In this document: positions 1 through 64,000 of the stretch, in pieces | Layout of the letters: every line of letters starts with the position of its first letter | Position numbering within the stretch: position 1 is the first letter of the stretch | Assembly (NCBI GenBank): GCA_014804785.1 | Contig: JAAUZD010000030.1 | Span: forward strand, 61,723-125,722 | From: Lachnospiraceae bacterium | GTDB lineage: Bacteria > Bacillota > Clostridia > Lachnospirales > Lachnospiraceae | DNA length: 64,000 nt | Reading direction: 5' to 3' | Notes under the pieces: generated by a model | Told to the model about the DNA's origin: nothing | Seen by the model: the letters and a program-made list of their open reading frames with translations, nothing else | Database searches by the model: none | Made by a program: the position numbers and the translations under genes

Positions 1-1706
1 CGCTGATAAGAATCCTGTGTCTGGTTATTAACTGGTACAACCCTTTGGCATGGATTGCTGCAAAATTATCCTTGCGCGACGGCGAACTTGCCTGTGATGC
101 CGGTTGTATCCGTAGGCTTGGAGAGGAAAAACGCTGCGCTTATGGTGAGGCGCTTCTTGCGGCAATTGGGCAGTCAAGAGAGAGGGAACGAGTATTGAAG
201 ACGGCGACTATGATGACAGCTGGAGGAAAGTTTATGAAAAGGCGAATGGAAAATATTGCAAGAAAAAGAGAGAACAGCGTAATTGCTGTGGCGGTTATGA
301 TGATTTCCATGCTGCTTGTAGCAGGATGTACTTATACCGGCGGAACGAAACCGGAAGAAAGCAGGAGCGACACAGCAGAAACAACAAGCACGAATACAAA
401 TTCCGTGCAGGAAGAAGAGGGCGGAGAAAAAGAATCTGAAACTGCAAATGAAGAATCTTATGACGGAAGGGCAGTGGTGCTGAGAGGGGAGGGAGAAGGG
501 CTTAACGGGAACCTGCAGGGAATGGTTTTTCTTCTTCTGCCGGGTCCGGTGAAAGAGCGAAGTGAGGAAAAGTATGTGGTATTGCTTCCGGATGATTTAT
601 GGCTCTTAGACCTTGAAGGAAACGGGAAAAAGATGGAAACAATCTTTCAGGAATATGCAGATAAAGAAATTCTTGAGGTCATAAACCGCAATCTGGACCT
701 TGATTTGGATGAGATTGAAGTATGGGGATATGATACTCTGATTAACAAGGTAGAAGAAGCGGGCGGAATTTTGGTAGATGTGAAGGAAGCAGAGATTCAG
801 CATATAAATAATTATCAGCTGATGATGACCGGGAAGGGCGAACTTGCAGAAAGTCAGGTGACAGAAAGCGGAGAACAGATGCTTGACGGAATACAGACGG
901 CGGCTTATCTGCAGATTAGATATTTCCAGGGAGGTTACTTTGGGATGATGGACAGATGGGAGCAGGTCACCCGCACACTTCTTAAAAAGGAAGGTCAGGA
1001 GATCATTGACTATGATTGCGGCTATTTTGCAGGGGATAAGTCCGTTTACGTGGAGGATGATTTGAATTATCTGCTGTGTCTGTGCTTTGAGGAAGAATTA
1101 GAGCGTTTTCATGAAATTTACTATCCGGACAGAACCTATCAGACTTCTGACTATGTAAAAGAAGCGGATCAAATGATGAAAGAGCAGGCAGAAAAAGTCA
1201 TTGAGGAGGGCAGAAGTGAAGCAAATGAAGTCGTAGGGTTCTTTAATCAGTATATTGGAAAAAGTTCTTTTATAATCTCACTTCTTTCGGGAGCTTCTTT
1301 AGATCCGGAAGCGGAAGATGCGTGGCGGACGGTAAAGGTATATGTATCTAGCAAAGGTCTTATTGTGGATGAAGAAGCCGGTAAAGCTGTTTTTTCGATA
1401 GGTCTGGTATTTAAGGATAGCGGTGTTTTAAGTTTGCCGGAGTACACGGATGAAAATCCGTTATTAGTGGAGAGGTTTCTTTATCTGACGGAAAAGGAAG
1501 ATGGCTGGTATGTAGATGGACTGCTGCATAATAATCTCCCGCCAAAGGAATGGTGGGACGGCGCGCAGATGCAATGGGAAGTATATGACTTTGGATTTAG
1601 CGATGAAGATGCAGTGGGAAAAACAACAAGTTCCCAGACAGAATACGATGCATTTGCGAAGGAGGTGCAAAACGCAGCTGATAACAAGGAGCAAATTGAC
1701 TTGTAA
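1..1706 (+). CDS. BlaR1/MecR1-like M56 membrane protein (3' part) with C-terminal LytR-CpsA-Psr-like domain; 5' end outside window
   Basis: Frame 3 is open from base 3: LIRILCLVINWYNPLAWIAAKLSLRDGELACDAGCIRRLGEEKRCAYGEALLAAI is typical M56 sequence; downstream ...INKVEEAGGILVDV...GEQMLDGIQTAAYLQIRYFQGGYFGMMDRWEQV resembles the LCP domain. Confidence 0.75.
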   Translation, partial: LIRILCLVINWYNPLAWIAAKLSLRDGELACDAGCIRRLGEEKRCAYGEALLAAIGQSRERERVLKTATMMTAGGKFMKRRMENIARKRENSVIAVAVMMISMLLVAGCTYTGGTKPEESRSDTAETTSTNTNSVQEEEGGEKESETANEESYDGRAVVLRGEGEGLNGNLQGMVFLLLPGPVKERSEEKYVVLLPDDLWLLDLEGNGKKMETIFQEYADKEILEVINRNLDLDLDEIEVWGYDTLINKVEEAGGILVDVKEAEIQHINNYQLMMTGKGELAESQVTESGEQMLDGIQTAAYLQIRYFQGGYFGMMDRWEQVTRTLLKKEGQEIIDYDCGYFAGDKSVYVEDDLNYLLCLCFEEELERFHEIYYPDRTYQTSDYVKEADQMMKEQAEKVIEEGRSEANEVVGFFNQYIGKSSFIISLLSGASLDPEAEDAWRTVKVYVSSKGLIVDEEAGKAVFSIGLVFKDSGVLSLPEYTDENPLLVERFLYLTEKEDGWYVDGLLHNNLPPKEWWDGAQMQWEVYDFGFSDEDAVGKTTSSQTEYDAFAKEVQNAADNKEQIDL

Positions 1707-1755
1707 AGCAGAAGATGATAAAATAAAACAAATGTTCGAATTAGGGAGGCGCAGT

Positions 1756-3078
1756 ATGGAACAGTTATCGCTTTTTACACAGGACGTAAACTTAAGTGCA
1801 CCTTTAGCCAGCCGTCTTAGACCGCAGACACTTGATGACTATATTGGTCAGGAGCATCTGGTAGGGAAAGGGAAGGTACTGCGTCAGATGCTTGAGAAGG
1901 ACATGATATCTTCTATGGTATTCTGGGGACCTCCAGGAGTGGGAAAGACCACGCTGGCGCGAATTATTGCGCATACGACACGTTCGTCATTTATTGATTT
2001 CAGTGCTGTCACAAGCGGTATCAAAGAAATCAAGGAAGTGATGAAGCAGGCAGAGAATGACCGTATGATGGGGCTTAAGACGATTGTCTTCGTGGATGAA
2101 ATCCACCGCTTCAACAAGGCACAACAGGATGCCTTTCTCCCCTATGTCGAAAAGGGAAGCATCATCTTAATCGGTGCAACTACAGAGAATCCCTCTTTTG
2201 AGATTAATTCCGCTCTTTTGTCAAGATGTAAGGTCTTCGTACTACAGGCGTTGACCGAGCAGGACATGCTAAAACTTCTCCACAACGCGCTAAGTGATAA
2301 GCGTGGACTTGGAAATAGTACTATACATATAGAAGAAAGATTGTTAAAAGCAATTGCGGTTTTTGCGAACGGAGATGCGAGGACTGCACTCAATACATTA
2401 GATATGGCAGTATTAAACGGCAGGATAGAATCGGATGGATCCATTACGGTGCAGGAGGAAATTCTGGAGCAGTGTACCGGTAAAAAGATGCTCTTGTATG
2501 ACCGGAACGGCGAGGAACACTATAATCTGATATCTGCGCTGCATAAGTCAATGCGAAACAGTGACCCGGACGCTGCCATTTACTGGCTGGCAAGAATGCT
2601 GGAAGCGGGGGAAGACCCGCTTTACGTGGCGAGACGCCTGATACGGTTTGCAAGTGAAGATATAGGAATGGCAGATTCACAGGCATTGCAGGTGGCAGTA
2701 GCCGCCTATCAGGCATGCCATTTCAACGGAATGCCGGAATGCAATGTGAACCTGACCCACGCCGTGGTCTATCTGTCCATGGCGCCCAAGTCCAATGCAC
2801 TGTATCTGGGATATGGCAAAGCCAAAAAGGATGCGGAGAAAATGTTGACCGAACCGGTACCACTCCAAATCCGAAACGGCGTGACCGGTCTGATGCAGGA
2901 GCTTCACTACGGCGAAGGATACCAATATGCCCACGACACCAAGGAAAAGTTAACCGACATGAAATGCCTGCCGGATTCCCTGGAAGGACGGGAGTACTAT
3001 ACACCTACCGATCAGGGAAAAGAAGCAAAAGTCAAAGAACAGCTTCAAAAAATTAAGGAGTTCAAGAACTCAAAATAG
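1756..3078 (+). CDS. rarA: Replication-associated recombination protein A (RarA/MgsA AAA ATPase), copy 1
   Basis: MEQLSLFTQ...LASRLRPQTLDDYIGQEHLVG...GPPGVGKTTLA...VDEIHRFNKAQQDAFLP; start chosen at 1756 after ttagggaggcgcagt. Confidence 0.93.
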   Translation: MEQLSLFTQDVNLSAPLASRLRPQTLDDYIGQEHLVGKGKVLRQMLEKDMISSMVFWGPPGVGKTTLARIIAHTTRSSFIDFSAVTSGIKEIKEVMKQAENDRMMGLKTIVFVDEIHRFNKAQQDAFLPYVEKGSIILIGATTENPSFEINSALLSRCKVFVLQALTEQDMLKLLHNALSDKRGLGNSTIHIEERLLKAIAVFANGDARTALNTLDMAVLNGRIESDGSITVQEEILEQCTGKKMLLYDRNGEEHYNLISALHKSMRNSDPDAAIYWLARMLEAGEDPLYVARRLIRFASEDIGMADSQALQVAVAAYQACHFNGMPECNVNLTHAVVYLSMAPKSNALYLGYGKAKKDAEKMLTEPVPLQIRNGVTGLMQELHYGEGYQYAHDTKEKLTDMKCLPDSLEGREYYTPTDQGKEAKVKEQLQKIKEFKNSK

Positions 3079-3909
3079 TTATTTATTATGCAATTTCCTT
3101 TTCCGAGAAATAATCAATACAAAAATTAATGATAAAACATTTGATAAAGTTATCCTGATTATCATCATTTCATCTGCCCCTGTTTCTGTTACTGTATGCA
3201 AGGAATTGCTTATAAAATTATTGAATAAATGTTCTGATGCACCTGTCCAAAGCGTTCCTGTCAACGCTGCACACATGCCCCATTCATAGGCTAAAATTTC
3301 GGATAATAGTACATATCCTATGCCCATGAAAACAGCTGTAACGATATTCATAGAACCGTCAAGCACTGGAATTATTATATTAGTAATATGCCATATTCCA
3401 AAAAGCAGAGCTTGTATTATATTAGCTGTTTTTGGGGAATAACATTGTATACCAATTATCCGAAACAGTCCTCTGAAAAGTCCTTCCTCTGCCCAGACAT
3501 TTACTATGTTACCAATAAGGCACACTACTACTGCTAACAAGGAACTTCCATTTGTATGTATCTGCGAAAGAGAAAAATTTGTGATATAGAATTGCAAAGC
3601 TGGGTGCTTCCCCATTACAGACAGCACAATAAATTCTGCAACATAAGAAAGAAAAAAAGTGCTTATACCGAGAGCAAGACCATATTTCAAACCACTACTG
3701 ACCCCTTTTTTTGAAAATCCTAAATCACTCCAACGAAGCTTGAGCATATCTAGTGCAATCCATATCAGCAGAATGCAACAGATTTTGTGTATAATATTTT
3801 CGCTGATCCATGTTTGATCAGTCTTTACAAAAACAATTTCTATCACTCTAATAATCATCAACAGGATAAACATCATGCTGATAACATTTATTGCTTTTCT
3901 TTTTTCCAT
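3079..3909 (-). CDS. CPBP family intramembrane metalloprotease
   Basis: Multi-TM protein with WAEEGLFRGLFRIIG (EExxxR) motif and later GIWHITN. Confidence 0.8.
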   Translation of the reverse strand: MEKRKAINVISMMFILLMIIRVIEIVFVKTDQTWISENIIHKICCILLIWIALDMLKLRWSDLGFSKKGVSSGLKYGLALGISTFFLSYVAEFIVLSVMGKHPALQFYITNFSLSQIHTNGSSLLAVVVCLIGNIVNVWAEEGLFRGLFRIIGIQCYSPKTANIIQALLFGIWHITNIIIPVLDGSMNIVTAVFMGIGYVLLSEILAYEWGMCAALTGTLWTGASEHLFNNFISNSLHTVTETGADEMMIIRITLSNVLSLIFVLIISRKRKLHNK

Positions 3910-3948
3910 TTTATCTTTTCCTCCAAGGAATTTTGCTTGCTGACTGTC

Positions 3949-4347
3949 TTAGTCTTGATGTTTATTTCTTCTCTTAATAAGTAAATTGATTTCTTTTGCT
4001 TCCTGCTTCATTTGTAGCAGATTCAAAAAAAGTGATACGATATATATCATAACACCCATAACAACGAGCAGCCCAATTGATATACTTGTAAACCAATTAA
4101 ACAGTCGTCCAAAAACAAAGAGTTCGCCTATTATAAATATAATTTCTAGTATCATTTCAATAAAAAAATTTCTAAATTCAATTTTATGAGTGAGAAATAT
4201 TCCCAAATGACTCATGGCATTTACAATAAAAACTTGAAACACTGTTTCTAAGTAAATACACTTTGCATGAAAAGACAATGCAACGAATGAAAGTAGTAGC
4301 AAGGAAATTCCTGTTGTAGCCAAAATGTTTACAATAATTTTCTTCAT
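3949..4347 (-). CDS. DUF3021-like membrane protein
   Basis: 132 aa, four predicted TM segments, overlaps the LytTR gene stop/start as typical for DUF3021. Confidence 0.7.
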   Translation of the reverse strand: MKKIIVNILATTGISLLLLSFVALSFHAKCIYLETVFQVFIVNAMSHLGIFLTHKIEFRNFFIEMILEIIFIIGELFVFGRLFNWFTSISIGLLVVMGVMIYIVSLFLNLLQMKQEAKEINLLIKRRNKHQD

Positions 4348-4793
4348 GCTTTTTTATCTCCTTCCAATGCTTTTTTTACCCCATTTAAATAGTTGCGATT
4401 GACAGTAACTTTTTCGCCATTCTTCAATGTTGCTTCCATTCTGCTATTGAAAAGAGGTTTCATACTTTCCAAAGCATTGATATTTAAGATACATGACTTG
4501 CTGATTTGGACAAAACCATATTCCTGCAATTTGTCTTTTAGCTGATATAGTCGAAAGTTTGTATGATATACTGTATTTTCAAGATATACATAGGTCTTTT
4601 TATCAACGCTCTCTATGTAGTAAATATCCAAAATATTTATCATTCGTTCTGCATCGTTGCTATCACATTTTATTTGCATATCAAATGACTGCAAAAAATC
4701 AATAATACGATCAACTTGCTTGTCTTTTTTGGGATATTTGATTATCACTTCTATTTCGTTACAGGACAAATCCTGTTCTGTTTTTATTTTCAT
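4344..4793 (-). CDS. LytTR DNA-binding domain regulator
   Basis: C-terminal LytTR pattern ...TYVYLENTVYHTNFRLYQLKDKLQEYGFVQISKSCILNINALESM...ATLKNGEKVTVNRNYLNGVKKAL. Confidence 0.88.
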   Translation of the reverse strand: MKIKTEQDLSCNEIEVIIKYPKKDKQVDRIIDFLQSFDMQIKCDSNDAERMINILDIYYIESVDKKTYVYLENTVYHTNFRLYQLKDKLQEYGFVQISKSCILNINALESMKPLFNSRMEATLKNGEKVTVNRNYLNGVKKALEGDKKA

Positions 4794-4968
4794 TGTGTCA
4801 CCCTCATAAAAGTTATATCACAGTCTTTCATTAAAGAGAATATCCTTATGACTAAGATACATGTTCCCCTTACCGAGATGCAAATTATCTTGACATCCAT
4901 TTTTTTATATGAAACAATAGTTGTGCAACATGCGTAACATAACGAGAACTTGCTAGGAGTGAGATTAT

Positions 4969-5556
4969 ATGCCACCTAAAGCCAAAATAACAAAAGATAT
5001 GATTATGAACACTGTATTGGAGATTACAAGAAAAACAGGGTTTGAAGCTGTAAATGCGAGGAGTATTGCAAATAAATTACAATGTTCTACACGACCGATT
5101 TTTACTTGCTATAAAAATATGGATGAATTAAAAAATGAATTTCTTGAGTTTGCATTTGATTACTATAATAAGTATGTTGCTGATTATAGTAATTCTGTAA
5201 ATATAAGCTCCGTTTTAGTTCTTCCTCTTTCATACATTGAATTTGCGAGAGAAGAAATACATTTGTTCAAACTTTTATTTATAAACGATATGGATTTGAA
5301 CATGGAGGAGCCAATGGATTTTTACAAAGAGATTGGAAATGAGGAAAAAGCAAGGATTTTTTCGGATGCGATTGGAGTTGAGTTTGAACGTGCAAAAGTG
5401 ATTTTTTTAGATTTATTCCTTTATACACACGGTATAGCAGTCTTAACAGCGACAGAGAAAATGTCATTAGATAGAAATAGCGCTGAAAAAATGATGACAA
5501 ATATGTTATCGGCTCTTGTAAAACAGGAAAATCCGAATTGGAATCTATCTGTTTAA
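4969..5556 (+). CDS. TetR/AcrR family regulator
   Basis: N-terminal HTH KITKDMIMNTVLEITRKTGFEAVNARSIANKLQCSTRPIFTCYKNMDEL. Confidence 0.8.
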   Translation: MPPKAKITKDMIMNTVLEITRKTGFEAVNARSIANKLQCSTRPIFTCYKNMDELKNEFLEFAFDYYNKYVADYSNSVNISSVLVLPLSYIEFAREEIHLFKLLFINDMDLNMEEPMDFYKEIGNEEKARIFSDAIGVEFERAKVIFLDLFLYTHGIAVLTATEKMSLDRNSAEKMMTNMLSALVKQENPNWNLSV

Positions 5557-5603
5557 TGTTTATATTTTCTGATTAGTTATTAGTAGAAAGACAGGTGGAA
5601 AAA

Positions 5604-6395
5604 ATGGGAACAAATCAATATTTAATTGACTTTTATAATAATTATGACGAGGACAGTCGTCTGGTATTAAAATATGGAACAGTCGAATTCCTTACCACTA
5701 TGCATTATATAGAGAAATATATAAAGACAGGTGACCATGTGCTTGAAATAGGGGCGGGAACTGGTCGGTATTCTCATACGTTGGCACGTCAGGGATATGT
5801 TGTTGATGCAGTGGAACTGGTTGAACATAATATAGAGATTTTCAATAAAAATATTTTACCAGACGAAAACATAACGATTGTGCAAGGTAACGCTCTGAAT
5901 TTATCTGATTTTCCAGATAATGAATATGACGTTACTTTGTTGCTAGGTCCACTATATCATCTTTATAACAAGGAAGATAAGCGGCAGGCACTGAGGGAAG
6001 CAATTCGTGTTACAAAACCGAGGGGTGTAATTTTCGCTGCTTATGTTATATCCGATGGGTGTTTGCTCGACGAGGGATTCAATCGGGGCAATATCAATGT
6101 TGCTGAATATATTGAAAATGGTTTGCTTGACTCCCAGACGTTTGCGGCTAAGTCCGAGCCAAAAGATTTGTTTGAACTTGTTCGCAAAGAAGATATTGAT
6201 GATTTGATGTCTGTATTTTCTACAACTAGACTACATTATGTTGCAACAGACGGTTGTGCTTTGCTTATGCGTGAAGCAATCAATGAAATGGATAATGAAA
6301 CATTTAATCTATATTTGAAATATCACTTTGCCACTTGTGAACGTGGAGATTTAGCAGGCATTACGAGCCATGCTGTTGATATATTTAGAAAATAA
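5604..6395 (+). CDS. Class I SAM-dependent methyltransferase
   Basis: VLEIGAGTGRYSHTLARQGYVVDAVE (motif I) and LLLGPLYHLYN. Confidence 0.88.
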   Translation: MGTNQYLIDFYNNYDEDSRLVLKYGTVEFLTTMHYIEKYIKTGDHVLEIGAGTGRYSHTLARQGYVVDAVELVEHNIEIFNKNILPDENITIVQGNALNLSDFPDNEYDVTLLLGPLYHLYNKEDKRQALREAIRVTKPRGVIFAAYVISDGCLLDEGFNRGNINVAEYIENGLLDSQTFAAKSEPKDLFELVRKEDIDDLMSVFSTTRLHYVATDGCALLMREAINEMDNETFNLYLKYHFATCERGDLAGITSHAVDIFRK

Positions 6396-6406
6396 ATAAT
6401 TTTATA

Positions 6407-6438
6407 AACGGCGTAGTCTGTAAACTATGCCGTTTTCT
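6407..6438 (+). terminator. Intrinsic terminator
   Basis: AACGGCGTAGT...ACTATGCCGTTTTCTT hairpin just after methyltransferase stop. Confidence 0.7.
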
Positions 6439-6479
6439 TATTCCCAGCCGTCCGCCGCGCCACTCTTTTTCAAAGACTA

Positions 6480-6529
6480 TTGACAGTATCAAATGAATTG
6501 ACTATAATGTACTTATTCAATAAGTACAT
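6480..6529 (+). promoter_or_regulatory. Promoter plus palindromic operator for the GntR/ABC operon
   Basis: TTGACA (6480) - 17 nt - TATAAT (6503); perfect palindrome ATGTACTTATTCAATAAGTACAT at 6507-6529. Confidence 0.8.
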
Positions 6530-6552
6530 TAAGAAGAGCGAGATGGTGATCC

Positions 6553-6930
6553 GTGGAAATTATTATCAGCAACAATGCAAATAAACCGATTTATGAGCAA
6601 ATTACATCTCAAATCAAGGCTATGATTATGAGCGGCGAACTACAGGCAGGGGATGCGATTCCATCCATGCGGGCGTTGGCGAAATCCATCCATGTGAGTG
6701 TCATTACTGTTCAGAAGGCTTATGAGGATCTGCAAAGAGACGGATTTATTGAAACGACTGTTGGGCGTGGGAGTTTTGTGTCGGCACAGAATAAGGAATT
6801 TTATCAGGAAGAGCAGCAGCGTATCGCAGAGGAACATTTACAGGCAGCTGCCGAAATTGGGCGTACAAGTAACATTTCCCTTGAAAAATTGACGGAACTT
6901 CTTTCTTTATTTTATCAGGAGGGTGAATAG
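6553..6930 (+). CDS. GntR family regulator (YtrA-like)
   Basis: NKPIYEQITSQIKAMIMSGELQAGDAIPSMRALAKSIHVSVITVQKAYEDLQRDGFIETTVGRGSFV. Confidence 0.9.
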   Translation: MEIIISNNANKPIYEQITSQIKAMIMSGELQAGDAIPSMRALAKSIHVSVITVQKAYEDLQRDGFIETTVGRGSFVSAQNKEFYQEEQQRIAEEHLQAAAEIGRTSNISLEKLTELLSLFYQEGE

Positions 6931-6931
6931 C

Positions 6932-7798
6932 ATGGAGAATATTTTAGAATTGCAGCAGGTTTCCAAGACATTTTCAAAGTCGGGTTTTTCGTTAGACCAT
7001 GTGACATTTTCTTTGCCGTACGGTTCCATTTTAGGATTTGTCGGGGAAAATGGGGCAGGCAAAACGACGACAATCGGTTGTATTCTCAATACGGTCATAA
7101 AAGACAGCGGAACAGTAAAATTGTTTGGAAGGGAAATGTTGGATGCAGATACGGACATGCGGGAGAAAATCGGTGTTGTCTATGACGGTGATAATTTTCC
7201 GCCTTACTGGACTGCAAAGCAATTATCGAAAATCATGGATGGGTTCTATACCAGATGGGATCATTCTTTGTTCCAAAAGTATTTGGAGGATTTCCATTTG
7301 CCTCCCGGGCAGAAAATCAAGCATTATTCCAGAGGAATGACGATGAAATTGGCAATTGCTGCGGCATTATCACACCACCCACAGTTACTGATTTTAGACG
7401 AAGCAACCAGTGGACTTGACCCTATTATGCGTGATGAAATGCTGGATGTCTTTCTTGAATTTGTGCAGGAAGAAGAACATTCAATTTTATTATCCTCCCA
7501 TATCACAAGCGATTTGGAAAAGATTGCGGACTATATTACATTTATCCATAATGGAAAACTCATTATGACTGCGTCAAAAAATGATCTGGTATATCATTAT
7601 GCTGTCATGCGATGCAGGGAGAGTCAATTTCGCACGTTAGACCCTGGAGATATCCTTGCATATCGCAAACGCGATTTTCAGATTGACGTGCTGGTCCGAA
7701 ATGGGAAAGAAGCAGAGCGGAAATACAAAGATGTCGTTGTAGACCATGTTTCGGTTGACGAAATCATGCTACTGTTGGTAAAGGGGGAACGAGTATGA
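6932..7798 (+). CDS. ABC transporter ATP-binding protein
   Basis: Walker A GENGAGKTTT, signature YSRGMTMKL, Walker B LLILDEATSGLDP. Confidence 0.93.
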   Translation: MENILELQQVSKTFSKSGFSLDHVTFSLPYGSILGFVGENGAGKTTTIGCILNTVIKDSGTVKLFGREMLDADTDMREKIGVVYDGDNFPPYWTAKQLSKIMDGFYTRWDHSLFQKYLEDFHLPPGQKIKHYSRGMTMKLAIAAALSHHPQLLILDEATSGLDPIMRDEMLDVFLEFVQEEEHSILLSSHITSDLEKIADYITFIHNGKLIMTASKNDLVYHYAVMRCRESQFRTLDPGDILAYRKRDFQIDVLVRNGKEAERKYKDVVVDHVSVDEIMLLLVKGERV

Positions 7799-8439
7799 AA
7801 GGACTTCTTAAAAACAATTTTTATGCTGTGTGCACAAATGCAAAAGTATTCGCTGCCTTTATGCTTTTACTAGGAATCTTCGTTGTTGCCGTCATCAGCC
7901 AGTCCGCACAGATTGCTTATGTAATGACAGGAATAATCGGTTTCTCCGTAAATGCGATTGCCGTTGTCAAGAACGAGTTCGCTTCAAAATGGGGAAAATA
8001 TAAACTGACCTTACCAGTAAAGCGGACAGATATCATAAAAAGCATGTTCCTAAACCAGCTCATCTGGCTGTTCATAGGTACATTTTTTGCCGGAATCGGA
8101 ATGAGCCTGTCATGGCTCCTGCACGGCTGCTCCTTTGACCAGCCAATCGACGCCCTCACCATGCTTGCCCTAGGAATCAGCATCAGCCTTTTTTTGGGAG
8201 CAATATTCTTTCCCCTGTTCTATTTAGGCGGCGAAGAAAGAAGCGAGGTATTCATGATTATTTCCCTGCTCAGCGCCATCGGCATAGATTTAGTGATTAT
8301 TAACATACTCAATGACATATTAGAGCCAGGCCCCACCACCCCCCTGCTAGGAGCCATTACTTTATTGGCAAGCTCGCTATTAATTTTCACCCTATCCTAT
8401 CCATTAACAGTAGCTATCTTCAAACAAAAAGATTACTAA
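7795..8439 (+). CDS. ABC-2 type permease
   Basis: 214 aa, about six TM segments, 4-nt overlap with ATPase gene. Confidence 0.8.
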   Translation: MKGLLKNNFYAVCTNAKVFAAFMLLLGIFVVAVISQSAQIAYVMTGIIGFSVNAIAVVKNEFASKWGKYKLTLPVKRTDIIKSMFLNQLIWLFIGTFFAGIGMSLSWLLHGCSFDQPIDALTMLALGISISLFLGAIFFPLFYLGGEERSEVFMIISLLSAIGIDLVIINILNDILEPGPTTPLLGAITLLASSLLIFTLSYPLTVAIFKQKDY

Positions 8440-8518
8440 AACAAAAAGAATTATGAACAAATGACAAATCCAGCTAGAAGTAGAAATTTCTAATTACATT
8501 ATGCCGATAACGTTGAAA

Positions 8519-8826
8519 GAGAGTCAGCAGCGCCCAGGCGGTAGGGCAGTTCCTACGATATGGCGAGTGAAAAAGCATTGCAGGACTTTATGGAAAGTGG
8601 TTAGAAGGACTTAGTATTCCATACAATACCCAGCAATGGGCGGACAGGACGTCCGACCAAGGCGTAACTTGGTCCATGGATGGACCAATACGCCGTTTGC
8701 GTCCTCATTGACAAACCCATCAAAGGAATACTTAGTCCTTCTTCCCACTGCACATAAGACCTGCAATGCTTTTTCACTTGCCATAGCGTAGGAACTGCCC
8801 TCCCGCCTGGGCGCTGCTGACTCTCC
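8519..8826. repeat. Foldback element A: about 100-bp inverted-repeat arms around a structured about 100-nt apical core
   Basis: Left arm gagagtcagcagcgcccaggcggtagggcagttcctacg...ggacttagtattcc is nearly the reverse complement of ggaatacttagtccttc...cgtaggaactgccctcccgcctgggcgctgctgactctcc. Confidence 0.92.
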
Positions 8827-8830
8827 ACCA

Positions 8831-10153
8831 CTATCCTCTATTCCGCTCACATCCTATATAGAAAATACTGATTGCAAATGTCACCCCTTCCGTCACCGGT
8901 GCCGCCATCCATACCCCCGTCATTCCCAGATAAGCGGGAAGCACAAAAATACAAACGAGAAGCACTAAAAGTCCCCTTGACAGGGAAATCACTGCGGATG
9001 GAAGAGCTCTTCCGATAGACGTAAAGTAAAAAGAAGTAATAGCATTGATTCCCGAAAAGAAAAAGGAAACCATAAAGATTACCATACCAGAGCGAACCAT
9101 CGCAGAAACTGCGGCATCTTCCACGAACAGCTGACTGTACCAGCCGGAGAGTGCGGTCAGCAGCAAAAATATCATTACGCCGATTGCCAATACGAGTACG
9201 TTTGTCCTTCGCCGTATCTTTCGGGCAAGCATAACCTCCTTTGCGCCAAAGCCAAAGCTTATGAGAGGACTTGCACCCTGTCCGAATCCCACCACAATCA
9301 TACTGAACACGTAGGATACATACCCCACAATCGTAAACGCAGTCACGCCGTCAACTCCAATCCGTTTCATGATTACAAAGTTATATGCGAACATGGCGAT
9401 ACCTATTGACATCTCACCGATAAATTCGGAACTGCCGTTTGCCAGAGTCCCTTTTAATATTTGCGGGCTGAAAGTGAATGTCCCCAGATGATAAATGCAT
9501 GCTTTTTTACAGAAAAAATACAGAATCAATATGAGAGAGACCAATGCAGAAAGCAAAGAAGCAATTGCGATTCCGGCAATTCCAAAGCGCAGGATGCCCG
9601 CAAAAACATAGTCCAGAATTAAATTCATTACAACACTTATGATATTGATTTTCATGTAAAATGCCGGGTTGCCTTCTCCTCTGATGAACATGCCGAAAGA
9701 AGAATTGACCACCATGATGATCAGTTCCGGCAGTAAAATACCATAGTAGGTTTTGAAATATTCCCGCACCTGCCCTTCAGCGCCCAGAAGATCCAGCATT
9801 GGCGTAAAAAATGCCAGTACCAGCAGACCGGTCAATACGGAGAATGCAATAGTGGTTGCAAGTGTCTGTCGAAAGACCAGATTGCACTCTGACAGATTTC
9901 CCCCGCCAAAAGATATTCCTGCAATTGCGGCGCCGCCCACCGATATCATCAATCCGATGGACAAAAACAAATAAATAATCGGGAGACCTAAATTGACCGC
10001 AGCAATGCCATCTGCCCCAATATAATTCCCAATAAAAAATCCATCAACAACGGTAATCAAAGAAGTCAGCACCATTGCAATTATGGAAGGAATCGAAAAC
10101 CGCAGAATCGTTCCAAGTGTGTTTTCTCTAATTTTCTCTAAGTTCATAAACAA
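8831..10153 (-). CDS. MATE family efflux transporter
   Basis: 440 aa, about 12 TM; LRFSIPSIIAMVLTSLITVVDGFFIGNYIGADGIAAVNLGLPI. Confidence 0.92.
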   Translation of the reverse strand: MFMNLEKIRENTLGTILRFSIPSIIAMVLTSLITVVDGFFIGNYIGADGIAAVNLGLPIIYLFLSIGLMISVGGAAIAGISFGGGNLSECNLVFRQTLATTIAFSVLTGLLVLAFFTPMLDLLGAEGQVREYFKTYYGILLPELIIMVVNSSFGMFIRGEGNPAFYMKINIISVVMNLILDYVFAGILRFGIAGIAIASLLSALVSLILILYFFCKKACIYHLGTFTFSPQILKGTLANGSSEFIGEMSIGIAMFAYNFVIMKRIGVDGVTAFTIVGYVSYVFSMIVVGFGQGASPLISFGFGAKEVMLARKIRRRTNVLVLAIGVMIFLLLTALSGWYSQLFVEDAAVSAMVRSGMVIFMVSFFFSGINAITSFYFTSIGRALPSAVISLSRGLLVLLVCIFVLPAYLGMTGVWMAAPVTEGVTFAISIFYIGCERNRG

Positions 10154-10234
10154 CTCCTCCTATGATAATATTCTTTTCACATGTATCATAGCAGGAGCAT
10201 AAAATATAAACTTCTGAATTCGTGCTTTGTGTTA

Positions 10235-10576
10235 GCTGTTCACTGTCATTTGGATAAGGGGCTGGACCGGCAGATGCGGTATCTTCTTGTACCGGGCTGA
10301 ACAAAAAACTGTGCGGAAACCTTATGGGAAGTGGTTAGAAGGATTTGGCATCCCTTTTGATGCACAGCAATCGACGGACAGGAGGTCCGGCGAAGGCATA
10401 ATTTGACCCATGGATGGGTCAATATGCCGCTTGCGTCCGGTATCTATATCTAAAAAAGGGATGCTTAATCCTTCTTACCACTGTACATAGGTTCCTGCAC
10501 AGTTTTTTGTTCAGCCCGGTACAAGAAGATACCGCATTTGCCGGTCCAGTCCCTTATTCAAATGACAGTGGACAGC
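10235..10576. repeat. Foldback element B: about 120-bp inverted-repeat arms around the same apical core as element A
   Basis: Left arm gctgttcactgtcatttggataaggggctggaccggcagatgcggtatcttcttgtaccgggctgaacaaaaaactgtgc... is nearly the reverse complement of ...gcacagttttttgttcagcccggtacaagaagataccgcatttgccggtccagtcccttattcaaatgacagtggacagc. Confidence 0.92.
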
Positions 10577-11410
10577 CTATTTTAAAGGGAGGCAGATATC
10601 TAATTCCATATAGCCGGAATCACTGTCTACTTTGCGGTAAATGTCAAATCCGCTGCGGTTGTCCAGGCATAGACCTGTCTGGGGCAGCCATACGGTAAAG
10701 AGGGTCTGGTAGGCAGCATAGATGTGTTTGCCCAGCCCCTTATAGGGATAAACCGCACATTTCCCGCCTTCTATGACACAGGTATTCGTAAGCGGGCAGT
10801 CCGAGTTTACGCTCATGCAGATATCATACAGGCAGCCGTCTATATCTGTTATAGCCGGATCATCGAAGGTGCGCTCAAAAAACAGAGTTTCTTTTGTAAC
10901 ATATTCCTGATATCGTCTGATAAAATCCTCCCATTGCCCGCTTAAGCTGCGGTAGCTTCCGATTCTGCGTTCATATAATACAAAATAGTCAGGCAGGGTC
11001 TTTATTGCAACTTTCTGATTGCACGTCTCAAAGGTTTCCATGGAAATCCGGGTATCATGATAAAAAGGATGCTGAATGGACGCCTGATGGATCCTCTTTC
11101 TGAAATGAACCGGGCTGGTCTGATATTGCTGTCTGAAAACCCAGCTATAGTTTGAGGGGCTATATCCGAAATCGTAACCGATATCCGTAACGGTTTTGCC
11201 TGGTTCAACTTTTAGCCGGAAAGCGCTCTGCTCCAGCTTCAGCCTTTTGATGAACGCGTAAACGCTTTCACCGGTTTCTTCCTTGAACATCCGATTAAAA
11301 TAATATTTGGAAAAATGGCACTCGGCTGCCACGTCATCTACTGACAAATCTTCGCCAAGGTGCTGTAAAATGTAGTCGATAGCATGATTGATAACTTCAT
11401 TTGTAATCAT
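10577..11410 (-). CDS. AraC family regulator with GyrI-like effector-binding domain
   Basis: HTH_18 ECHFSKYYFNRMFKEETGESVYAFIKRLKLEQSAF...IGYDFGYSPSNYSWVFRQQYQTSPVHFRK; C-terminal VAIKTLPDYFVLYERRIGSY. Confidence 0.88.
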   Translation of the reverse strand: MITNEVINHAIDYILQHLGEDLSVDDVAAECHFSKYYFNRMFKEETGESVYAFIKRLKLEQSAFRLKVEPGKTVTDIGYDFGYSPSNYSWVFRQQYQTSPVHFRKRIHQASIQHPFYHDTRISMETFETCNQKVAIKTLPDYFVLYERRIGSYRSLSGQWEDFIRRYQEYVTKETLFFERTFDDPAITDIDGCLYDICMSVNSDCPLTNTCVIEGGKCAVYPYKGLGKHIYAAYQTLFTVWLPQTGLCLDNRSGFDIYRKVDSDSGYMELDICLPLK

Positions 11411-11742
11411 AAAAGACGCTCCCTTAAGTGATAGCCATGTTTAGCGCGATGAATCCGCAGAATGGAATAATAACTCATTGGTTTTAAGAAAACGGTTATA
11501 GGACAGATATATTTACAGAACGCACGATTGTTCTTAAATGCAAAGGCAAGTATGATCCCAACCATATAATATAGCATATTGCCGCCAATGAAAAGCCAAA
11601 ACAGAACTTTTTCATACATGCTATGCTTTGGCGGCACATTTCCTGAAAACAGCCGTTTGTTGGGACGCTCTGAGAGAATAAATAATCCAACGTCGCCTAA
11701 ATATTTACCTATTCTGTGCGGACTACTGGCTCCCCCACGCAT
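11407..11742 (-). pseudogene. Truncated 4Fe-4S (NapH-like) membrane protein remnant
   Basis: NRAFCKYICPITVFLKPMSYYSILRI resembles the Cys motif of polyferredoxin membrane proteins but stops before any ferredoxin domain. Confidence 0.5.
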
Positions 11743-11842
11743 GAAAAGTAACTAAACGACAAAACAAATGTTCGAAAAAGGATTGCATTTTATAATCAGC
11801 TATGCTAGTATAATACAAACAGATGTTCTGCGAGGCGCGATT

Positions 11843-13180
11843 ATGGAAAACAATCTTATTGTTCAAACAACTGAAAATCAGTCCATTATGGAAAAACTGG
11901 GCATCCTTTCAGATGCGGCAAAATATGATGTTTCCTGTTCTTCAAGCGGCGTGGGGCGAAGGGGGGACGGCACAGGAATCGGTAATACTTTGGCAGCAGG
12001 TATCTGTCACAGTTTTGGGGCGGACGGAAGATGCATTTCTCTTTTAAAGATCCTTTTTACCAATGAATGCATTTATGACTGCAAATACTGTATCAACCGG
12101 AAATCAAATGACGTTCCAAGGGCGACCTTCACACCGGATGAAATCTGTGAGCTGACAATTCAGTTTTACCGGCGCAATTATATAGAAGGTTTATTTTTGA
12201 GTTCGGGGATTGTATATAGTCCCACTTACACCATGGAATTGATTTATGAAGCTGTGCATAAGCTGCGTACCCTGTATCGTTTTCAAGGGTATATCCATGT
12301 GAAGGCGATTCCGGGGGCAGACCCGCTGATTGTACAGAGACTGGGGCTGTTAGCAGATCGAATGAGCGTCAATTTAGAACTTCCTACAGCGGAGGGACTT
12401 AAGAAGCTGGCGCCCAACAAGCACCGCAAGAATATTTTGTCTCCTATGCGCCAGATACAGCAGGGAATCACTCAGAATAAAAATGAGATTACGTTATATA
12501 AACATGCGCCTTCCTTTGTGCCCGCCGGACAATCTACCCAGATGATTGTAGGCGCCACGCCGGAAAGTGATTATCAGGTTATGATGGTGGCGGAGAATCT
12601 GTACAAAAAGTTTGATTTGAAACGGGTGTATTATTCGGCATTCGTCAGCGTGAATGAGGACAAGGATCTGCCGGCGTTGCCGGGAGGTCCCCCGCTTTTG
12701 CGGGAGCACAGATTATATCAGGCGGACTGGCTTTTACGCTTTTATGGATTTGAAGCACAGGAACTCCTTAGTGAAAGCAGACCCAATTTCAATGTACTGC
12801 TTGATCCCAAGGCAGACTGGGCGTTGCGGCATCTGGAAGTGTTTCCGGTTGAAATCAACCGGGCGGACTATCAGACCATTTTGCGGGTGCCTGGAATCGG
12901 CGTTAAAAGTGCCCAGAGAATAGTAAGGGCAAGGCGAAGCGGTAATCTTAATTTCGATGATTTAAAGAAAATAGGAGTCACCTTGAAGAGGGCGCTGTAT
13001 TTCATTACTTGCAACGGAAAGATGATGTATCCCACCAAGATAGAGGAGGATTATATCACGCGCAATCTGATTAATCCTAAAGAAAAACTTCCGTTTGACA
13101 AGGACGGTATGACTTACAGGCAGTTGTCCCTGTTTGATGATAATAATGAGTTGCTTTGGCATCAGGCGGCGGGCGGCTGA
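11843..13180 (+). CDS. Putative DNA modification/repair radical SAM protein (TIGR03916, rSAM_link_UDG type)
   Basis: Radical SAM motif NECIYDCKYCINRKSND; C-terminal HhH VPGIGVKSAQRIVRARRSG. Confidence 0.9.
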   Translation: MENNLIVQTTENQSIMEKLGILSDAAKYDVSCSSSGVGRRGDGTGIGNTLAAGICHSFGADGRCISLLKILFTNECIYDCKYCINRKSNDVPRATFTPDEICELTIQFYRRNYIEGLFLSSGIVYSPTYTMELIYEAVHKLRTLYRFQGYIHVKAIPGADPLIVQRLGLLADRMSVNLELPTAEGLKKLAPNKHRKNILSPMRQIQQGITQNKNEITLYKHAPSFVPAGQSTQMIVGATPESDYQVMMVAENLYKKFDLKRVYYSAFVSVNEDKDLPALPGGPPLLREHRLYQADWLLRFYGFEAQELLSESRPNFNVLLDPKADWALRHLEVFPVEINRADYQTILRVPGIGVKSAQRIVRARRSGNLNFDDLKKIGVTLKRALYFITCNGKMMYPTKIEEDYITRNLINPKEKLPFDKDGMTYRQLSLFDDNNELLWHQAAGG

Positions 13181-13213
13181 ATGGGGGAAAGGTTTTGATG
13201 TAAATATTTAGGA

Positions 13214-14014
13214 ATGGAGGAGAGGATGGAGGAATACTATCTGGTCTGTGAAGACTCCTTAGAGGGAATCTTTACGGGAATATACGACGCTTACCTTAAG
13301 AAAAAGCCCCATGAACAGATTCACATCTGTCTCGGGGAAGATGAAAATTATCGCCTGTTTGCAAGTTATGAAACATGTCTTCCAGATGAAAAGAAAGCAG
13401 CCAGTGTTGCAAGGACGGTAATAAAACAGTTTGGAGAAGAGGCTTACCTCGCTATCTGCAGGGCGCTTGCATCCGAACAGCCGGATAAAGGAGAGGCTGT
13501 GTATAAGGCGGTGGCAGCGGGCTTATCTATGAGAGATAAGAGAGATCTTATGGGAAATCTTTCCAATCCCTACATTCACAGAGTGTTTGAGCTGGCGCGT
13601 TTTACAGCAAATGAAGCGCATTACCATGTGGAATTTCTGCGGTTTAAGGAATTGGAGAATGGAATCCTATATGCCGTTATTGGTCCGAAAAATAATGTGA
13701 TCACATTCATAACTCCGCATTTTGCGGACAGGCTGCCTCTTGAGAATTTTGTGATTCATGACGAAATAAGAGGTATATTTGCTATGCACCCTGCAAGAGG
13801 AGAATGGTATCTGGTATCCGGAAAGGAAGGTATGCAGCAGGCAGAGCACACTTTTTCAGAGGGAGAAAAAAAGTACAGTGAACTGTTTAGCAGCTTTTTT
13901 CATACTATAGCAATAAAGGAACGCAATAACTATGGGCTTCAGCGCAATATGCTGCCTTTAAGATACCGCAGGTATATGACTGAATTTCAGGGAAAACAGC
14001 AGTATATTAATTAA
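13214..14014 (+). CDS. TIGR03915/DUF4130 family probable DNA metabolism protein
   Basis: Position after rSAM_link_UDG and sequence MRDKRDLMGNLSNPYIHRVFELARFTANEAHYHVEFLRFKEL...FADRLPLENFVIHDEIRGIFAMHPARGEWYL. Confidence 0.87.
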   Translation: MEERMEEYYLVCEDSLEGIFTGIYDAYLKKKPHEQIHICLGEDENYRLFASYETCLPDEKKAASVARTVIKQFGEEAYLAICRALASEQPDKGEAVYKAVAAGLSMRDKRDLMGNLSNPYIHRVFELARFTANEAHYHVEFLRFKELENGILYAVIGPKNNVITFITPHFADRLPLENFVIHDEIRGIFAMHPARGEWYLVSGKEGMQQAEHTFSEGEKKYSELFSSFFHTIAIKERNNYGLQRNMLPLRYRRYMTEFQGKQQYIN

Positions 14015-14147
14015 ATTGTTTGTCAATAATAGGTTTATGCAGGAAAGAAATGTGCCAACTGCCAGTATATAGCGGAGTTTGGAAAATTGTACTAGAAAAA
14101 AAACTTTACAAAACCCCAAAGGGGTGGTAATCTTTCTTCAAGTACCG

Positions 14148-14159
14148 GAAAACGTTTTC
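14148..14159. promoter_or_regulatory. cre-like palindrome GAAAACGTTTTC upstream of the HPr-like gene
   Basis: gGAAAACGTTTTCA differs from the classical cre TGAAAACGTTTTCA at one position. Confidence 0.4.
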
Positions 14160-14193
14160 ATAGCCTGCATTGAGGAGAAAGAAAGGTGATAAT

Positions 14194-14421
14194 ATGATGC
14201 AGCGAAGAATAAAATTAAACTTGGATGAGGTGAAGGACTTTGTAGCCGCCGCTTCAAAATGTGATTTTGACATTGATATTTTTTACAACAGATATACAGT
14301 GGATGCAAAATCAATCGTTGGAGTACTCGGACTTGATTTGAGACAGGTGCTGACGGTGGCCTATGATGGATATAATCCAGAATTTGAAAAAGTAGTCAAT
14401 CGCTTTGCATTAGCAAGCTGA
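14194..14421 (+). CDS. HPr family protein (Crh-like)
   Basis: MQRRIKLNLDEVKDFVAAASKCDFDIDIFYNRYTVDAKSIVGVLGLDL matches the HPr fold around Ser46 but lacks GLHARP. Confidence 0.75.
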   Translation: MMQRRIKLNLDEVKDFVAAASKCDFDIDIFYNRYTVDAKSIVGVLGLDLRQVLTVAYDGYNPEFEKVVNRFALAS

Positions 14422-14551
14422 TTGGCGTTCCGATGTGAAAATCTAGGATTTCCATATCGTGGATGGTTATACGATCTGCTGTTTTGGCAGCGATTACATG
14501 ATGAACTTTATAAGCACGTCTACGATTACACAATAAAATAGTATCTTATTG

Positions 14552-14596
14552 ACTCCCTGAAAAAGATAGCTTACTATCTCTTTAGGGAGTTTTCTT
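14552..14596 (+). terminator. Intrinsic terminator
   Basis: ACTCCCTGAAAAAGATAG...CTATCTCTTTAGGGAGTTTTCTT. Confidence 0.75.
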
Positions 14597-14744
14597 CTGT
14601 CTGTGGGGAATGTGCCCTATCAGGCAAAATTTAGGCAGGATGCACAGCCTGGGAAGAAAAGATTTGCCGTAAACGACATTGCCCTTAGGCTGAGCCGGCA
14701 ATTACTCTCTTTGCTTAAACATATCGCAAAAAGGAAGACAAAGC

Positions 14745-17165
14745 ATGGAAATACATGTATCTGTCAGGAATCTGGTAGAATTTATTCTCCGTTCCGGCAA
14801 TATTGACAACAGAAGAGCTTCATCTCCTGAAAATGCCATGCAGGAGGGCGGAAGGATTCACCGCATGATACAGCGGAGTATGGGCTCGGATTATCACGCG
14901 GAGGTTCTTTTGCGCTATGTTTACGCCACAACCGATTATGAAATACATGTGGAAGGGCGTGCTGATGGTATTATCATCAAACAGGGAGGAGATTTGACAC
15001 AGGTGCCGGAGATTACGGAAACAGAAATTTGTGCCGCATACCGGGATCTGGTGACGATTACCATCGATGAGATCAAGGGAACTTATAAAGATATCCACAA
15101 GATGAAAGAAGCAGTTCCGGTACATCTTGCCCAAGCACAGTGCTATGCCTATATTTATGGAAAACAGAATGAATTAAAACATATCAGAGTGCGGCTCACC
15201 TACTGTAATATTGATACGGAAGAGATAAAATACTTTCATTTTGAGTATGAGATGACTGAACTGGAAGAGTGGTTTGAGGGACTGATGAAAGAGTATAGGA
15301 AGTGGGCAGACTTCCAATTTGCATGGCAGAAGAAGCGTACAGAGTCTATCAAGGAACTTCCCTTTCCTTTTTCATACAGAGAAGGGCAGAAAGAGCTTGC
15401 TTCTTATGTTTATCAGACCGTTTATCATAAAAGAAAATTATTCATTGAAGCTCCTACGGGTGTAGGAAAAACTATATCGACTTTATTTCCGGCAGTGAAA
15501 GCCATGGGGGAGGGAAGAGGCGAAAGGATTTTTTACCTGACAGCGAAGACCATTACAAGGACGGTGGCGGATGATACCATTGAACTGATGCGCAAAAAGG
15601 GATTGCAGCTTAAATCTGTTATATTGACTGCCAAAGACAAGATATGTTTTATGGAAGAAACAGAGTGTAATCCGGAATATTGCCCCTATGCCAAGGGACA
15701 CTTTGACAGGATCAACGATGCGATTTATGATTTGTTGACTCATATGGACAATTTTAATCGGGAAGTGATTGAGGACTACGCGAAGAAGCACAAAGTCTGT
15801 CCCTTTGAGATGAGTCTTGACATGAGCCTTTTTGCAGACGTTATTATAGGCGATTATAATTACTTGTTTGATCCACACGTATATTTAAAGCGATTTTTCC
15901 AGGAGGGAGTAAGAGGAGACTATCTGTTTTTGATAGATGAAGCACATAATTTGGTGGACAGAGGAAGGGAGATGTACAGTGCGCTTCTTAGAAAAGAAGA
16001 CTTTCTTGCACTTAAGAGAATCGTAAAAGAGTACGATGGAAAGATGTACCGGCAGCTGGAAAAGTGCAACAGGGAACTTCTGGAGCTGAAAAGAGAATGT
16101 GAGGATTATGCATATCTGGATGACGTGGATGCAGCGCCTTTTATGAAAGCGCTTATAAGGCTTTCTTCTGTTATGGAGACTTATCTGGAGGAGCATGAGG
16201 AAAGTCCGGTGAGAGCGGATATTCTGGATTTTTATTTTGAGATTTCTCATTTCCTTCTGATTAATGACAAGCTGGATCAAAATTATGTAATCTACACGCA
16301 GTTGGAATCAGACGGAGGTTTTATTATAAAACTATTCTGTGTGAATCCTTCTAAAAACCTAAGGGAATGTATGATGAGGGGGAGGAGCACAATTTTATTT
16401 TCAGCAACTTTGCTTCCGATTCAATATTATAAACAACTGCTCGGTGCAGAGGAAGGCGATTATGAAGTTTATGCACATTCTGTTTTTGACGCAAGACGTA
16501 AGGGGCTGTTTGTTGCAAGTGATGTAACAAGCAAATATACCAGACGCTCGGATACGGAATACTACCATATTGCTGCTTATATCCACAAGATTATATGCAG
16601 GAGGGAAGGAAATTATATGGCATTCTTTCCATCCCATGTATTCCTACAGAATATATATGATGCGTATAGCCGTTATTTTCTGAATGGCAGTATAGAATGC
16701 ATCTTGCAGGAAGAACATATGGATGAGGAAAGCAGGGAGGCGTTTTTGACAAAATTTGAGGCGGACAGAGAAGCGGGAAGTACCCTTTTGGGGTTTTGCG
16801 TGCTTGGGGGGATTTTCAGTGAAGGTATTGACCTTAAAAATGAACGGCTGATTGGTGCAGTTATTGTCGGAACCGGACTTCCCCAGGTCTGCACCGAACG
16901 GGAGATATTGAAGAGGTACTTTGACAGCAGGGGAGACAACGGTTTTGATTTTGCTTATAAATATCCGGGCATGAATAAAGTCTTGCAGGCAGCCGGCAGG
17001 GTAATCAGGACAGCGGAGGATATTGGTATTATTGCACTTTTAGATGAGCGATTCTTAAATACCTCTTATTTAAGGATGTTTCCAAGAGAATGGAAGGAAT
17101 ATGAAAAAGTATCGCTGGAACAAATTGAGAACAGAGTGGAGCGGTTCTGGGATGAATGGTTATAA
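14745..17165 (+). CDS. ATP-dependent helicase of the DinG/XPD type with N-terminal PD-(D/E)XK nuclease-like domain
   Basis: EGGRIHRMIQ...HVEGRADGI...IDEIKGTY...AQAQCYAYIY; helicase motifs FIEAPTGVGKTIST, LIDEAHNLVDR, QAAGRVIRT; Cys cluster CFMEETECNPEYCPY...VCPFE. Confidence 0.9.
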   Translation: MEIHVSVRNLVEFILRSGNIDNRRASSPENAMQEGGRIHRMIQRSMGSDYHAEVLLRYVYATTDYEIHVEGRADGIIIKQGGDLTQVPEITETEICAAYRDLVTITIDEIKGTYKDIHKMKEAVPVHLAQAQCYAYIYGKQNELKHIRVRLTYCNIDTEEIKYFHFEYEMTELEEWFEGLMKEYRKWADFQFAWQKKRTESIKELPFPFSYREGQKELASYVYQTVYHKRKLFIEAPTGVGKTISTLFPAVKAMGEGRGERIFYLTAKTITRTVADDTIELMRKKGLQLKSVILTAKDKICFMEETECNPEYCPYAKGHFDRINDAIYDLLTHMDNFNREVIEDYAKKHKVCPFEMSLDMSLFADVIIGDYNYLFDPHVYLKRFFQEGVRGDYLFLIDEAHNLVDRGREMYSALLRKEDFLALKRIVKEYDGKMYRQLEKCNRELLELKRECEDYAYLDDVDAAPFMKALIRLSSVMETYLEEHEESPVRADILDFYFEISHFLLINDKLDQNYVIYTQLESDGGFIIKLFCVNPSKNLRECMMRGRSTILFSATLLPIQYYKQLLGAEEGDYEVYAHSVFDARRKGLFVASDVTSKYTRRSDTEYYHIAAYIHKIICRREGNYMAFFPSHVFLQNIYDAYSRYFLNGSIECILQEEHMDEESREAFLTKFEADREAGSTLLGFCVLGGIFSEGIDLKNERLIGAVIVGTGLPQVCTEREILKRYFDSRGDNGFDFAYKYPGMNKVLQAAGRVIRTAEDIGIIALLDERFLNTSYLRMFPREWKEYEKVSLEQIENRVERFWDEWL

Positions 17166-17170
17166 CTTTT

Positions 17171-17201
17171 GGCATGTGGATAACTTCACATGCCTTTTTT
17201 T
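17171..17201 (+). terminator. Intrinsic terminator
   Basis: GGCATGTGGATAACTTCACATGCCTTTTTTT. Confidence 0.8.
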
Positions 17202-17681
17202 TACATATATGAACTTTTTTGTGGAAATTTGACTCAAAAAAAGTATAAAAAGCGCAAAAAATGCAGGATTCAAAAAAAATGACGTCGAATATTTAAAGAA
17301 AAGATACCTAGTTTTAATAAAATGACATAAATGTCATTGTGGATAACTCTGTGGAAATTGGGGATTTCTCTATTTTTTGCTCTTTTTTTGGAAAAAATTA
17401 TGTAACTGATTTTTAGTTAAAAATTGCAGGTAACAAATTTCAAATTTGAAAAAATACTTATCTGGTCAATAAAAATGGCTCCAAAATTGACCAAATGCGT
17501 ACCAAAGCTCCAAAATGGTTTCAATCTGCCACCTGAACAAATTGATCTTTCTCTAGAAGAAAATGAACCATGTACATCAAAATGAAAATGTGGTAAACTG
17601 ATAAAAGGTCAAAATACATAAGTCACAATCAGTATGAGGTGGCTGAGGACTGACTACGAGAGAAATCAGGAGGCGTTAGAT

Positions 17682-18992
17682 ATGTGGGCATATGAAAGTG
17701 TTTTTTATCAGATTTATCCCTTGGGATTTTGCGGAGCACCGTTTGAGAATGACGGTGTTTTGACAAACCGGATCAAGAAGGTGGAGGAGTGGATTCCTCA
17801 TATTAAGAAGGTGGGAGCAGATGCGATTTACTTCTCACCGGTATTTGAATCTGATACGCATGGTTATAATACAAGGGACTATAAAAAAATTGATACCCGT
17901 CTTGGAACTAATGAGGATTTTAAGAAGGTTTGCCAGAAACTTCATGAAAATGGAATCAAGGTAGTATTGGATGGTGTATTTAATCATGTGGGCAGAGGAT
18001 TTTATCAATTTCAGGACGTGGTGAAGAACAGAGAAAACTCTCCGTACCTTCACTGGTTTAAGATCAGTCTGGATGGCAATTCTAATTATAATGATGGTCT
18101 GTGGTATGAAGGATGGGAAGGAAATTACGATCTTGTCAAACTGAACCTTCAAAATGGTGAAGTGGTTGATCATATCCTGGATGCGGTCAAGTATTGGGTA
18201 GATGAATTCGACATTGACGGTCTGCGTTTGGATGTGGCTTATTGTCTGGATGAGAATTTTGTAAGAAGACTCAGAAGCTTTACAGAAGGGCTTAAGCCTG
18301 ATTTTTATCTGCTTGGAGAGATGCTTCACGGAGATTATAACAGGCTGGTGAATGACAGTATGCTTCATTCCGCCACTAACTATGAGTGTTACAAGGGATT
18401 GTACTCCAGCTTCAATAGTATGAATATGTTTGAAATTGTCCATTCCCTGTTAAGACAGTTCGGACCGGAGAACTGGACCTTGTATAGAGGAAAGCATATG
18501 TTGTCCTTTGTGGATAATCATGATGTGACCAGGGTGGCAAGTATCCTCAGCAATGAGAAACACCTTCCGCTGATTTACGCATTGTGCTTTGGAATGCCCG
18601 GCATTCCATGTGTATATTATGGAAGTGAATGGGGAGCAAGGGCAAACAAGAGTGAAGGAGATCCTGCACTTCGTGCCTGCTTTGAGGAACCGATATTTAA
18701 TGAGTTGTCTGAATGGATCAGTAAACTGGCAAAGGCAAAGAAAGAATCTCCTGCTTTGAACTACGGAGATTTCAGGTCAGTGGTCTTGACAAATAAGCAA
18801 TGTATTTTTGAGAGGAAGACAGAAGATGAAAGGGTATTGGTTGCCATCAACGCAGACAGTGAACCTTTCACGGCACATTTTGATGCAGGATGTGGACAGG
18901 CAGTAGATTTGATCAGCGGTACGACGCATGATTTCGGTGGAGGAAGTGAATTACCACCCTATAGTGCTTATTTCTGGAAAATGGAACGATAA
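17682..18992 (+). CDS. GH13 alpha-amylase family glycosyl hydrolase
   Basis: VFYQIYPLGF, DGVFNHVG, DGLRLDVAY, LGEMLH, FVDNHDVTR. Confidence 0.93.
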   Translation: MWAYESVFYQIYPLGFCGAPFENDGVLTNRIKKVEEWIPHIKKVGADAIYFSPVFESDTHGYNTRDYKKIDTRLGTNEDFKKVCQKLHENGIKVVLDGVFNHVGRGFYQFQDVVKNRENSPYLHWFKISLDGNSNYNDGLWYEGWEGNYDLVKLNLQNGEVVDHILDAVKYWVDEFDIDGLRLDVAYCLDENFVRRLRSFTEGLKPDFYLLGEMLHGDYNRLVNDSMLHSATNYECYKGLYSSFNSMNMFEIVHSLLRQFGPENWTLYRGKHMLSFVDNHDVTRVASILSNEKHLPLIYALCFGMPGIPCVYYGSEWGARANKSEGDPALRACFEEPIFNELSEWISKLAKAKKESPALNYGDFRSVVLTNKQCIFERKTEDERVLVAINADSEPFTAHFDAGCGQAVDLISGTTHDFGGGSELPPYSAYFWKMER

Positions 18993-19002
18993 CTTCAATA
19001 GG

Positions 19003-19038
19003 AAAGGCGTGTATCAATAAATGATATGCGCTTTTTTT
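19003..19038 (+). terminator. Intrinsic terminator
   Basis: GCGTGTATCA-ataaa-TGATATGCGC followed by TTTTTTT. Confidence 0.7.
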
Positions 19039-19056
19039 GTGAGACGAAAAAAAATA

Positions 19057-19120
19057 TGTAAAGTTAGCTTGACAAATAATGTAAAGCTGGCTATACTAAA
19101 AATGTAAAGCATGCTAGACA
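19057..19120. promoter_or_regulatory. Promoter with three 23-bp-phased operator repeats
   Basis: TGTAAAGTTAGCTTGACA, TGTAAAGCTGGCTATACT, TGTAAAGCATGCTAGACA starting at 19057, 19080, 19103; TTGACA-N17-TATACT lies inside. Confidence 0.75.
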
Positions 19121-19174
19121 ATATAAAATGACATCTGATAAAAAATAAATAGGCAGATGGAAGAAAGGAATGAA

Positions 19175-19387
19175 ATGATGCAGACAAAGATTATGCAGTA
19201 TAGGAAAGAAAAAAAAGTCACCCAAGAAGAACTTGCTGAAGCAGTCAATGTTACAAGGCAGACCATCATTTCGCTGGAGAATGGAAAATATAAGGCATCG
19301 CTGGTATTGGCTCACAAAATTTCCCAGTTTTTTGGCGTGACAATTGAAGAAATGTTTCTGTTTGATAAGGAGGATGAAAATTTATGA
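19175..19387 (+). CDS. XRE/Cro-CI family HTH regulator
   Basis: MQYRKEKKVTQEELAEAVNVTRQTIISLENGKYKASLVLAHKISQFFGVTIEEMF. Confidence 0.9.
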   Translation: MMQTKIMQYRKEKKVTQEELAEAVNVTRQTIISLENGKYKASLVLAHKISQFFGVTIEEMFLFDKEDENL

Positions 19388-19869
19388 AAATCAAAGGTTT
19401 TTTATGTGGAACTACAGCAACGACAAATGAAGAATACAGAAAAGAATTAAAGAGAAGAAATATCTGGATGATGGTGCTTATCCTGGCAGGGATCTTGATA
19501 TCGGGGACAGCAATCTATGCAGAGCAATTGCAAAAAACGGCGCTTTCGGAAGAGATTCTTGCTGTATATACTGGATTTGGTGTGGGGATTGCAGTGGCAG
19601 GAATCATACTTTTGATTAAAAGCATGATTTTGATGGGAAATGAAGAAAAACTGAAGCTGGATCGCTTGGAAAATGCAGATGAGAGACTGAAAGAAATCAG
19701 AGGCAAGGCTGTCCATGTAACACTTGTAGTCATGCTGCTTGTGATTGTTGTGGGGGGAATGATATACAGTATGTTCGAACCGGTTATGATTAAGGCGATG
19801 ATATTTTTGCTTGATGTAATTGCTTTTTCTTATATAGTTGCATTTTCTTATTATAAAAGAAAAATGTAA
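19384..19869 (+). CDS. Membrane protein, coupled to XRE regulator
   Basis: 161 aa, four TM segments, 4-nt overlap with the XRE gene. Confidence 0.75.
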   Translation: MKIKGFLCGTTATTNEEYRKELKRRNIWMMVLILAGILISGTAIYAEQLQKTALSEEILAVYTGFGVGIAVAGIILLIKSMILMGNEEKLKLDRLENADERLKEIRGKAVHVTLVVMLLVIVVGGMIYSMFEPVMIKAMIFLLDVIAFSYIVAFSYYKRKM

Positions 19870-20050
19870 GCTATCTTAATAGTTTAGATATCTGTTGTTT
19901 TTGCTATACCATGGTAATTGTTTGACTACAAAGGAGGAAGACGATTATCATGGTATATTTTTTATGAAATCTCTTTTTCCTTTTTTAGGAATGCAAAAGA
20001 GGATGGAACAGAGGGCACGGTTATGTGGTGATAGATTTTTTGAATATATA

Positions 20051-20119
20051 TTGACAAATAATATTATATGTCATATAGTATGTATAACAAAAATAATACT
20101 ATATGACATATAATATTAT
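20051..20119. promoter_or_regulatory. Promoter with 24-bp perfect inverted-repeat arms (candidate PadR operator)
   Basis: TTGACA-N17-TATAGT overlapped by ataatattatatgtcatatagtat (20058-20081) and its exact reverse complement (20096-20119). Confidence 0.7.
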
Positions 20120-20276
20120 AAAATGAAAGGCTACTGAAGTAAAGTATACTGGTGCGATGTCGCAGACATGGTCTGAGTATACGGGAACAGAGAGGGCTTG
20201 AGTCATTCTGTAACCGGGTTTCAGTTTGTCTGGTTGGCAATCTGTGATCTGGAGGGAATAGAAAGGAGATGCGGTT

Positions 20277-20600
20277 ATGGTTTTTAATACGGGAGCGGCG
20301 CTTTTAGATGCTATTGTGTTAGCGGTGGTATCCAGGGAGCCGGAGGGGGCTTATGGATATAAGATTACTCAGGACGTAAGGCAGGTTATTGAACTTTCGG
20401 AATCCACTTTATATCCGGTGCTTCGGAGGCTGCAGAAGGATGAATGTCTTGAAGTCTATGATATGGAATGTGCAGGCAGGAACAGGAGATATTATAAGGC
20501 AACGGAAAAGGGACGGCTGCAGCTGAATTTGTATGAAGGCGAATGGAAAAAATATTCTGCAAGGATTAACAGTATATTTGAGGGAGGAATGAAGATATGA
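20277..20600 (+). CDS. PadR family regulator
   Basis: DAIVLAVVSREPEGAYGYKITQDVRQVIELSESTLYPVLRRLQKDECLEVYD. Confidence 0.92.
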   Translation: MVFNTGAALLDAIVLAVVSREPEGAYGYKITQDVRQVIELSESTLYPVLRRLQKDECLEVYDMECAGRNRRYYKATEKGRLQLNLYEGEWKKYSARINSIFEGGMKI

Positions 20601-21373
20601 GCAGATGGGAATTTATGAGACAGCTGGAAGAATTGCTCTTCGACATCTCACCTAATGAGAGGGAGGAAGCGCTTCAATATTATAATGATTATTTCAATGA
20701 TGCGGGAAGGGAAAATGAAAAGGAAGTTATAAAGGCGCTTGGTTCGCCCCAGCAGGTTGCCAGGATTGTAAAGGATGGTTTAAATGAAAATGCATGTCAG
20801 GGGGAATTCACGGAAACCGGATTTACAAGCACGAAGGCATCCTCGCAGAATGCCATTATCAAGAGGCAGCAAGAGACTTCAGGTAAAGAAAACCGCGCCG
20901 AAAGAGAAGCACATGATGGAAGAGTAAATTCAGGAGAGGCGAATGAAGTGGGCAGTGAGCACAACAGCACGGTGTCAGAAAAAAAGGAAACCATGCCTAC
21001 TTGGGCAGTTGTTCTGATTGTAATAGCTTGTATATTACTGTCACCGGCGATTGTAGCAGCCGTGTTCGCCGCGGGCGGGACGCTGCTTGGAATCATTTCC
21101 GCAATTTTTGGAGTCATTCTGGGATTTGGAGTGGCGACAATAATCTTTTACGTAGTGGCTGCGGCGCTTTTTGTAGCGGGGGTTGGATGTATTCTGGTAC
21201 ATCCTGCCGCAGGAATCGGACTTTTAGGAGGCGGTTGTATCTGCATGGCGCTTGGTATTTTATCTATGCTGCTGGTAGGTTTTCTTGCAGGAAAATGTGT
21301 TCCGGGCATTTGCCAGGGAATCGCTTATATATTTAGGAAGTTATTTGGGGGTAAAGGAGGTGCTAATGTATGA
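20597..21373 (+). CDS. DUF1700 (HAAS) family membrane protein
   Basis: MSRWEFMRQLEELLFDISPNEREEALQYYNDYFNDAG...ALGSPQQVARIVKDGL plus C-terminal TM region. Confidence 0.88.
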   Translation: MSRWEFMRQLEELLFDISPNEREEALQYYNDYFNDAGRENEKEVIKALGSPQQVARIVKDGLNENACQGEFTETGFTSTKASSQNAIIKRQQETSGKENRAEREAHDGRVNSGEANEVGSEHNSTVSEKKETMPTWAVVLIVIACILLSPAIVAAVFAAGGTLLGIISAIFGVILGFGVATIIFYVVAAALFVAGVGCILVHPAAGIGLLGGGCICMALGILSMLLVGFLAGKCVPGICQGIAYIFRKLFGGKGGANV

Positions 21374-22323
21374 GTAAATTTGTAAAATCCAGCCTTATTG
21401 TAGCCGGTGTTTTTGCAGCACTGGGGGTGGTATTTTGTCTGGTCAGTGCCATCTTAGGAGGAAAAAGCTTGATTTATTATGCCAGGAATGTGGAAGGAAA
21501 GAGCCGATATGTAGAGGACGTTCTGGAGGACTTTGTATACAGAATCGATGGATGGCATATTTCATGGAGGGATAGAAACCCTGAGGAACTTACCGTTAAT
21601 GACCATATGGAAACGACAGCGGAACAGGTGGAGCATCAGCCCATAGAAGGAATTAAAAATCTCAATCTGATGCTGGGAGCAGGGAGCTTCGTCATCAGGG
21701 AGAAGGATACGGACGACGGAATGATTGATATCTATATACAAGGAAAGGGCGGATGTGATTACGCGAAAAAAGGCGATACCCTGTATGTGGAGGGATTTAA
21801 AGGCATTAAGACGATAGAAACGGATCTTTCTGAAAATGTCATCACTCTGGTCATTCCGGCAGGAACAAGTATGGAAGAAGTAGACATAGAGGTAGGGGCA
21901 GGTGTAATGGAGATCGTCTCTTTAAAAGCAAAGGAGATAGATGCGCTCATTGGTGCAGGCGAATTACGCATAGACCAGGCACAGGCACAAGACTTATCGG
22001 CAGAGATCGGAGTGGGAAGATTTGAGGCGAATAACATGGATGTAGAAGAAGCTTCTCTCACGCTCAGCTTGGGAGAATGTATCTATGAAGGAGCGATTTC
22101 TGGCAATCTGGATATTGAATGTGATATGGGAAATATGGAGATTTCCTTAAGTGGCCATGAGGATGATTATAATTACGAGATTGAATGCGGAGCCGGCAAT
22201 ATTGAAATTGGAGGAGTAAGTTACGCCGCCCTTGCATCAGAAAGACACATCAATAACGGCTGCCACAGAGATATTGAGATAGAATGCAACATGGGAAACA
22301 TTGAAATTCAATTTAAAGAATAG
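21370..22323 (+). CDS. DUF4097 family beta-helical envelope protein
   Basis: Repeated GAGxxxI / GNMEI motifs after one N-terminal TM. Confidence 0.85.
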   Translation: MSKFVKSSLIVAGVFAALGVVFCLVSAILGGKSLIYYARNVEGKSRYVEDVLEDFVYRIDGWHISWRDRNPEELTVNDHMETTAEQVEHQPIEGIKNLNLMLGAGSFVIREKDTDDGMIDIYIQGKGGCDYAKKGDTLYVEGFKGIKTIETDLSENVITLVIPAGTSMEEVDIEVGAGVMEIVSLKAKEIDALIGAGELRIDQAQAQDLSAEIGVGRFEANNMDVEEASLTLSLGECIYEGAISGNLDIECDMGNMEISLSGHEDDYNYEIECGAGNIEIGGVSYAALASERHINNGCHRDIEIECNMGNIEIQFKE

Positions 22324-22334
22324 GGGGATAAATT

Positions 22335-22577
22335 ATGATTACATTGACGTTGCTGGCAGTATTTTTCATCATTTTCCTGATAATAGGTTTGAGCTTCCAT
22401 TTAGTGGGCGGAATACTAAAACTTGCCTTCAAGCTGATATTCTGCCTTCCCTGCGCAATCCTATGCGCCGTCATTGGAGCCGTCCTGTGCTGTACATTGA
22501 TTTTCATTCCTCTTGGCATAGGCTGCTTTAAATTAGTAGGTTTTCTTCTGAATCCATTCAAACTATGTATGGTGTAA
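22335..22577 (+). CDS. Small hydrophobic membrane protein
   Basis: 80 aa with two TM segments directly downstream of the DUF4097 gene. Confidence 0.55.
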   Translation: MITLTLLAVFFIIFLIIGLSFHLVGGILKLAFKLIFCLPCAILCAVIGAVLCCTLIFIPLGIGCFKLVGFLLNPFKLCMV

Positions 22578-22674
22578 ATACAGAGTGGATAATATTTTTA
22601 ACCTTCAGACTCTTGTGATTAAAGGTATAGAGGAGTTTGACATGGATAAGCAAGCAAACGCATAGATTAAAATT

Positions 22675-23715
22675 TTGGAGATACATATGGATTTGTATGG
22701 TAGTAAAGGGAATGATAGAAAAAATGGAAATAAAAGAAAAAATGCTATTACACCTATCAATATTGTTATAATGATATTAACGGCAATTCTGGTGATATCT
22801 GCTGGAATTTATTTGAATGGCAGATGGACTCAAATGTTATTGCAGAAGGAAGAGGCAAGAATGGCAGCAAGTAATAATGCCGGTTATTTTTCTGTTGGTG
22901 GATTTGTCCAGATAATCCTTGGTTGTATATTGTTTTATGCCTTTTGCAAGGGACTAAAATATAAAAAAGCAAAAGAAAAAGAATATGATGAGAAGGTGAT
23001 AAAGAGGGCAGTCGCAGAAGTGCTTCCCAATGCTGAGTTTATTCGAAATGAATGTATTGATGCAGACATATTATATAAATATGGAATCATACCCACTTAT
23101 GATCGACGCGAAAAGAGGGGAATGATTCGTTATCAAAAAGATAAAAAAGACTATTGTTTTTCTAATATACACCTCCTTGGAAGACGGACAGATAAAGACG
23201 ACCGTACATATTATGAAACGATTTATATGGGGCAGGCGTATACAGGATATTATAAAACAAGATTATCGGGAACTGTACGAATATTTGCGACTAAAATAAT
23301 GGCAGTGATTAAAAAGGAAACAAATGCGGGATATGCATCAAAAAGACCGGAAGAAACCAAGATTGAAACAGAAAATATAAAATTTAATGATAATTTCGAC
23401 GTTTATGCTACAAGCGAGCAAGATGCTTTCTTTTTACTTAGTCCTTTGGTAATGGAACAGCTGCTTGAAATGAAGAAAAAGTATAAGCAGATAGGTGTGT
23501 ATATTAGCGGAAATCAAGTAGTAATAGCTTTAAGTACCAATGAGATTATGTTTCCTGAAAGTATATATACTAAGCAGGGTGAAGCAGACTCTCTGGCGAT
23601 TTCTAAAGCGGAAGTAAGAAAAATGCTTAGAATGGCGGAACTCTTAGAAGATTCCATAAATGGGAGCATTCAAAATAATTTTACACAATTACGGAGGGAA
23701 ATATGGGATTCATAA
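22675..23715 (+). CDS. DUF3137-like membrane protein
   Basis: 346 aa; next to lemA; FDVYATSEQDAFFLLSPLVMEQLLEMKKKY...VYISGNQVVIAL. Confidence 0.7.
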   Translation: MEIHMDLYGSKGNDRKNGNKRKNAITPINIVIMILTAILVISAGIYLNGRWTQMLLQKEEARMAASNNAGYFSVGGFVQIILGCILFYAFCKGLKYKKAKEKEYDEKVIKRAVAEVLPNAEFIRNECIDADILYKYGIIPTYDRREKRGMIRYQKDKKDYCFSNIHLLGRRTDKDDRTYYETIYMGQAYTGYYKTRLSGTVRIFATKIMAVIKKETNAGYASKRPEETKIETENIKFNDNFDVYATSEQDAFFLLSPLVMEQLLEMKKKYKQIGVYISGNQVVIALSTNEIMFPESIYTKQGEADSLAISKAEVRKMLRMAELLEDSINGSIQNNFTQLRREIWDS

Positions 23716-24245
23716 TAATACTAATTGTAATACTCGTTCTTTTCATCATATGGGCGGTTTCTACCAGAAACAGAATTAAAATGATGGAAGTGAAAATTGA
23801 TGAGGCAAAATCAGGAATTGATATAGCTTTAGTAAAAAGATATGATATTTTGACGGAATCCTTGAACGTTGCAAAAGGCTATGCAGCGCATGAAAAGCAA
23901 TTAATGATTCAGCTGAGTGAAGCCCGTACCGGAATGAGCCTGAAACAGACGCAGGAAGTCATGGAAAATCAGGAAAAGGTTTTGGAAAGGCTTAAGATTG
24001 TAGCAGAGGCATATCCACAGTTATATTCCAATGGATTATTTAAAGAGCTTCAAGACCAAATTGCGGTTACCAATGAACATTTAAGTGCTGCAAAACGTGT
24101 TCTGAATTCGAATATTGCACTTTATAACCAAAAGATCGTTGCTTTTCCCTCCAGCATTATTGCAGGCATCATTGGGTGCAAAAAAATAGCATTTTTTATA
24201 GAAACGGATAAAAAGAAGAAACAGGATGTACATATGACTTTTTAA
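23703..24245 (+). CDS. LemA family protein
   Basis: N-terminal TM then VKIDEAKSGIDIALVKRYDILTESLNVAKGYAAHEKQL...ALYNQKIVAFPSSIIAGIIGCKK. Confidence 0.88.
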   Translation: MGFIIILIVILVLFIIWAVSTRNRIKMMEVKIDEAKSGIDIALVKRYDILTESLNVAKGYAAHEKQLMIQLSEARTGMSLKQTQEVMENQEKVLERLKIVAEAYPQLYSNGLFKELQDQIAVTNEHLSAAKRVLNSNIALYNQKIVAFPSSIIAGIIGCKKIAFFIETDKKKKQDVHMTF

Positions 24246-24312
24246 AAATTGGGAAAGTTGTTTTTATAATGTGTTATCTTCTTACAATTATTATTGAAAT
24301 AGACGGGGAATT

Positions 24313-24388
24313 AATATGGTTATGATATCTTGGGATTTAAGTGAATTTTTCAGATTAAACTATACAAAGATATCATAACCGTATTTTT
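24313..24388 (+). terminator. Long-loop hairpin / probable terminator
   Basis: aatatggttatgatatctt ... aagatatcataaccgtatt followed by TTTTT. Confidence 0.55.
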
Positions 24389-24418
24389 TGTAATTATTAC
24401 CAGGCTTCCCACATCAAA

Positions 24419-25018
24419 TCAATTGACATCCTTTTTACCCCCTATGGTGAAAAACAGTCCCGCTTTTTTTAGTGCAGGCCGCAGGGCGAGATAAACAAGG
24501 ACAGAAACAATGGAAGATGTAACTGCATTGATGGAGGTGGAAGCAATATTCCATGCCAGTGTCACATCAGCGGCAGGTTTGCCCAGAATGATGCGTTTAT
24601 AGAAATAGCCGCTTAGCGGATCGAAAATCACATTGAACAAAAGTCCGCCAATGGCAGCAAAGGAAGTCCAGAAAACGATTTTAGAGTGATTCGTTTCTGA
24701 TGTGATTTTACCGATTTTATGGGCAATCAGACCGGTAATAAGACCAATGCATAATTTTAGGAAAAAGGTCTTGGGAGCATATATTACATAGACAGGATCA
24801 AGCAGATCTCCGATGGTCATGCCCACGGCGCCGCCAAGTCCTCCATAAAAACCGCCTAAAATCAGGGCGCCCAGCACGCAGACGGCATTTCCCAAGTGGA
24901 TGGAAGTCGCATCGCCTCCGGGCAGAGGTATTTTAATCTGCAGAAAGGTAAATACCACATAGGATAAGGCTGCCATCAGACCGGTGATAGCGATTTTTTG
25001 TACATTTTGATTTTTCAT
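24419..25018 (-). CDS. ECF transporter S component
   Basis: MKNQNVQKIAITGLMAALSYVVFTFLQIKIPLPGGDATSIHLGNAVCVLGALILGGFYGGLGGAVGMTIGDLL. Confidence 0.85.
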   Translation of the reverse strand: MKNQNVQKIAITGLMAALSYVVFTFLQIKIPLPGGDATSIHLGNAVCVLGALILGGFYGGLGGAVGMTIGDLLDPVYVIYAPKTFFLKLCIGLITGLIAHKIGKITSETNHSKIVFWTSFAAIGGLLFNVIFDPLSGYFYKRIILGKPAADVTLAWNIASTSINAVTSSIVSVLVYLALRPALKKAGLFFTIGGKKDVN

Positions 25019-25169
25019 AAGTAATGTCCTCCTCATATGATTGTTGTATCTTATTATATGCATATGTGGCATTATAAAAAGTGCCAAATTAAAACTTTAT
25101 AACCATACCAGTTGAAAGGAAGAGGATGATGGTGTACAATGTGTAGAATGCAGAGGAGGAAGATATAGA

Positions 25170-25895
25170 ATGAAGACCGACGTACAGAACATAAGAGGAA
25201 TAAGTGGGAGTACATTGAAAATCATAGCGGTACTGTCCATGCTGACTGACCATATAGCAGCAGCTTTGCTTGTACAGGAGTTGAGGTTTCACTACACGGA
25301 GCAGCTTTATCAGATTTTCTATATTATGCGTTACATTATCGGAAGACTGGCTTTCCCAATTTATTGTTTTCTTTTAGTGGAAGGATTTGGCAGGACGAAA
25401 AGCAGGATGCGCTATGTGGGACGGATTTTTCTTTTTGCGCTTATATCTGAGATTCCATTTGATTTGGCATTTAGCGGCAGCATGGTGGATGCTGCACATC
25501 AGAATGTGTTCTTTACGCTTTTGATAGGGCTATTGATGATGTGGGTGATGGCAGAAATTGAAAAAAGGAATATCCCACTGGGACTTAAACTGGCAGGCTA
25601 TCTGGCGGCAGCTGTCCTATTTGCAGCCGTAGCAGAAATATTTTCCGTCGATTATGGGGCGAGAGGCATTGCTGCCATCGCACTGCTGTACCTTTTCAGA
25701 AAAAACAAGGTGGAACAGATGATAGCCGGATGCATAGCATTTTTATGGGAAGTCACTGCGCCGCTGGCATTTCTCTTTACTATCTTTTATAATGGAAAGA
25801 GAGGGCTTAAGATGAAATATGTTTTTTATGTTTTTTATCCTCTCCACTTGTTGATCTTATACTTGCTGTCTATTGTGATCTTTTATAAAAAATGA
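25170..25895 (+). CDS. TraX family membrane protein
   Basis: ISGSTLKIIAVLSMLTDHIAA...IGRLAFPIYCFLLVEGFGRT...YVFYPLHLLILYLL. Confidence 0.85.
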   Translation: MKTDVQNIRGISGSTLKIIAVLSMLTDHIAAALLVQELRFHYTEQLYQIFYIMRYIIGRLAFPIYCFLLVEGFGRTKSRMRYVGRIFLFALISEIPFDLAFSGSMVDAAHQNVFFTLLIGLLMMWVMAEIEKRNIPLGLKLAGYLAAAVLFAAVAEIFSVDYGARGIAAIALLYLFRKNKVEQMIAGCIAFLWEVTAPLAFLFTIFYNGKRGLKMKYVFYVFYPLHLLILYLLSIVIFYKK

Positions 25896-25903
25896 AATCC
25901 CTG

Positions 25904-25977
25904 TTGACATATCCTGGCAGGGAATCATATAATACAGATTGTTAACTAGTTAAATATTAATTATTTAATAATTGTAA
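25904..25977 (+). promoter_or_regulatory. Promoter and AT-rich dyad upstream of the MarR/ABC operon
   Basis: TTGACA-N18-TATAAT followed by gttaactagttaaatattaattatttaataattgtaac. Confidence 0.6.
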
Positions 25978-25998
25978 CACGATACAGGGGGCGTGGAA

Positions 25999-26460
25999 AT
26001 GGAAAAGGAGATACAGCACCAGATTATTGATCTTTTTCGTCAGATGGATCAAGCCTTAAAGCGCGTGATCAGCAGGAAGGTTGCGGACACAGGAATCTAT
26101 AGAAGTCAGCACAGGCTTCTGATGTTTCTAGGGAAGCATCTTGAATGTTCCCAGACGGAACTTGCGGAAAAAATGGACATTTCACCCGCTGCCGTGGCAG
26201 TTTCACTGAAAAAACTGGAAAAAGGAGGATATATCAACAGGCAGTGTAATGCTGATGATAACCGTGCTAATCAGGTGGAGGTGACGGATAAGGGGAAAAG
26301 GGCGATTGATGTCAGTATTTGTTATTTTCAAGAGATAGAAGCTGCCATGTTCAAAAATTTTTCCTCATTGGAGATGGAGGAACTCAGGCATTATTTAGAA
26401 AGGATCATTCAAAATGGCGAGGATTATTATCAAAGCCTTTTAAGTGAGCCAAAGGAATGA
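25999..26460 (+). CDS. MarR family regulator
   Basis: QHRLLMFLGKHLECSQTELAEKMDISPAAVAVSLKKLEKGGYINRQCNADDNRANQVEVTDKG. Confidence 0.92.
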   Translation: MEKEIQHQIIDLFRQMDQALKRVISRKVADTGIYRSQHRLLMFLGKHLECSQTELAEKMDISPAAVAVSLKKLEKGGYINRQCNADDNRANQVEVTDKGKRAIDVSICYFQEIEAAMFKNFSSLEMEELRHYLERIIQNGEDYYQSLLSEPKE

Positions 26461-26477
26461 TGGAACAGGAGGAGAGT

Positions 26478-28214
26478 ATGAAAAGATATTGGAAGTATAT
26501 AAAGCCATATTTGCCAGCGTTTATCATTGGACCGATTCTCATGATTGTGGAAGTGGTGGGGGAAGTGGTACTGCCCAAATTGATGGCAAATATTATTAAT
26601 GTGGGAGCCGCCCAACATAATGTTCCATATATAATAGGTATGGGAGTCGTCATGGTTATTACGGCATTTCTGATGATGGCAGGCGGAATTGGAGGCGCGT
26701 ATTTTGCGGCAAAGGCAGCGATCAGCTTTGCATCGGATTTACGAAGCGATGTGTTTGACAAGGTACAGAAGTTTTCTTTTTCCAATCTGGATCAGTTCAG
26801 CACAGGCTCGCTTGTAACCAGGCTGACGAATGACATTACGCAGGTGCAGAATGTAATCAATATGGCGCTCCGTATGATGCTCCGGGCACCGGGAATGCTG
26901 ATCGGAGCCTTGATCATGGCATTTTTGATGAATGCCCAGCTAGCTTTAGTGGTGCTGGTGGTCATTCCGATTCTGATCCTTCTCATTGTACTTGTCATAA
27001 GAACTGCTTTTCCCAGATTTGACTATATGCAGAAGAAGCTGGATGCCTTAAATTCAACGATTCAGGAAATGCTCACCAATGTGAGGGTTATTAAATCCTT
27101 TGTAAGAGGGGAATATGAGGAGGAAAGATTTGCCAGGGCAAATGAAGAATTGAGAAAGTCAAGCATGGATGCTTTTAAGGTGGTCATCCTTAACATGCCG
27201 ATTATGATGTTTTTGATGAATGCAACTACCTTGGGGGTTGTGTGGTTTGGCGGAAGACAGATCCTTGCAGGAGCAATGCCGGTGGGAGACCTGACGGCAT
27301 TTACAACTTATATCGTGCAGATATTGATGTCTCTTATGATGCTGGCAATGGTCTTGCTTCAAAGTTCCAGAGCACTGGCGTCCATTCATCGTATCACGGA
27401 GGTGTTGGACACGAAAGTGAATCTGACAGATGACGGATGTGCGTTCCCCGAGAAAACTGTGGACAGCGGCGAGGTAGAATTTAAGGATGTGACTTTCCGG
27501 TATTATAAAGATAATAAAGAAGCGGTTCTTTCCAATATCAGCTTCCGCGCCAGGAGCGGTCAGGTAATTGGAATCATTGGCGCTACGGGCAGCGGAAAGA
27601 CGACGCTGGTGCAGATGATTCCGAGGCTCTATGACGTAGATCAGGGAGAAATCCTTGTGGATGGGGTGAATGTCAAGGAGTACTCTCTTAAGCATCTGCG
27701 GGATGGAGTAGGTATGGTTCTGCAAAAGAATGTGCTTTTCTCAGGAACGATTATGGAGAATTTGATGTGGGGAGATGGGCAGGCTACTGAAGAAGAAATT
27801 CTTGAGGTATCGAAGGCTGCCCAGGCAGATCCTTTTGTCAGTTCCTTTACAGAGGGATATATGACGGAGCTGGGGCAGGGAGGCGTGAATGTATCTGGTG
27901 GACAGAAGCAGAGACTTTGTATTGCAAGAGCGCTCTTGAAGAAACCTAAAATATTGATACTGGACGATTCAACCAGTGCAGTAGATACAGCAACTGAGGC
28001 AAAAATCAGAGAGAGTTTTAACAGTACATTAAAAGATACTACGAAGATCATCATTGCCCAGAGAATTACATCGGTGATGGATGCAGATCAGATTCTGGTA
28101 TTGGATGAAGGACAGATTGTTGGAATGGGCAGTCATGAAAAACTCCTTAAAGAGTGTGAATCCTATCAGGAAATTTATTATTCTCAGATGGATAAGGAGG
28201 TGAGTGCGTCATGA
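26478..28214 (+). CDS. ABC transporter, permease-ATPase fusion (heterodimeric exporter half 1)
   Basis: TM region then GATGSGKTTLVQ, NVSGGQKQRLCIARAL, ILILDDSTSAVD. Confidence 0.95.
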   Translation: MKRYWKYIKPYLPAFIIGPILMIVEVVGEVVLPKLMANIINVGAAQHNVPYIIGMGVVMVITAFLMMAGGIGGAYFAAKAAISFASDLRSDVFDKVQKFSFSNLDQFSTGSLVTRLTNDITQVQNVINMALRMMLRAPGMLIGALIMAFLMNAQLALVVLVVIPILILLIVLVIRTAFPRFDYMQKKLDALNSTIQEMLTNVRVIKSFVRGEYEEERFARANEELRKSSMDAFKVVILNMPIMMFLMNATTLGVVWFGGRQILAGAMPVGDLTAFTTYIVQILMSLMMLAMVLLQSSRALASIHRITEVLDTKVNLTDDGCAFPEKTVDSGEVEFKDVTFRYYKDNKEAVLSNISFRARSGQVIGIIGATGSGKTTLVQMIPRLYDVDQGEILVDGVNVKEYSLKHLRDGVGMVLQKNVLFSGTIMENLMWGDGQATEEEILEVSKAAQADPFVSSFTEGYMTELGQGGVNVSGGQKQRLCIARALLKKPKILILDDSTSAVDTATEAKIRESFNSTLKDTTKIIIAQRITSVMDADQILVLDEGQIVGMGSHEKLLKECESYQEIYYSQMDKEVSAS

Positions 28215-30211
28215 AGCAGGAAAAACTTGCGTATTTGCAGAAAAAATATGAAAGCAGGCTGAATCCGGCAGAGGATGCGCTGATGCCCGCAGGAAGAAAA
28301 GCAGCTATGCCGAGAGGTCCCCGTCATGGAGGTAAGCAGAATATGGCAGGGGGAAAGCCTAAAAATGTGAAAAAAACTGTAGGACGCCTGTTAAGTTATA
28401 TTTCCCATGAAAAATGGAAGCTTGGAATTGTGTTTATCTGTGTAATAGGCGGTACGATTGCCAATCTGACAGGCTCATATATGTTACGTCCCATCATCAA
28501 TGGATTGACGTCAGAGAATGGAAGCGTTGCTTTACTGTTTAAAGGTATTCTCACAATGGCGTCTATTTATCTGATTGCCGTGCTCGCCCAGTATTTGCAG
28601 CAGAGGATTATGATAGGAATCTCCCAGAATGCGATTATGAATCTGCGCAATGAATTGTTTGGGAAGCTTCAAAAACTTCCAGTCAGGTATTATGACACTA
28701 ATAATCACGGAGATGTTATGAGCCGTTTTACGAATGATGTGGATGCGGTGGGAGAAATGCTCAACAATACCGTTGTACAGTTGATTTCGGGAATGATCAA
28801 CATTGTGGGTACCTTTGTGCTCATGATTTATACCAATGTATGGCTGACTCTGATCACAATCTTCATGATACCAGTCATGCTGAAGGCGGTGCAGATAGTA
28901 GGCGGAAGAAGCCGAAAGTATTATCGTGCCCAGCAGGCGGCAATCGGTACCTTAAATGGATATATCGAGGAGACGGTAACGGGGCAGAAGGTGGTGAAGG
29001 TCTTCAATCATGAGGAAGACGCCAGGGAAGAATTTGAATATTTGAATCAGGATCTTCGGGGCAAGCAGATCAAAGCCCAGTTTTTTGGCGGTATTATGGG
29101 ACCGGTGATGGGAAACTTAAGTCAGGTAAGTTACTCCCTGACTGCCTGTATCGGAGGAATCTTATGTGTGCTTCGTGGGTTTGACTTAGGCGGTCTTACG
29201 GTGTTCGTGAATTACTCCAGACAATTTTCCCGTCCCATTAATGAAGTGGCAATGCAGGTGAATACAATTTTCTCCGCACTGGCAGGTGCGGAAAGGGTGT
29301 TTGCAGTGATGGATGAAGAGCCGGAGAGAGAAGATGCAGAGAATGCAATCCGCATTGTAGAGGATAAAGAGCGGGAAAAGAGTTTTTATATCATTCCCAA
29401 AGCCAGCCCGGTTACGGAAATGGAAGGCTTTATGGAAGATGTGGCAAAGGAGGATGAATCATACTATTATAAGGAAATGAAAGGTGCGGTCACGTTAAAC
29501 GATGTTACCTTTGGTTACAATCCTGATAAGACGATCCTGAAACACGTTTCTCTGTATGCTAAACCGGGACAAAAGATTGCATTTGTTGGTTCTACAGGTG
29601 CCGGGAAGACGACGATCACCAACCTGATCAACAGATTTTATGATATTGATGCGGGCAGCATTACGATAGATCAGATTCCGGTTGCGGAACTGGAACGGGA
29701 TTCTCTTAGAAGAAATATAGCCATGGTACTGCAGGATACGCATTTGTTTACAGGAACGGTCAGAGAGAACATCCGCTATGGAAGACTGGATGCGACAGAT
29801 GATGAAGTTGAGCAGGCAGCAAGGACAGCCAGCGCTCATTCCTTTATTATGCGTCTGGAACATGGTTATGATACGATGCTGGAAGGGGATGGTGCAAATT
29901 TAAGCCAGGGGCAGAGACAGTTGATCAATATTGCCAGGGCAGCAATCTCCAAAGCGCCGATTCTGATTCTGGATGAAGCTACCAGCTCTGTAGATACCAG
30001 AACCGAAAAGCATATTGAAAAAGGAATGGACCGTCTGATGGCAAGCAGAACCACATTGGTAATCGCCCACAGGCTTTCCACCGTGCGAAATGCAAATGCA
30101 ATCATGGTCCTTGAAAATGGAGAGATCATTGAGCGGGGCGATCATGATGATCTGCTTTTGCAAAAAGGGCGGTACTATGAATTGTACACGGGCTTAAGTG
30201 AACTGGATTAA
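28211..30211 (+). CDS. ABC transporter, permease-ATPase fusion (heterodimeric exporter half 2)
   Basis: TM region then GSTGAGKTTITN, LSQGQRQLINIARA, ILILDEATSSVD; 4-nt overlap with half 1. Confidence 0.95.
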   Translation: MKQEKLAYLQKKYESRLNPAEDALMPAGRKAAMPRGPRHGGKQNMAGGKPKNVKKTVGRLLSYISHEKWKLGIVFICVIGGTIANLTGSYMLRPIINGLTSENGSVALLFKGILTMASIYLIAVLAQYLQQRIMIGISQNAIMNLRNELFGKLQKLPVRYYDTNNHGDVMSRFTNDVDAVGEMLNNTVVQLISGMINIVGTFVLMIYTNVWLTLITIFMIPVMLKAVQIVGGRSRKYYRAQQAAIGTLNGYIEETVTGQKVVKVFNHEEDAREEFEYLNQDLRGKQIKAQFFGGIMGPVMGNLSQVSYSLTACIGGILCVLRGFDLGGLTVFVNYSRQFSRPINEVAMQVNTIFSALAGAERVFAVMDEEPEREDAENAIRIVEDKEREKSFYIIPKASPVTEMEGFMEDVAKEDESYYYKEMKGAVTLNDVTFGYNPDKTILKHVSLYAKPGQKIAFVGSTGAGKTTITNLINRFYDIDAGSITIDQIPVAELERDSLRRNIAMVLQDTHLFTGTVRENIRYGRLDATDDEVEQAARTASAHSFIMRLEHGYDTMLEGDGANLSQGQRQLINIARAAISKAPILILDEATSSVDTRTEKHIEKGMDRLMASRTTLVIAHRLSTVRNANAIMVLENGEIIERGDHDDLLLQKGRYYELYTGLSELD

Positions 30212-30280
30212 GACGGGATTTAGAACAGGAGGGCTGCTATGAGCAGCTGGAAGCTGTGAATAGTAACACAGGAGGATGCT

Positions 30281-30805
30281 ATGCAGAAAATATTAGTCGT
30301 AATTGACATGCAGAATGATTTTATTGATGGCGCGCTGGGAACGGAGGAAGCACAGGCGATTGTTTCTAATGTGGTCTTAAAGATTAAAAGTTATGCAGGT
30401 CAGAAGGTTTTTGCAACCAGAGACACTCACGGGGAGAATTATCTGGAAACACAGGAGGGAAAGCATCTGCCGGTTACCCATTGTATCAAGGGGACGGAGG
30501 GCTGGAAAATCCGGGAGGAAGTAGCAGATGCGCTTTTGGAAACAGGTGCAGAGCTGATTGACAAACCCACTTTCGGTTCGGAAACACTTGCAGAGCTTTT
30601 ATCCGAAATGGTGCAAGAGGAAGAGGCGGAGATTGAGTTGGTTGGGGTGTGTACGGACATCTGTGTGGTGTCCAATGCGCTGCTCTTGAAGGCAAAAATG
30701 CCGGAGACGGTGATAAAGGTGGATGCTTCCTGCTGCGCAGGCGTAACGCCGGAAAGCCATGAGGCAGCATTACTCACCATGAAGATGTGCCAAATTGAGA
30801 TATAG
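30281..30805 (+). CDS. Cysteine hydrolase (isochorismatase/nicotinamidase family)
   Basis: KILVVIDMQNDFIDGALG...ELVGVCTDICVVSNALLLK. Confidence 0.9.
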   Translation: MQKILVVIDMQNDFIDGALGTEEAQAIVSNVVLKIKSYAGQKVFATRDTHGENYLETQEGKHLPVTHCIKGTEGWKIREEVADALLETGAELIDKPTFGSETLAELLSEMVQEEEAEIELVGVCTDICVVSNALLLKAKMPETVIKVDASCCAGVTPESHEAALLTMKMCQIEI

Positions 30806-30924
30806 GTATTACATATAGGCGCAGCCTATAACCAGCAAAATTTTTTCCATATTGTACAAATGAGGAAAGGAATGATATACTCTGTCTATCGATTAAAGAT
30901 AAGACAAACGAGGAGGAAAGTATT

Positions 30925-31740
30925 ATGAAAAAGTTTTTAGCATTGTTATTGACAGGTGCATTCGTAGCGGGAGCGCTTACTGGATGCGGAGGAAAGAAAG
31001 ATGCAGATGATAAGGTGATTAAGGTGGCGGCATCTGCTACACCCCATGCGGAGATTCTTGAGCAGGCAAAGCCTATCTTGGCAGAGCAGGGGTATGATCT
31101 TCAAGTAACGATTTTTGATGACTATGTGCAGCCCAACGAAGTAGTGGAGAGCGGTGATTTTGATGCGAACTATTTCCAGCATATTCCTTATCTTAACAGC
31201 TTTAATGCAGAAAAAGGCACTCATCTTGTAAATGTAGGAGGCATTCACTATGAACCCTTCGGAATTTACCCCGGCACAAAGACCAGCCTGGGAGATGTAG
31301 CGGAAGGTGACAGCATTGCGGTTCCCAACGATACTACTAATGAAGCAAGAGCGCTTCTTCTGTTGCAGGACAATGGGCTGATCACTTTAAAAGACGGCGC
31401 AGGCCTTGAGGCTACTGTAAATGATATTGCAGAGAATCCTTATCAGCTTGACATCGTAGAGCTTGAAGCAGCTCAGGTTCCAAGAGTTGTGGATGAAGTT
31501 GCTTTTGTGGTATTAAACGGTAACTACGCACTTGAAGCAGGTTATTCCGTAGCGAAAGATGCGCTGGCTTACGAAAGTTCAGACTCTGAAGCAGCTAAGA
31601 CTTATGTAAACGTAATTGCTGTAAAAGAAGGCAATGAAAATGCAGACAAAGTGAAAGCGCTTGTGGATGTACTTAAGTCTGATGAAATTAAGAGTTACAT
31701 AGAAGAAACTTATGACGGAGCGGTAATACCCTTTGAATAA
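30925..31740 (+). CDS. metQ: MetQ/NlpA family substrate-binding lipoprotein
   Basis: Lipobox LTGCGG; IKVAASATPHAEILEQAKPILAEQGYDLQVTIFDDYVQPNEVVESGDFDANYFQHIPYL. Confidence 0.93.
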   Translation: MKKFLALLLTGAFVAGALTGCGGKKDADDKVIKVAASATPHAEILEQAKPILAEQGYDLQVTIFDDYVQPNEVVESGDFDANYFQHIPYLNSFNAEKGTHLVNVGGIHYEPFGIYPGTKTSLGDVAEGDSIAVPNDTTNEARALLLLQDNGLITLKDGAGLEATVNDIAENPYQLDIVELEAAQVPRVVDEVAFVVLNGNYALEAGYSVAKDALAYESSDSEAAKTYVNVIAVKEGNENADKVKALVDVLKSDEIKSYIEETYDGAVIPFE

Positions 31741-31770
31741 TAAGTGATAATCGTTTATAATGATTTTGTG

Positions 31771-31802
31771 CAGCCCTGGAATTGCGGTTCCAGGGCTGTT
31801 TT
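31771..31802 (+). terminator. Intrinsic terminator
   Basis: CAGCCCTGGA-attgcggt-TCCAGGGCTGTTTT. Confidence 0.85.
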
Positions 31803-31828
31803 GACAAATGAAAGGCAGGGGGAGAAAG

Positions 31829-32737
31829 ATGACACTGACACAGTTAAAATATGTGATTGCAATTGCAGATACCCACTCCATGAACGAGGCGGCAAGAACG
31901 CTTTTCATTGCGCAGCCCAGTTTGTCGCAGGCTGTGAAGGAACTGGAAGAAGAAATCGGCATTTCTTTATTTAACAGGAGCAATCGGGGCGTTAAAATAA
32001 CGCCGGAGGGAGAAGAATTTCTGGGATATGCCAGGCAGGTAGTGGAGCAGTATCGGCTTGTGGAGGATAGGTATATTGAAAAAAAGAACAGTAAGAAGCG
32101 GTTCGGTGTTTCCATGCAGCACTATACTTTTGCAGTGAAGGCATTTGTGGAGATGGTAAAGCAGTTCGGTATGGATGAATACGAGTTTGCTGTGCATGAA
32201 ACCAAAACCTATGAAGTGATAGAGGATGTAAAGAATTTCCGAAGTGAGATAGGGATTCTGTATCTGAATGATTTTAACCGTGCGGTGCTCACCAAACTGT
32301 TTCAGGAGTCGGGGCTGGAATTCCGTGAAATCTTAAAGTGCGGAATTTATGTGTATATGTGGAAAGGACATCCCCTTGCAGACAGAGAAGAAATAACTTT
32401 GGGAGAACTGGATGAGTATCCCTGCCTGTCCTTTGAGCAGGGAGTAAATAACTCCTTTTATTTTGCTGAGGAGGTACTTAGTACCTACGCCTATAAGCGG
32501 CTGATCAAAGCCAACGACAGGGCGACTTTGCTTAATCTGATGGTAGGACTGAATGCCTATACCCTGTGCTCGGGCATCATCTGTGAAAATCTGAATGGGT
32601 CTGATTATTGTGCAGTAAAATTAAAGTCTGATGAGATCATGACCATTGGATATCTGAAACGGAAAGGCGCAGCAATCAGCCCTTTGGGGCAGAAATATCT
32701 TGAAGAATTGAAAAAATTCAGGGAAAGTGTTCTATAG
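31829..32737 (+). CDS. LysR family regulator
   Basis: MTLTQLKYVIAIADTHSMNEAARTLFIAQPSLSQAVKELEEEIGISLFNRSNRGVKITPEG. Confidence 0.94.
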   Translation: MTLTQLKYVIAIADTHSMNEAARTLFIAQPSLSQAVKELEEEIGISLFNRSNRGVKITPEGEEFLGYARQVVEQYRLVEDRYIEKKNSKKRFGVSMQHYTFAVKAFVEMVKQFGMDEYEFAVHETKTYEVIEDVKNFRSEIGILYLNDFNRAVLTKLFQESGLEFREILKCGIYVYMWKGHPLADREEITLGELDEYPCLSFEQGVNNSFYFAEEVLSTYAYKRLIKANDRATLLNLMVGLNAYTLCSGIICENLNGSDYCAVKLKSDEIMTIGYLKRKGAAISPLGQKYLEELKKFRESVL

Positions 32738-32841
32738 TTGCGACGATTCGTGAATTGTAGTAATAATGATTGGAAAATTCTGACAAATATAGTAAAATGA
32801 AATTAAGTGTTTGATTTACCTATTAAAGGAGGGGAAATAGA

Positions 32842-34548
32842 ATGAAACTGCGTGCAAGATTGCTGATTATGGCATTGATGCCGGTGATTGCTTTGGGGGT
32901 GCTTGTCTACATAGCGGTATCGGTCCAGCTTCGGAATGGGATTGAGAAGGAGGCATTCGAGGGGATGCAGGCCACAACACGGGTTGTCAGGGGAATATTT
33001 GATTCCTCATCGGAAGGCGAATATTACATGGACGAAGAGGGACAGATGTGGAAGGGAGAAGAACTGAATATTTCGACAGCAACAGATATCGTGGATGGCA
33101 TTAAGGAAGAGACAGGATGTGATGTGACTGTATTCTATGGAGATGTGCGGATGCTCACGACGTTTGCGGATGCGGGCGGAAATCGTCAGACGGGCACTAA
33201 GGCTATGGAAGAAGTAAGCAGTCAGGTTTTAAATAAAGGACAGAATTACGGAAATACGAACACGGAAATTTTCGGGAAGCGTTATATTTGTTACTACATT
33301 CCGCTTTATCAGGATAATACGAATACACCTATTGGAATGATCTTTTTGGGGAAAGAGTATGCACAAATCCAAGCTGCTGTCACGAGTTCACAGATTATTA
33401 TGTTGTTTATTATATTGGCAGTTCTCATTATCGTGAGTATCACTTCTGTGCTCGGTGCAACCAGCATTGCAGCAGCAATTAAAAGGGCAATTGCCTATGT
33501 GGAGCAGATGCGTCAGGGAAAGCTCGGTATGGAAGCATCGCCTAAGATGATTGAGCGTAAAGATGAAATAGGCGATATGTGCAGAGGAATGAAGCAGCTG
33601 GATGATAATCTGTCTGCCATTGTAAGGGAAATCCAGATCCAGTCACATATCCTTGGAGAAACTTCAGTTACATGTAACAGCAATGTCCATAAAATACTGG
33701 AATCTGCGGAACAGGTAAATGCCGCGACGGAAGAGGTTGCATCAGCTACTACGACCCAGGCTCAGGGAGCTTCGGCAGCGGAAGACAACGTGAATATAAT
33801 CGGCAGGACGATTGAAGAGGCAAATGGACAGATACAGGAATTTTCCGATATGTCCCGGGAAATGGCACAGGCTTCGGGCAGTGCGGCAAAGACGATGACA
33901 GAACTGAATCGGAGCATGAAGCAGGTGAAAGAAGCGGTAGATACCATTCATCATCAAACCAATGAAACACATGTTTCTGTAGAGAAGATTGGTGAAATGA
34001 CAGAGGTGATTACTTCGATTGCAACGCAGACAAACCTTTTATCCTTAAATGCAAGCATTGAAGCGGCACGTGCCGGCGAAATGGGAAAAGGATTTGCAGT
34101 GGTGGCAGAGGAAATCAGAAAACTGGCAGAGCAATGTAATGTATCAGCGGTTGAAATTCAGGAAGTACTCTTACAGCTTAGAAGCAATTCGGATGAATCT
34201 GTGAAGACCATGGAAGGAGTACAGAAAATCATACAGATCCAGGCAGACAAGCTGGAAGAGGCGAATCGTGAATTTGATATGGTTGAAAATGGAATCAATC
34301 AGTCCGTGAGCGGACTTGATAAAATCATGGAAGAGATGAATGGTTTGAACAAAGAAAGAGCGCATACCGTAGAAGAAGTGCAGAGTGTTGCAATCCTTGC
34401 ACAGCAGAATGCTGCAAGCATAGAGGAAACAGCAGCTTCTGTGGACGAGATGGTACAATCGCTCTCAGCTATGACAGAGCGCATTGAGAATCTGCAGCAG
34501 ATTGCGGATACTTTGGAGGAGAAAGCTTCGGTATTCCAGTTTTCGTAA
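32842..34548 (+). CDS. Methyl-accepting chemotaxis protein
   Basis: sCache-like extracellular region, HAMP, signalling tip [38 protein letters not shown]. Confidence 0.95.
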
Positions 34549-34564
34549 AGCATTGCTAAAAATC

Positions 34565-34596
34565 AAAAAAGGATGACTGCGGTCATCCTTTTTTTA
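34565..34596 (+). terminator. Intrinsic terminator
   Basis: aaaaaGGATGAC-tgcg-GTCATCCttttttt. Confidence 0.85.
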
Positions 34597-34610
34597 CGAA
34601 GAGGTAACAA

Positions 34611-35576
34611 TCATGGAAAAAAGTTTTGCGAAACTAAAAATTCAATGATTTCTTCACTTATTTTTTCGTACTCATAATCATGAACATAGTGTGGGCAATC
34701 CAATTCTATATATTTGCCGTTTTCCGTTTGGGAAATATATTCTATTGGTATCCTGCGCCATGTTTCTTTGTCAAATCCGGTTCCGCCGGAACCATCAGAA
34801 ATAAACAGCAGCATCGGAATCTGCGGAATTCCGGCGGCTGCAACTTTTTCTGCATTTTCTTTAACCGCCTGCGTTTCATTGATCATTGTTACAGTTGCAG
34901 TGCGATTATAAAAAACGGCCCTGTAAATTTCTTTTTCTTCATCAGATAACAGACCATGCTGTATCGCATCGCTTTCTGAAAGTCCGGGTAGCAACCGGGT
35001 AACGCCAATCCCTGCTGCCCAACTTGCAGTACGCATAAGGGGCATGTTGATGTTCATACTGTCATAATACTGTGGCACTGCCATGTCAAGCCCTATAATT
35101 GCTGATACTTCATCAGGATATTTCTGTGCCCAATATAATGCTTCCAATCCAGACATAGAGTGTGGACATAAAACGTATGGTCCATTTAATCCGGCTGCTT
35201 TAAGCGCCGTTCTGGTGTCTTCAAGTATCGAATCAATGTCCCGGCTTTAATCAACAACATCGCTAAATCCATATCCAAATTTTTCTACTACCACAATCTT
35301 ATAATCGTCACTCAAAAGAGAATAGAGTGATTTGAAATCTAGTATTGGCGAACAAGTACCTCCGCCAGACATGAATACAAGTGTTTCTTCTCCATCACCC
35401 TCAGTGTAAACACTCATATTATGACCATCAACTTCCACGATCTGCCCAATGGGGGTAAGCAATTGGAGCTCCCTGTGTAAATGTATTTTGTGGTTTATAT
35501 AGATTGCCAAAAGTAAAATAATTACTATGGCAAGAATGATTAAAATGACCTTCATCGCTTTTTTACCTTTTCTCAT
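34611..35576 (-). pseudogene. Alpha/beta hydrolase interrupted by one in-frame TAA
   Basis: Frame continuous apart from TAA at 35249-35247: ...KFGYGFSDVVD*SRDIDSILEDTRTALKAAGLNGPYVLCPHSMSGLEALYWAQKYPDE... Confidence 0.85.
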
Positions 35577-35909
35577 AGTTGTATTCCAATCCCAGTTCTT
35601 TGAGTTATTTAACGTAATTATTTTACTACAGGCAAATAGAAAATTCCATTATATTTTATTTACGCTAATCTTTTGACTTTTACCTTGTGCAAGAGGTGGC
35701 AACTTGGCTCACTATGAAAAAAGTGGAATGGATGTTTACAGATACGGTCAAGGCGACTCTTTTATTTTAGGGGAATTTTCTATTAAAAGCTTATTTAGCA
35801 TTTTACGTGGATAAGGCAAGGATGCATTGATTTTAGGAAAGGAAACGGATAAACTGTAAATGAGGGAAAATTAACCAAGTGTAAAGCAGTGCAGGAGGAA
35901 ATATAGCCC

Positions 35910-37647
35910 ATGACGAGAGTAGTAGGGATTGGTCATCAGGATTTTGAAAAAATCAGAGTGAATAACAATTTCTATATAGATAAAACAGGCTTTATCAAAG
36001 AATGGTGGGAAGCCAATGACGATGTAACCCTGATTACACGTCCGAGGCGTTTTGGAAAGACTTTGAACATGAGTATGGTAGAGAAGTTTTTTTCTGTAAA
36101 TTATGCGGACAGGGGCGACTTGTTTGAGGGGCTAAACATATGGCAGGATGAAAAGTACCGAAAATTGCAGGGAACATATCCGGTTCTTTTTATCAGTTTT
36201 GCAGGGATTAAGGAAAATTCTTATGCAAATGCCAGAGAGAACATCTGTCGAATCATAGAGGAGCAGTATAATAAGCATGATTATCTGCTGAATGGGAGTC
36301 TGCTTAATGATAAAGAGAAAGCATTTTATCAAAAAGTGTCTGCGGATATGTCGGACAGTACTGCAGCAGTAGCTTTAAGGTCTTTGTCGGACTTCCTTGA
36401 AAGATATTATGGAAAAAAGGTGATTATACTTTTGGATGAGTATGATACTCCTATACAGGAGGCCTATATAAATGGATATTGGAAGGAATTAGCAGCTTTT
36501 ACAAGAAGCCTGTTTAATTCTGCTTTTAAAACAAATCCATACATGGAACGCGCCATTATGACAGGAATTACAAGAATCAGTATAGAGTCGATATTTTCTG
36601 ATTTGAATAATCTTGAAGTGGTGACAACGACTTCAAAAAAAATATGCAGACTGTTTTGGCTTTACGGAGAAAGAAGTGTTTGCAGCACTCGGGGAATATG
36701 GATTATCGGGTGACACACAACAGGTAAAAGATTGGTATGATGGTTTTTCCTTTGGAGGAAAAGGGGATATTTATAATCCATGGTCTATCATTAATTTTCT
36801 TGATAAGCGGGAAGTGGACACTTACTGGGCGAATACCAGTTCTAACAGTCTTGTGGGAAAATTAATTAGGGAAGGCAGTCCGGATGTCAAGAGAACCTTT
36901 GAATCTCTGATGCAGGGAGAGAGCATCAGGGTGGAAATTGATGAGCAGATTGTTTATAACCAGTTGGATGATGATGAGCAGTCTGTGTGGAGTCTTTTGC
37001 TTGCCAGCGGATATCTGAAAGTGAAGAATTTTAAGGCATATATGACTGATTTTAAGGAATGGAAACAGGAGTATGAATTAGAACTGACTAATTTTGAAGT
37101 GAAGATGATGTTCAGAGGTATGATACGGAAATGATTTTCTGGAACTGCTTCTGGTTACAATGACTTTGTTAAAGCACTTTTGCTTGGAGATTTGAAGGCG
37201 ATGAACACATATATGAACAAGGTGACAGCAGAGATGTTCAGTTATTTTGACACAGGCAGAAAAACGTCAGAAGGAGAGCCGGAACGTTTCTATCATGGAT
37301 TTGTGCTTGGGCTGATGGTGGAACTGACTGACAGATATATAATTACATCAAATCGTGAGAGCGGATTTGGACGGTATGATGTGATGCTGGAACCGAGATC
37401 AGTGTCTGTAGCACGGGAAAATGGTGTAGAGGCAAGCAGCGGGGCATGTGATGCTATCATTATAGAATTTAAAGTGCAGGATTCGGAGGAAAAAGAGTTG
37501 TCAGATACAGTGCAGGAGGCATTGCGGCAGATTGAGGAGAAAAATTACCAGATGTCTCTTGTTGCGAGAGGAATTTCCAAAGAGCATATACGGAAGTATG
37601 GATTTGCTTTTTGCGGTAAAAAAGTACTCGTTGGTTGCGCTTCGTAA
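35910..37647 (+). pseudogene. AAA-ATPase_like (PF09820-type) plus C-terminal PD-(D/E)XK (DUF1703-type) protein, frameshifted and with a nonsense codon
   Basis: Three ORFs rebuild one protein; frame change at A8 run 36635-36642 (VVTTTSKK|YADCFGFTEKEVFAALGEYGLSGD) and in-frame TGA at 37132-37134 (MIRK*FSGTASGYNDF). Confidence 0.88.
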
Positions 37648-37924
37648 AGAGGCGCAAAACACATACAAGTTGATAGGGTAGGACGAGGTATCTAAGACCT
37701 ATTCCGTTCCGAAATCACGTGTCAGTTACCGCAAGACGAGGGCAGTCAGTGAAGAACAGAGAGAATGGGAAAGATAGATGATGATTGAACGGAATAGAGA
37801 AAAAATGTACGTAAAAGTTGATTGATTTTTTTGCGTGGTGTAATAGGATAATGACGCTAGACAATTCAACAAAATTGGAAAAGGTATTGGAGATATAGAA
37901 TATAGGAAGGATGACAAATTAGTA

Positions 37925-38761
37925 ATGAAGAAACACATATGTGTAGCAATATCTGTTCTGTTTATTTTGTCGCTGCAGGGATGTGGGAATAGTGGTGATT
38001 CCCACGTTACTCCTTATGAGGATGCGATGGCGGAAACGGAGAGGGATTTCAATGATGAGGCTGAAATGAACACCGAGGAAACAGCAGATGCGATATCCAT
38101 TAAATCGGATTCTGCTGAAGTTTCAGAGGAAATCGTAGTAACGCAGTCGGAAGAAACGACAGAAGCTTCCGTACAAGATGGGAAAGTGAAAGAAAAGAAA
38201 AGGTTACAAAAGTGGGAATCATATTATGCCGATGGAAGATTGGCTGACTATGGTATTTATAGTTATGACAGCGAAGGAAATGCCAAAGAGCAAGTGTATG
38301 ATAGTGGTAGTTCTTTCGGTGATTCTCTCAAATGGACTCATACTTATAGTTACGACAACGAAGGAAATGTGACACAAGAGCAACATTTTGTTAACGAAGA
38401 CGACATTCCTTTGTGGTATATAATTTATAGTTATGACAATCACGGAAACCTGAGTAAAGAACAGCAGTTTAATGCTGATGGAAGTCCTAGCGATTATTAT
38501 TACATTTATAATTATGACAATCAAGGAAACTTGATTGAAAGACAGGACTTTGCACTTGATGGAACTCTATTTTCTTGTTGCATTTATAGTTATGATGAAC
38601 AGGGGAATAGAATCCTTGAACAGTGCTATGTAAAGATTGGCGATGACGAGCAGGCATCGATTTATTACATTTATAGTTATGATGATGAAGGAAATATGAC
38701 TAAAAGTGAGTTTTATGATGCGTTCGGAAACCTCGATATGTATACAATATATACATATTAA
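37925..38761 (+). CDS. Lipoprotein with YD-type repeats
   Basis: Lipobox SLQGCGN; repeated Y(S/N)YDxxGNxxxEQ units. Confidence 0.75.
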   Translation: MKKHICVAISVLFILSLQGCGNSGDSHVTPYEDAMAETERDFNDEAEMNTEETADAISIKSDSAEVSEEIVVTQSEETTEASVQDGKVKEKKRLQKWESYYADGRLADYGIYSYDSEGNAKEQVYDSGSSFGDSLKWTHTYSYDNEGNVTQEQHFVNEDDIPLWYIIYSYDNHGNLSKEQQFNADGSPSDYYYIYNYDNQGNLIERQDFALDGTLFSCCIYSYDEQGNRILEQCYVKIGDDEQASIYYIYSYDDEGNMTKSEFYDAFGNLDMYTIYTY

Positions 38762-39121
38762 CAGCAAACAAATTTTTATAATATAATTGCAGTATATATT
38801 ATCATCCAAGTTTTTTATATCAGTGACATTATGATAAAAATTTATGGTGTAAATTAAAATTGCAGTTTGTCGGGAGAAGTAGTACTTAATAATTAGGAAA
38901 AGTCTAGGTCTTTTCTTATACTATATTTACAACGTCAAGGCATACAGGGATTATTAAATTAAAATAGTTTTATTTTTGGTAGCTAATTATCTTAACAGAC
39001 AATCAGCTACCTTTTTTCATAAACTGCCAACACAGCACCGAAAGAACGAGGTATCAGAAATAATTGAAAGTAAGAATGACACAAGCGAAAAATGGGATTT
39101 TAAAACGTGGGGAGGACAGAG

Positions 39122-39162
39122 AAAACCGCCCTTTGTACATTGGCGAGTGTCGGGGCGGTTTT
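39122..39162. terminator. GC-rich hairpin, probable terminator
   Basis: AAAACCGCCC ... GGGGCGGTTTT. Confidence 0.6.
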
Positions 39163-39194
39163 CGTGTGAGACAAAATAAAAATATATCCTGTTT

Positions 39195-39315
39195 TGGACT
39201 GTTGCCATTTATAGCGATTGTACTTTGTCAGTAGGGTATTCTGCAATACCTTTGAAAAGTTGATGCTTTTTTCCTCACAAAGAGTATTCAGCCACATGGG
39301 GATGCTTAAAGTTTT
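39195..39315 (-). pseudogene. Fragment of a second HicB-like C-terminal ribbon-helix-helix domain
   Basis: KKTLSIPMWLNTLCEEKSINFSKVLQNTLLTKYN parallels IKTNITLPAWLKRIAEEQKVNYSRLLETALIDYL of the adjacent hicB. Confidence 0.6.
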
Positions 39316-39323
39316 TTTCTGCC

Positions 39324-39737
39324 TTATTGTCTGCCGGACATAGGTATTTGCAGATAATCAATCAGGGCAGTTTCCAAAAGCCGGGAATAGTTTACCTTTT
39401 GTTCCTCTGCAATTCTTTTCAACCATGCCGGAAGAGTGATGTTTGTTTTGATACGTTCATTATCTTTTTTCATGCGGAATAAATCAGGATGAATAGTAAC
39501 TGGCATTATAACATTCCCCTCTGTATCTTCTTTGGACAGATTCACGGATGGAGTAGGAATTTCCTCATTGTCACATTCCATACTGTACACATGAAGGCTT
39601 GCGGCTTCTGCTGCCATGCGTGAAGCTTCTTCCAGATTGTTCCCAAAGCTGATACATCCGGGTAAATCAGGGAAGTAAATGCTATATGCGCCGTCTGCTG
39701 ATGGTTCAAAAACTGCAAGATAAGTTAAATTCTGCAT
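39324..39737 (-). CDS. hicB: HicB family antitoxin
   Basis: YLAVFEPSADGAYSIYFPDLPGCISFGNNLEEASRMAAEAASLH plus C-terminal RHH. Confidence 0.9.
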   Translation of the reverse strand: MQNLTYLAVFEPSADGAYSIYFPDLPGCISFGNNLEEASRMAAEAASLHVYSMECDNEEIPTPSVNLSKEDTEGNVIMPVTIHPDLFRMKKDNERIKTNITLPAWLKRIAEEQKVNYSRLLETALIDYLQIPMSGRQ

Positions 39738-39776
39738 AAATAACGCTCCTTTCTATGAGAACAGCAGGCAGTAGGG

Positions 39777-39946
39777 CTATTTAAGCCCTGCCTGCTTGTA
39801 AATGCTGTTTAGCGTTCCCGGCTTCAGATCGCTACTGTGACCTTTCCGGGCTTTGTTGGGTGCTTCAGGCTTATGTGTGAACCTTCTTGATTGGTAATGT
39901 ACCATCCATCTTTACGAAGCATCTTTAGTATTTCCCGAACTGTCAT
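39777..39946 (-). pseudogene. hicA: hicA toxin with small internal deletion and frameshift
   Basis: MTVREILKMLRKDGWYITNQEGSHISLKHPTKPGKVTVA then frame change to SDLKPGTLNSIYKQAGLK*. Confidence 0.85.
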
Positions 39947-40379
39947 TTTGTTTTCTCCTTATATTATGTATTATGCGCCTTTTTTATGCGCACGTCAATG
40001 AGCTTACGTATAAAATGTGCGTATAGATACAAAATGTCATTTTTTAGAAATAGTTTATAAAATTTTTGTACTCACCTCTTTTTAGTACATGATTGATTTT
40101 ATCATTGTTTGTCATGTTTCAAGATTAGATTAAAAACGGCATTTTCACAATTTGAATATGTTTTTTCTTTTTATCTTTCTTTTTCTTATTTTATAAAAAA
40201 AGTACAGAAAGAGGTACAGAAAAGATATAAATAATATTAGCGAAGAAACTGTAAAAGGTGACTTTGCTTTTTTAATACTTATTGTATGGCTTATATGATG
40301 TAAAAATGGTACGTTCTACCTTCCCAAGTGTTAGATAATAGAATCAAGGAAAGGAAGAAAGGGAAAGGATTGGGAAACC

Positions 40380-40599
40380 ATAGGGTTGGACAAACAAATG
40401 TTGAAGCTCCTGCTAGGCTTATTAGGGATATGGTAAGGGAGGGTATCAGGGAAGAGTTAGTAATTTGCAGATTGGCGGTGGACAAATAAAAGTGGCTGTG
40501 CAGGTAAATGGCGCTGATCTGGCACAAGTAACCCTTGATGATTTCCATTCTGAAATGAACCGTCAGGGCTATAATGTGGATTTGTTGGGATATACATAA
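40380..40599 (+). pseudogene. Phage tail tape-measure protein C-terminal remnant
   Basis: VEAPARLIRDMVREGIREEL (one frame) then NLQIGGGQIKVAVQVNGADLAQVTLDDFHSEMNRQGYNVDLLGYT* (40465-40599). Confidence 0.5.
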
Positions 40600-40820
40600 T
40601 GGATAGGGGATTTTCTCAGTGATAGAAATTCAGAAAGACATTCAATATTAAAGTAAAGAGAACTGTCGTGCTGTTATAAAGTTATAAGGACCGTAAAGAA
40701 AGGGGGAGTTTACAAAAATCATATATTTGATTACTTAGAGGGGGCTCAGGCACTCTCTTTTTATTCCCTTTTCCAATAATAGCTGCTATGATGTAGGTAT
40801 TTAGGAAAGGTAGAAGATGT

Positions 40821-41753
40821 ATGAATATTAATGAAGAATACGCAATGGAATTGTTACTTGCTAATCATTCTCATGGTTCTGAAATAGGCGGTGGATATGG
40901 CACTTGTTTTATGTATGAGTGCCAAATAACAAACCCAGAAAGGCTTGATAAGTGGCTTTTAAATAACGGATATTTGAGAGAACCGACTATTGAGGAAACA
41001 TTATCGCGCTATAAAGTTCCAGAATTAAAAGAATTTCTATCTAAAAATGATATGAAAGTTACTGGAAAGAAAGCAGAACTCGTAGAAAGGCTTGTGTCCG
41101 CATTGTCGGAAAATGATATAGAAACACTTATGAAATCTGATAAACGATATTTTCTATCAGAAAAAGGAATGGAACATTACCGAGAAAATATTGATTTATA
41201 TGAATTGCATCGAAATTGGAAATATAGATTACGCCTTGATGAATATTTTAAGTATAGAAAATCAAATGGAGTTATAAGAGATTTTTACGAAATAGCATAC
41301 TTAGCATTAAAAGAACGCATGGAAAAAGGCGATATGGATATGAAAAATCCGTATAGGCTGACAAGTTTTGATTTTGCGAACTTCTCTGAAATATGTGAGA
41401 GATTAGAGGTAAATAATGATGCAGTTAAAGCTATCTTGATAAAGTTATATTTTGATTCTAACCTTTTAAACACTTCTCTATTTCCATTTGATAAGGATAT
41501 GCTTGAAATGCACGGTGTTGAGGATATATGTAGCAGAATACAAGCCAATTCTTTGTTTAATCCATATACCACACAAAGAATTGTGTCATTGTCAGAATTT
41601 TATTCTGAATATATGGTAGATGATATATACAATTTTTATTGGAAGGTAAACAGAATGCCACTGCTTCACAGACACTCGCTGATTTGGCAGGATGCAAGAG
41701 TGTTCGTGAACTGCAAGAGGTTATTGCAGAGGAACGGGCAGCCGGAGCAGTGA
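40821..41753 (+). CDS. SAP-domain protein, 3' end probably truncated
   Basis: YKVPELKEFLSKNDMKVTGKKAELVERLVSAL (SAP); last about 38 codons are an out-of-frame reading of the overlapping 94-aa ORF. Confidence 0.65.
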   Translation: MNINEEYAMELLLANHSHGSEIGGGYGTCFMYECQITNPERLDKWLLNNGYLREPTIEETLSRYKVPELKEFLSKNDMKVTGKKAELVERLVSALSENDIETLMKSDKRYFLSEKGMEHYRENIDLYELHRNWKYRLRLDEYFKYRKSNGVIRDFYEIAYLALKERMEKGDMDMKNPYRLTSFDFANFSEICERLEVNNDAVKAILIKLYFDSNLLNTSLFPFDKDMLEMHGVEDICSRIQANSLFNPYTTQRIVSLSEFYSEYMVDDIYNFYWKVNRMPLLHRHSLIWQDARVFVNCKRLLQRNGQPEQ

Positions 41754-41923
41754 TTCTTTCAACATGTAGACGTGGAGGCGGATATTTTTTGCCAATTCCA
41801 GGGAATAAGTGCGAAGTTGTGGAGTATATCCAAACATTAAAGAACCGCGCAAAGAATACACTGGTAGCCATAGAGTCAGCAAAGGCTTATCTAAGGCAGT
41901 TGGATGGTGAGGAAAACGAATAA
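41639..41923 (+). CDS. Phage-like regulatory protein or its fragment
   Basis: ASQTLADLAGCKSVRELQEVIAEERAAGAVILSTCRRGGGYFLPIPGNKCEVVEYIQTLKNRAKNTLVAIESAKAYLRQLDGEENE. Confidence 0.5.
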   Translation: MEGKQNATASQTLADLAGCKSVRELQEVIAEERAAGAVILSTCRRGGGYFLPIPGNKCEVVEYIQTLKNRAKNTLVAIESAKAYLRQLDGEENE

Positions 41924-42154
41924 TCATTTTGAGATTAGCCTAGAGAGAATCGGGGTGTGGTGACGAAGCAAAAAACTTGCACACTTTCATGTAAAATCAA
42001 ACAATGGAAACAAGCCGCAATGTATATGTCCGACACACAAAGATGATTAGGCATCTTTGACCATCGCAGAAGGAAATGTTTCTGCCATGCTTTGTTGTCC
42101 TGCTATCGAGATGGCGGTTTTATCTCAAATTTATCTTAATTCAACAGAATTTCT

Positions 42155-42194
42155 AAAAAGCACTCAATGCCTTAATCGGTATCGGGTGCTTTTT
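42155..42194. terminator. Hairpin, probable terminator
   Basis: AAAAAGCACTC ... GGGTGCTTTTT. Confidence 0.5.
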
Positions 42195-42434
42195 GCTGCT
42201 TAAAATTAGTAATTGCGAAATCTTTTCAGTTGCAGCAATATCTTTCATTTCTTTAGCCCCTAAAAGATATTGCAGATTCCGCAGCCTCTAAAAGGTATTC
42301 GGAGTTTTTTGAGTCCATAAAAAGCATTTAGAGATAAAGAGCATGGCGAGATTTCCAAGACCTTAAAAAGTAACCTGTCATTTCTGACACCCTAAAAGAG
42401 CGCATCCTGTTGCAACTTGTCAAGTACATATTCA

Positions 42435-42635
42435 TCATTTTTCATCACTTTTTCTTGGTCTGCACTGTTTTCCATGCTCTAAATCATGGAGTATAACACG
42501 CTTTAGCTTATCCTCTACTCTTTGGGTACTTGTAGCAGAAAAATGTACCTCGACTAAATATCTTTTTTTTTCAATCTTCTGTTGTAAACAGGGCGTTAAT
42601 CGCCCTGTGGTGTTAGTTTGAATGTTGTCACCCAT
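42435..42635 (-). CDS. Transposon-encoded TnpW-like protein
   Basis: TNTTGRLTPCLQQKIEKKRYLVEVHFSATSTQRVEDKLKRVILHDLE. Confidence 0.75.
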   Translation of the reverse strand: MGDNIQTNTTGRLTPCLQQKIEKKRYLVEVHFSATSTQRVEDKLKRVILHDLEHGKQCRPRKSDEK

Positions 42636-42651
42636 TGTTCCTCCTTAATGG

Positions 42652-42692
42652 CAAAAAAATAGAGCATATAGATTCAGTTTTCTATATGCTCT
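42652..42692 (-). terminator. Intrinsic terminator of the Rpn-type gene
   Basis: Minus strand AGAGCATATAG...CTATATGCTCTATTTTTTT. Confidence 0.75.
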
Positions 42693-42731
42693 AACGCTGT
42701 TACTGTATTTGATTTTGATTGATAGGATTGA

Positions 42732-43565
42732 TTATGCTAACTGCATTGATTGACCTGCTAATTCTTTTATTGTATCAAGGGATAACTCTGTATAGTCAGC
42801 TATATCTTCTAATGACATCTTACCTGCTTTGATCATGCGAATAGCCATTTTTTTTGCCTTATTCAACTCAGCTTCATTCCTCATATCCTCCATAATCTTA
42901 CACATAGTCGCCACTCCTTTCTCGTCCTGCTTGAAGTATCTCGCTTTTTTAGCAAGTACCTCATAATTCATATCATCGGGATTAGTACATGAAAAATCGT
43001 GCATTAGCTTTCCGATTTCATCGTTGCCCCTATACTTCCCATTAACATATAGAATATGCGAACCGTCACCAAACAATACCTTATTTTCCCCGATAGTAAC
43101 AAATCTTTCTACTGGATATATCGGCTGATTTCCTTTCATCACATCATTTTCTGTAATAAAAATAACATAACTGTCGGGGATGTCCTCCGTATCATCTCCA
43201 GACTTTAATATATGTGCGTCTAGCAAACTGCTGTTGTGTCTTGCTCTTTTTGCTCCTGCTCCTACATCTGACCTTTGGATTTCTACATCAAATTCCTTGT
43301 CGGTGCTGTCAACTGCATGAACATCTAAAATGGCAGAACGTCCATGTAAATTTTTCAAAAGTTCCTGTGTCTGAACCGATTTAATTTTTATGTCCTCTCG
43401 TCTTAAATCAATCCGAAGTATCAGTTCCACGCCTTCAAAATTATCTGCAAGGCAGACAGTCATAAAATCATCGTCCATATATCGGAGTGATTTCAAACGC
43501 TCTAAATCCTGCTCGTGTGTCTGCTCCGTTGTATTCAAAATATCACCTTCTTTCGCTGTTTTCAT
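42732..43565 (-). CDS. Rpn/PD-(D/E)XK nuclease family putative transposase
   Basis: RSAILDVHAVDSTDKEFDVEIQRSDVGAGAKRARHNSSLLDAHIL. Confidence 0.9.
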   Translation of the reverse strand: MKTAKEGDILNTTEQTHEQDLERLKSLRYMDDDFMTVCLADNFEGVELILRIDLRREDIKIKSVQTQELLKNLHGRSAILDVHAVDSTDKEFDVEIQRSDVGAGAKRARHNSSLLDAHILKSGDDTEDIPDSYVIFITENDVMKGNQPIYPVERFVTIGENKVLFGDGSHILYVNGKYRGNDEIGKLMHDFSCTNPDDMNYEVLAKKARYFKQDEKGVATMCKIMEDMRNEAELNKAKKMAIRMIKAGKMSLEDIADYTELSLDTIKELAGQSMQLA

Positions 43566-43696
43566 TATATATCAGACAATGCCCTTTGGAAACTGATTTT
43601 TTCGTGAAATTTTCTTAGTTTTCTATACATTCTAACGCTGTGCTACTTATTCTGTTGTGATTATGGTAATGGTTATTTAGACAAACACAAATTTTA

Positions 43697-44314
43697 TCAT
43701 TTTACTTTCCTGGCAACAATTTTGTTTGATGCGTGCAAATGTTTCGGCACATTTGGATGTTCATCTTCAAACACATACGATTTAAACTGCAATATTTCCC
43801 AATCAGCATACAATTCTTTGACTTCCTCATCTTTTGCTAGACCAATTGCAAATGGCGCAATATCTTTAGATGCTGGTACAGTATCTGTGAATATTTGAAT
43901 GATATGAATACCACCTATATTTGTATATTCTTTCGCATTATTTATAAATCTTTTCCACCCATTCTTGGTTACAAAATGTAATGTTCCGAAACAGGTAATC
44001 ATATCATAACACTGTTCAAATTGATATGTAGTTAAATCTGCTACAAATGCGTTTACTTGCACATTGGATAATTCACATATATGTTTTAACTTCGCAATCG
44101 CATGTTCAGACAGGTCAAACGCATCAACATGATGTCCCTGTTTGGCTAAATATATGGCATTTTGCCCCTCTCCACACCCTACATCCAATACCTTTGACGG
44201 ATTGCCAATTAAGTGTTCAAATTCAGCAATGGTTGAATTAGGTTTATTGGAAAATGTAATGGTATCATATTCCTGATACGATTTTTCCCAAAAGGGAACT
44301 AAATTATCACTCAT
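43697..44314 (-). CDS. Class I SAM-dependent methyltransferase
   Basis: VLDVGCGEGQNAIYLAKQGHHVDAFDLSEHAI. Confidence 0.9.
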   Translation of the reverse strand: MSDNLVPFWEKSYQEYDTITFSNKPNSTIAEFEHLIGNPSKVLDVGCGEGQNAIYLAKQGHHVDAFDLSEHAIAKLKHICELSNVQVNAFVADLTTYQFEQCYDMITCFGTLHFVTKNGWKRFINNAKEYTNIGGIHIIQIFTDTVPASKDIAPFAIGLAKDEEVKELYADWEILQFKSYVFEDEHPNVPKHLHASNKIVARKVK

Positions 44315-44369
44315 ATTTTCCCTCCATCAATTACCGATTTGTATTTTGAATAGGATAGCACAATCACGC

Positions 44370-45983
44370 TCATATTTCTATCACATTTTTATCAAATTTC
44401 TTCCTCCCTCTGTTTCGCGCCTTACTCTGTTGTTTATTATGCTGTCGGCTCTCGTTGTGAAGCTCCCGTTCAAAGTTCTTCTTGTTATAGCTGATTACTT
44501 CAGCATACGCCAATTCTGTTGCGGTCTTTGACTTCTCCTTGCTGATACTGTCATACTCTGATTGCAAAGACTGTATCTCTGCTTTCCATTGTTTCGGCGT
44601 TATTTTTTCACCCTGCTGTAAAAGGCTCTGCATGCGTGCCTTTAATTCGGGGTACTTCGATAAGCTGTCCTTATGCTCCTTATCGTATTTTATTTTGGTA
44701 AGTCCTTTGAGTGATTCGCTTTCTTTATAGGCGGCTTGGACTGGCGCATAGAGGGCATACATTTTTGACAGTTCCTTTAATCGGTTTAGTTTCTGCCCCT
44801 TTGATAAATGTACCGTATCAAGCTGTTGGTATTTCTGTTCTTTATCCACTGTGAATTTCATAAGGCTCTCAAAGCTGTCAATCCTCCTTGCAGTGATGAA
44901 TTTCTCCGCATTGTCGACTGACTGCAGGGCAGTTCTGTCGGATATTTTTCTTAGGTGTTTTCCGTTGACAATCGGTAAATCTAACCTGCCTTTCCTTTCT
45001 GCAACCTTTGCAATTATTTCAAGGACTTCATTCTTCACGCTGACTGCCGCATTTCTAATCTTGGCGTACTGTACGCTGTGTACTTTCTGCTCGGCAAGTT
45101 CAAGTGTTGCCTTTGCCTGCTCCAATCTCATGTTGCGCTCCATGATTTCCCGATTGATGTTTCCCCTCTCGGTCTGTATGCCCTTGCGCTCTAAAGCGTT
45201 GGCAGTCGCCCCGATATGGATTGTCGGCTCCTTGTCAATCCCCTGCTCCTTAAAGGAGCGATGTTCCCAATGAACCGCAATCCCTAACTGCTCATTGGTT
45301 GCATTGATTGTATCAGCTAAATCCTTGCGCCACATTTTGGCGTTCTCCATGCTGTTCCAGTCGGTGCTTTCTACGGTCTGGCATTTCCACTGTTTGCGGT
45401 TTCGCTTATTCACTTTCTGCTGTCCTGTCTTTTTGTCAATGAGGGGAACACGCTCCCCGTTTTCATCAAGGACATAAACCTTTTTTGTCTTTGCTCCCCA
45501 CTCCCCATTTTCAGTGAGAGGGCGCATGGTAAGCAAAACATGGATATGGAGATTGCGCTGTCCTTTGTCATTCTCGCTGTCATGGATTGCCCAGTCCGCA
45601 CACATTCCCTTGTCAACAAAATTTCTCTGCACATAATCCCTCACGACTTCCTCTGCAAGTTCATAACTCCATTCGTTGGGGAGCGACGCTTTCAACATTC
45701 TCGCAAGCTGTGACTTCTGCCCTTTCTCTGACAGTTCAACGGTGTTCCATAAAGTGGCTCGGTCTGCATATTCTTTAGGCGCATTGGGCGGGAGCGTGAT
45801 TTCACTGTGAACTAAATCTTCGTGGTATTTGGGGCGGTAAGTCTGTCCGTCATACCCGCTCACAAGAACGCTCCTGCTGATATAGGACGCTTTTTCAACT
45901 GCCGACTGTCCTTTGCTCCTCTTGACTATGGAAAAACGTGTGCTTGCCTGTTTAAAATGTGTGCTATGGTAGAACTTCCCCAT
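44370..45983 (-). CDS. MobA/MobL family relaxase
   Basis: SKGQSAVEKASYISR...GMCADWAIHDSENDKGQRNLHIHVLLTMRPL (HxH). Confidence 0.92.
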   Translation of the reverse strand: MGKFYHSTHFKQASTRFSIVKRSKGQSAVEKASYISRSVLVSGYDGQTYRPKYHEDLVHSEITLPPNAPKEYADRATLWNTVELSEKGQKSQLARMLKASLPNEWSYELAEEVVRDYVQRNFVDKGMCADWAIHDSENDKGQRNLHIHVLLTMRPLTENGEWGAKTKKVYVLDENGERVPLIDKKTGQQKVNKRNRKQWKCQTVESTDWNSMENAKMWRKDLADTINATNEQLGIAVHWEHRSFKEQGIDKEPTIHIGATANALERKGIQTERGNINREIMERNMRLEQAKATLELAEQKVHSVQYAKIRNAAVSVKNEVLEIIAKVAERKGRLDLPIVNGKHLRKISDRTALQSVDNAEKFITARRIDSFESLMKFTVDKEQKYQQLDTVHLSKGQKLNRLKELSKMYALYAPVQAAYKESESLKGLTKIKYDKEHKDSLSKYPELKARMQSLLQQGEKITPKQWKAEIQSLQSEYDSISKEKSKTATELAYAEVISYNKKNFERELHNESRQHNKQQSKARNRGRKKFDKNVIEI

Positions 45984-46074
45984 TTGTAAGTGTTTTTAAT
46001 TTCCCTGTTCTGCCACAATCCCACACCTAACTGCGCTTGGTGGTAGCAGGTACGGGGATATGTTCATCTGATAG

Positions 46075-46683
46075 CTATGCCGTAATCTGATACGGTCCGT
46101 AGCCTTCAAGCGTCATTCGGAATATCCGTCTGACAATAGGCGCTGCCACTTCATCAATTACCCATTTGTTTTTATCTTCGCTGTCTTTCAGATAATCATA
46201 TGGCGGACTGCTCGCAACGTGCTTTCCGCTTTCGCCTTTTGCCTTAAATGTGGACTTGATTTTTTTGCTGATGTCCTTAGCATAGTATTCATTGATTACA
46301 TCTCGGAACGGAAGGAAATCGTCATCAAATCCCGAACCTGTGTCAACGCCCTCGTTGACTGCAATCAGTCTTACATTCGCCCTGCGCAACTGTTCCCGCA
46401 ACATTCCCATTTGCACATAATTCCTTCCCAGACGGCTCATATCTTTCACAATGATAGTTCCGATATTTCCCCTTTCCACTTCAGCAAGCATGGCTTGCAA
46501 TCCTTCCCGCTCAAAGGTCGTGCCCGATATTCCGTCATCGGTAAAGTAGCGTATGCCCGTAAAACCGTTCTTTTCCGCATAATCCTCAAGCATTGCCTTT
46601 GGGTTGGATATGCTGTTGCTCTCGCCCTGCAACTCGTCATCATGGCTCAATCTCTCGTATAGTGCTGTTAATTCGTGACTCAT
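46075..46683 (-). pseudogene. Large serine recombinase, truncated and with downstream stops
   Basis: ALYERLSHDDELQGESNSISNPKAMLEDYAEKNGF...MSRLGRNYVQMGMLREQL; frame ends at GYGPYQITA* though related residues (LSDEHIPVPA; GVGLWQNREIKNTYKWGSSTIAH) follow in other frames to about 45960. Confidence 0.8.
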
Positions 46684-46962
46684 AACCAATTCCCTCCTTT
46701 CCGCCAGTACCGCATAAATAGCATATATGATAGCAGGATTCAAGAGTCAAACGCACGTTTATTGTAAGGCGATTGCAAAAGTTGCCGTCTAGCTTCTGGC
46801 TATGGTTTAAAAGGGTCAAAAATCTTGAAATTTAATTTTTTTAAATTTTAACATTGACCTAAATACAAATTTTAAGGAAGGGTCATTACTTAGGAAAAGA
46901 GTATTTTTAAACGCATGTTGGTTTTTTTTGCAAGCCATTAAGGAACTAGAACATATTCTTTC

Positions 46963-47148
46963 TTATGATGTAAGAACTATGCTTATAAATCTTTCTTGTT
47001 CTTTAAATGCCCAATTGAATTCATGGAGAATAGAGCCATCGGATAATTTCCTTGCTCCATTATATGTGTATTGAAAAGAATTACCATTCAGTAAAATTTT
47101 ATTTTCAATATCGCAGGAATCACTTAGATACCCTGACATAGATATCAC
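46963..47148 (-). CDS. Small hypothetical protein
   Basis: 61-aa ORF, no recognised family. Confidence 0.3.
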   Translation of the reverse strand: MISMSGYLSDSCDIENKILLNGNSFQYTYNGARKLSDGSILHEFNWAFKEQERFISIVLTS

Positions 47149-47163
47149 TTCCTTTTAGGGATA

Positions 47164-47676
47164 TTAAATTCGTTTTTCAACCGGAACGTCCTCCATTAAA
47201 TCCCCTGGCTGGCAGTTGAGAATACGGCATAAATCGTAAATACGTAAATAGGTTAAACCGCCTTGTTTGTTAATGTGAGAAATTTCTTGAATGATTTTTG
47301 CAGGTGCTAGTTGGTATTTCTCTACTCGGGCTCTACAATCTGACCTTTTAGGAGGAGCAGGAGCAATATTATATCCCTGTATGTCAGATTTGTACTTTTT
47401 GATGTATGCGTGTTCTTTTCCATTTAGAAATTCCTTAGTCGTCCACGGTGGGAAATATTCAAGGGCTTTTATTTCAAATACATCACCAGAATTAAAATCT
47501 TCCTGCATTTTTTTGTTAGGGTGCCTTCCTTTGATTAAGGCTTGTCGGTGGGATTCTCTGCGGAATGTAATATTCACAGACTGCCCAATATATTTTTTGT
47601 TTTTTGAAATATTCTCAATACAATAAATGCAACGTCCAGAACGATGTGCTTTGTTAATAAACTGTTTTTTCATCAA
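47164..47676 (-). CDS. GIY-YIG nuclease domain with C-terminal Cro/CI-like HTH tail
   Basis: CIYCIENISKNKKYIGQSVNITFRRESHR...KEHAYIKKYKSDIQGYNIAPAP; C-term ISHINKQGGLTYLRIYDLCRILNCQPGDLMEDVP. Confidence 0.75.
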   Translation of the reverse strand: MMKKQFINKAHRSGRCIYCIENISKNKKYIGQSVNITFRRESHRQALIKGRHPNKKMQEDFNSGDVFEIKALEYFPPWTTKEFLNGKEHAYIKKYKSDIQGYNIAPAPPKRSDCRARVEKYQLAPAKIIQEISHINKQGGLTYLRIYDLCRILNCQPGDLMEDVPVEKRI

Positions 47677-47897
47677 TCTGTCACTCTGCCTCCATTTGGT
47701 AAAATAAATGAACCCTCGTATTTACACCCTGCCGCTTCAGCCACTTTCTTTAAATCGGCAGGAGTAAAGCCCTCACGTTTCATTTTTTGGCTGAACGCTT
47801 GTGGACTAGTATTACATAAACGTGCCAGTTCCGAAACGCTGATATTCAGTTTTATGCATAGTATTTTGATTTGTTCTGATACTGCCAAAGTAATCAC
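47673..47897 (-). CDS. XRE-like HTH protein
   Basis: IKILCIKLNISVSELARLCNTSPQAFSQKMKREGFTPADLKKVAEAAGCKYEGSFILPNG. Confidence 0.75.
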   Translation of the reverse strand: MITLAVSEQIKILCIKLNISVSELARLCNTSPQAFSQKMKREGFTPADLKKVAEAAGCKYEGSFILPNGGRVTD

Positions 47898-48006
47898 CTC
47901 TCTTTCATTTTATCTGTATAATAAATAAAAATATTTAAAAATACAATAATAATATAAATAAATGAAAAAGTTCAAACAAGGACATTGGATATTTAAACGA
48001 AAACAT

Positions 48007-49629
48007 TTATGATATAAATATCAAATGAAAATTGGAAAACAAAAGCAGCCGGGAGAGCCGAAAGCACCCAATACCGAAAGCCATATACCTGTGAGTGAGC
48101 AATGGGGCAATACCAATAGTCAGGAAGATTCTTTCGGGGCTGTAAATTTCTTGATAGGTAATTGCGAAACAAGTTCGCAATCTTGATTCCAAACAAGGGA
48201 GAAATCCTGCAAGCACTACGGTTATTAACTGTGTAATGCCTGCCAGAATCAGATCCGTATGTAATGTTTTTTCGTTCCGCGTACGCCGGTCGGCAAGACA
48301 GAGACTCTCTTTGATATAGCAGATGTCTCTTTCGACAACGGTTCGTATTTTGTAAGCATTGTCCCATTCTTCGGTGCCCCGGATGACACAGGGATAAGCA
48401 CGGAGATTCTTTTCCGGGTAGATATAAACCATCCGCCCGCATTTAGAAGAAGTACAGGGATCATCACAATTACACTGCCGGAAAGACTTGCGGGTATCAG
48501 GGCTATAGACCCAGTTCATTTTCGGACATACAAACTTGAAAGTCGGCAGTCCGCTTCTTAAGTTTGATTTGCTGCCTTCCGGTTTCATGGGAAGGGAAGC
48601 ATCATGGGGACAGCAGGGAATACCATTTTCATTGATGGTATAATCCTGATTTTCAAGACCGGACCTTGCATTTAGCGGGATATATGCTTTCGTGAAATGT
48701 CTATCATCACCAAAAGTGCTGCCGGTAAGAAGATCTTTGTAGAGCCGTACGGTATCGAAAGCAGCGTCTCCAAGGAATGTTTTGGGATTGAGCAGCGGGT
48801 GTTTTGAAAAGAAATCTTTCAGTGTTGGAATCAAAAGTTTTGAATCATGAACACACTTATCTTCGTCAGGAGAATCCGACTTCTTTTCGACAACGATATC
48901 AGGATGAGACATCATAAAGTCTTTATTATAAAAAGAAATATGACGGATGATGCCAAGCCCATTGGTAACAATACCAAACTTGAAGACATAGCAAAAATGC
49001 CCGTTGATATATAGCTGCTTGATCTCAGGATTAGCAGAGGCATGAGAAGGCATAGAGCCGTAAGCGGCTTTATAGGGGTCATAAGATTTATCAAAACCAT
49101 GAGCTTTAGCGTATGCCCTGAGCTGTTTAATGATTCTGTTTGCATACTTCGGATTATTTTCGGCAACGAAAGCTTCAATACCAGAAAAATCAAAGATAGT
49201 CATATCAGCCTTAGCAGAATCAATAGCCTGGCAGACAGGTTCAGTAACATCAACAAGGTTATCGAAAACGATCTGCAGGTCATCTAAAAAATCCTGTTTA
49301 AAGCGGGTGATTTTAGAAGTATCAGGAACCTTAGAAAAACCACAGAAGTCACGGAGCGGTTTGGAGTAAGCGAGAAATGTCAGAAGAAGCTGGTCTGTAG
49401 GAATGGAAAAAATACGCTGGATAATTAACGCCCAAAGGAAAGCCTTTAAAGGGTATTTACGGGTTCTGCCCGTTAATGCATAGAAATGGTTATAAAAAGT
49501 AACAGGAATAATTTCATCAAGGTCGATATGATTTTCTAAAAGAGAGAGAAACGCGGGTCTGTCATTATTAAACTTTTCCTGACAATCCTGAAAAAAATCT
49601 GCCAAAGAAAGCTGCTTATATGGTATCAT
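48007..49629 (-). mobile_element. Intact DDE transposase ORF (IS1182-like)
   Basis: 540 aa; N-term FYNHFYALTGRTRKYPLKAFLWALIIQRIFSIPTDQLLLTFL...LRDFCGFSKVPDTSKITRFKQDF; C-term WDNAYKIRTVVERDICYIKESLCLADRRTRNEKTLHTDL. IS ends not determined. Confidence 0.85.
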
Positions 49630-49806
49630 AGGTATCAGAATAACTCCTTTCTTGGGTGCATGGTTTATAGTTTTTAGGCAACTCTATTATACCATATCCG
49701 GTGAGGAGTTATTTGTATTTTAGAAACAAAAAATGCTGTATTTATGCGGATTGTGGCGTTTCGCAAATGCCTAGTAAATTTCTTGAAAGTGAAAGGAGGA
49801 GTCACC

Positions 49807-49985
49807 ATGACAGAGAGAATGACTGAGAACCGCATCAAAAAATTATCCACACTGGAAGAACAGATTGCACAGCTTCAGGAGCAGGCGGAGGAAATCAAGA
49901 CGGAACTGAAAGCAGACCTGGAAGAAAAGGGACTGAATGAACTGAAGGCATACTGCTTGTACAAGACTGGCAGAGTCGGGGCTTG
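49807..49985 (+). pseudogene. DUF3847-like small protein joined out of frame to an integrase tail
   Basis: MTERMTENRIKKLSTLEEQIAQLQEQAEEIKTELKADLEEKGLNEL then KAYCLYKTGRVGA from the integrase region. Confidence 0.55.
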
Positions 49986-50116
49986 AACCTAAAGGACTGC
50001 AGTATATCATGGGACATGCCAATGTGTCCGTAACGCTGGATGTATATACCCATTTGGATTTTACGCATATTCAGGAGAAGATGGAAACGGTACAAGAGAA
50101 TATGAAAATCGGATAG
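49943..50116 (+). pseudogene. Tyrosine recombinase C-terminal remnant
   Basis: TRLAESGLEPKGLQYIMGHANVSVTLDVYTHLDFTHIQEKMETVQENMKIG* retains GHAxxxxTLDVYTH. Confidence 0.8.
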
Positions 50117-50274
50117 GATATAGAATACACCTGCTATCATTCGTTACAAAATACCATGTGATAGCAGGATTTTTTTGCAAAAGATACAAAAAAGGTACAA
50201 AATGCAGTACCGCAAGAGAAATAATACTCGACAAATCCACATTTTATCAGCTTTTTACAAATTGTTTATAAATT

Positions 50275-50317
50275 TTAGCACTCACCTCTTTACAGTGCTA
50301 ACAATTAGTGTTATACT
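50275..50317 (+). promoter_or_regulatory. CIRCE (HrcA) operator overlapping the clpB promoter
   Basis: TTAGCACTC-ACCTCTTTA-CAGTGCTAA (one mismatch to TTAGCACTC-N9-GAGTGCTAA); TTTACA (50289) - 17 nt - TATACT (50312). Confidence 0.9.
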
Positions 50318-50373
50318 CCAACTAGAACAAGAAAAGAGCATAATAAGTGATTGCTTAGCCGGATATACTGTAA

Positions 50374-50494
50374 GTCAAAGACCCCGCCGTATGCAACAGA
50401 GTATCAAACTTGAAATGCCCCAAGGGCGGGGTATTTGACCCGCGCGGCAGTCGCCAAATGTCTGCAAGCAGCCCCTTGGCTCGTTGCTCGCGGG
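50374..50494 (+). ncRNA. Structured 5' leader of clpB (two GC-rich stem-loops)
   Basis: gtcaaaGaccccgcc / ggcggggtAtttgac (50374-50439) and cccgcg / cgcggg (439-444 / 489-494) enclosing gccaa/ttggc and ctgc-aa-gcag. Confidence 0.6.
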
Positions 50495-50553
50495 AATAAA
50501 TGGATTCATACCAGACAGGGGTTGTTTACAGCAATGGCAGAGAGGAGTACATT

Positions 50554-53139
50554 ATGAACATATCAAAATTCACACAAAAGTCCATGCAGGCGGTGGAAGG
50601 CTGTGAGAAGCTTGCATATGAGTATGGAAATCAGGAAATCGAGCAGGAGCATCTGCTGTATAGCCTGCTGACCCTGGATGACAGCCTGATTTTAAAATTA
50701 ATTGAAAAGATGGAGATCCATCCCCAGTACTTTGTGAATAAAGTAGAAGAAGCCTTAAACAAAAGAGTAAAAGTACAGGGCGGACAGATTCATGTGGGAC
50801 AGGATTTGAACAAGGTCCTGATATCGTCGGAGGAAGAGGCGAAAGCACTCTCTGACGAATATGTTTCCGTAGAGCACCTGTTCCTTGCCATGATCAAGCA
50901 TCCCAACAGAGCCATTAAAGAACTGTTCAAGGAATTTGGTATTACCAGAGAACGATTCCTGCAGGTGTTGTCCACGGTAAGAGGAAATCAGCGTGTCACT
51001 TCGGATAATCCCGAGGCTACTTATGATACCCTTGCCAAGTACGGGCAGGATCTGGTAGAGAAAGCAAGAGACCAGAAACTTGATCCCGTAATCGGCAGGG
51101 ACAATGAAATAAGAAATATCATCCGTATCCTTTCCCGGAAAACAAAGAATAACCCGGTTTTAATCGGAGAGCCCGGGGTAGGCAAGACAGCGGTTGTAGA
51201 AGGACTTGCACAGCGTATCGTAAGGGGAGATGTACCTCAGGGACTGAAAGATAAAAAGATATTTGCGCTGGATATGGGAGCATTGATAGCAGGAGCCAAA
51301 TACCGGGGCGAATTTGAAGAACGTCTCAAAGCTGTTCTGGAGGATGTGAAGAACAGCGACGGGCAGATCATTCTTTTTATAGATGAGCTTCATACCATCG
51401 TAGGCGCAGGCAAGACAGACGGAGCGCTGGATGCCGGCAATATGCTAAAGCCTATGTTGGCAAGAGGAGAACTGCACTGTATTGGGGCGACTACGCTGGA
51501 CGAATACAGACAGTACATTGAAAAGGATGCGGCGCTGGAGAGGAGATTCCAGCCGGTTATGGTGGAAGAGCCCACGGTGGAAGATACCATTTCCATTTTA
51601 AGGGGACTTAAGGAACGTTATGAGGTCTATCACGGTGTAAAGATTATGGACAATGCCTTAGTAAGCGCGGCGGTCCTTTCCAATCGATATATTTCAGACC
51701 GGTTCCTGCCGGATAAGGCCATTGACCTGGTGGACGAAGCCTGCGCGCTTATAAAGACAGAATTGGATTCTATGCCTACAGAGCTGGATGAATTACAGCG
51801 GAAGGTCATGCAGATGGAAATAGAAGAAACTGCTCTGAAAAAGGAAGATGACCGAATTAGTCAAGAACGTCTGGGAGACTTGCAGAGAGAACTGGCTGAG
51901 TTAAAAGAGGAACTGAACAATCGTAAAGCACAATGGGAAAATGAAAAAGCATCCGTTGAGAAGCTTTCCAAGCTGCGGGAAGAAATTGATACCATCGGCG
52001 GTCAGATTGAAATTGCCCAGAGAGAGGGAGATTATGAGAAAGCAGCCGAATTAAGCTATAGTAAACTTCCATCCCTGAAAAAACAGTTGGAAATTGAGGA
52101 AGATCAGGTTAAGAATAAAGAATTATCTCTGGTACATGAAAGTGTATCTGAAGAGGAAATTGCCAGAATCATATCCAGATGGACAGGAATTCCTGTGGTC
52201 AAACTGACGGAAAGCGAGCGCAACAAGACGCTACATCTAGATGAAGAATTGCATAAACGTGTGGTCGGACAGAATGAAGGTGTCACGAAAGTGACGGAAG
52301 CCATTATCCGTTCCAAGGCAGGAATCAAAGACCCTGCCAAGCCAATCGGCTCCTTCCTGTTCTTGGGACCTACCGGGGTAGGTAAGACAGAACTTGCAAA
52401 GTCTCTTGCAGCAGCCTTGTTTGATGACGAGAACAATATGGTACGTATTGACATGAGTGAATACATGGAGAAGTATTCTGTATCCAGACTGATTGGAGCG
52501 CCTCCGGGATATGTAGGATATGAGGAAGGCGGACAACTGACTGAAGCGGTCAGAAGAAAGCCATACTCGGTAGTCCTCTTTGATGAGATTGAAAAGGCCC
52601 ACCCGGATGTGTTCAATGTATTGTTGCAGGTATTGGATGATGGGCGAATTACAGATTCACAGGGGCGCACCGTGGATTTTAAGAATACCATATTGATTAT
52701 GACTTCTAATATCGGAGCTTCTTACTTGCTGGGTGGTATTGACCAGAACGGTACAATTAATGCAGACGCAGAAAAAATGGTCATGAATGACTTGCGCGCT
52801 CATTTCAGACCGGAATTTTTGAACCGTCTGGATGAAACCATTTTGTTTAAACCATTATCCAAAGATAATATCAGCGGTATCATAAAGCTGATTATTGCAG
52901 ATTTGAACAGGAGACTTTCAGATAAAGAACTTACAGTGGAACTGTCCCCGGAGGCAGAAAGCTTTATCGTGGAGAGCGCTTATGATCCGGTATATGGAGC
53001 CAGACCTTTAAAACGCTACATTCAGAAACATGTGGAGACCCTTTCTGCCAAATTGATTCTTGCAGATCAGGTGGAGCAGGGAGATACCATCTTTATTACA
53101 ATAGAAAATGGCGAACTTACAGCGCAGATAAAGCAATAA
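50554..53139 (+). CDS. clpB: ATP-dependent chaperone ClpB
   Basis: [39 protein letters not shown]; two Walker A sites [13 protein letters not shown] and [12 protein letters not shown]. Confidence 0.97.
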
Positions 53140-53169
53140 TAGATTCCATTGGAAAAGGAGGAAGAAGTA

Positions 53170-53355
53170 ATGCAGATGCCGAGTGATCCCAATATGCTTT
53201 TGAGTTATGTAAATTTAAAACTTCGTGATTATTATGCAAGTCTGGATGAGATGTGTGATGACATGGATGTCAGTAAGACAGAGATAGAAGAGAAGCTTCA
53301 GAAGATAGGATATAACTACGACAGTCAACGGAATCAGTTTCTTATGATCCAATAG
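53170..53355 (+). CDS. DUF4250-like small protein
   Basis: MPSDPNMLLSYVNLKLRDYYASLDEMCDDMDVSKTEIEEKLQKIGYNYDSQRNQF. Confidence 0.8.
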   Translation: MQMPSDPNMLLSYVNLKLRDYYASLDEMCDDMDVSKTEIEEKLQKIGYNYDSQRNQFLMIQ

Positions 53356-53493
53356 TAAAAACGATTTAAAGTAACTATTTGAAAATTGGAATTCATTTGA
53401 CTGTTTTATTACAAGCATTTCTCCTTTCCGTAGACCAATATATCAAGGAAGTCTTCGGATAAGGAGAAAATGCAAAAGAAGCAAAAGTATTCA

Positions 53494-53919
53494 CTATTCC
53501 TTACTTGTTTGTTCTTTAGGTTTATTTGATGTGGAGGTTTGGGGACTTTCCGAAACGGAATTCGTCATCGTACATCTTCCATCGAAGCATGCACCCTCAT
53601 CTATCACAAGAGAACTGGCTGTAATATTGCCGCAAATGTTGGCTGTGGATAACAAAACTAATTTGGAGAGGGTCGTAATGTCACCGTCTACTTTCCCGGA
53701 GATAATGACACTTTGAGCAGAGATGTTTCCTTTAATGTGGCCCTTGGGACCGAGAATCAGCTTCATTTCACAGGAGCAGTTCCCGTTTATAGTGCCATCT
53801 ATACGAATTGCTTCAGGAGAGGTCAGATCACCGTCAAAGATAGTTCCTTCTCCGATAAGAGTGGTGATTTTAGTGTGTGTATCATCCGTATAAGGCATAT
53901 TTTTGTTTTTTGTTAACAT
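53494..53919 (-). CDS. Bactofilin family protein
   Basis: TLIGEGTIFDGDLTSPEAIRIDGTINGNCSCEMKLILGPKGHIKGNISAQSVIISGKVDGDI. Confidence 0.92.
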   Translation of the reverse strand: MLTKNKNMPYTDDTHTKITTLIGEGTIFDGDLTSPEAIRIDGTINGNCSCEMKLILGPKGHIKGNISAQSVIISGKVDGDITTLSKLVLLSTANICGNITASSLVIDEGACFDGRCTMTNSVSESPQTSTSNKPKEQTSKE

Positions 53920-53934
53920 GATTTTATCCTCCTT

Positions 53935-54672
53935 TTATCCTTTGGCATCTAGTACCATCAGCGGATCTATTGGTTGTTCCTCATAAATAACCTGATAATC
54001 CAATTGTGTATCTATGCTAATGGCAACTAAAATATCGCCAATTTGAACTTGTGAACCTTCTTCCAGAAGCGGCTCTGTACCCTGCTGGCACATGTAACGT
54101 GTTATGTAGCCGTTTCCATGATTTATCTCAATGATGAGTGGGTAGGTGTCATCAGAAGTAACTGCAGTTATAGTTCCGTCCCCTGCCGCAATAATGTTGC
54201 CCTCTGCCTGCGTGTTGATAGAGAGGTAGGGATGTTCATCTGAGTATGTGGCGGTTAGAATTCCTGACTCTGAACAGGGGTAACGGCTGGGAAATGAGGA
54301 ATCTGACTCGGGTTCAGATTCTGCTGCATGTTCCATTTCAACTTCTTCTGTATTTACTTGCACTGCATGGCGCAGAGAGTCATTTTCTGTTGCAAGTGCA
54401 AGATTTTCATTATTCAAAGATTCCTTTTCCGCTTCTAACTGCTGTATTAATTGTGCCTGAGAAGCAATTTGCTCATGTAAAGCAGCTTCATTTCTGTTAG
54501 TAGTTAAAACCCAATAGGTGTACCATCCCAAAGCGGCACAGATAAGGAACAGTAAAAAGACAAGCAGACGAATAGAAAAAAGTGAAAGATGAAACTGCTT
54601 GCTGCTCTGTCCCGTATTGGAAATCAGAAGAATGGAAAAGGATTTCTTATGTTTGTGTTTTTGTTGAAGCAT
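53935..54672 (-). CDS. Membrane-anchored LytM/M23-like protein lacking zinc ligands
   Basis: TM + coiled coil, then NIIAAGDGTITAVTSDDTYPLIIEINHGNGYITRYMCQQGTEPLLEEGSQVQIGDILVAIS; HxxxD and HxH not preserved. Confidence 0.78.
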   Translation of the reverse strand: MLQQKHKHKKSFSILLISNTGQSSKQFHLSLFSIRLLVFLLFLICAALGWYTYWVLTTNRNEAALHEQIASQAQLIQQLEAEKESLNNENLALATENDSLRHAVQVNTEEVEMEHAAESEPESDSSFPSRYPCSESGILTATYSDEHPYLSINTQAEGNIIAAGDGTITAVTSDDTYPLIIEINHGNGYITRYMCQQGTEPLLEEGSQVQIGDILVAISIDTQLDYQVIYEEQPIDPLMVLDAKG

Positions 54673-54946
54673 AAGGACCTCCTTTCTGCTGTTGATGATA
54701 AGGGCATAATTAATGGCAAAATATGTGCGTCCTTTCATAAAATATGCACTACTAAGTCTAATAAGACCATTCGTAAAAGGGACGAACATTTATATAGACA
54801 TTTTTAAATTGTACCACAAAATGAATAAATGTCAATTCAACCAGTAATTCTCGTCATAGTGAGCGAAGAACTAATGTGATTTATGCATGACAATGATTTT
54901 AAGGCATATAAATAGAATAAGAGCCGGAGAAAAGAAAGTTCTTTGC

Positions 54947-55627
54947 ATGAATCTGAAAAAAAGAATCTTGTCCTGCATTATCGTGCTTGTCCTATTGGCG
55001 ATTATATGCATCATTGGTTTATTACAGCGGGAGAAAATTCCGACCATGGGAAGGGCATTTGAAAGTAAGGACAGTAAGAAGATAGCGCTGACTTTTGATG
55101 ATGGTCCTCACCCCTACTACACAGAGCAGCTGCTGAAGGGATTAAAGGAGCGGGATGTCAAGGTGACTTTTTTCATTACGGGGAAAAGTGCGGAAGCTTA
55201 CCCTGAAATCGTAAAGGAAATTTATGAGAATGGACATCTGATTGGGAATCATACTTACAATCATACGCAGCTCAGCAGCAGGAACAGGGAAGCGTTTAAG
55301 GAAGAAATCATAAGGACCAATGAAGTGATAAAGGAAATAACCGGGGAGGACACGATTTATATACGTCCTCCCTATGGCAGTTGGAACAAAGAATTTGAAA
55401 AGGAACTGAACATGTTTCCGGTACTCTGGACAATCGATCCGCTGGACTGGTGCAGCAGCAATGTTTCCTGCATTGTAAGTGCAGTCTGCGCCAAGGCGGA
55501 GGAAAATGCCATTATCCTTATGCATGACCAGTACAAAACCACGGTAACAGCAGCCCTTGAAATTGTAGACCGGCTTCAGAAAGAAGGATATGAATTTGTT
55601 ACAGTAGACGAGCTGTTGTTTGACTGA
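54947..55627 (+). CDS. Polysaccharide deacetylase family protein
   Basis: IALTFDDGPHPYYT, IGNHTYNHTQL, IRPPYGSWN, LMHDQYKTT. Confidence 0.93.
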   Translation: MNLKKRILSCIIVLVLLAIICIIGLLQREKIPTMGRAFESKDSKKIALTFDDGPHPYYTEQLLKGLKERDVKVTFFITGKSAEAYPEIVKEIYENGHLIGNHTYNHTQLSSRNREAFKEEIIRTNEVIKEITGEDTIYIRPPYGSWNKEFEKELNMFPVLWTIDPLDWCSSNVSCIVSAVCAKAEENAIILMHDQYKTTVTAALEIVDRLQKEGYEFVTVDELLFD

Positions 55628-55754
55628 ATGTTTTTTTAATATTTTCCAGCAGAATTCGATGGAATACAATCGCCAGACATGGTATAATATTTTTCTGGCT
55701 ACGCGGATTCGGGAGTCGAGGGTGGAAATGACAGATTTAAAGGAGTATTGGTAA

Positions 55755-56942
55755 GTGATTGAGCAGTTATATGACGAGGAGGCACGCAGAGCAAGGCACA
55801 GGCTGCGGGTAGAGGAAATGCGGCGGAATAAAGAAAAGCAGATGATGTACCGCAGCTATTTCAAAAAGTATGCACCTCTGGCAGCAGGCGGCGTTGTTAT
55901 CGTTCTTCTTATTTTGGCAGGAATGAAGTTTTTTCATAAATCTTCAGATGAAAAGATGACAGAAATAGACAGTAGTGTAACGGCAGAAACAGATGCTTTA
56001 CCTGACAGACAGGCGGCAGGTACCTTAAATTATAATGAAGGCATCGTCAAAGCGATGGACATAGGTTCTGCAATGGAGCAGCTGAAGGAGGACAGGCGTC
56101 CTAAAGTCTATACAGCTGACAGTACAGCCGACACTGTGCAGTTGGGAAGCATGTTGGCCTCGGGTGATGAATTTTACAGCGATTATGCGATTTTGATAGA
56201 TATGGATAATGACAGTATCCTTGCGGAAAAGTATGCCAGGACAAGGATCAATCCGGCATCTATGACGAAGATTCTTACGGTGCTGGTTGCTGCGGAGCAT
56301 ATTGAGGATTTAGACGATACTTTTACGATGACGCTTGAGATTACTGACTATGGTTATATCCATGACTGTAGCAGTGCAGGTTTTGAAAAAGGCGAGGAGG
56401 TCAGTATAAAGGATTTGTTTTACGGAACGGTATTGCCTTCCGGCGCGGATGCGGCAGTGGGGTTGGCGACCTATGTGGCGGGAAGCCAGGAGGCATTTGT
56501 GGAACTGATGAATGAAAAGCTGGACGAGCTGGGACTGTCACAGACAACGCATTTTACAAATTGCGTGGGAGTTTATGACGAAAATCATTACTGTACGGTG
56601 TATGATATGGCAATGATTATGGAGGCAGCCATGGATAATGAACTTTGCAGGGAAGTCATGTCTGCCCACACCTACACTACATCTAAGACGGTTCAGCATC
56701 CGGAGGGGATAAGCCTATCCAACTTGTTTTTGCGTCGCATTGAGGACAGGGATTGCGGCGGAGAGGTGGTTTGCGGAAAGACCGGCTATGTGGCGCAGTC
56801 AGGAAATTGTGCGGCGAGTTATGCTGTGGATCACAACGGAAAGTACTATATCTGTGTGAGCGCTAAGGCAAACAGTCCGTTGAGATGTATTTCGGATCAT
56901 GCCAAGCTTTACAAGCAGTTCATGGAGGAAGCGGAATTATAA
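55755..56942 (+). CDS. D-alanyl-D-alanine carboxypeptidase (serine type)
   Basis: INPASMTKILTVLVAAE (SxxK), YGTVLPSGADAAVGLA (SGxxA-like), GGEVVCGKTGY (KTG). Confidence 0.92.
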   Translation: MIEQLYDEEARRARHRLRVEEMRRNKEKQMMYRSYFKKYAPLAAGGVVIVLLILAGMKFFHKSSDEKMTEIDSSVTAETDALPDRQAAGTLNYNEGIVKAMDIGSAMEQLKEDRRPKVYTADSTADTVQLGSMLASGDEFYSDYAILIDMDNDSILAEKYARTRINPASMTKILTVLVAAEHIEDLDDTFTMTLEITDYGYIHDCSSAGFEKGEEVSIKDLFYGTVLPSGADAAVGLATYVAGSQEAFVELMNEKLDELGLSQTTHFTNCVGVYDENHYCTVYDMAMIMEAAMDNELCREVMSAHTYTTSKTVQHPEGISLSNLFLRRIEDRDCGGEVVCGKTGYVAQSGNCAASYAVDHNGKYYICVSAKANSPLRCISDHAKLYKQFMEEAEL

Positions 56943-56957
56943 TGGAAGAACTTCAGA

Positions 56958-58328
56958 ATGGAGAAAATCATGGATTTATTTACATATATGCGGTCAGCTA
57001 ATCTTGAAAAGGAATCCCCGCTGGCGGCAAGAATCCGTCCTTCCACGCTGGATGAAGTGGTTGGGCAGCAGCATATTATTGGAAAGGACAAGCTGTTATA
57101 CCGTGCCATAAAGGCGGATAAGATCAGTTCCATTATTTTTTACGGACCTCCCGGTACTGGAAAGACCACCATTGCCAAGGTGATTGCAAATACCACCAGC
57201 GCGGAGTTTACCCAGATTAATGCTACATCTGCTGGTAAAAAGGACATGGAAGAGGTGGTAAAGGCAGCAAAAGACACCTTAGGCATGTATGGCAGGAAAA
57301 CGATTCTTTTTATCGATGAAATACATCGTTTCAATAAGGGGCAGCAGGATTATCTGCTGCCGTTTGTGGAGGACGGAACGCTCATTCTCATTGGCGCTAC
57401 TACAGAAAATCCCTATTTTGAGGTGAACAGCGCTCTTATATCCCGTTCTATCATTTTTGAATTAAAACCTCTTTCAAGAGAAGATATCAAAGATCTTCTT
57501 CAAAGGGCGGTATATGATGAGGAAAAGGGAATGGGCTCTTATGATGCGGTGATAGATGAGGATGCCATGGAATTTCTGGCGGATGTTTCAGGCGGAGATG
57601 CAAGGCATGCGCTAAATGCCATCGAGCTTGCCATTATGACTACCAATCGTGCCGAAGATGGGAAGATACATATCACGCTGGAAGTAGCACAGGAATGCAT
57701 CCAGAAACGTGCGGTGCGCTATGATAAGACCGGAGATAATCATTATGATACTATCTCAGCTTTTATCAAGAGCATGAGAGGATCGGATCCGGACGCAGCA
57801 GTCTACTATCTGGCGCGGATGCTTTACGCAGGGGAAAGCGTCACCTTTATCGCAAGAAGAATCATGATCTGCGCATCGGAGGATGTAGGGATTGCAGATC
57901 CCCAGGCGATTGTGGTGGCGGCAAATGCTTCTCTGGCAGTGGAGAGAGTAGGAATGCCGGAAGCACAGATTATTCTGGCAGAGGCTGCCATGTATGTGGC
58001 ATGTGCGCCTAAGAGCAATGCCTGCGTAAGAGCAATAAGTGAGGCGATGAAGATAGTGGAAGAAACAGGAAATCTGCCTATTCCCACGCATTTGCAGGAT
58101 GCCCATTACAAAGGTGCGGCAAAGCTGGGACATGGCACGGGATATTTATATGCCCACGATTATCCGAATCATTATGTGGAGCAGCAATATCTGCCCTACG
58201 AGCTGAATGGAAAAGAATTCTATCATCCGTCGGGTAATGGATATGAGGTAAAAGTAAAAGAGCATATGAAGAGAATCAAAAATCAGAAGGAAACAAGAAA
58301 AAATGAATTGGAAAACCGTAAGGAATAA
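56958..58328 (+). CDS. rarA: Replication-associated recombination protein A (RarA/MgsA AAA ATPase), copy 2
   Basis: SPLAARIRPSTLDEVVGQQHIIGKDKLLYRAI...YGPPGTGKTTIAKVIANTTSAEFTQINATSAGKKDMEEV...IDEIHRFNKGQQDYLLP. Confidence 0.93.
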   Translation: MEKIMDLFTYMRSANLEKESPLAARIRPSTLDEVVGQQHIIGKDKLLYRAIKADKISSIIFYGPPGTGKTTIAKVIANTTSAEFTQINATSAGKKDMEEVVKAAKDTLGMYGRKTILFIDEIHRFNKGQQDYLLPFVEDGTLILIGATTENPYFEVNSALISRSIIFELKPLSREDIKDLLQRAVYDEEKGMGSYDAVIDEDAMEFLADVSGGDARHALNAIELAIMTTNRAEDGKIHITLEVAQECIQKRAVRYDKTGDNHYDTISAFIKSMRGSDPDAAVYYLARMLYAGESVTFIARRIMICASEDVGIADPQAIVVAANASLAVERVGMPEAQIILAEAAMYVACAPKSNACVRAISEAMKIVEETGNLPIPTHLQDAHYKGAAKLGHGTGYLYAHDYPNHYVEQQYLPYELNGKEFYHPSGNGYEVKVKEHMKRIKNQKETRKNELENRKE

Positions 58329-60195
58329 GGAACCGGCAGGAAATAAGCCTGTTAAAACCAGAAAAGTCAGAAAACGAGCCTTGAAAAAAATGCAAAAAGC
58401 AGGCATGAAGAAGATGATGATAGGGCTTATCATCTTTCTTGCACTTATGATGGTATCGGCTGCGGCGGCAGTGATTTTCTTTCTTGCTCCAGAGGAGGAT
58501 TACGACGGAACAGTTCCGCATATGGATTTATCTGAACTTACAGAGAATGTTGCGGAGGAGATGACGAAAGAAGACATTGGGGAGGGCGTGGTAGATCACA
58601 TCATAACGGCAGGGAGCGCCGTATGGGAATCCTTTCATAAACGTCCAAAGAGTTATGACCTGAAAGAAGAGGATGCAGCGGGCTTTGCTTCCATTACACA
58701 GTGCATCATCAATCCTGATACGAAGAGAATATCTATAACGGTAGAGGGAGACGGCATTCCTAAAAGCGACGATAAATACTACTATCTTTTTGCACTCAAT
58801 ACCTATGACAGCGGAATCTCGGAAGGAAGTGACTACATTGCAAGGGATTATAAAGATAATGTGGCAAGTTTCAGCGCAGCGCTCAACTACAATCTTGCAG
58901 GCAGCCGTCTTTATAAGAAATTTGTAATCGCAGTAAAGAAGGACGGAAAATATATACAGGTAAGCGGCCCTAAGTATATCACCAATCCGGAGGCGATTGC
59001 CAGATACACTTCTGTGTATCAGGAACCGGCATCCAAAAAAGGTCTTCTAGTGGATCCTAACAGATTGCGTGGGAATGAACTGGATGATCTGGGAGTAAAG
59101 CAGGCAGCCTACAATATACCGGTTGCCAGATTGCTGGGACCTACTACGAGTGCGGCTTATCCCACCATTTATTACACCTATAACGGTAAGACCTATGCCT
59201 TTAACGGACAGGTAGTGGCGGAATATGATATTGTCTTCAGCACGCTTACCGCAAAAGGAATTACGACCACGGCTATCATTTTAAATAACTATTCTTCGTC
59301 CTATACACAGCTGATTCACCCCAGGGCACGGGGCGGAGGATCGGCGCCTTATTATATGTTCAACGGAGCGGAGGAATCCGGAGTGGAATATATGGCAGCG
59401 ATTGGTTCTTTTCTTGCGGAACGTTATTCGGACAACAAACACGGAAGGATTTCCAATTGGGTCATAGCTAATGAAATCAATGCGCGTAAAGAGTGGAATC
59501 ATATGGAATACACGGACATTGAAACTTATGTGGAGGAATATGCCAAAGCATTCCGCGTGTTCTACACAGCCATCAAGAGTGTGAGCAGCAGTGCAAGAGT
59601 CTATATTTCCCTGGATCAGCAGTGGGATAGAAATATCAAGAATAATACCAATTATGATGGCAGAGACATTCTGGATGAGTTCAATCAGAACATCACTGCC
59701 AAGGGCAATATTGACTGGGGATTGGCGCAGCATCCATATAATGTGCCGCTGACAGAAGCGAGGACATGGAAGGCATCCAAATATGTGGAACATAATGCAG
59801 GGACTTCCATGATTACCATGGCGAATATAGAAGTGCTGGTCAATTATATGAAGCAGGAGCAGTTCCTGACTGATGACGGGCAGGTACGAAGCATCCTGAT
59901 CAGCGAGCTGGGATACACTTCTCATGCAGGAGAGGCATATCAGGCAGCGGCATACGCTTACGCATATTATAAAATAGCGGCATATGATGAGATTGACGGA
60001 TTCCTTTTAAACCGCGAAACAGATGCGGCAGAAGAAGTGGCGCAGGGGCTGGCATTTGGACTTACCACTTCAGGAGGAGGACATAAGCAGATTTACAATG
60101 TATTTAAATATATAGATACCCCGGAACATGCTGCGTATACGGAGTTTGCAAAGGATGTGATAGGGATTTCCAATTGGAGCGAAATTATTAGATAG
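58303..60195 (+). CDS. DUF5722 domain-containing (glycoside hydrolase-like) membrane-anchored protein
   Basis: N-terminal TM; NRLRGNELDDLGVKQAAYNIPVARLL...PRARGGGSAPYYMFNGAEESGVEYMAAIGSFLAERYS...NWVIANEINARKEWNHM. Confidence 0.8.
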   Translation: MNWKTVRNKEPAGNKPVKTRKVRKRALKKMQKAGMKKMMIGLIIFLALMMVSAAAAVIFFLAPEEDYDGTVPHMDLSELTENVAEEMTKEDIGEGVVDHIITAGSAVWESFHKRPKSYDLKEEDAAGFASITQCIINPDTKRISITVEGDGIPKSDDKYYYLFALNTYDSGISEGSDYIARDYKDNVASFSAALNYNLAGSRLYKKFVIAVKKDGKYIQVSGPKYITNPEAIARYTSVYQEPASKKGLLVDPNRLRGNELDDLGVKQAAYNIPVARLLGPTTSAAYPTIYYTYNGKTYAFNGQVVAEYDIVFSTLTAKGITTTAIILNNYSSSYTQLIHPRARGGGSAPYYMFNGAEESGVEYMAAIGSFLAERYSDNKHGRISNWVIANEINARKEWNHMEYTDIETYVEEYAKAFRVFYTAIKSVSSSARVYISLDQQWDRNIKNNTNYDGRDILDEFNQNITAKGNIDWGLAQHPYNVPLTEARTWKASKYVEHNAGTSMITMANIEVLVNYMKQEQFLTDDGQVRSILISELGYTSHAGEAYQAAAYAYAYYKIAAYDEIDGFLLNRETDAAEEVAQGLAFGLTTSGGGHKQIYNVFKYIDTPEHAAYTEFAKDVIGISNWSEIIR

Positions 60196-60221
60196 CGGGC
60201 AACAAATACCTTGTTTGGATG

Positions 60222-60253
60222 AAAACGCCGACACGTGAGATGTGTCGGCGTTT
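60222..60253. terminator. Bidirectional intrinsic terminator
   Basis: AAAACGCCGACAC-gtgagat-GTGTCGGCGTTT between convergent genes. Confidence 0.85.
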
Positions 60254-60266
60254 GAAATTTTAAATT

Positions 60267-60779
60267 TCAGAAAAGCTGGGCAATCAGGTATTGATAGATA
60301 TCCTGATTTTTCCGCTGCCAGTTGTCGCAGATGGAAGATGCTGTTTCCTCTGAGGGTACAGAAATTGTTATGTCAACCAGAGTGATGCCCTTTTCTTTGG
60401 CAGTCAGATGGGCTTCATATTCACCGGAAGTGGATTTATAGTAGTCTGAGAGAATAGATACTTCATTCCGCATGTCAATTTCGTTTTCCATGAAAAAAGC
60501 GTTGATGTCAGCCTTGATGCTGTCTCCAATCTGATTTTCAAAAAATTTCAGCGTTTCCAGTCCTTCCTTTGTGATGCTCAAGTGTGTACGATTTCGGATA
60601 ACTTGTGCCGTAATGAGACCGGTTTCGGTGAGTTCTCCAATCACTTGCTGAAGGGTGAGGAAATTCGTATATTCTTTTCCTAATATGAAGTCGCTGATTT
60701 GCGCCTTGGTTAACGGAAAGTCAACTCGTTTCAGCATATAAAGTACGATTAATTTGTATAGCATAAAAGGGTCGTGCAT
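60267..60779 (-). CDS. DUF4364 family protein (winged-helix-like)
   Basis: YKLIVLYMLKRVDFPLTKAQISDFILGKEYTNFLTLQQVIGELTETGLI. Confidence 0.85.
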   Translation of the reverse strand: MHDPFMLYKLIVLYMLKRVDFPLTKAQISDFILGKEYTNFLTLQQVIGELTETGLITAQVIRNRTHLSITKEGLETLKFFENQIGDSIKADINAFFMENEIDMRNEVSILSDYYKSTSGEYEAHLTAKEKGITLVDITISVPSEETASSICDNWQRKNQDIYQYLIAQLF

Positions 60780-60781
60780 TT

Positions 60782-61816
60782 TTATCCATCCTTTTTTTCA
60801 AAATATCTGCCTTGGTAGGAACCTTGCTCTTTCATTTGCCTGTGCAGGGTATTAAGAACGAGGCGTTTGTTACTGCTCCAGAGAGGAAACAGAAGTGAAG
60901 CTTTGGGGGCATCTCCTGTGAGACGGTGAATGACCATGTCAGGGCGAAGGTGCTCCAAAGCCTTCGTCAGAACATCAAGATAAAGTTCTAAAGTAGGAAA
61001 AGAACCGCAGGATTCTGGGGCTTTTTCCCATAATAGCCCTAAATCGGTTCCCGCTAATATATGAAGAAGCTGGAGCTTGATTCCCCAGACGGGCTGTTCG
61101 TTTAAATAATGAATGGTAGAGAGCATATCTTCCCGGCCTTCTCCCGGCAGTCCCAGTATAACGTGCACGATTACCGGTATTCCGGCTTCCTTCAGCCTCT
61201 CTACACTTTCTTTAAAGCATGATAAAGGATACCCCCGTCTGATGAAAGCTGCGGTGTCTTCGTGAATGGTCTGAAGGCCCAGTTCTATCCAGATGAATTT
61301 AGAGGCATATTCTCTTTTGAGCTGCATCAGAAGCTCCAAGACCGGAATGGCAAGACAGTCCGGTCTTGTGGCGATGGAAATACCAGCCGATAAAGGCAGA
61401 TCAAGGGCGAGACGGTAAATCATTTCCAGATATGCGATGGAACCATAGGTGTTAGTGTATGCCTGGAAATATATGATGAAGCGCTGTCCGGTCTTTTTCC
61501 CTGATAAAGAAGAAAGTCCCTCTTGACAAGCGGCATCAAATCTTCTGGCAGTATCGTATGCCGGAAGTGTGCCGAAAACGTCTTCTGGTCTTCCTATAGC
61601 AGCGGCAAAATCGCCACTGCCGCCTGCGCTGCAGAAGATGCATCCTTTTTCACCTAAAGTGCCGTCTCTGTTAGGGCAGGTCATGCCTGCATTTAGGGAT
61701 ATTTTGTAAAGCTTTTCACCGTAAGTGTTCTTGCAGTAAGCATCCAGAGAATAGTAGGGTTTTCCATGCCAGCTTTTGTGTATATGGTTAAAAAACTGAT
61801 TGGAATGGCTGTCCAT
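60782..61816 (-). CDS. TIGR01212 family radical SAM protein (YtqA-like)
   Basis: KISLNAGMTCPNRDGTLGEKGCIFCSAGGSGDFA...FIIYFQAYTNTYG...IATRPDCL. Confidence 0.92.
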   Translation of the reverse strand: MDSHSNQFFNHIHKSWHGKPYYSLDAYCKNTYGEKLYKISLNAGMTCPNRDGTLGEKGCIFCSAGGSGDFAAAIGRPEDVFGTLPAYDTARRFDAACQEGLSSLSGKKTGQRFIIYFQAYTNTYGSIAYLEMIYRLALDLPLSAGISIATRPDCLAIPVLELLMQLKREYASKFIWIELGLQTIHEDTAAFIRRGYPLSCFKESVERLKEAGIPVIVHVILGLPGEGREDMLSTIHYLNEQPVWGIKLQLLHILAGTDLGLLWEKAPESCGSFPTLELYLDVLTKALEHLRPDMVIHRLTGDAPKASLLFPLWSSNKRLVLNTLHRQMKEQGSYQGRYFEKKDG

Positions 61817-61822
61817 ATCTGG

Positions 61823-62974
61823 CTATCTGATATGGGATTTTACAGCCTCGGAAACAAGCTGGGCAACCTTGGGGTTGAAAGCCTCGGGGAGGATGTTATC
61901 TTCATTTAACTCGTTATCAGGAACCAAGGAAGCAATTGCGTTGGCAGCAGCCAGCTTCATTTCTTCCGTAATCTGGGTGGCGCGTCCCTCTAGAGCACCT
62001 TTGAAAATACCAGGAAAAGCAATCACATTGTTGACCTGATTTGGGAAATCGCTTCGTCCTGTACCAACCACTTTAGCACCGGCTGCTTTTGCAAGATCGG
62101 GCATGATTTCAGGAACGGGATTTGCCATGGCAAAGAGAATGGCATCCTGATTCATGGATGATACCATCTCCGGGGTGACGATATTGGGGGCGGAAACACC
62201 CACAAAAATATCCGCGCCCTTTAGGGCGTCGGCTAAGGAGCCTGTCTCATTGCCGGGATTAGTGACTTGAGTCATTTTCTGCTGCATCCAGTTAAGACCT
62301 TCTGTATCCCTTGAGACAATACCCACCTTGTCGCACATTAAGATATTGGGGAATCCATAGGTTAAGAGCAGCTTTGTGATGGCAACGCCGGCGCTTCCGG
62401 CACCGTTTACTACTACCTTACAATTCTCTTTCTTTTTGCCTACGACCTTAAGAGCATTGATAATACCTGCTAAAACTACGATGGCAGTTCCATGCTGGTC
62501 ATCGTGGAAAACAGGAATGTCAAGGATTTCTTTTAAACGCTCTTCAATTTCAAAACAGCGGGGTGCGCTGATATCCTCCAGATTGATTCCGCCAAATCCG
62601 GGAGCAAGATAGGTGACTGCTTTGATGATTTCCTCCGTATCCTGGGTATCCAGACAGATGGGGACCGCATTGACACCTCCAAATTCTTTAAAAAGTACAG
62701 CCTTGCCTTCCATAACGGGCATTGCAGCATAAGGACCGATGTTTCCAAGTCCCAGAACAGCGCTGCCGTCAGAGACAACGGCAACCGTGTTGGCTTTCAT
62801 GGTGTATTTGTAGGCGGCTTCCTTATCCTGCGCGATTACTTTGCAAGGCTCTGCAACGCCGGGGGTGTAGGCGAGGGATAAATCTTCTCTGGATTTAACA
62901 GGGGTCTTGGATATGGTTTCAAGCTTGCCGTTCCACTTTTCATGGAGCATCAGTGCTTTTTCGTTTGTGGTCAT
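61823..62974 (-). CDS. NAD(P)-dependent malic enzyme
   Basis: LSLAYTPGVAEPCKVIAQD...SDGSAVLGLGNIGPYAAMPVMEGKAVLFKEFGGVNAVPICLDTQD...FHDDQHGTAIVVLAGI. Confidence 0.95.
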   Translation of the reverse strand: MTTNEKALMLHEKWNGKLETISKTPVKSREDLSLAYTPGVAEPCKVIAQDKEAAYKYTMKANTVAVVSDGSAVLGLGNIGPYAAMPVMEGKAVLFKEFGGVNAVPICLDTQDTEEIIKAVTYLAPGFGGINLEDISAPRCFEIEERLKEILDIPVFHDDQHGTAIVVLAGIINALKVVGKKKENCKVVVNGAGSAGVAITKLLLTYGFPNILMCDKVGIVSRDTEGLNWMQQKMTQVTNPGNETGSLADALKGADIFVGVSAPNIVTPEMVSSMNQDAILFAMANPVPEIMPDLAKAAGAKVVGTGRSDFPNQVNNVIAFPGIFKGALEGRATQITEEMKLAAANAIASLVPDNELNEDNILPEAFNPKVAQLVSEAVKSHIR

Positions 62975-63203
62975 AATGATACCTCACTTTTATTTAATCA
63001 TGTGTTTTTTGACATCTGCATCTATCATATAATATTTTTTTTCACGGTGCAAGGAAGAAAAGGAAAGACGAATGATTAGTAATGAAGATGGATATTCTAT
63101 GAATTAGGCTTTACATGATTCGAACTCTATGTTATCATAAGTAGTAATAAAAACCACATACAGCGGTTTTGAATGATTATATGAAATGGTTCTGGAGGTT
63201 GTT

Positions 63204-64000
63204 ATGAGTTATAAAATTGTGGCGGACAGTTGTTGTGAATTTCCCGGGGAATATGAAAATGATTCCCGATATGAGCGTATTCCATTGGGATTGGAAGTAG
63301 AAAATGAATTGATTATGGATGATGACAGCTTTGATCAGGCGCAATTTTTAAGGAAAGTGGCAGCTGCCTCTAAATGTCCCAAATCCTCCTGTCCTTCTCC
63401 GGAAAGATATAAGGAATCTTATCAGACAGATGCCGAGAATGTGTTCGTCTTTACTTTATCATCAAAGCTGAGCGGGAGCTATAACAGTGCAGAACTTGGT
63501 AAAAAGCTTTATCATGAGGAGCAAGGAAAGAAAAATATCTTTGTGTGTGATTCGGAATCTGCAAGCTGCGGGGAGACCCAGCTTGTAAAGAAGGCTGCCG
63601 AATGGTCTGAGGCTGGGCTTCCTTTTGACGAAATCTGCAGAAAACTAAATGAGTATAGGGATAAGATGAAAACCTATTTTGTGCTTGATAATCTTGAAAC
63701 GTTACGAAAGAATGGACGACTTAGTAAAGTAAAGGCATTGGTGGCATCTACATTAAGCATTAAGCCTGTGATGGGTTCCAATAAGGGAGAGATTATTCAG
63801 CTCGGTCAGGCAATCGGAATTAAGAAAGCACTTGCTAAGATGGCGGATACTGTCGCTGCGCAGGCAGTTCATCCAGAGGAAAGAACCTTGATGATTACCC
63901 ACTGCAACTGTCTGGAACGTGCAGAAAGTGTCCGGCAGATGATTCTTTCCAAAATAAAGGTAAAGGGCACCCTCATTATGGATACCAGAGGTGTCAGCAG
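63204..64000 (+). CDS. DegV family protein (3' end outside window)
   Basis: My translation from ATG 63204: MSYKIVADSCCEFPGEYENDSRYERIPLGLEVENELIMDDDSFDQAQFLRKVAAASKCPKSSCPSPERY...VFTLSSKLSGSYNSAELG; absent from the ORF track because no stop lies in the window. Confidence 0.9.
   Translation, partial: MSYKIVADSCCEFPGEYENDSRYERIPLGLEVENELIMDDDSFDQAQFLRKVAAASKCPKSSCPSPERYKESYQTDAENVFVFTLSSKLSGSYNSAELGKKLYHEEQGKKNIFVCDSESASCGETQLVKKAAEWSEAGLPFDEICRKLNEYRDKMKTYFVLDNLETLRKNGRLSKVKALVASTLSIKPVMGSNKGEIIQLGQAIGIKKALAKMADTVAAQAVHPEERTLMITHCNCLERAESVRQMILSKIKVKGTLIMDTRGVS

Follow-up and report, generated by a model that had tools for sequence, protein, structure and literature searches.

The window, which is the whole stretch of DNA that was analysed, comprises 64,000 nucleotides of a Lachnospiraceae genome (the host genome, G000). 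It was compared with related genomes, most of which are metagenome-assembled genomes (MAGs), and some of the repeat copies described below contain Ns or sit at contig ends. The genome referred to as G045 is a close sister that is approximately 94-95% identical to the host at this locus, and from G015, G004 and G045 a subset of the copies was compared. Two long foldback elements, A and B, lie among a permease, a transporter and a regulator gene, and the features of the region are as follows:

7795-8439, + strand: ABC-2 permease gene (context; PF13346), which ends 80 bp before element A
8519-8588, + strand: left private arm of element A, 70 nt, 94% complementary to the right arm and unmatched by the arms of B and of other copies
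8589-8756, + strand: core of element A, RF01731 TwoAYGGAY (cmscan 113.2 bits, model positions 1-168, gathering score 43)
8757-8825, + strand: right private arm of element A, of which about 66 nt are present in single copy at the otherwise element-free G045 site
8831-10153, - strand: MatE transporter gene (context; PF01554), convergent with the permease gene across A and with B upstream of it
10235-10576, no strand assigned: element B as a gained unit, the removal of which restores the junction found in G045, G015 and G004
10235-10322, + strand: left private arm of element B, 88 nt, 93% complementary to the right arm
10323-10489, + strand: core of element B, RF01731 TwoAYGGAY (cmscan 119.6 bits, model positions 1-168)
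10490-10576, + strand: right private arm of element B, which adjoins the AraC-type regulator gene at its stop codon
10577-11410, - strand: AraC/GyrI-like regulator gene (context; PF00165, PF06445), with its 3' end adjoining element B

The two foldbacks of the initial annotation are real; they lie at 8519-8825 and 10235-10576, and the coordinates given there were correct to within one base. The outer arms of element A (8519-8588 and 8756-8825) are 70 nt each and 94% complementary, those of element B (10235-10322 and 10489-10576) are 88 nt each and 93% complementary, and in both elements the shared core adds 33-36 further paired positions as a stem of its own. With the core stems set aside, all other inverted repeats found in the 64 kb are at most 31 nt long and 71-80% complementary. 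Single-strand folding of the elements was better than that of 100 out of 100 dinucleotide shuffles in both cases, with z values of -28.4 for B and -23.4 for A. The core blocks of A and B are 79% identical across 120 nt and the arms of A have no match in those of B, which bears out the earlier description of a common apical core carried on unrelated outer stems.

The core and its family

The cores of A and B are full-length matches to RF01731, TwoAYGGAY, that score above the gathering threshold of 43. The initial annotation had recognised no Rfam-type family here, which was mistaken: the Rfam scan returned 113 and 120 bits, and because the core is RF01731 the elements cannot be said to lack a described family. 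A and B are thus copies of a motif that Rfam already catalogues, though without an explanation of it. According to the pair map, the core of B contains a pair of inner hairpins, one at about 10371-10393 and the other at about 10395-10428. The second hairpin loop is AUGGAU in both elements, and the first keeps the GGA with one base of the model loop missing. The Rfam model stops at the base of the conserved part, and the private stems fall outside it. Weinberg et al. 2010 (PMC2864571) regard TwoAYGGAY as probably an RNA and probably not cis-regulatory; the type given in the Rfam entry is cis-regulatory, and binding by CsrA has been proposed in one paper on the basis of the GGA loops.

Further copies in Lachnospiraceae, which the first reading had left to be looked for, are numerous. 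The host genome contains 39 copies of RF01731, and 37 of these 39 carry private arms of 35-156 nt. Copy number within the same genus is patchy, with 34-52 in six genomes and 0-11 in the remaining ones, and for the sister G045 there were 49 matches listed, one of them under the cut-off. A scan with a pattern from the core found it in further Lachnospiraceae, namely MAGs labelled Lachnospira, Roseburia, Eubacterium and others among the matches listed, which also include likely chance matches in unrelated phyla. A second subfamily with approximately 37% core identity matches the same RF01731 model.

The arms of different host-genome copies are mostly unrelated. The earlier statement that outer stems do not match between copies holds for A versus B and fails for a minority of the family, in which groups of arms are alike at 70-80% and an end motif is shared. 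This terminal motif, TGTCATTT, was found with at most one mismatch in 15 of 67 left arms compared to a shuffled mean of 0.8, and in 13 of these 15 it lies 78-80 nt from the core; in the left arm of B it is located at about 10244-10251, 79 nt from the core. Since some arms can be aligned and the motif recurs, the element ends are not wholly unconserved. Some arms overrun the motif, as in copy L019, the arm of which extends 78 nt past it.

The elements are intergenic and often abut stop codons, as judged from simple ORF calls. Close copies in opposite orientation are always arranged minus then plus and thereby form outward-facing doublets, and in Lachnospira sp. RGIG8763 the doublets are built from two arm types with a spacer between them that mostly measures 135-180 bp. 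One doublet is spaced by 311 bp in the host genome (C51:23445-24089) and by 2.6 kb in G045 (C9:38109-41048), where it encloses a MATE-type transporter gene and another gene; either state may be the derived one. A composite transposon between doublets was considered and rejected, as the spacers hold ordinary genes (by eye, a MATE-type transporter and others) or nothing common. A plasmid or phage origin was likewise rejected, given that the core of B has no match in plasmid and phage collections. No recurrent protein family was found adjoining the copies, and Y1 transposases did not track copy number: PF01797 (Y1, RAYT-type) is absent from G015, which has 43 copies, and the host genome has a single match that is interrupted by a stop.

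Separate observations concern other repeats and sequence quality. An unrelated second palindromic repeat family with many copies is present in the host genome outside the window (C12:10677-10874, C27:20092-20622, C23:132392-132597), and the flank of copy L106 matched this family on both strands. Scattered Ns occur inside L009, L014, L010, L111 and others, and some of these fall at identical positions in the G000 and G045 copies. They may reflect a source population in which orientations or copies were mixed.

Concerted change of the arms and the absence of a G-U bias

For 11 orthologous copies in G000 and G045, both arms of each species were aligned as four sequences. At distances greater than 20 nt from the core, 67 columns had changed identically on both arms and 19 on one arm only. 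Over whole arms, 37 of the 77 concerted changes were transversions, and the indels were mostly matched between the arms, some of them being long. Some of the differences between orthologs involve core replacement and not gradual change; with a core similarity of just about 76%, L008/L101 and L015/L104 are two pairs in which replacement may have played a part, and concerted changes are still in the majority in the others. In the eight pairs with unreplaced cores, the divergence was 3.9% for the core, 8.6% for the arms and 9.1% for the flanks. The same pattern was observed at a locus common to G000, G015 and G004, where identity is 74-82% for the flanks, 85-88% for the cores and 61-73% for the arms, while every arm pair is 96-97% self-complementary; more than 20 nt from the core, each of two comparisons gave 13 concerted changes and no single-arm change. 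The flank-like divergence of the arms, their concerted change and this self-complementarity together indicate that arm sequence is nearly unconstrained while complementarity is kept.

The core was inverted relative to its flanks in 3 of the 11 orthologous pairs, and the arm asymmetries beside the core move together with the inverted core. An inversion seems likewise to have occurred in L006/L098, as seen on one side. Of all features, core orientation is the one most exposed to assembly doubt. Short-read metagenome assembly could in principle have produced the arms, or their apparent identity, given that most genomes are MAGs and that several copies have scattered Ns or lie at contig ends. We regard this as very improbable. 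Elements A and B are free of Ns and still have their arm mismatches, assemblies of different species and from independent studies show this anatomy again, and arm differences between species that are concerted and flank-like are not what assembly would be likely to produce.

A stem that functions as RNA is expected to tolerate G-U and not A-C on the transcribed strand. The arm mismatches gave GU:AC counts of 27:24 and 19:20 in two sets, 48:58 in a further set, and 85:97 in a set that partly overlaps the others. In the core, the inner hairpins show rich Watson-Crick covariation with zero G-U, the outer stem has 19 GU and 23 AC (excluding G16-T153, which is invariant, and pair 24-144, which is mostly T-T), and another 34 cores gave 16:15. 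Two small RNA controls pointed the opposite way: the SAM riboswitch gave 31:1, dominated by one pair, and five tRNAs gave 6:1. The one-strand tolerance of G-U that an RNA stem should display was thus seen neither in the arms nor in the core, and a GU:AC ratio of approximately 1:1 argues against selection on a single-strand RNA as the keeper of arm pairing.

These counts bear directly on the alternative that the elements act as RNA, namely as hairpins at gene 3' ends (bidirectional terminators or mRNA stabilisers, possibly bound by CsrA through the GGA loops) with pairing selected in transcripts, perhaps those of both strands. The conserved core, the GGA loops and the strong covariation speak for this alternative, as do the frequent position next to stop codons and the retention of sites over long times; the cis-regulatory type in Rfam and the proposed CsrA link point the same way, and csrA is present in 34 of the 38 genus genomes, including the host. 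Hairpins used in transcripts of both strands would moreover show no one-strand GU bias. However, GU and AC mismatches occur in equal numbers, stepwise compensation would not be expected to yield concerted transversions or long matched indels, and the core is inverted at some orthologous sites. In addition, no csrA was found in G004, which has 52 copies and is 86% complete, or in G043, which has 34 copies and is 89% complete, and many genomes that bear csrA have no copy at all. CsrA as the sole reason for the family is unsupported. Overall we consider the RNA alternative rather unlikely. The lack of a G-U bias, taken together with concerted change, transversions and multi-base indels, renders the RNA reading doubtful and favours homogenisation at the DNA level. 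The new structured RNA implied by the initial annotation is therefore in doubt despite the strong covariation, and the data suggest that TwoAYGGAY may not simply be an RNA.

Gain, loss and age of sites

Element B is a precise gain: deletion of exactly 10235-10576 gives a junction that aligns with G045, G015 and G004, neither arm of B is present in the empty sites of these three species, and no target-site duplication was seen. At site A in G045, the left arm and the core are absent and approximately 66 nt of the right arm are retained. Single-copy pieces of outer arm occur at some other element-free sites, and remnants elsewhere look like partial deletions, some of them between short direct repeats. 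In view of these other sites, site A is most simply, if tentatively, read as a partial deletion.

The single arm at site A in G045 had at first been read as folded-back target DNA. According to this alternative the palindrome is made on site: the core arrives, adjoining host DNA is copied inverted across it by snap-back synthesis, and the private arms are target DNA. The single-copy arm pieces and the arms that overrun the terminal motif, such as that of L019 by 78 nt, are in keeping with it. The first reading was nevertheless dropped given site B and the deletion-like remnants, and the alternative as a whole now appears improbable: the three species lack both arms of B at their empty sites, the spacing between core and terminal motif is fixed in 13 copies, certain copies have arms related to those of others, and the remnants at other sites resemble partial deletions.

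No pair of host-genome copies has a core identity above 95%, so a recent burst is not indicated and no source copy of B is evident. Many sites are common to several species at 74-85% flank identity, which overturned our early view that sites are species-specific. The picture is that of an old, slowly turning-over family and not of a current burst. Old shared sites and a conserved core would fit selection for a function as well as they fit a mobile element.

Some same-looking intergenic sites carry cores of a different subfamily (I or II) in different species (L025/L122 versus L308 and L324; L006 versus L336; L028 versus L328), as if cores had been exchanged or sites re-occupied. In G015, a subfamily II element beside the MATE gene (L081:1112-1435) is found close to where A lies in the host, oriented the other way round, and its 81-nt arms are 98% complementary.

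A proposed DNA palindrome with recopied arms, compared with known systems

We consider it probable that A and B, as two of the 39 host copies, belong to a dispersed non-autonomous DNA palindrome of REPIN- or MITE-like character, whose arms are kept alike by template switching or by gene conversion. The unit would measure about 300-340 bp, with ancestral arms of about 80 nt ending near TGTCATTT around the conserved core of about 168 nt, and it would be placed between genes, often as outward-facing inverted doublets, probably by transposition in trans. One arm would then be copied repeatedly onto the other at the DNA level, presumably through template switching during replication or through gene conversion, and this copying would sometimes invert the core and sometimes extend an arm into neighbouring DNA. 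As a result of such homogenisation, the arms could drift at a neutral rate with complementarity kept, so that in each copy a constrained core would come to be flanked by private stems. Template switching between inverted repeats yields both arm homogenisation and spacer inversion (PMC8604942), and gene conversion would serve as well. The same process, by extending arms into the flanking DNA, could account for those that overrun the terminal motif.

A host role, such as that of a two-way hairpin at gene ends, is conceivable, and the stop-codon adjacency, the core conservation and the long retention could mean such a role. More tentatively, TwoAYGGAY may primarily be, instead of an RNA, the recognition centre of a class of DNA elements that are defined by their structure, with the core and the long-palindrome property inherited and the free arms recopied and growing into the flanks, at sites that persist, invert and swap cores; this version is possible, and we stop short of leaning towards it.

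If the arms are homogenised in this manner, much of the apparent covariation in RF01731, which is typed as a cis-regulatory RNA and has been proposed to bind CsrA, may stem from arm homogenisation at the DNA level, and the same caution extends to other palindromic repeats that appear to covary. The GU:AC mismatch ratio combined with the four-arm comparison of two orthologs provides a simple general test, and the elements offer dozens of natural replicates in which to study how long bacterial palindromes are homogenised.

The defining features of MITEs are terminal inverted repeats that are conserved and target-site duplications. The elements resemble MITEs and ERIC-type units in being short, palindromic, non-coding, intergenic and multi-copy. 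They differ from MITEs in that the centre is conserved and the ends only weakly so (15 of 67 arms), and in that no duplication was seen at B. The judgement that they are not classical MITEs, with conserved ends and a variable middle, is thus supported by a conserved centre and private arms.

REPs and REPIN doublets (Bertels and Rainey 2011, PMC3116915) are likewise dispersed intergenic palindromes that are apparently non-autonomous, and REPINs are inverted doublets with a variable spacer, to which the minus-then-plus close copies and the Lachnospira doublet unit correspond. In contrast to REPs, the elements described here are much longer, and it is their centre that is conserved, not the hairpin as a whole; unlike REPINs they have no link to a RAYT-type Y1 transposase. 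The cores of A and B have the same three-helix layout as RF01731 (PMC2864571; Rfam 15, PMC11701678). The model covers the core only, and the available text of these descriptions includes neither long private arms nor dispersed copies, nor the concerted arm change, inversions and absent GU bias observed here.

In behaviour there is a parallel with template-switched inverted repeats and quasipalindrome correction (PMC8604942, PMC7202029), in which arms are homogenised, changes are clustered and spacers are inverted. The arms tabulated in the yeast study are 7-16 bp with spacers of a few bases, whereas here the arms are mostly 35-170 nt, the conserved core is approximately 168 nt, and the process would extend across a whole repeat family. 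The marks of template switching, namely concerted arm changes, matched indels and spacer inversion, are all present.

What the first reader, a model, noticed from the sequence alone, without database searches (positions are those of the whole stretch)
8595..8740. Compensatory base-pair changes in the shared core of the MATE-flanking foldbacks
Apical hairpin A: GGCGTA-ac-TTGGTCCA-tgga-TGGACCAA-TACGCC. Hairpin B: GGCATA-at-TTGACCCA-tgga-TGGGTCAA-TATGCC. Three pairs change on both sides. The adjoining stem gaaggaCttagTatTcc/ggAatActtaGtccttc versus gaaggaTttggCatCcc/ggGatGcttaAtccttc shows three more. The loops TGGA and cGGACaggaNGTCCg stay constant. This argues for selection on structure as RNA or single-stranded DNA. 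Intra-palindrome gene conversion is an alternative that would also keep arms matched.
Basis: partly seen in the sequence, partly recalled or inferred. Interest (0 to 1): 0.8.

Follow-up and report, generated by a model that had tools for sequence, protein, structure and literature searches.

The report
TwoAYGGAY elements: self-correcting DNA palindromes
The paired changes are real, but they lie in two copies of a known repeat family filed as an RNA (TwoAYGGAY), and comparison of about 180 copies suggests that the two arms of a long DNA palindrome keep copying each other, rather than that an RNA shape is being preserved.

Summary
Both foldbacks are copies of Rfam RF01731 (TwoAYGGAY; 113 and 120 bits). 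The genome, a gut Lachnospiraceae, carries 39 copies; congeners carry 0 to 78. Rfam models only the ~167-nt centre: 173 of 179 copies examined sit inside a longer palindrome, with a median of 77 nt (up to 200) of matched arm on each side.

Three tests point to DNA-level arm-to-arm copying rather than RNA selection. (1) No G-U tolerance: core stems have G-U 60 vs A-C 49; outer arms 185 vs 222. SRP RNA from the same genus, same pipeline, has 57 vs 6. The thin TPP control (7 vs 6) did not discriminate. (2) Between orthologous loci most arm differences are compensated (97 both-arm vs 48 one-arm), and half of the compensated ones are transversions. (3) In at least two orthologous loci the core is inverted relative to matching arms and flanks. 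Arm homogenisation plus spacer inversion is the published signature of template switching between inverted repeats.

Copies often sit just behind stop codons. Copy B's site is empty in three relatives. The conserved AYGGAY loops and a non-random core orientation are not explained by copying alone. Function and any mobiliser remain unknown.

The parts
8519..8588 (+). left outer arm of copy A (70 nt, 94% complementary to the right arm)
8589..8756 (+). core of copy A: TwoAYGGAY RF01731, 113.2 bits
8641..8655 (+). first apical hairpin of copy A, CGGACAGGACGTCCG (first AYGGAY-type loop); position approximate to a few bases
8662..8695 (+). second apical hairpin of copy A, GGCGTAACTTGGTCCATGGATGGACCAATACGCC
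8756..8825 (+). right outer arm of copy A; ends 5 nt from the MATE stop codon
8831..10153 (-). MATE transporter gene between the two copies
   Evidence: PF01554, E 2.8e-35
10235..10322 (+). left outer arm of copy B (88 nt, 93% complementary); contains the semi-conserved arm end CACTGTCATTTGGATAAGGGGC
10323..10489 (+). core of copy B: TwoAYGGAY RF01731, 119.6 bits
10489..10576 (+). right outer arm of copy B; ends at the stop codon of the AraC-type gene (10577-11410, -)

Best explanation
The feature is a pair of copies of the dispersed, palindromic TwoAYGGAY repeat. Each copy is a ~167-nt core (two hairpins with AYGGAY loops on a closing stem) inside 70-88 nt of matched outer arms, placed just behind a gene's stop codon. 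The compensatory changes arise mainly because the two arms of the palindrome template each other, most likely through strand switching at the replication fork (quasipalindrome template switching) or recombination between the arms. That turns a one-arm mutation into a matched pair and occasionally flips the core. Shown: family membership, long copy-specific arms, absence of G-U preference, compensated transversions, a symmetric indel, core inversions, and an empty site for copy B in three relatives. Inferred: the replication template-switch step itself, and that the conserved loops are read as folded DNA by an unknown factor that spread or maintains the element.
For: Family. Long arms in 173 of 179 copies. 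Core stems G-U 45 vs A-C 43 (type 1) and 15 vs 6 (type 2); SRP control 57 vs 6, (Fisher P 2e-7 for type 1 vs SRP). Outer arms G-U 185 vs A-C 222, and no preference on the presumed transcribed strand either: mRNA-strand wobble 100 vs 97, summed from the two orientation classes. Orthologous arms: 97 compensated (49 transitions, 48 transversions) vs 48 one-sided (17 G-U, 21 A-C, 10 other); compensated changes are richer in transversions than one-sided ones (P 0.001). Symmetric ~36-nt indel in both arms and two clear core inversions with flanks 91-95% identical: G000:C28:185886 vs G036:C25:62220 (core 161/165 identical when flipped, 125/180 in flank orientation) and G000:C4:80282 vs G036:C5:51714. 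Literature: template switching homogenises inverted-repeat arms and inverts the spacer (PMC8604942; arm homogenisation in E. coli, PMC7202029). Copy B site empty in G036, G015 and G004.
Against: Loop sequences and core shape are conserved across Clostridia, so some sequence-specific selection acts on the core, which copying alone does not explain. Core orientation is not random (17 of 18 neighbours under 1 kb are outward-facing; 54 vs 25 with the 3' side towards a stop codon), which frequent flipping would erode. A TPP riboswitch control did not discriminate in Watson-Crick-dominated pairs (7 vs 6), so the wobble contrast rests chiefly on one RNA, SRP. Type 2 cores lean weakly to G-U (15 vs 6). 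The transversion excess partly depends on including arms aligned at only 75-90% identity, where misalignment can create apparent double changes. Counts are over related copies, so P values overstate independence. No mutation was observed directly.
Confidence: 0.72

Rival explanations
1. Selection on an RNA fold: the motif is transcribed and compensatory changes are kept because the RNA structure matters (the Rfam view).
For: Strong covariation and conserved loops over a phylum. Weinberg 2010 rated it 'probably' an RNA (PMC2864571). The TPP riboswitch control also showed little G-U excess under the stricter filter (7 vs 6), so low G-U is not by itself proof against RNA.
Against: No G-U over A-C preference in type 1 core or in arms, on either strand. 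Compensated transversions are as common as transitions. Arms pair far beyond the Rfam core and differ from copy to copy. The core flips between orthologues. Weinberg 2010 rated cis-regulation 'probably not', although Rfam types it Cis-reg.
Confidence: 0.1
2. Selection on a folded single-stranded DNA hairpin (as for attC sites or REP/IS200 ends): a protein reads the cruciform or ssDNA hairpin, so both G-T and A-C mismatches are harmful and stems stay Watson-Crick.
For: Explains G-U equal to A-C, conserved loops and the chromosome-wide spread; stems in distant taxa are also nearly free of G-U (205 WC, 2 G-U, 2 A-C, 9 other).
Against: Does not by itself explain the symmetric indel, core inversion, or fast-evolving copy-specific outer arms that tolerate mismatches (616 over 13,694 arm positions). 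A Y1 transposase is absent from G015, which has 45 copies.
Confidence: 0.15
3. Bidirectional intrinsic terminator: the palindrome is kept because it ends transcription of the adjacent, often convergent, genes.
For: 83 of 172 testable copies lie within 60 nt of a stop codon (median 16 nt); some type 1 arms carry a T run near the core.
Against: T runs of 5 or more are in only 26 of 93 type 1 and 5 of 86 type 2 right arms; the simple terminator scan finds none at the two window elements, though its loop limit of 8 nt excludes such structures; pairing continues for tens of bases beyond the T run; mRNA-strand wobble shows no preference.
Confidence: 0.03

Closest known systems
TwoAYGGAY RNA motif (Rfam RF01731; Weinberg et al. 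2010, PMC2864571)
   Same: Both window foldbacks match over the full 168-position model well above the gathering score.
   Different: Rfam describes an RNA of type Cis-reg and stops at the core; here the core is embedded in copy-specific matched arms of up to 200 nt and the base changes do not behave like RNA covariation.
Quasipalindrome template-switch mutagenesis (PMC7202029, PMC8604942)
   Same: Arms of an inverted repeat become more alike and the spacer can invert; the transition/transversion ratio is lowered.
   Different: The cited work concerns short repeats and short spacers; here arms reach 200 nt and the inverted spacer is a ~165-nt structured core. It is a process, not a family.
REP/REPIN elements and IS200/IS605 ends mobilised by Y1 transposases
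   Same: Multicopy extragenic palindromes (general knowledge of REPs; papers listed were not read in detail).
   Different: Much longer; no Y1 transposase found in G015 or G031, which carry 45 and 11 copies.
MITE / foldback elements
   Same: Multicopy, non-coding, inverted-repeat arms, presence/absence between relatives.
   Different: No consistent target duplication found, no transposase with matching ends found, no near-identical copies.

Membership tests
TwoAYGGAY (RF01731) | covariance-model score above the curated gathering cut-off over the whole model | tested here: met
   113.2 and 119.6 bits against 43; model 1-168 of 168
TwoAYGGAY (RF01731) | two terminal loops of AYGGAY type | tested here: met
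   CATGGATG and CAGGANG-type loops in copies A and B
Structured RNA (general) | G-U pairs tolerated more than A-C mismatches on the functional strand | tested here: not met
   45 vs 43 (type 1), outer arms 185 vs 222; type 2 15 vs 6 leans weakly the RNA way; SRP control 57 vs 6; TPP control 7 vs 6 not informative
Structured RNA (general) | transcribed as a discrete or functional RNA | not testable with these tools
   no expression data held
Cis-regulatory RNA (Rfam type) | fixed orientation relative to a regulated gene | tested here: not met
   copies sit behind stop codons in both orientations (54 vs 25) and flip between orthologues
Quasipalindrome template switching | arm homogenisation | tested here: met
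   97 compensated vs 48 one-sided differences in 15 orthologous pairs
Quasipalindrome template switching | spacer inversion with conserved arms | tested here: met
   two clear cases
Quasipalindrome template switching | mutational events observed directly or dependent on replication genes | not testable with these tools
   needs experiment
REP / Y1-transposase elements | associated Y1 transposase in carrier genomes | tested here: not met
   PF01797 not found in G015 (45 copies) or G031 (11 copies); the only hit in G000 has an internal stop
MITE | insertion polymorphism between relatives | tested here: met
   copy B site empty in G036, G015, G004
MITE | target-site duplication | tested here: inconclusive
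   none at site B; a possible 8-bp GTTCAAGA/GTTCCAGA at G000:C28:185886

The most novel reading that the evidence does not exclude
A widespread Rfam 'RNA' family of Clostridia is really a DNA foldback element whose covariation signal is produced by arm-to-arm copying, so that an accepted covariation-based RNA call is a false positive of a definable kind, recognisable by the G-U versus A-C test.
Probability: 0.5. Interest if true: 0.75.

Novelty: new variant of a known kind. Interest (0 to 1): 0.55.

Why it matters
Covariation is the main evidence by which candidate structured RNAs are accepted. If palindromic DNA that corrects itself can imitate it, other families may be misfiled. Comparing G-U with A-C in the stems, on both strands and against known RNAs of the same genomes, is a cheap test that can be applied to every Rfam hairpin family, though it needs more than one good RNA control. 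The system also offers hundreds of natural palindromes with orthologues for measuring template switching over long arms in gut bacteria.

Tried and rejected
Y1 transposase as mobiliser: presence does not follow copy number. An autonomous parent with the arm-end motif: the pattern search found known copies, single half-arms and one core-less short hairpin, no transposase. Plasmid or phage carriage: no match. Recent burst: nearest paralogous cores are only 0.875 identical at the median in G000. TPP riboswitch as RNA control: in pairs whose commonest form is Watson-Crick it gave G-U 7 vs A-C 6, no better than TwoAYGGAY, and about half of its pairs never vary; with all pairs included it gave 32 vs 6. 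This was the first control run; SRP was run after it because TPP was uninformative, and both are reported. Terminator-like hairpins as a control gave 21 vs 11, only weakly informative. An apparent A-C excess in apical hairpins (25 vs 6) turned out to sit mostly at stem edges, many in related copies. tRNA control: too few tRNAs in the fetched loci. An early idea that insertion creates an inverted copy of the target (from site A in G036) was dropped once half-elements were found elsewhere.

Full report
What is there. They flank a MATE gene (PF01554) and lie next to its stop codon and that of an AraC-type gene.

The element is larger than the Rfam model. In each window copy the pairing continues outward for 70-88 nt. 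In the window's own genome (39 copies) and 15 congeners, 173 of 179 copies have outer arms of at least 30 nt, median 77, maximum 200. The arms are nearly perfect within a copy but differ from copy to copy, although a subset shares an arm end CAATGTCATTT. In distant Clostridia the arms are shorter, mostly 17-42 nt, and several of those scores are weak. The family is patchy: 0 to 78 copies within the genus and 52 of 399 genomes sampled in the phylum with a match at E 0.001, 34 over the curated cut-off.

Test 1, wobble. If an RNA is selected, G-U on the functional strand should be tolerated more than A-C. In the type 1 core (90 sequences, 41 pairs) there are 3506 Watson-Crick cells, 45 G-U and 43 A-C; in type 2, 1888, 15 and 6. 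In outer arms 185 and 222. Relative to the neighbouring gene's mRNA the arms again show no preference (100 vs 97, summed). Controls: the first run, the TPP riboswitch of the same genus, gives 7 vs 6, or 32 vs 6 with all pairs, so it does not discriminate under the stricter filter. Terminator-like hairpins give 21 vs 11. SRP RNA from the same genus, same pipeline, gives 57 vs 6, or 257 vs 6 with all pairs counted. The test therefore rests chiefly on SRP.

Test 2, spectrum of compensated changes. Fifteen orthologous element pairs with arms at least 75% identical show 97 compensated and 48 one-sided differences; compensated ones are half transversions (49 vs 48), one-sided ones mostly transitions (38 vs 10) (P 0.001). 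The 75% threshold was my choice and was applied once; pairs below it are printed and show the same predominance of compensated changes. RNA compensation through G-U should favour transitions. A lowered transition/transversion ratio is reported for template switching (PMC8604942). One pair shows an indel of about 36 nt present symmetrically in both arms.

Test 3, core inversion. At G000:C28:185886 and its orthologue G036:C25:62220 the flanks are about 91% identical and the arms match, but the core is 161/165 identical only when reversed. A second clear case is G000:C4:80282 vs G036:C5:51714; three further candidates are less certain because of neighbouring copies or weak flanks. Arm homogenisation and spacer inversion together are the described outcome of template switching between inverted repeats (PMC8604942; arm homogenisation in E. 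coli, PMC7202029). Homologous recombination between arms could also flip the core; the data do not separate the two.

Gain and loss. Copy B's site is empty in G036, G015 and G004. At copy A, G036 keeps only the right arm, probably a remnant after loss of the left arm and core; single arms without cores also occur elsewhere in G000. G000:C41:31560, which lacks matched arms, looks like a fusion of a neighbouring pair still seen in G036. No recent burst is visible.

What is not explained. The loops are conserved over the phylum, so something probably reads the core. Cores within 1 kb of each other are outward-facing in 17 of 18 cases, and the 3' side faces a stop codon 54 to 25 (open reading frames called by a simple script), which sits uneasily with frequent flipping. 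No mobiliser was found.

Analyses tried for the wobble question: RNAalifold-based counts on cores, loop-anchored hairpin counts, outer-arm counts, a split by gene orientation, and three RNA-type controls plus a tRNA attempt that yielded too few sequences; all are reported above or under Tried and rejected. Copies are related to each other, so counts are not independent events and P values are indicative only.

Noticed in passing
window 11660-11730 and L068:14880-15350: A second dispersed, self-complementary repeat family of about 380 nt with some 30 or more matches in G036 and no Rfam match; a shortened piece lies in the window (AATAAATAATCCAACGTCGCC at 11677-11697).
   Followed up: partly
all copies within 1 kb of each other: Neighbouring TwoAYGGAY cores are outward-facing in 17 of 18 cases, although cores flip between orthologues.
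   Followed up: partly
G000:C26:435499, C28:187449, C43:119596, C26:353788-353852: Single outer arms without a core, and one core-less short hairpin: likely remnants of elements.
   Followed up: partly
Rfam RF01731 entry versus PMC2864571: Rfam types the family Cis-reg, whereas the discovery paper's table rates cis-regulation as 'probably not'.
   Followed up: yes
G000:C43:146889 versus G004:C13:19143 and G009:C79:10793: The same locus holds a type 1 element in one species and a type 2 element in two others.
   Followed up: no
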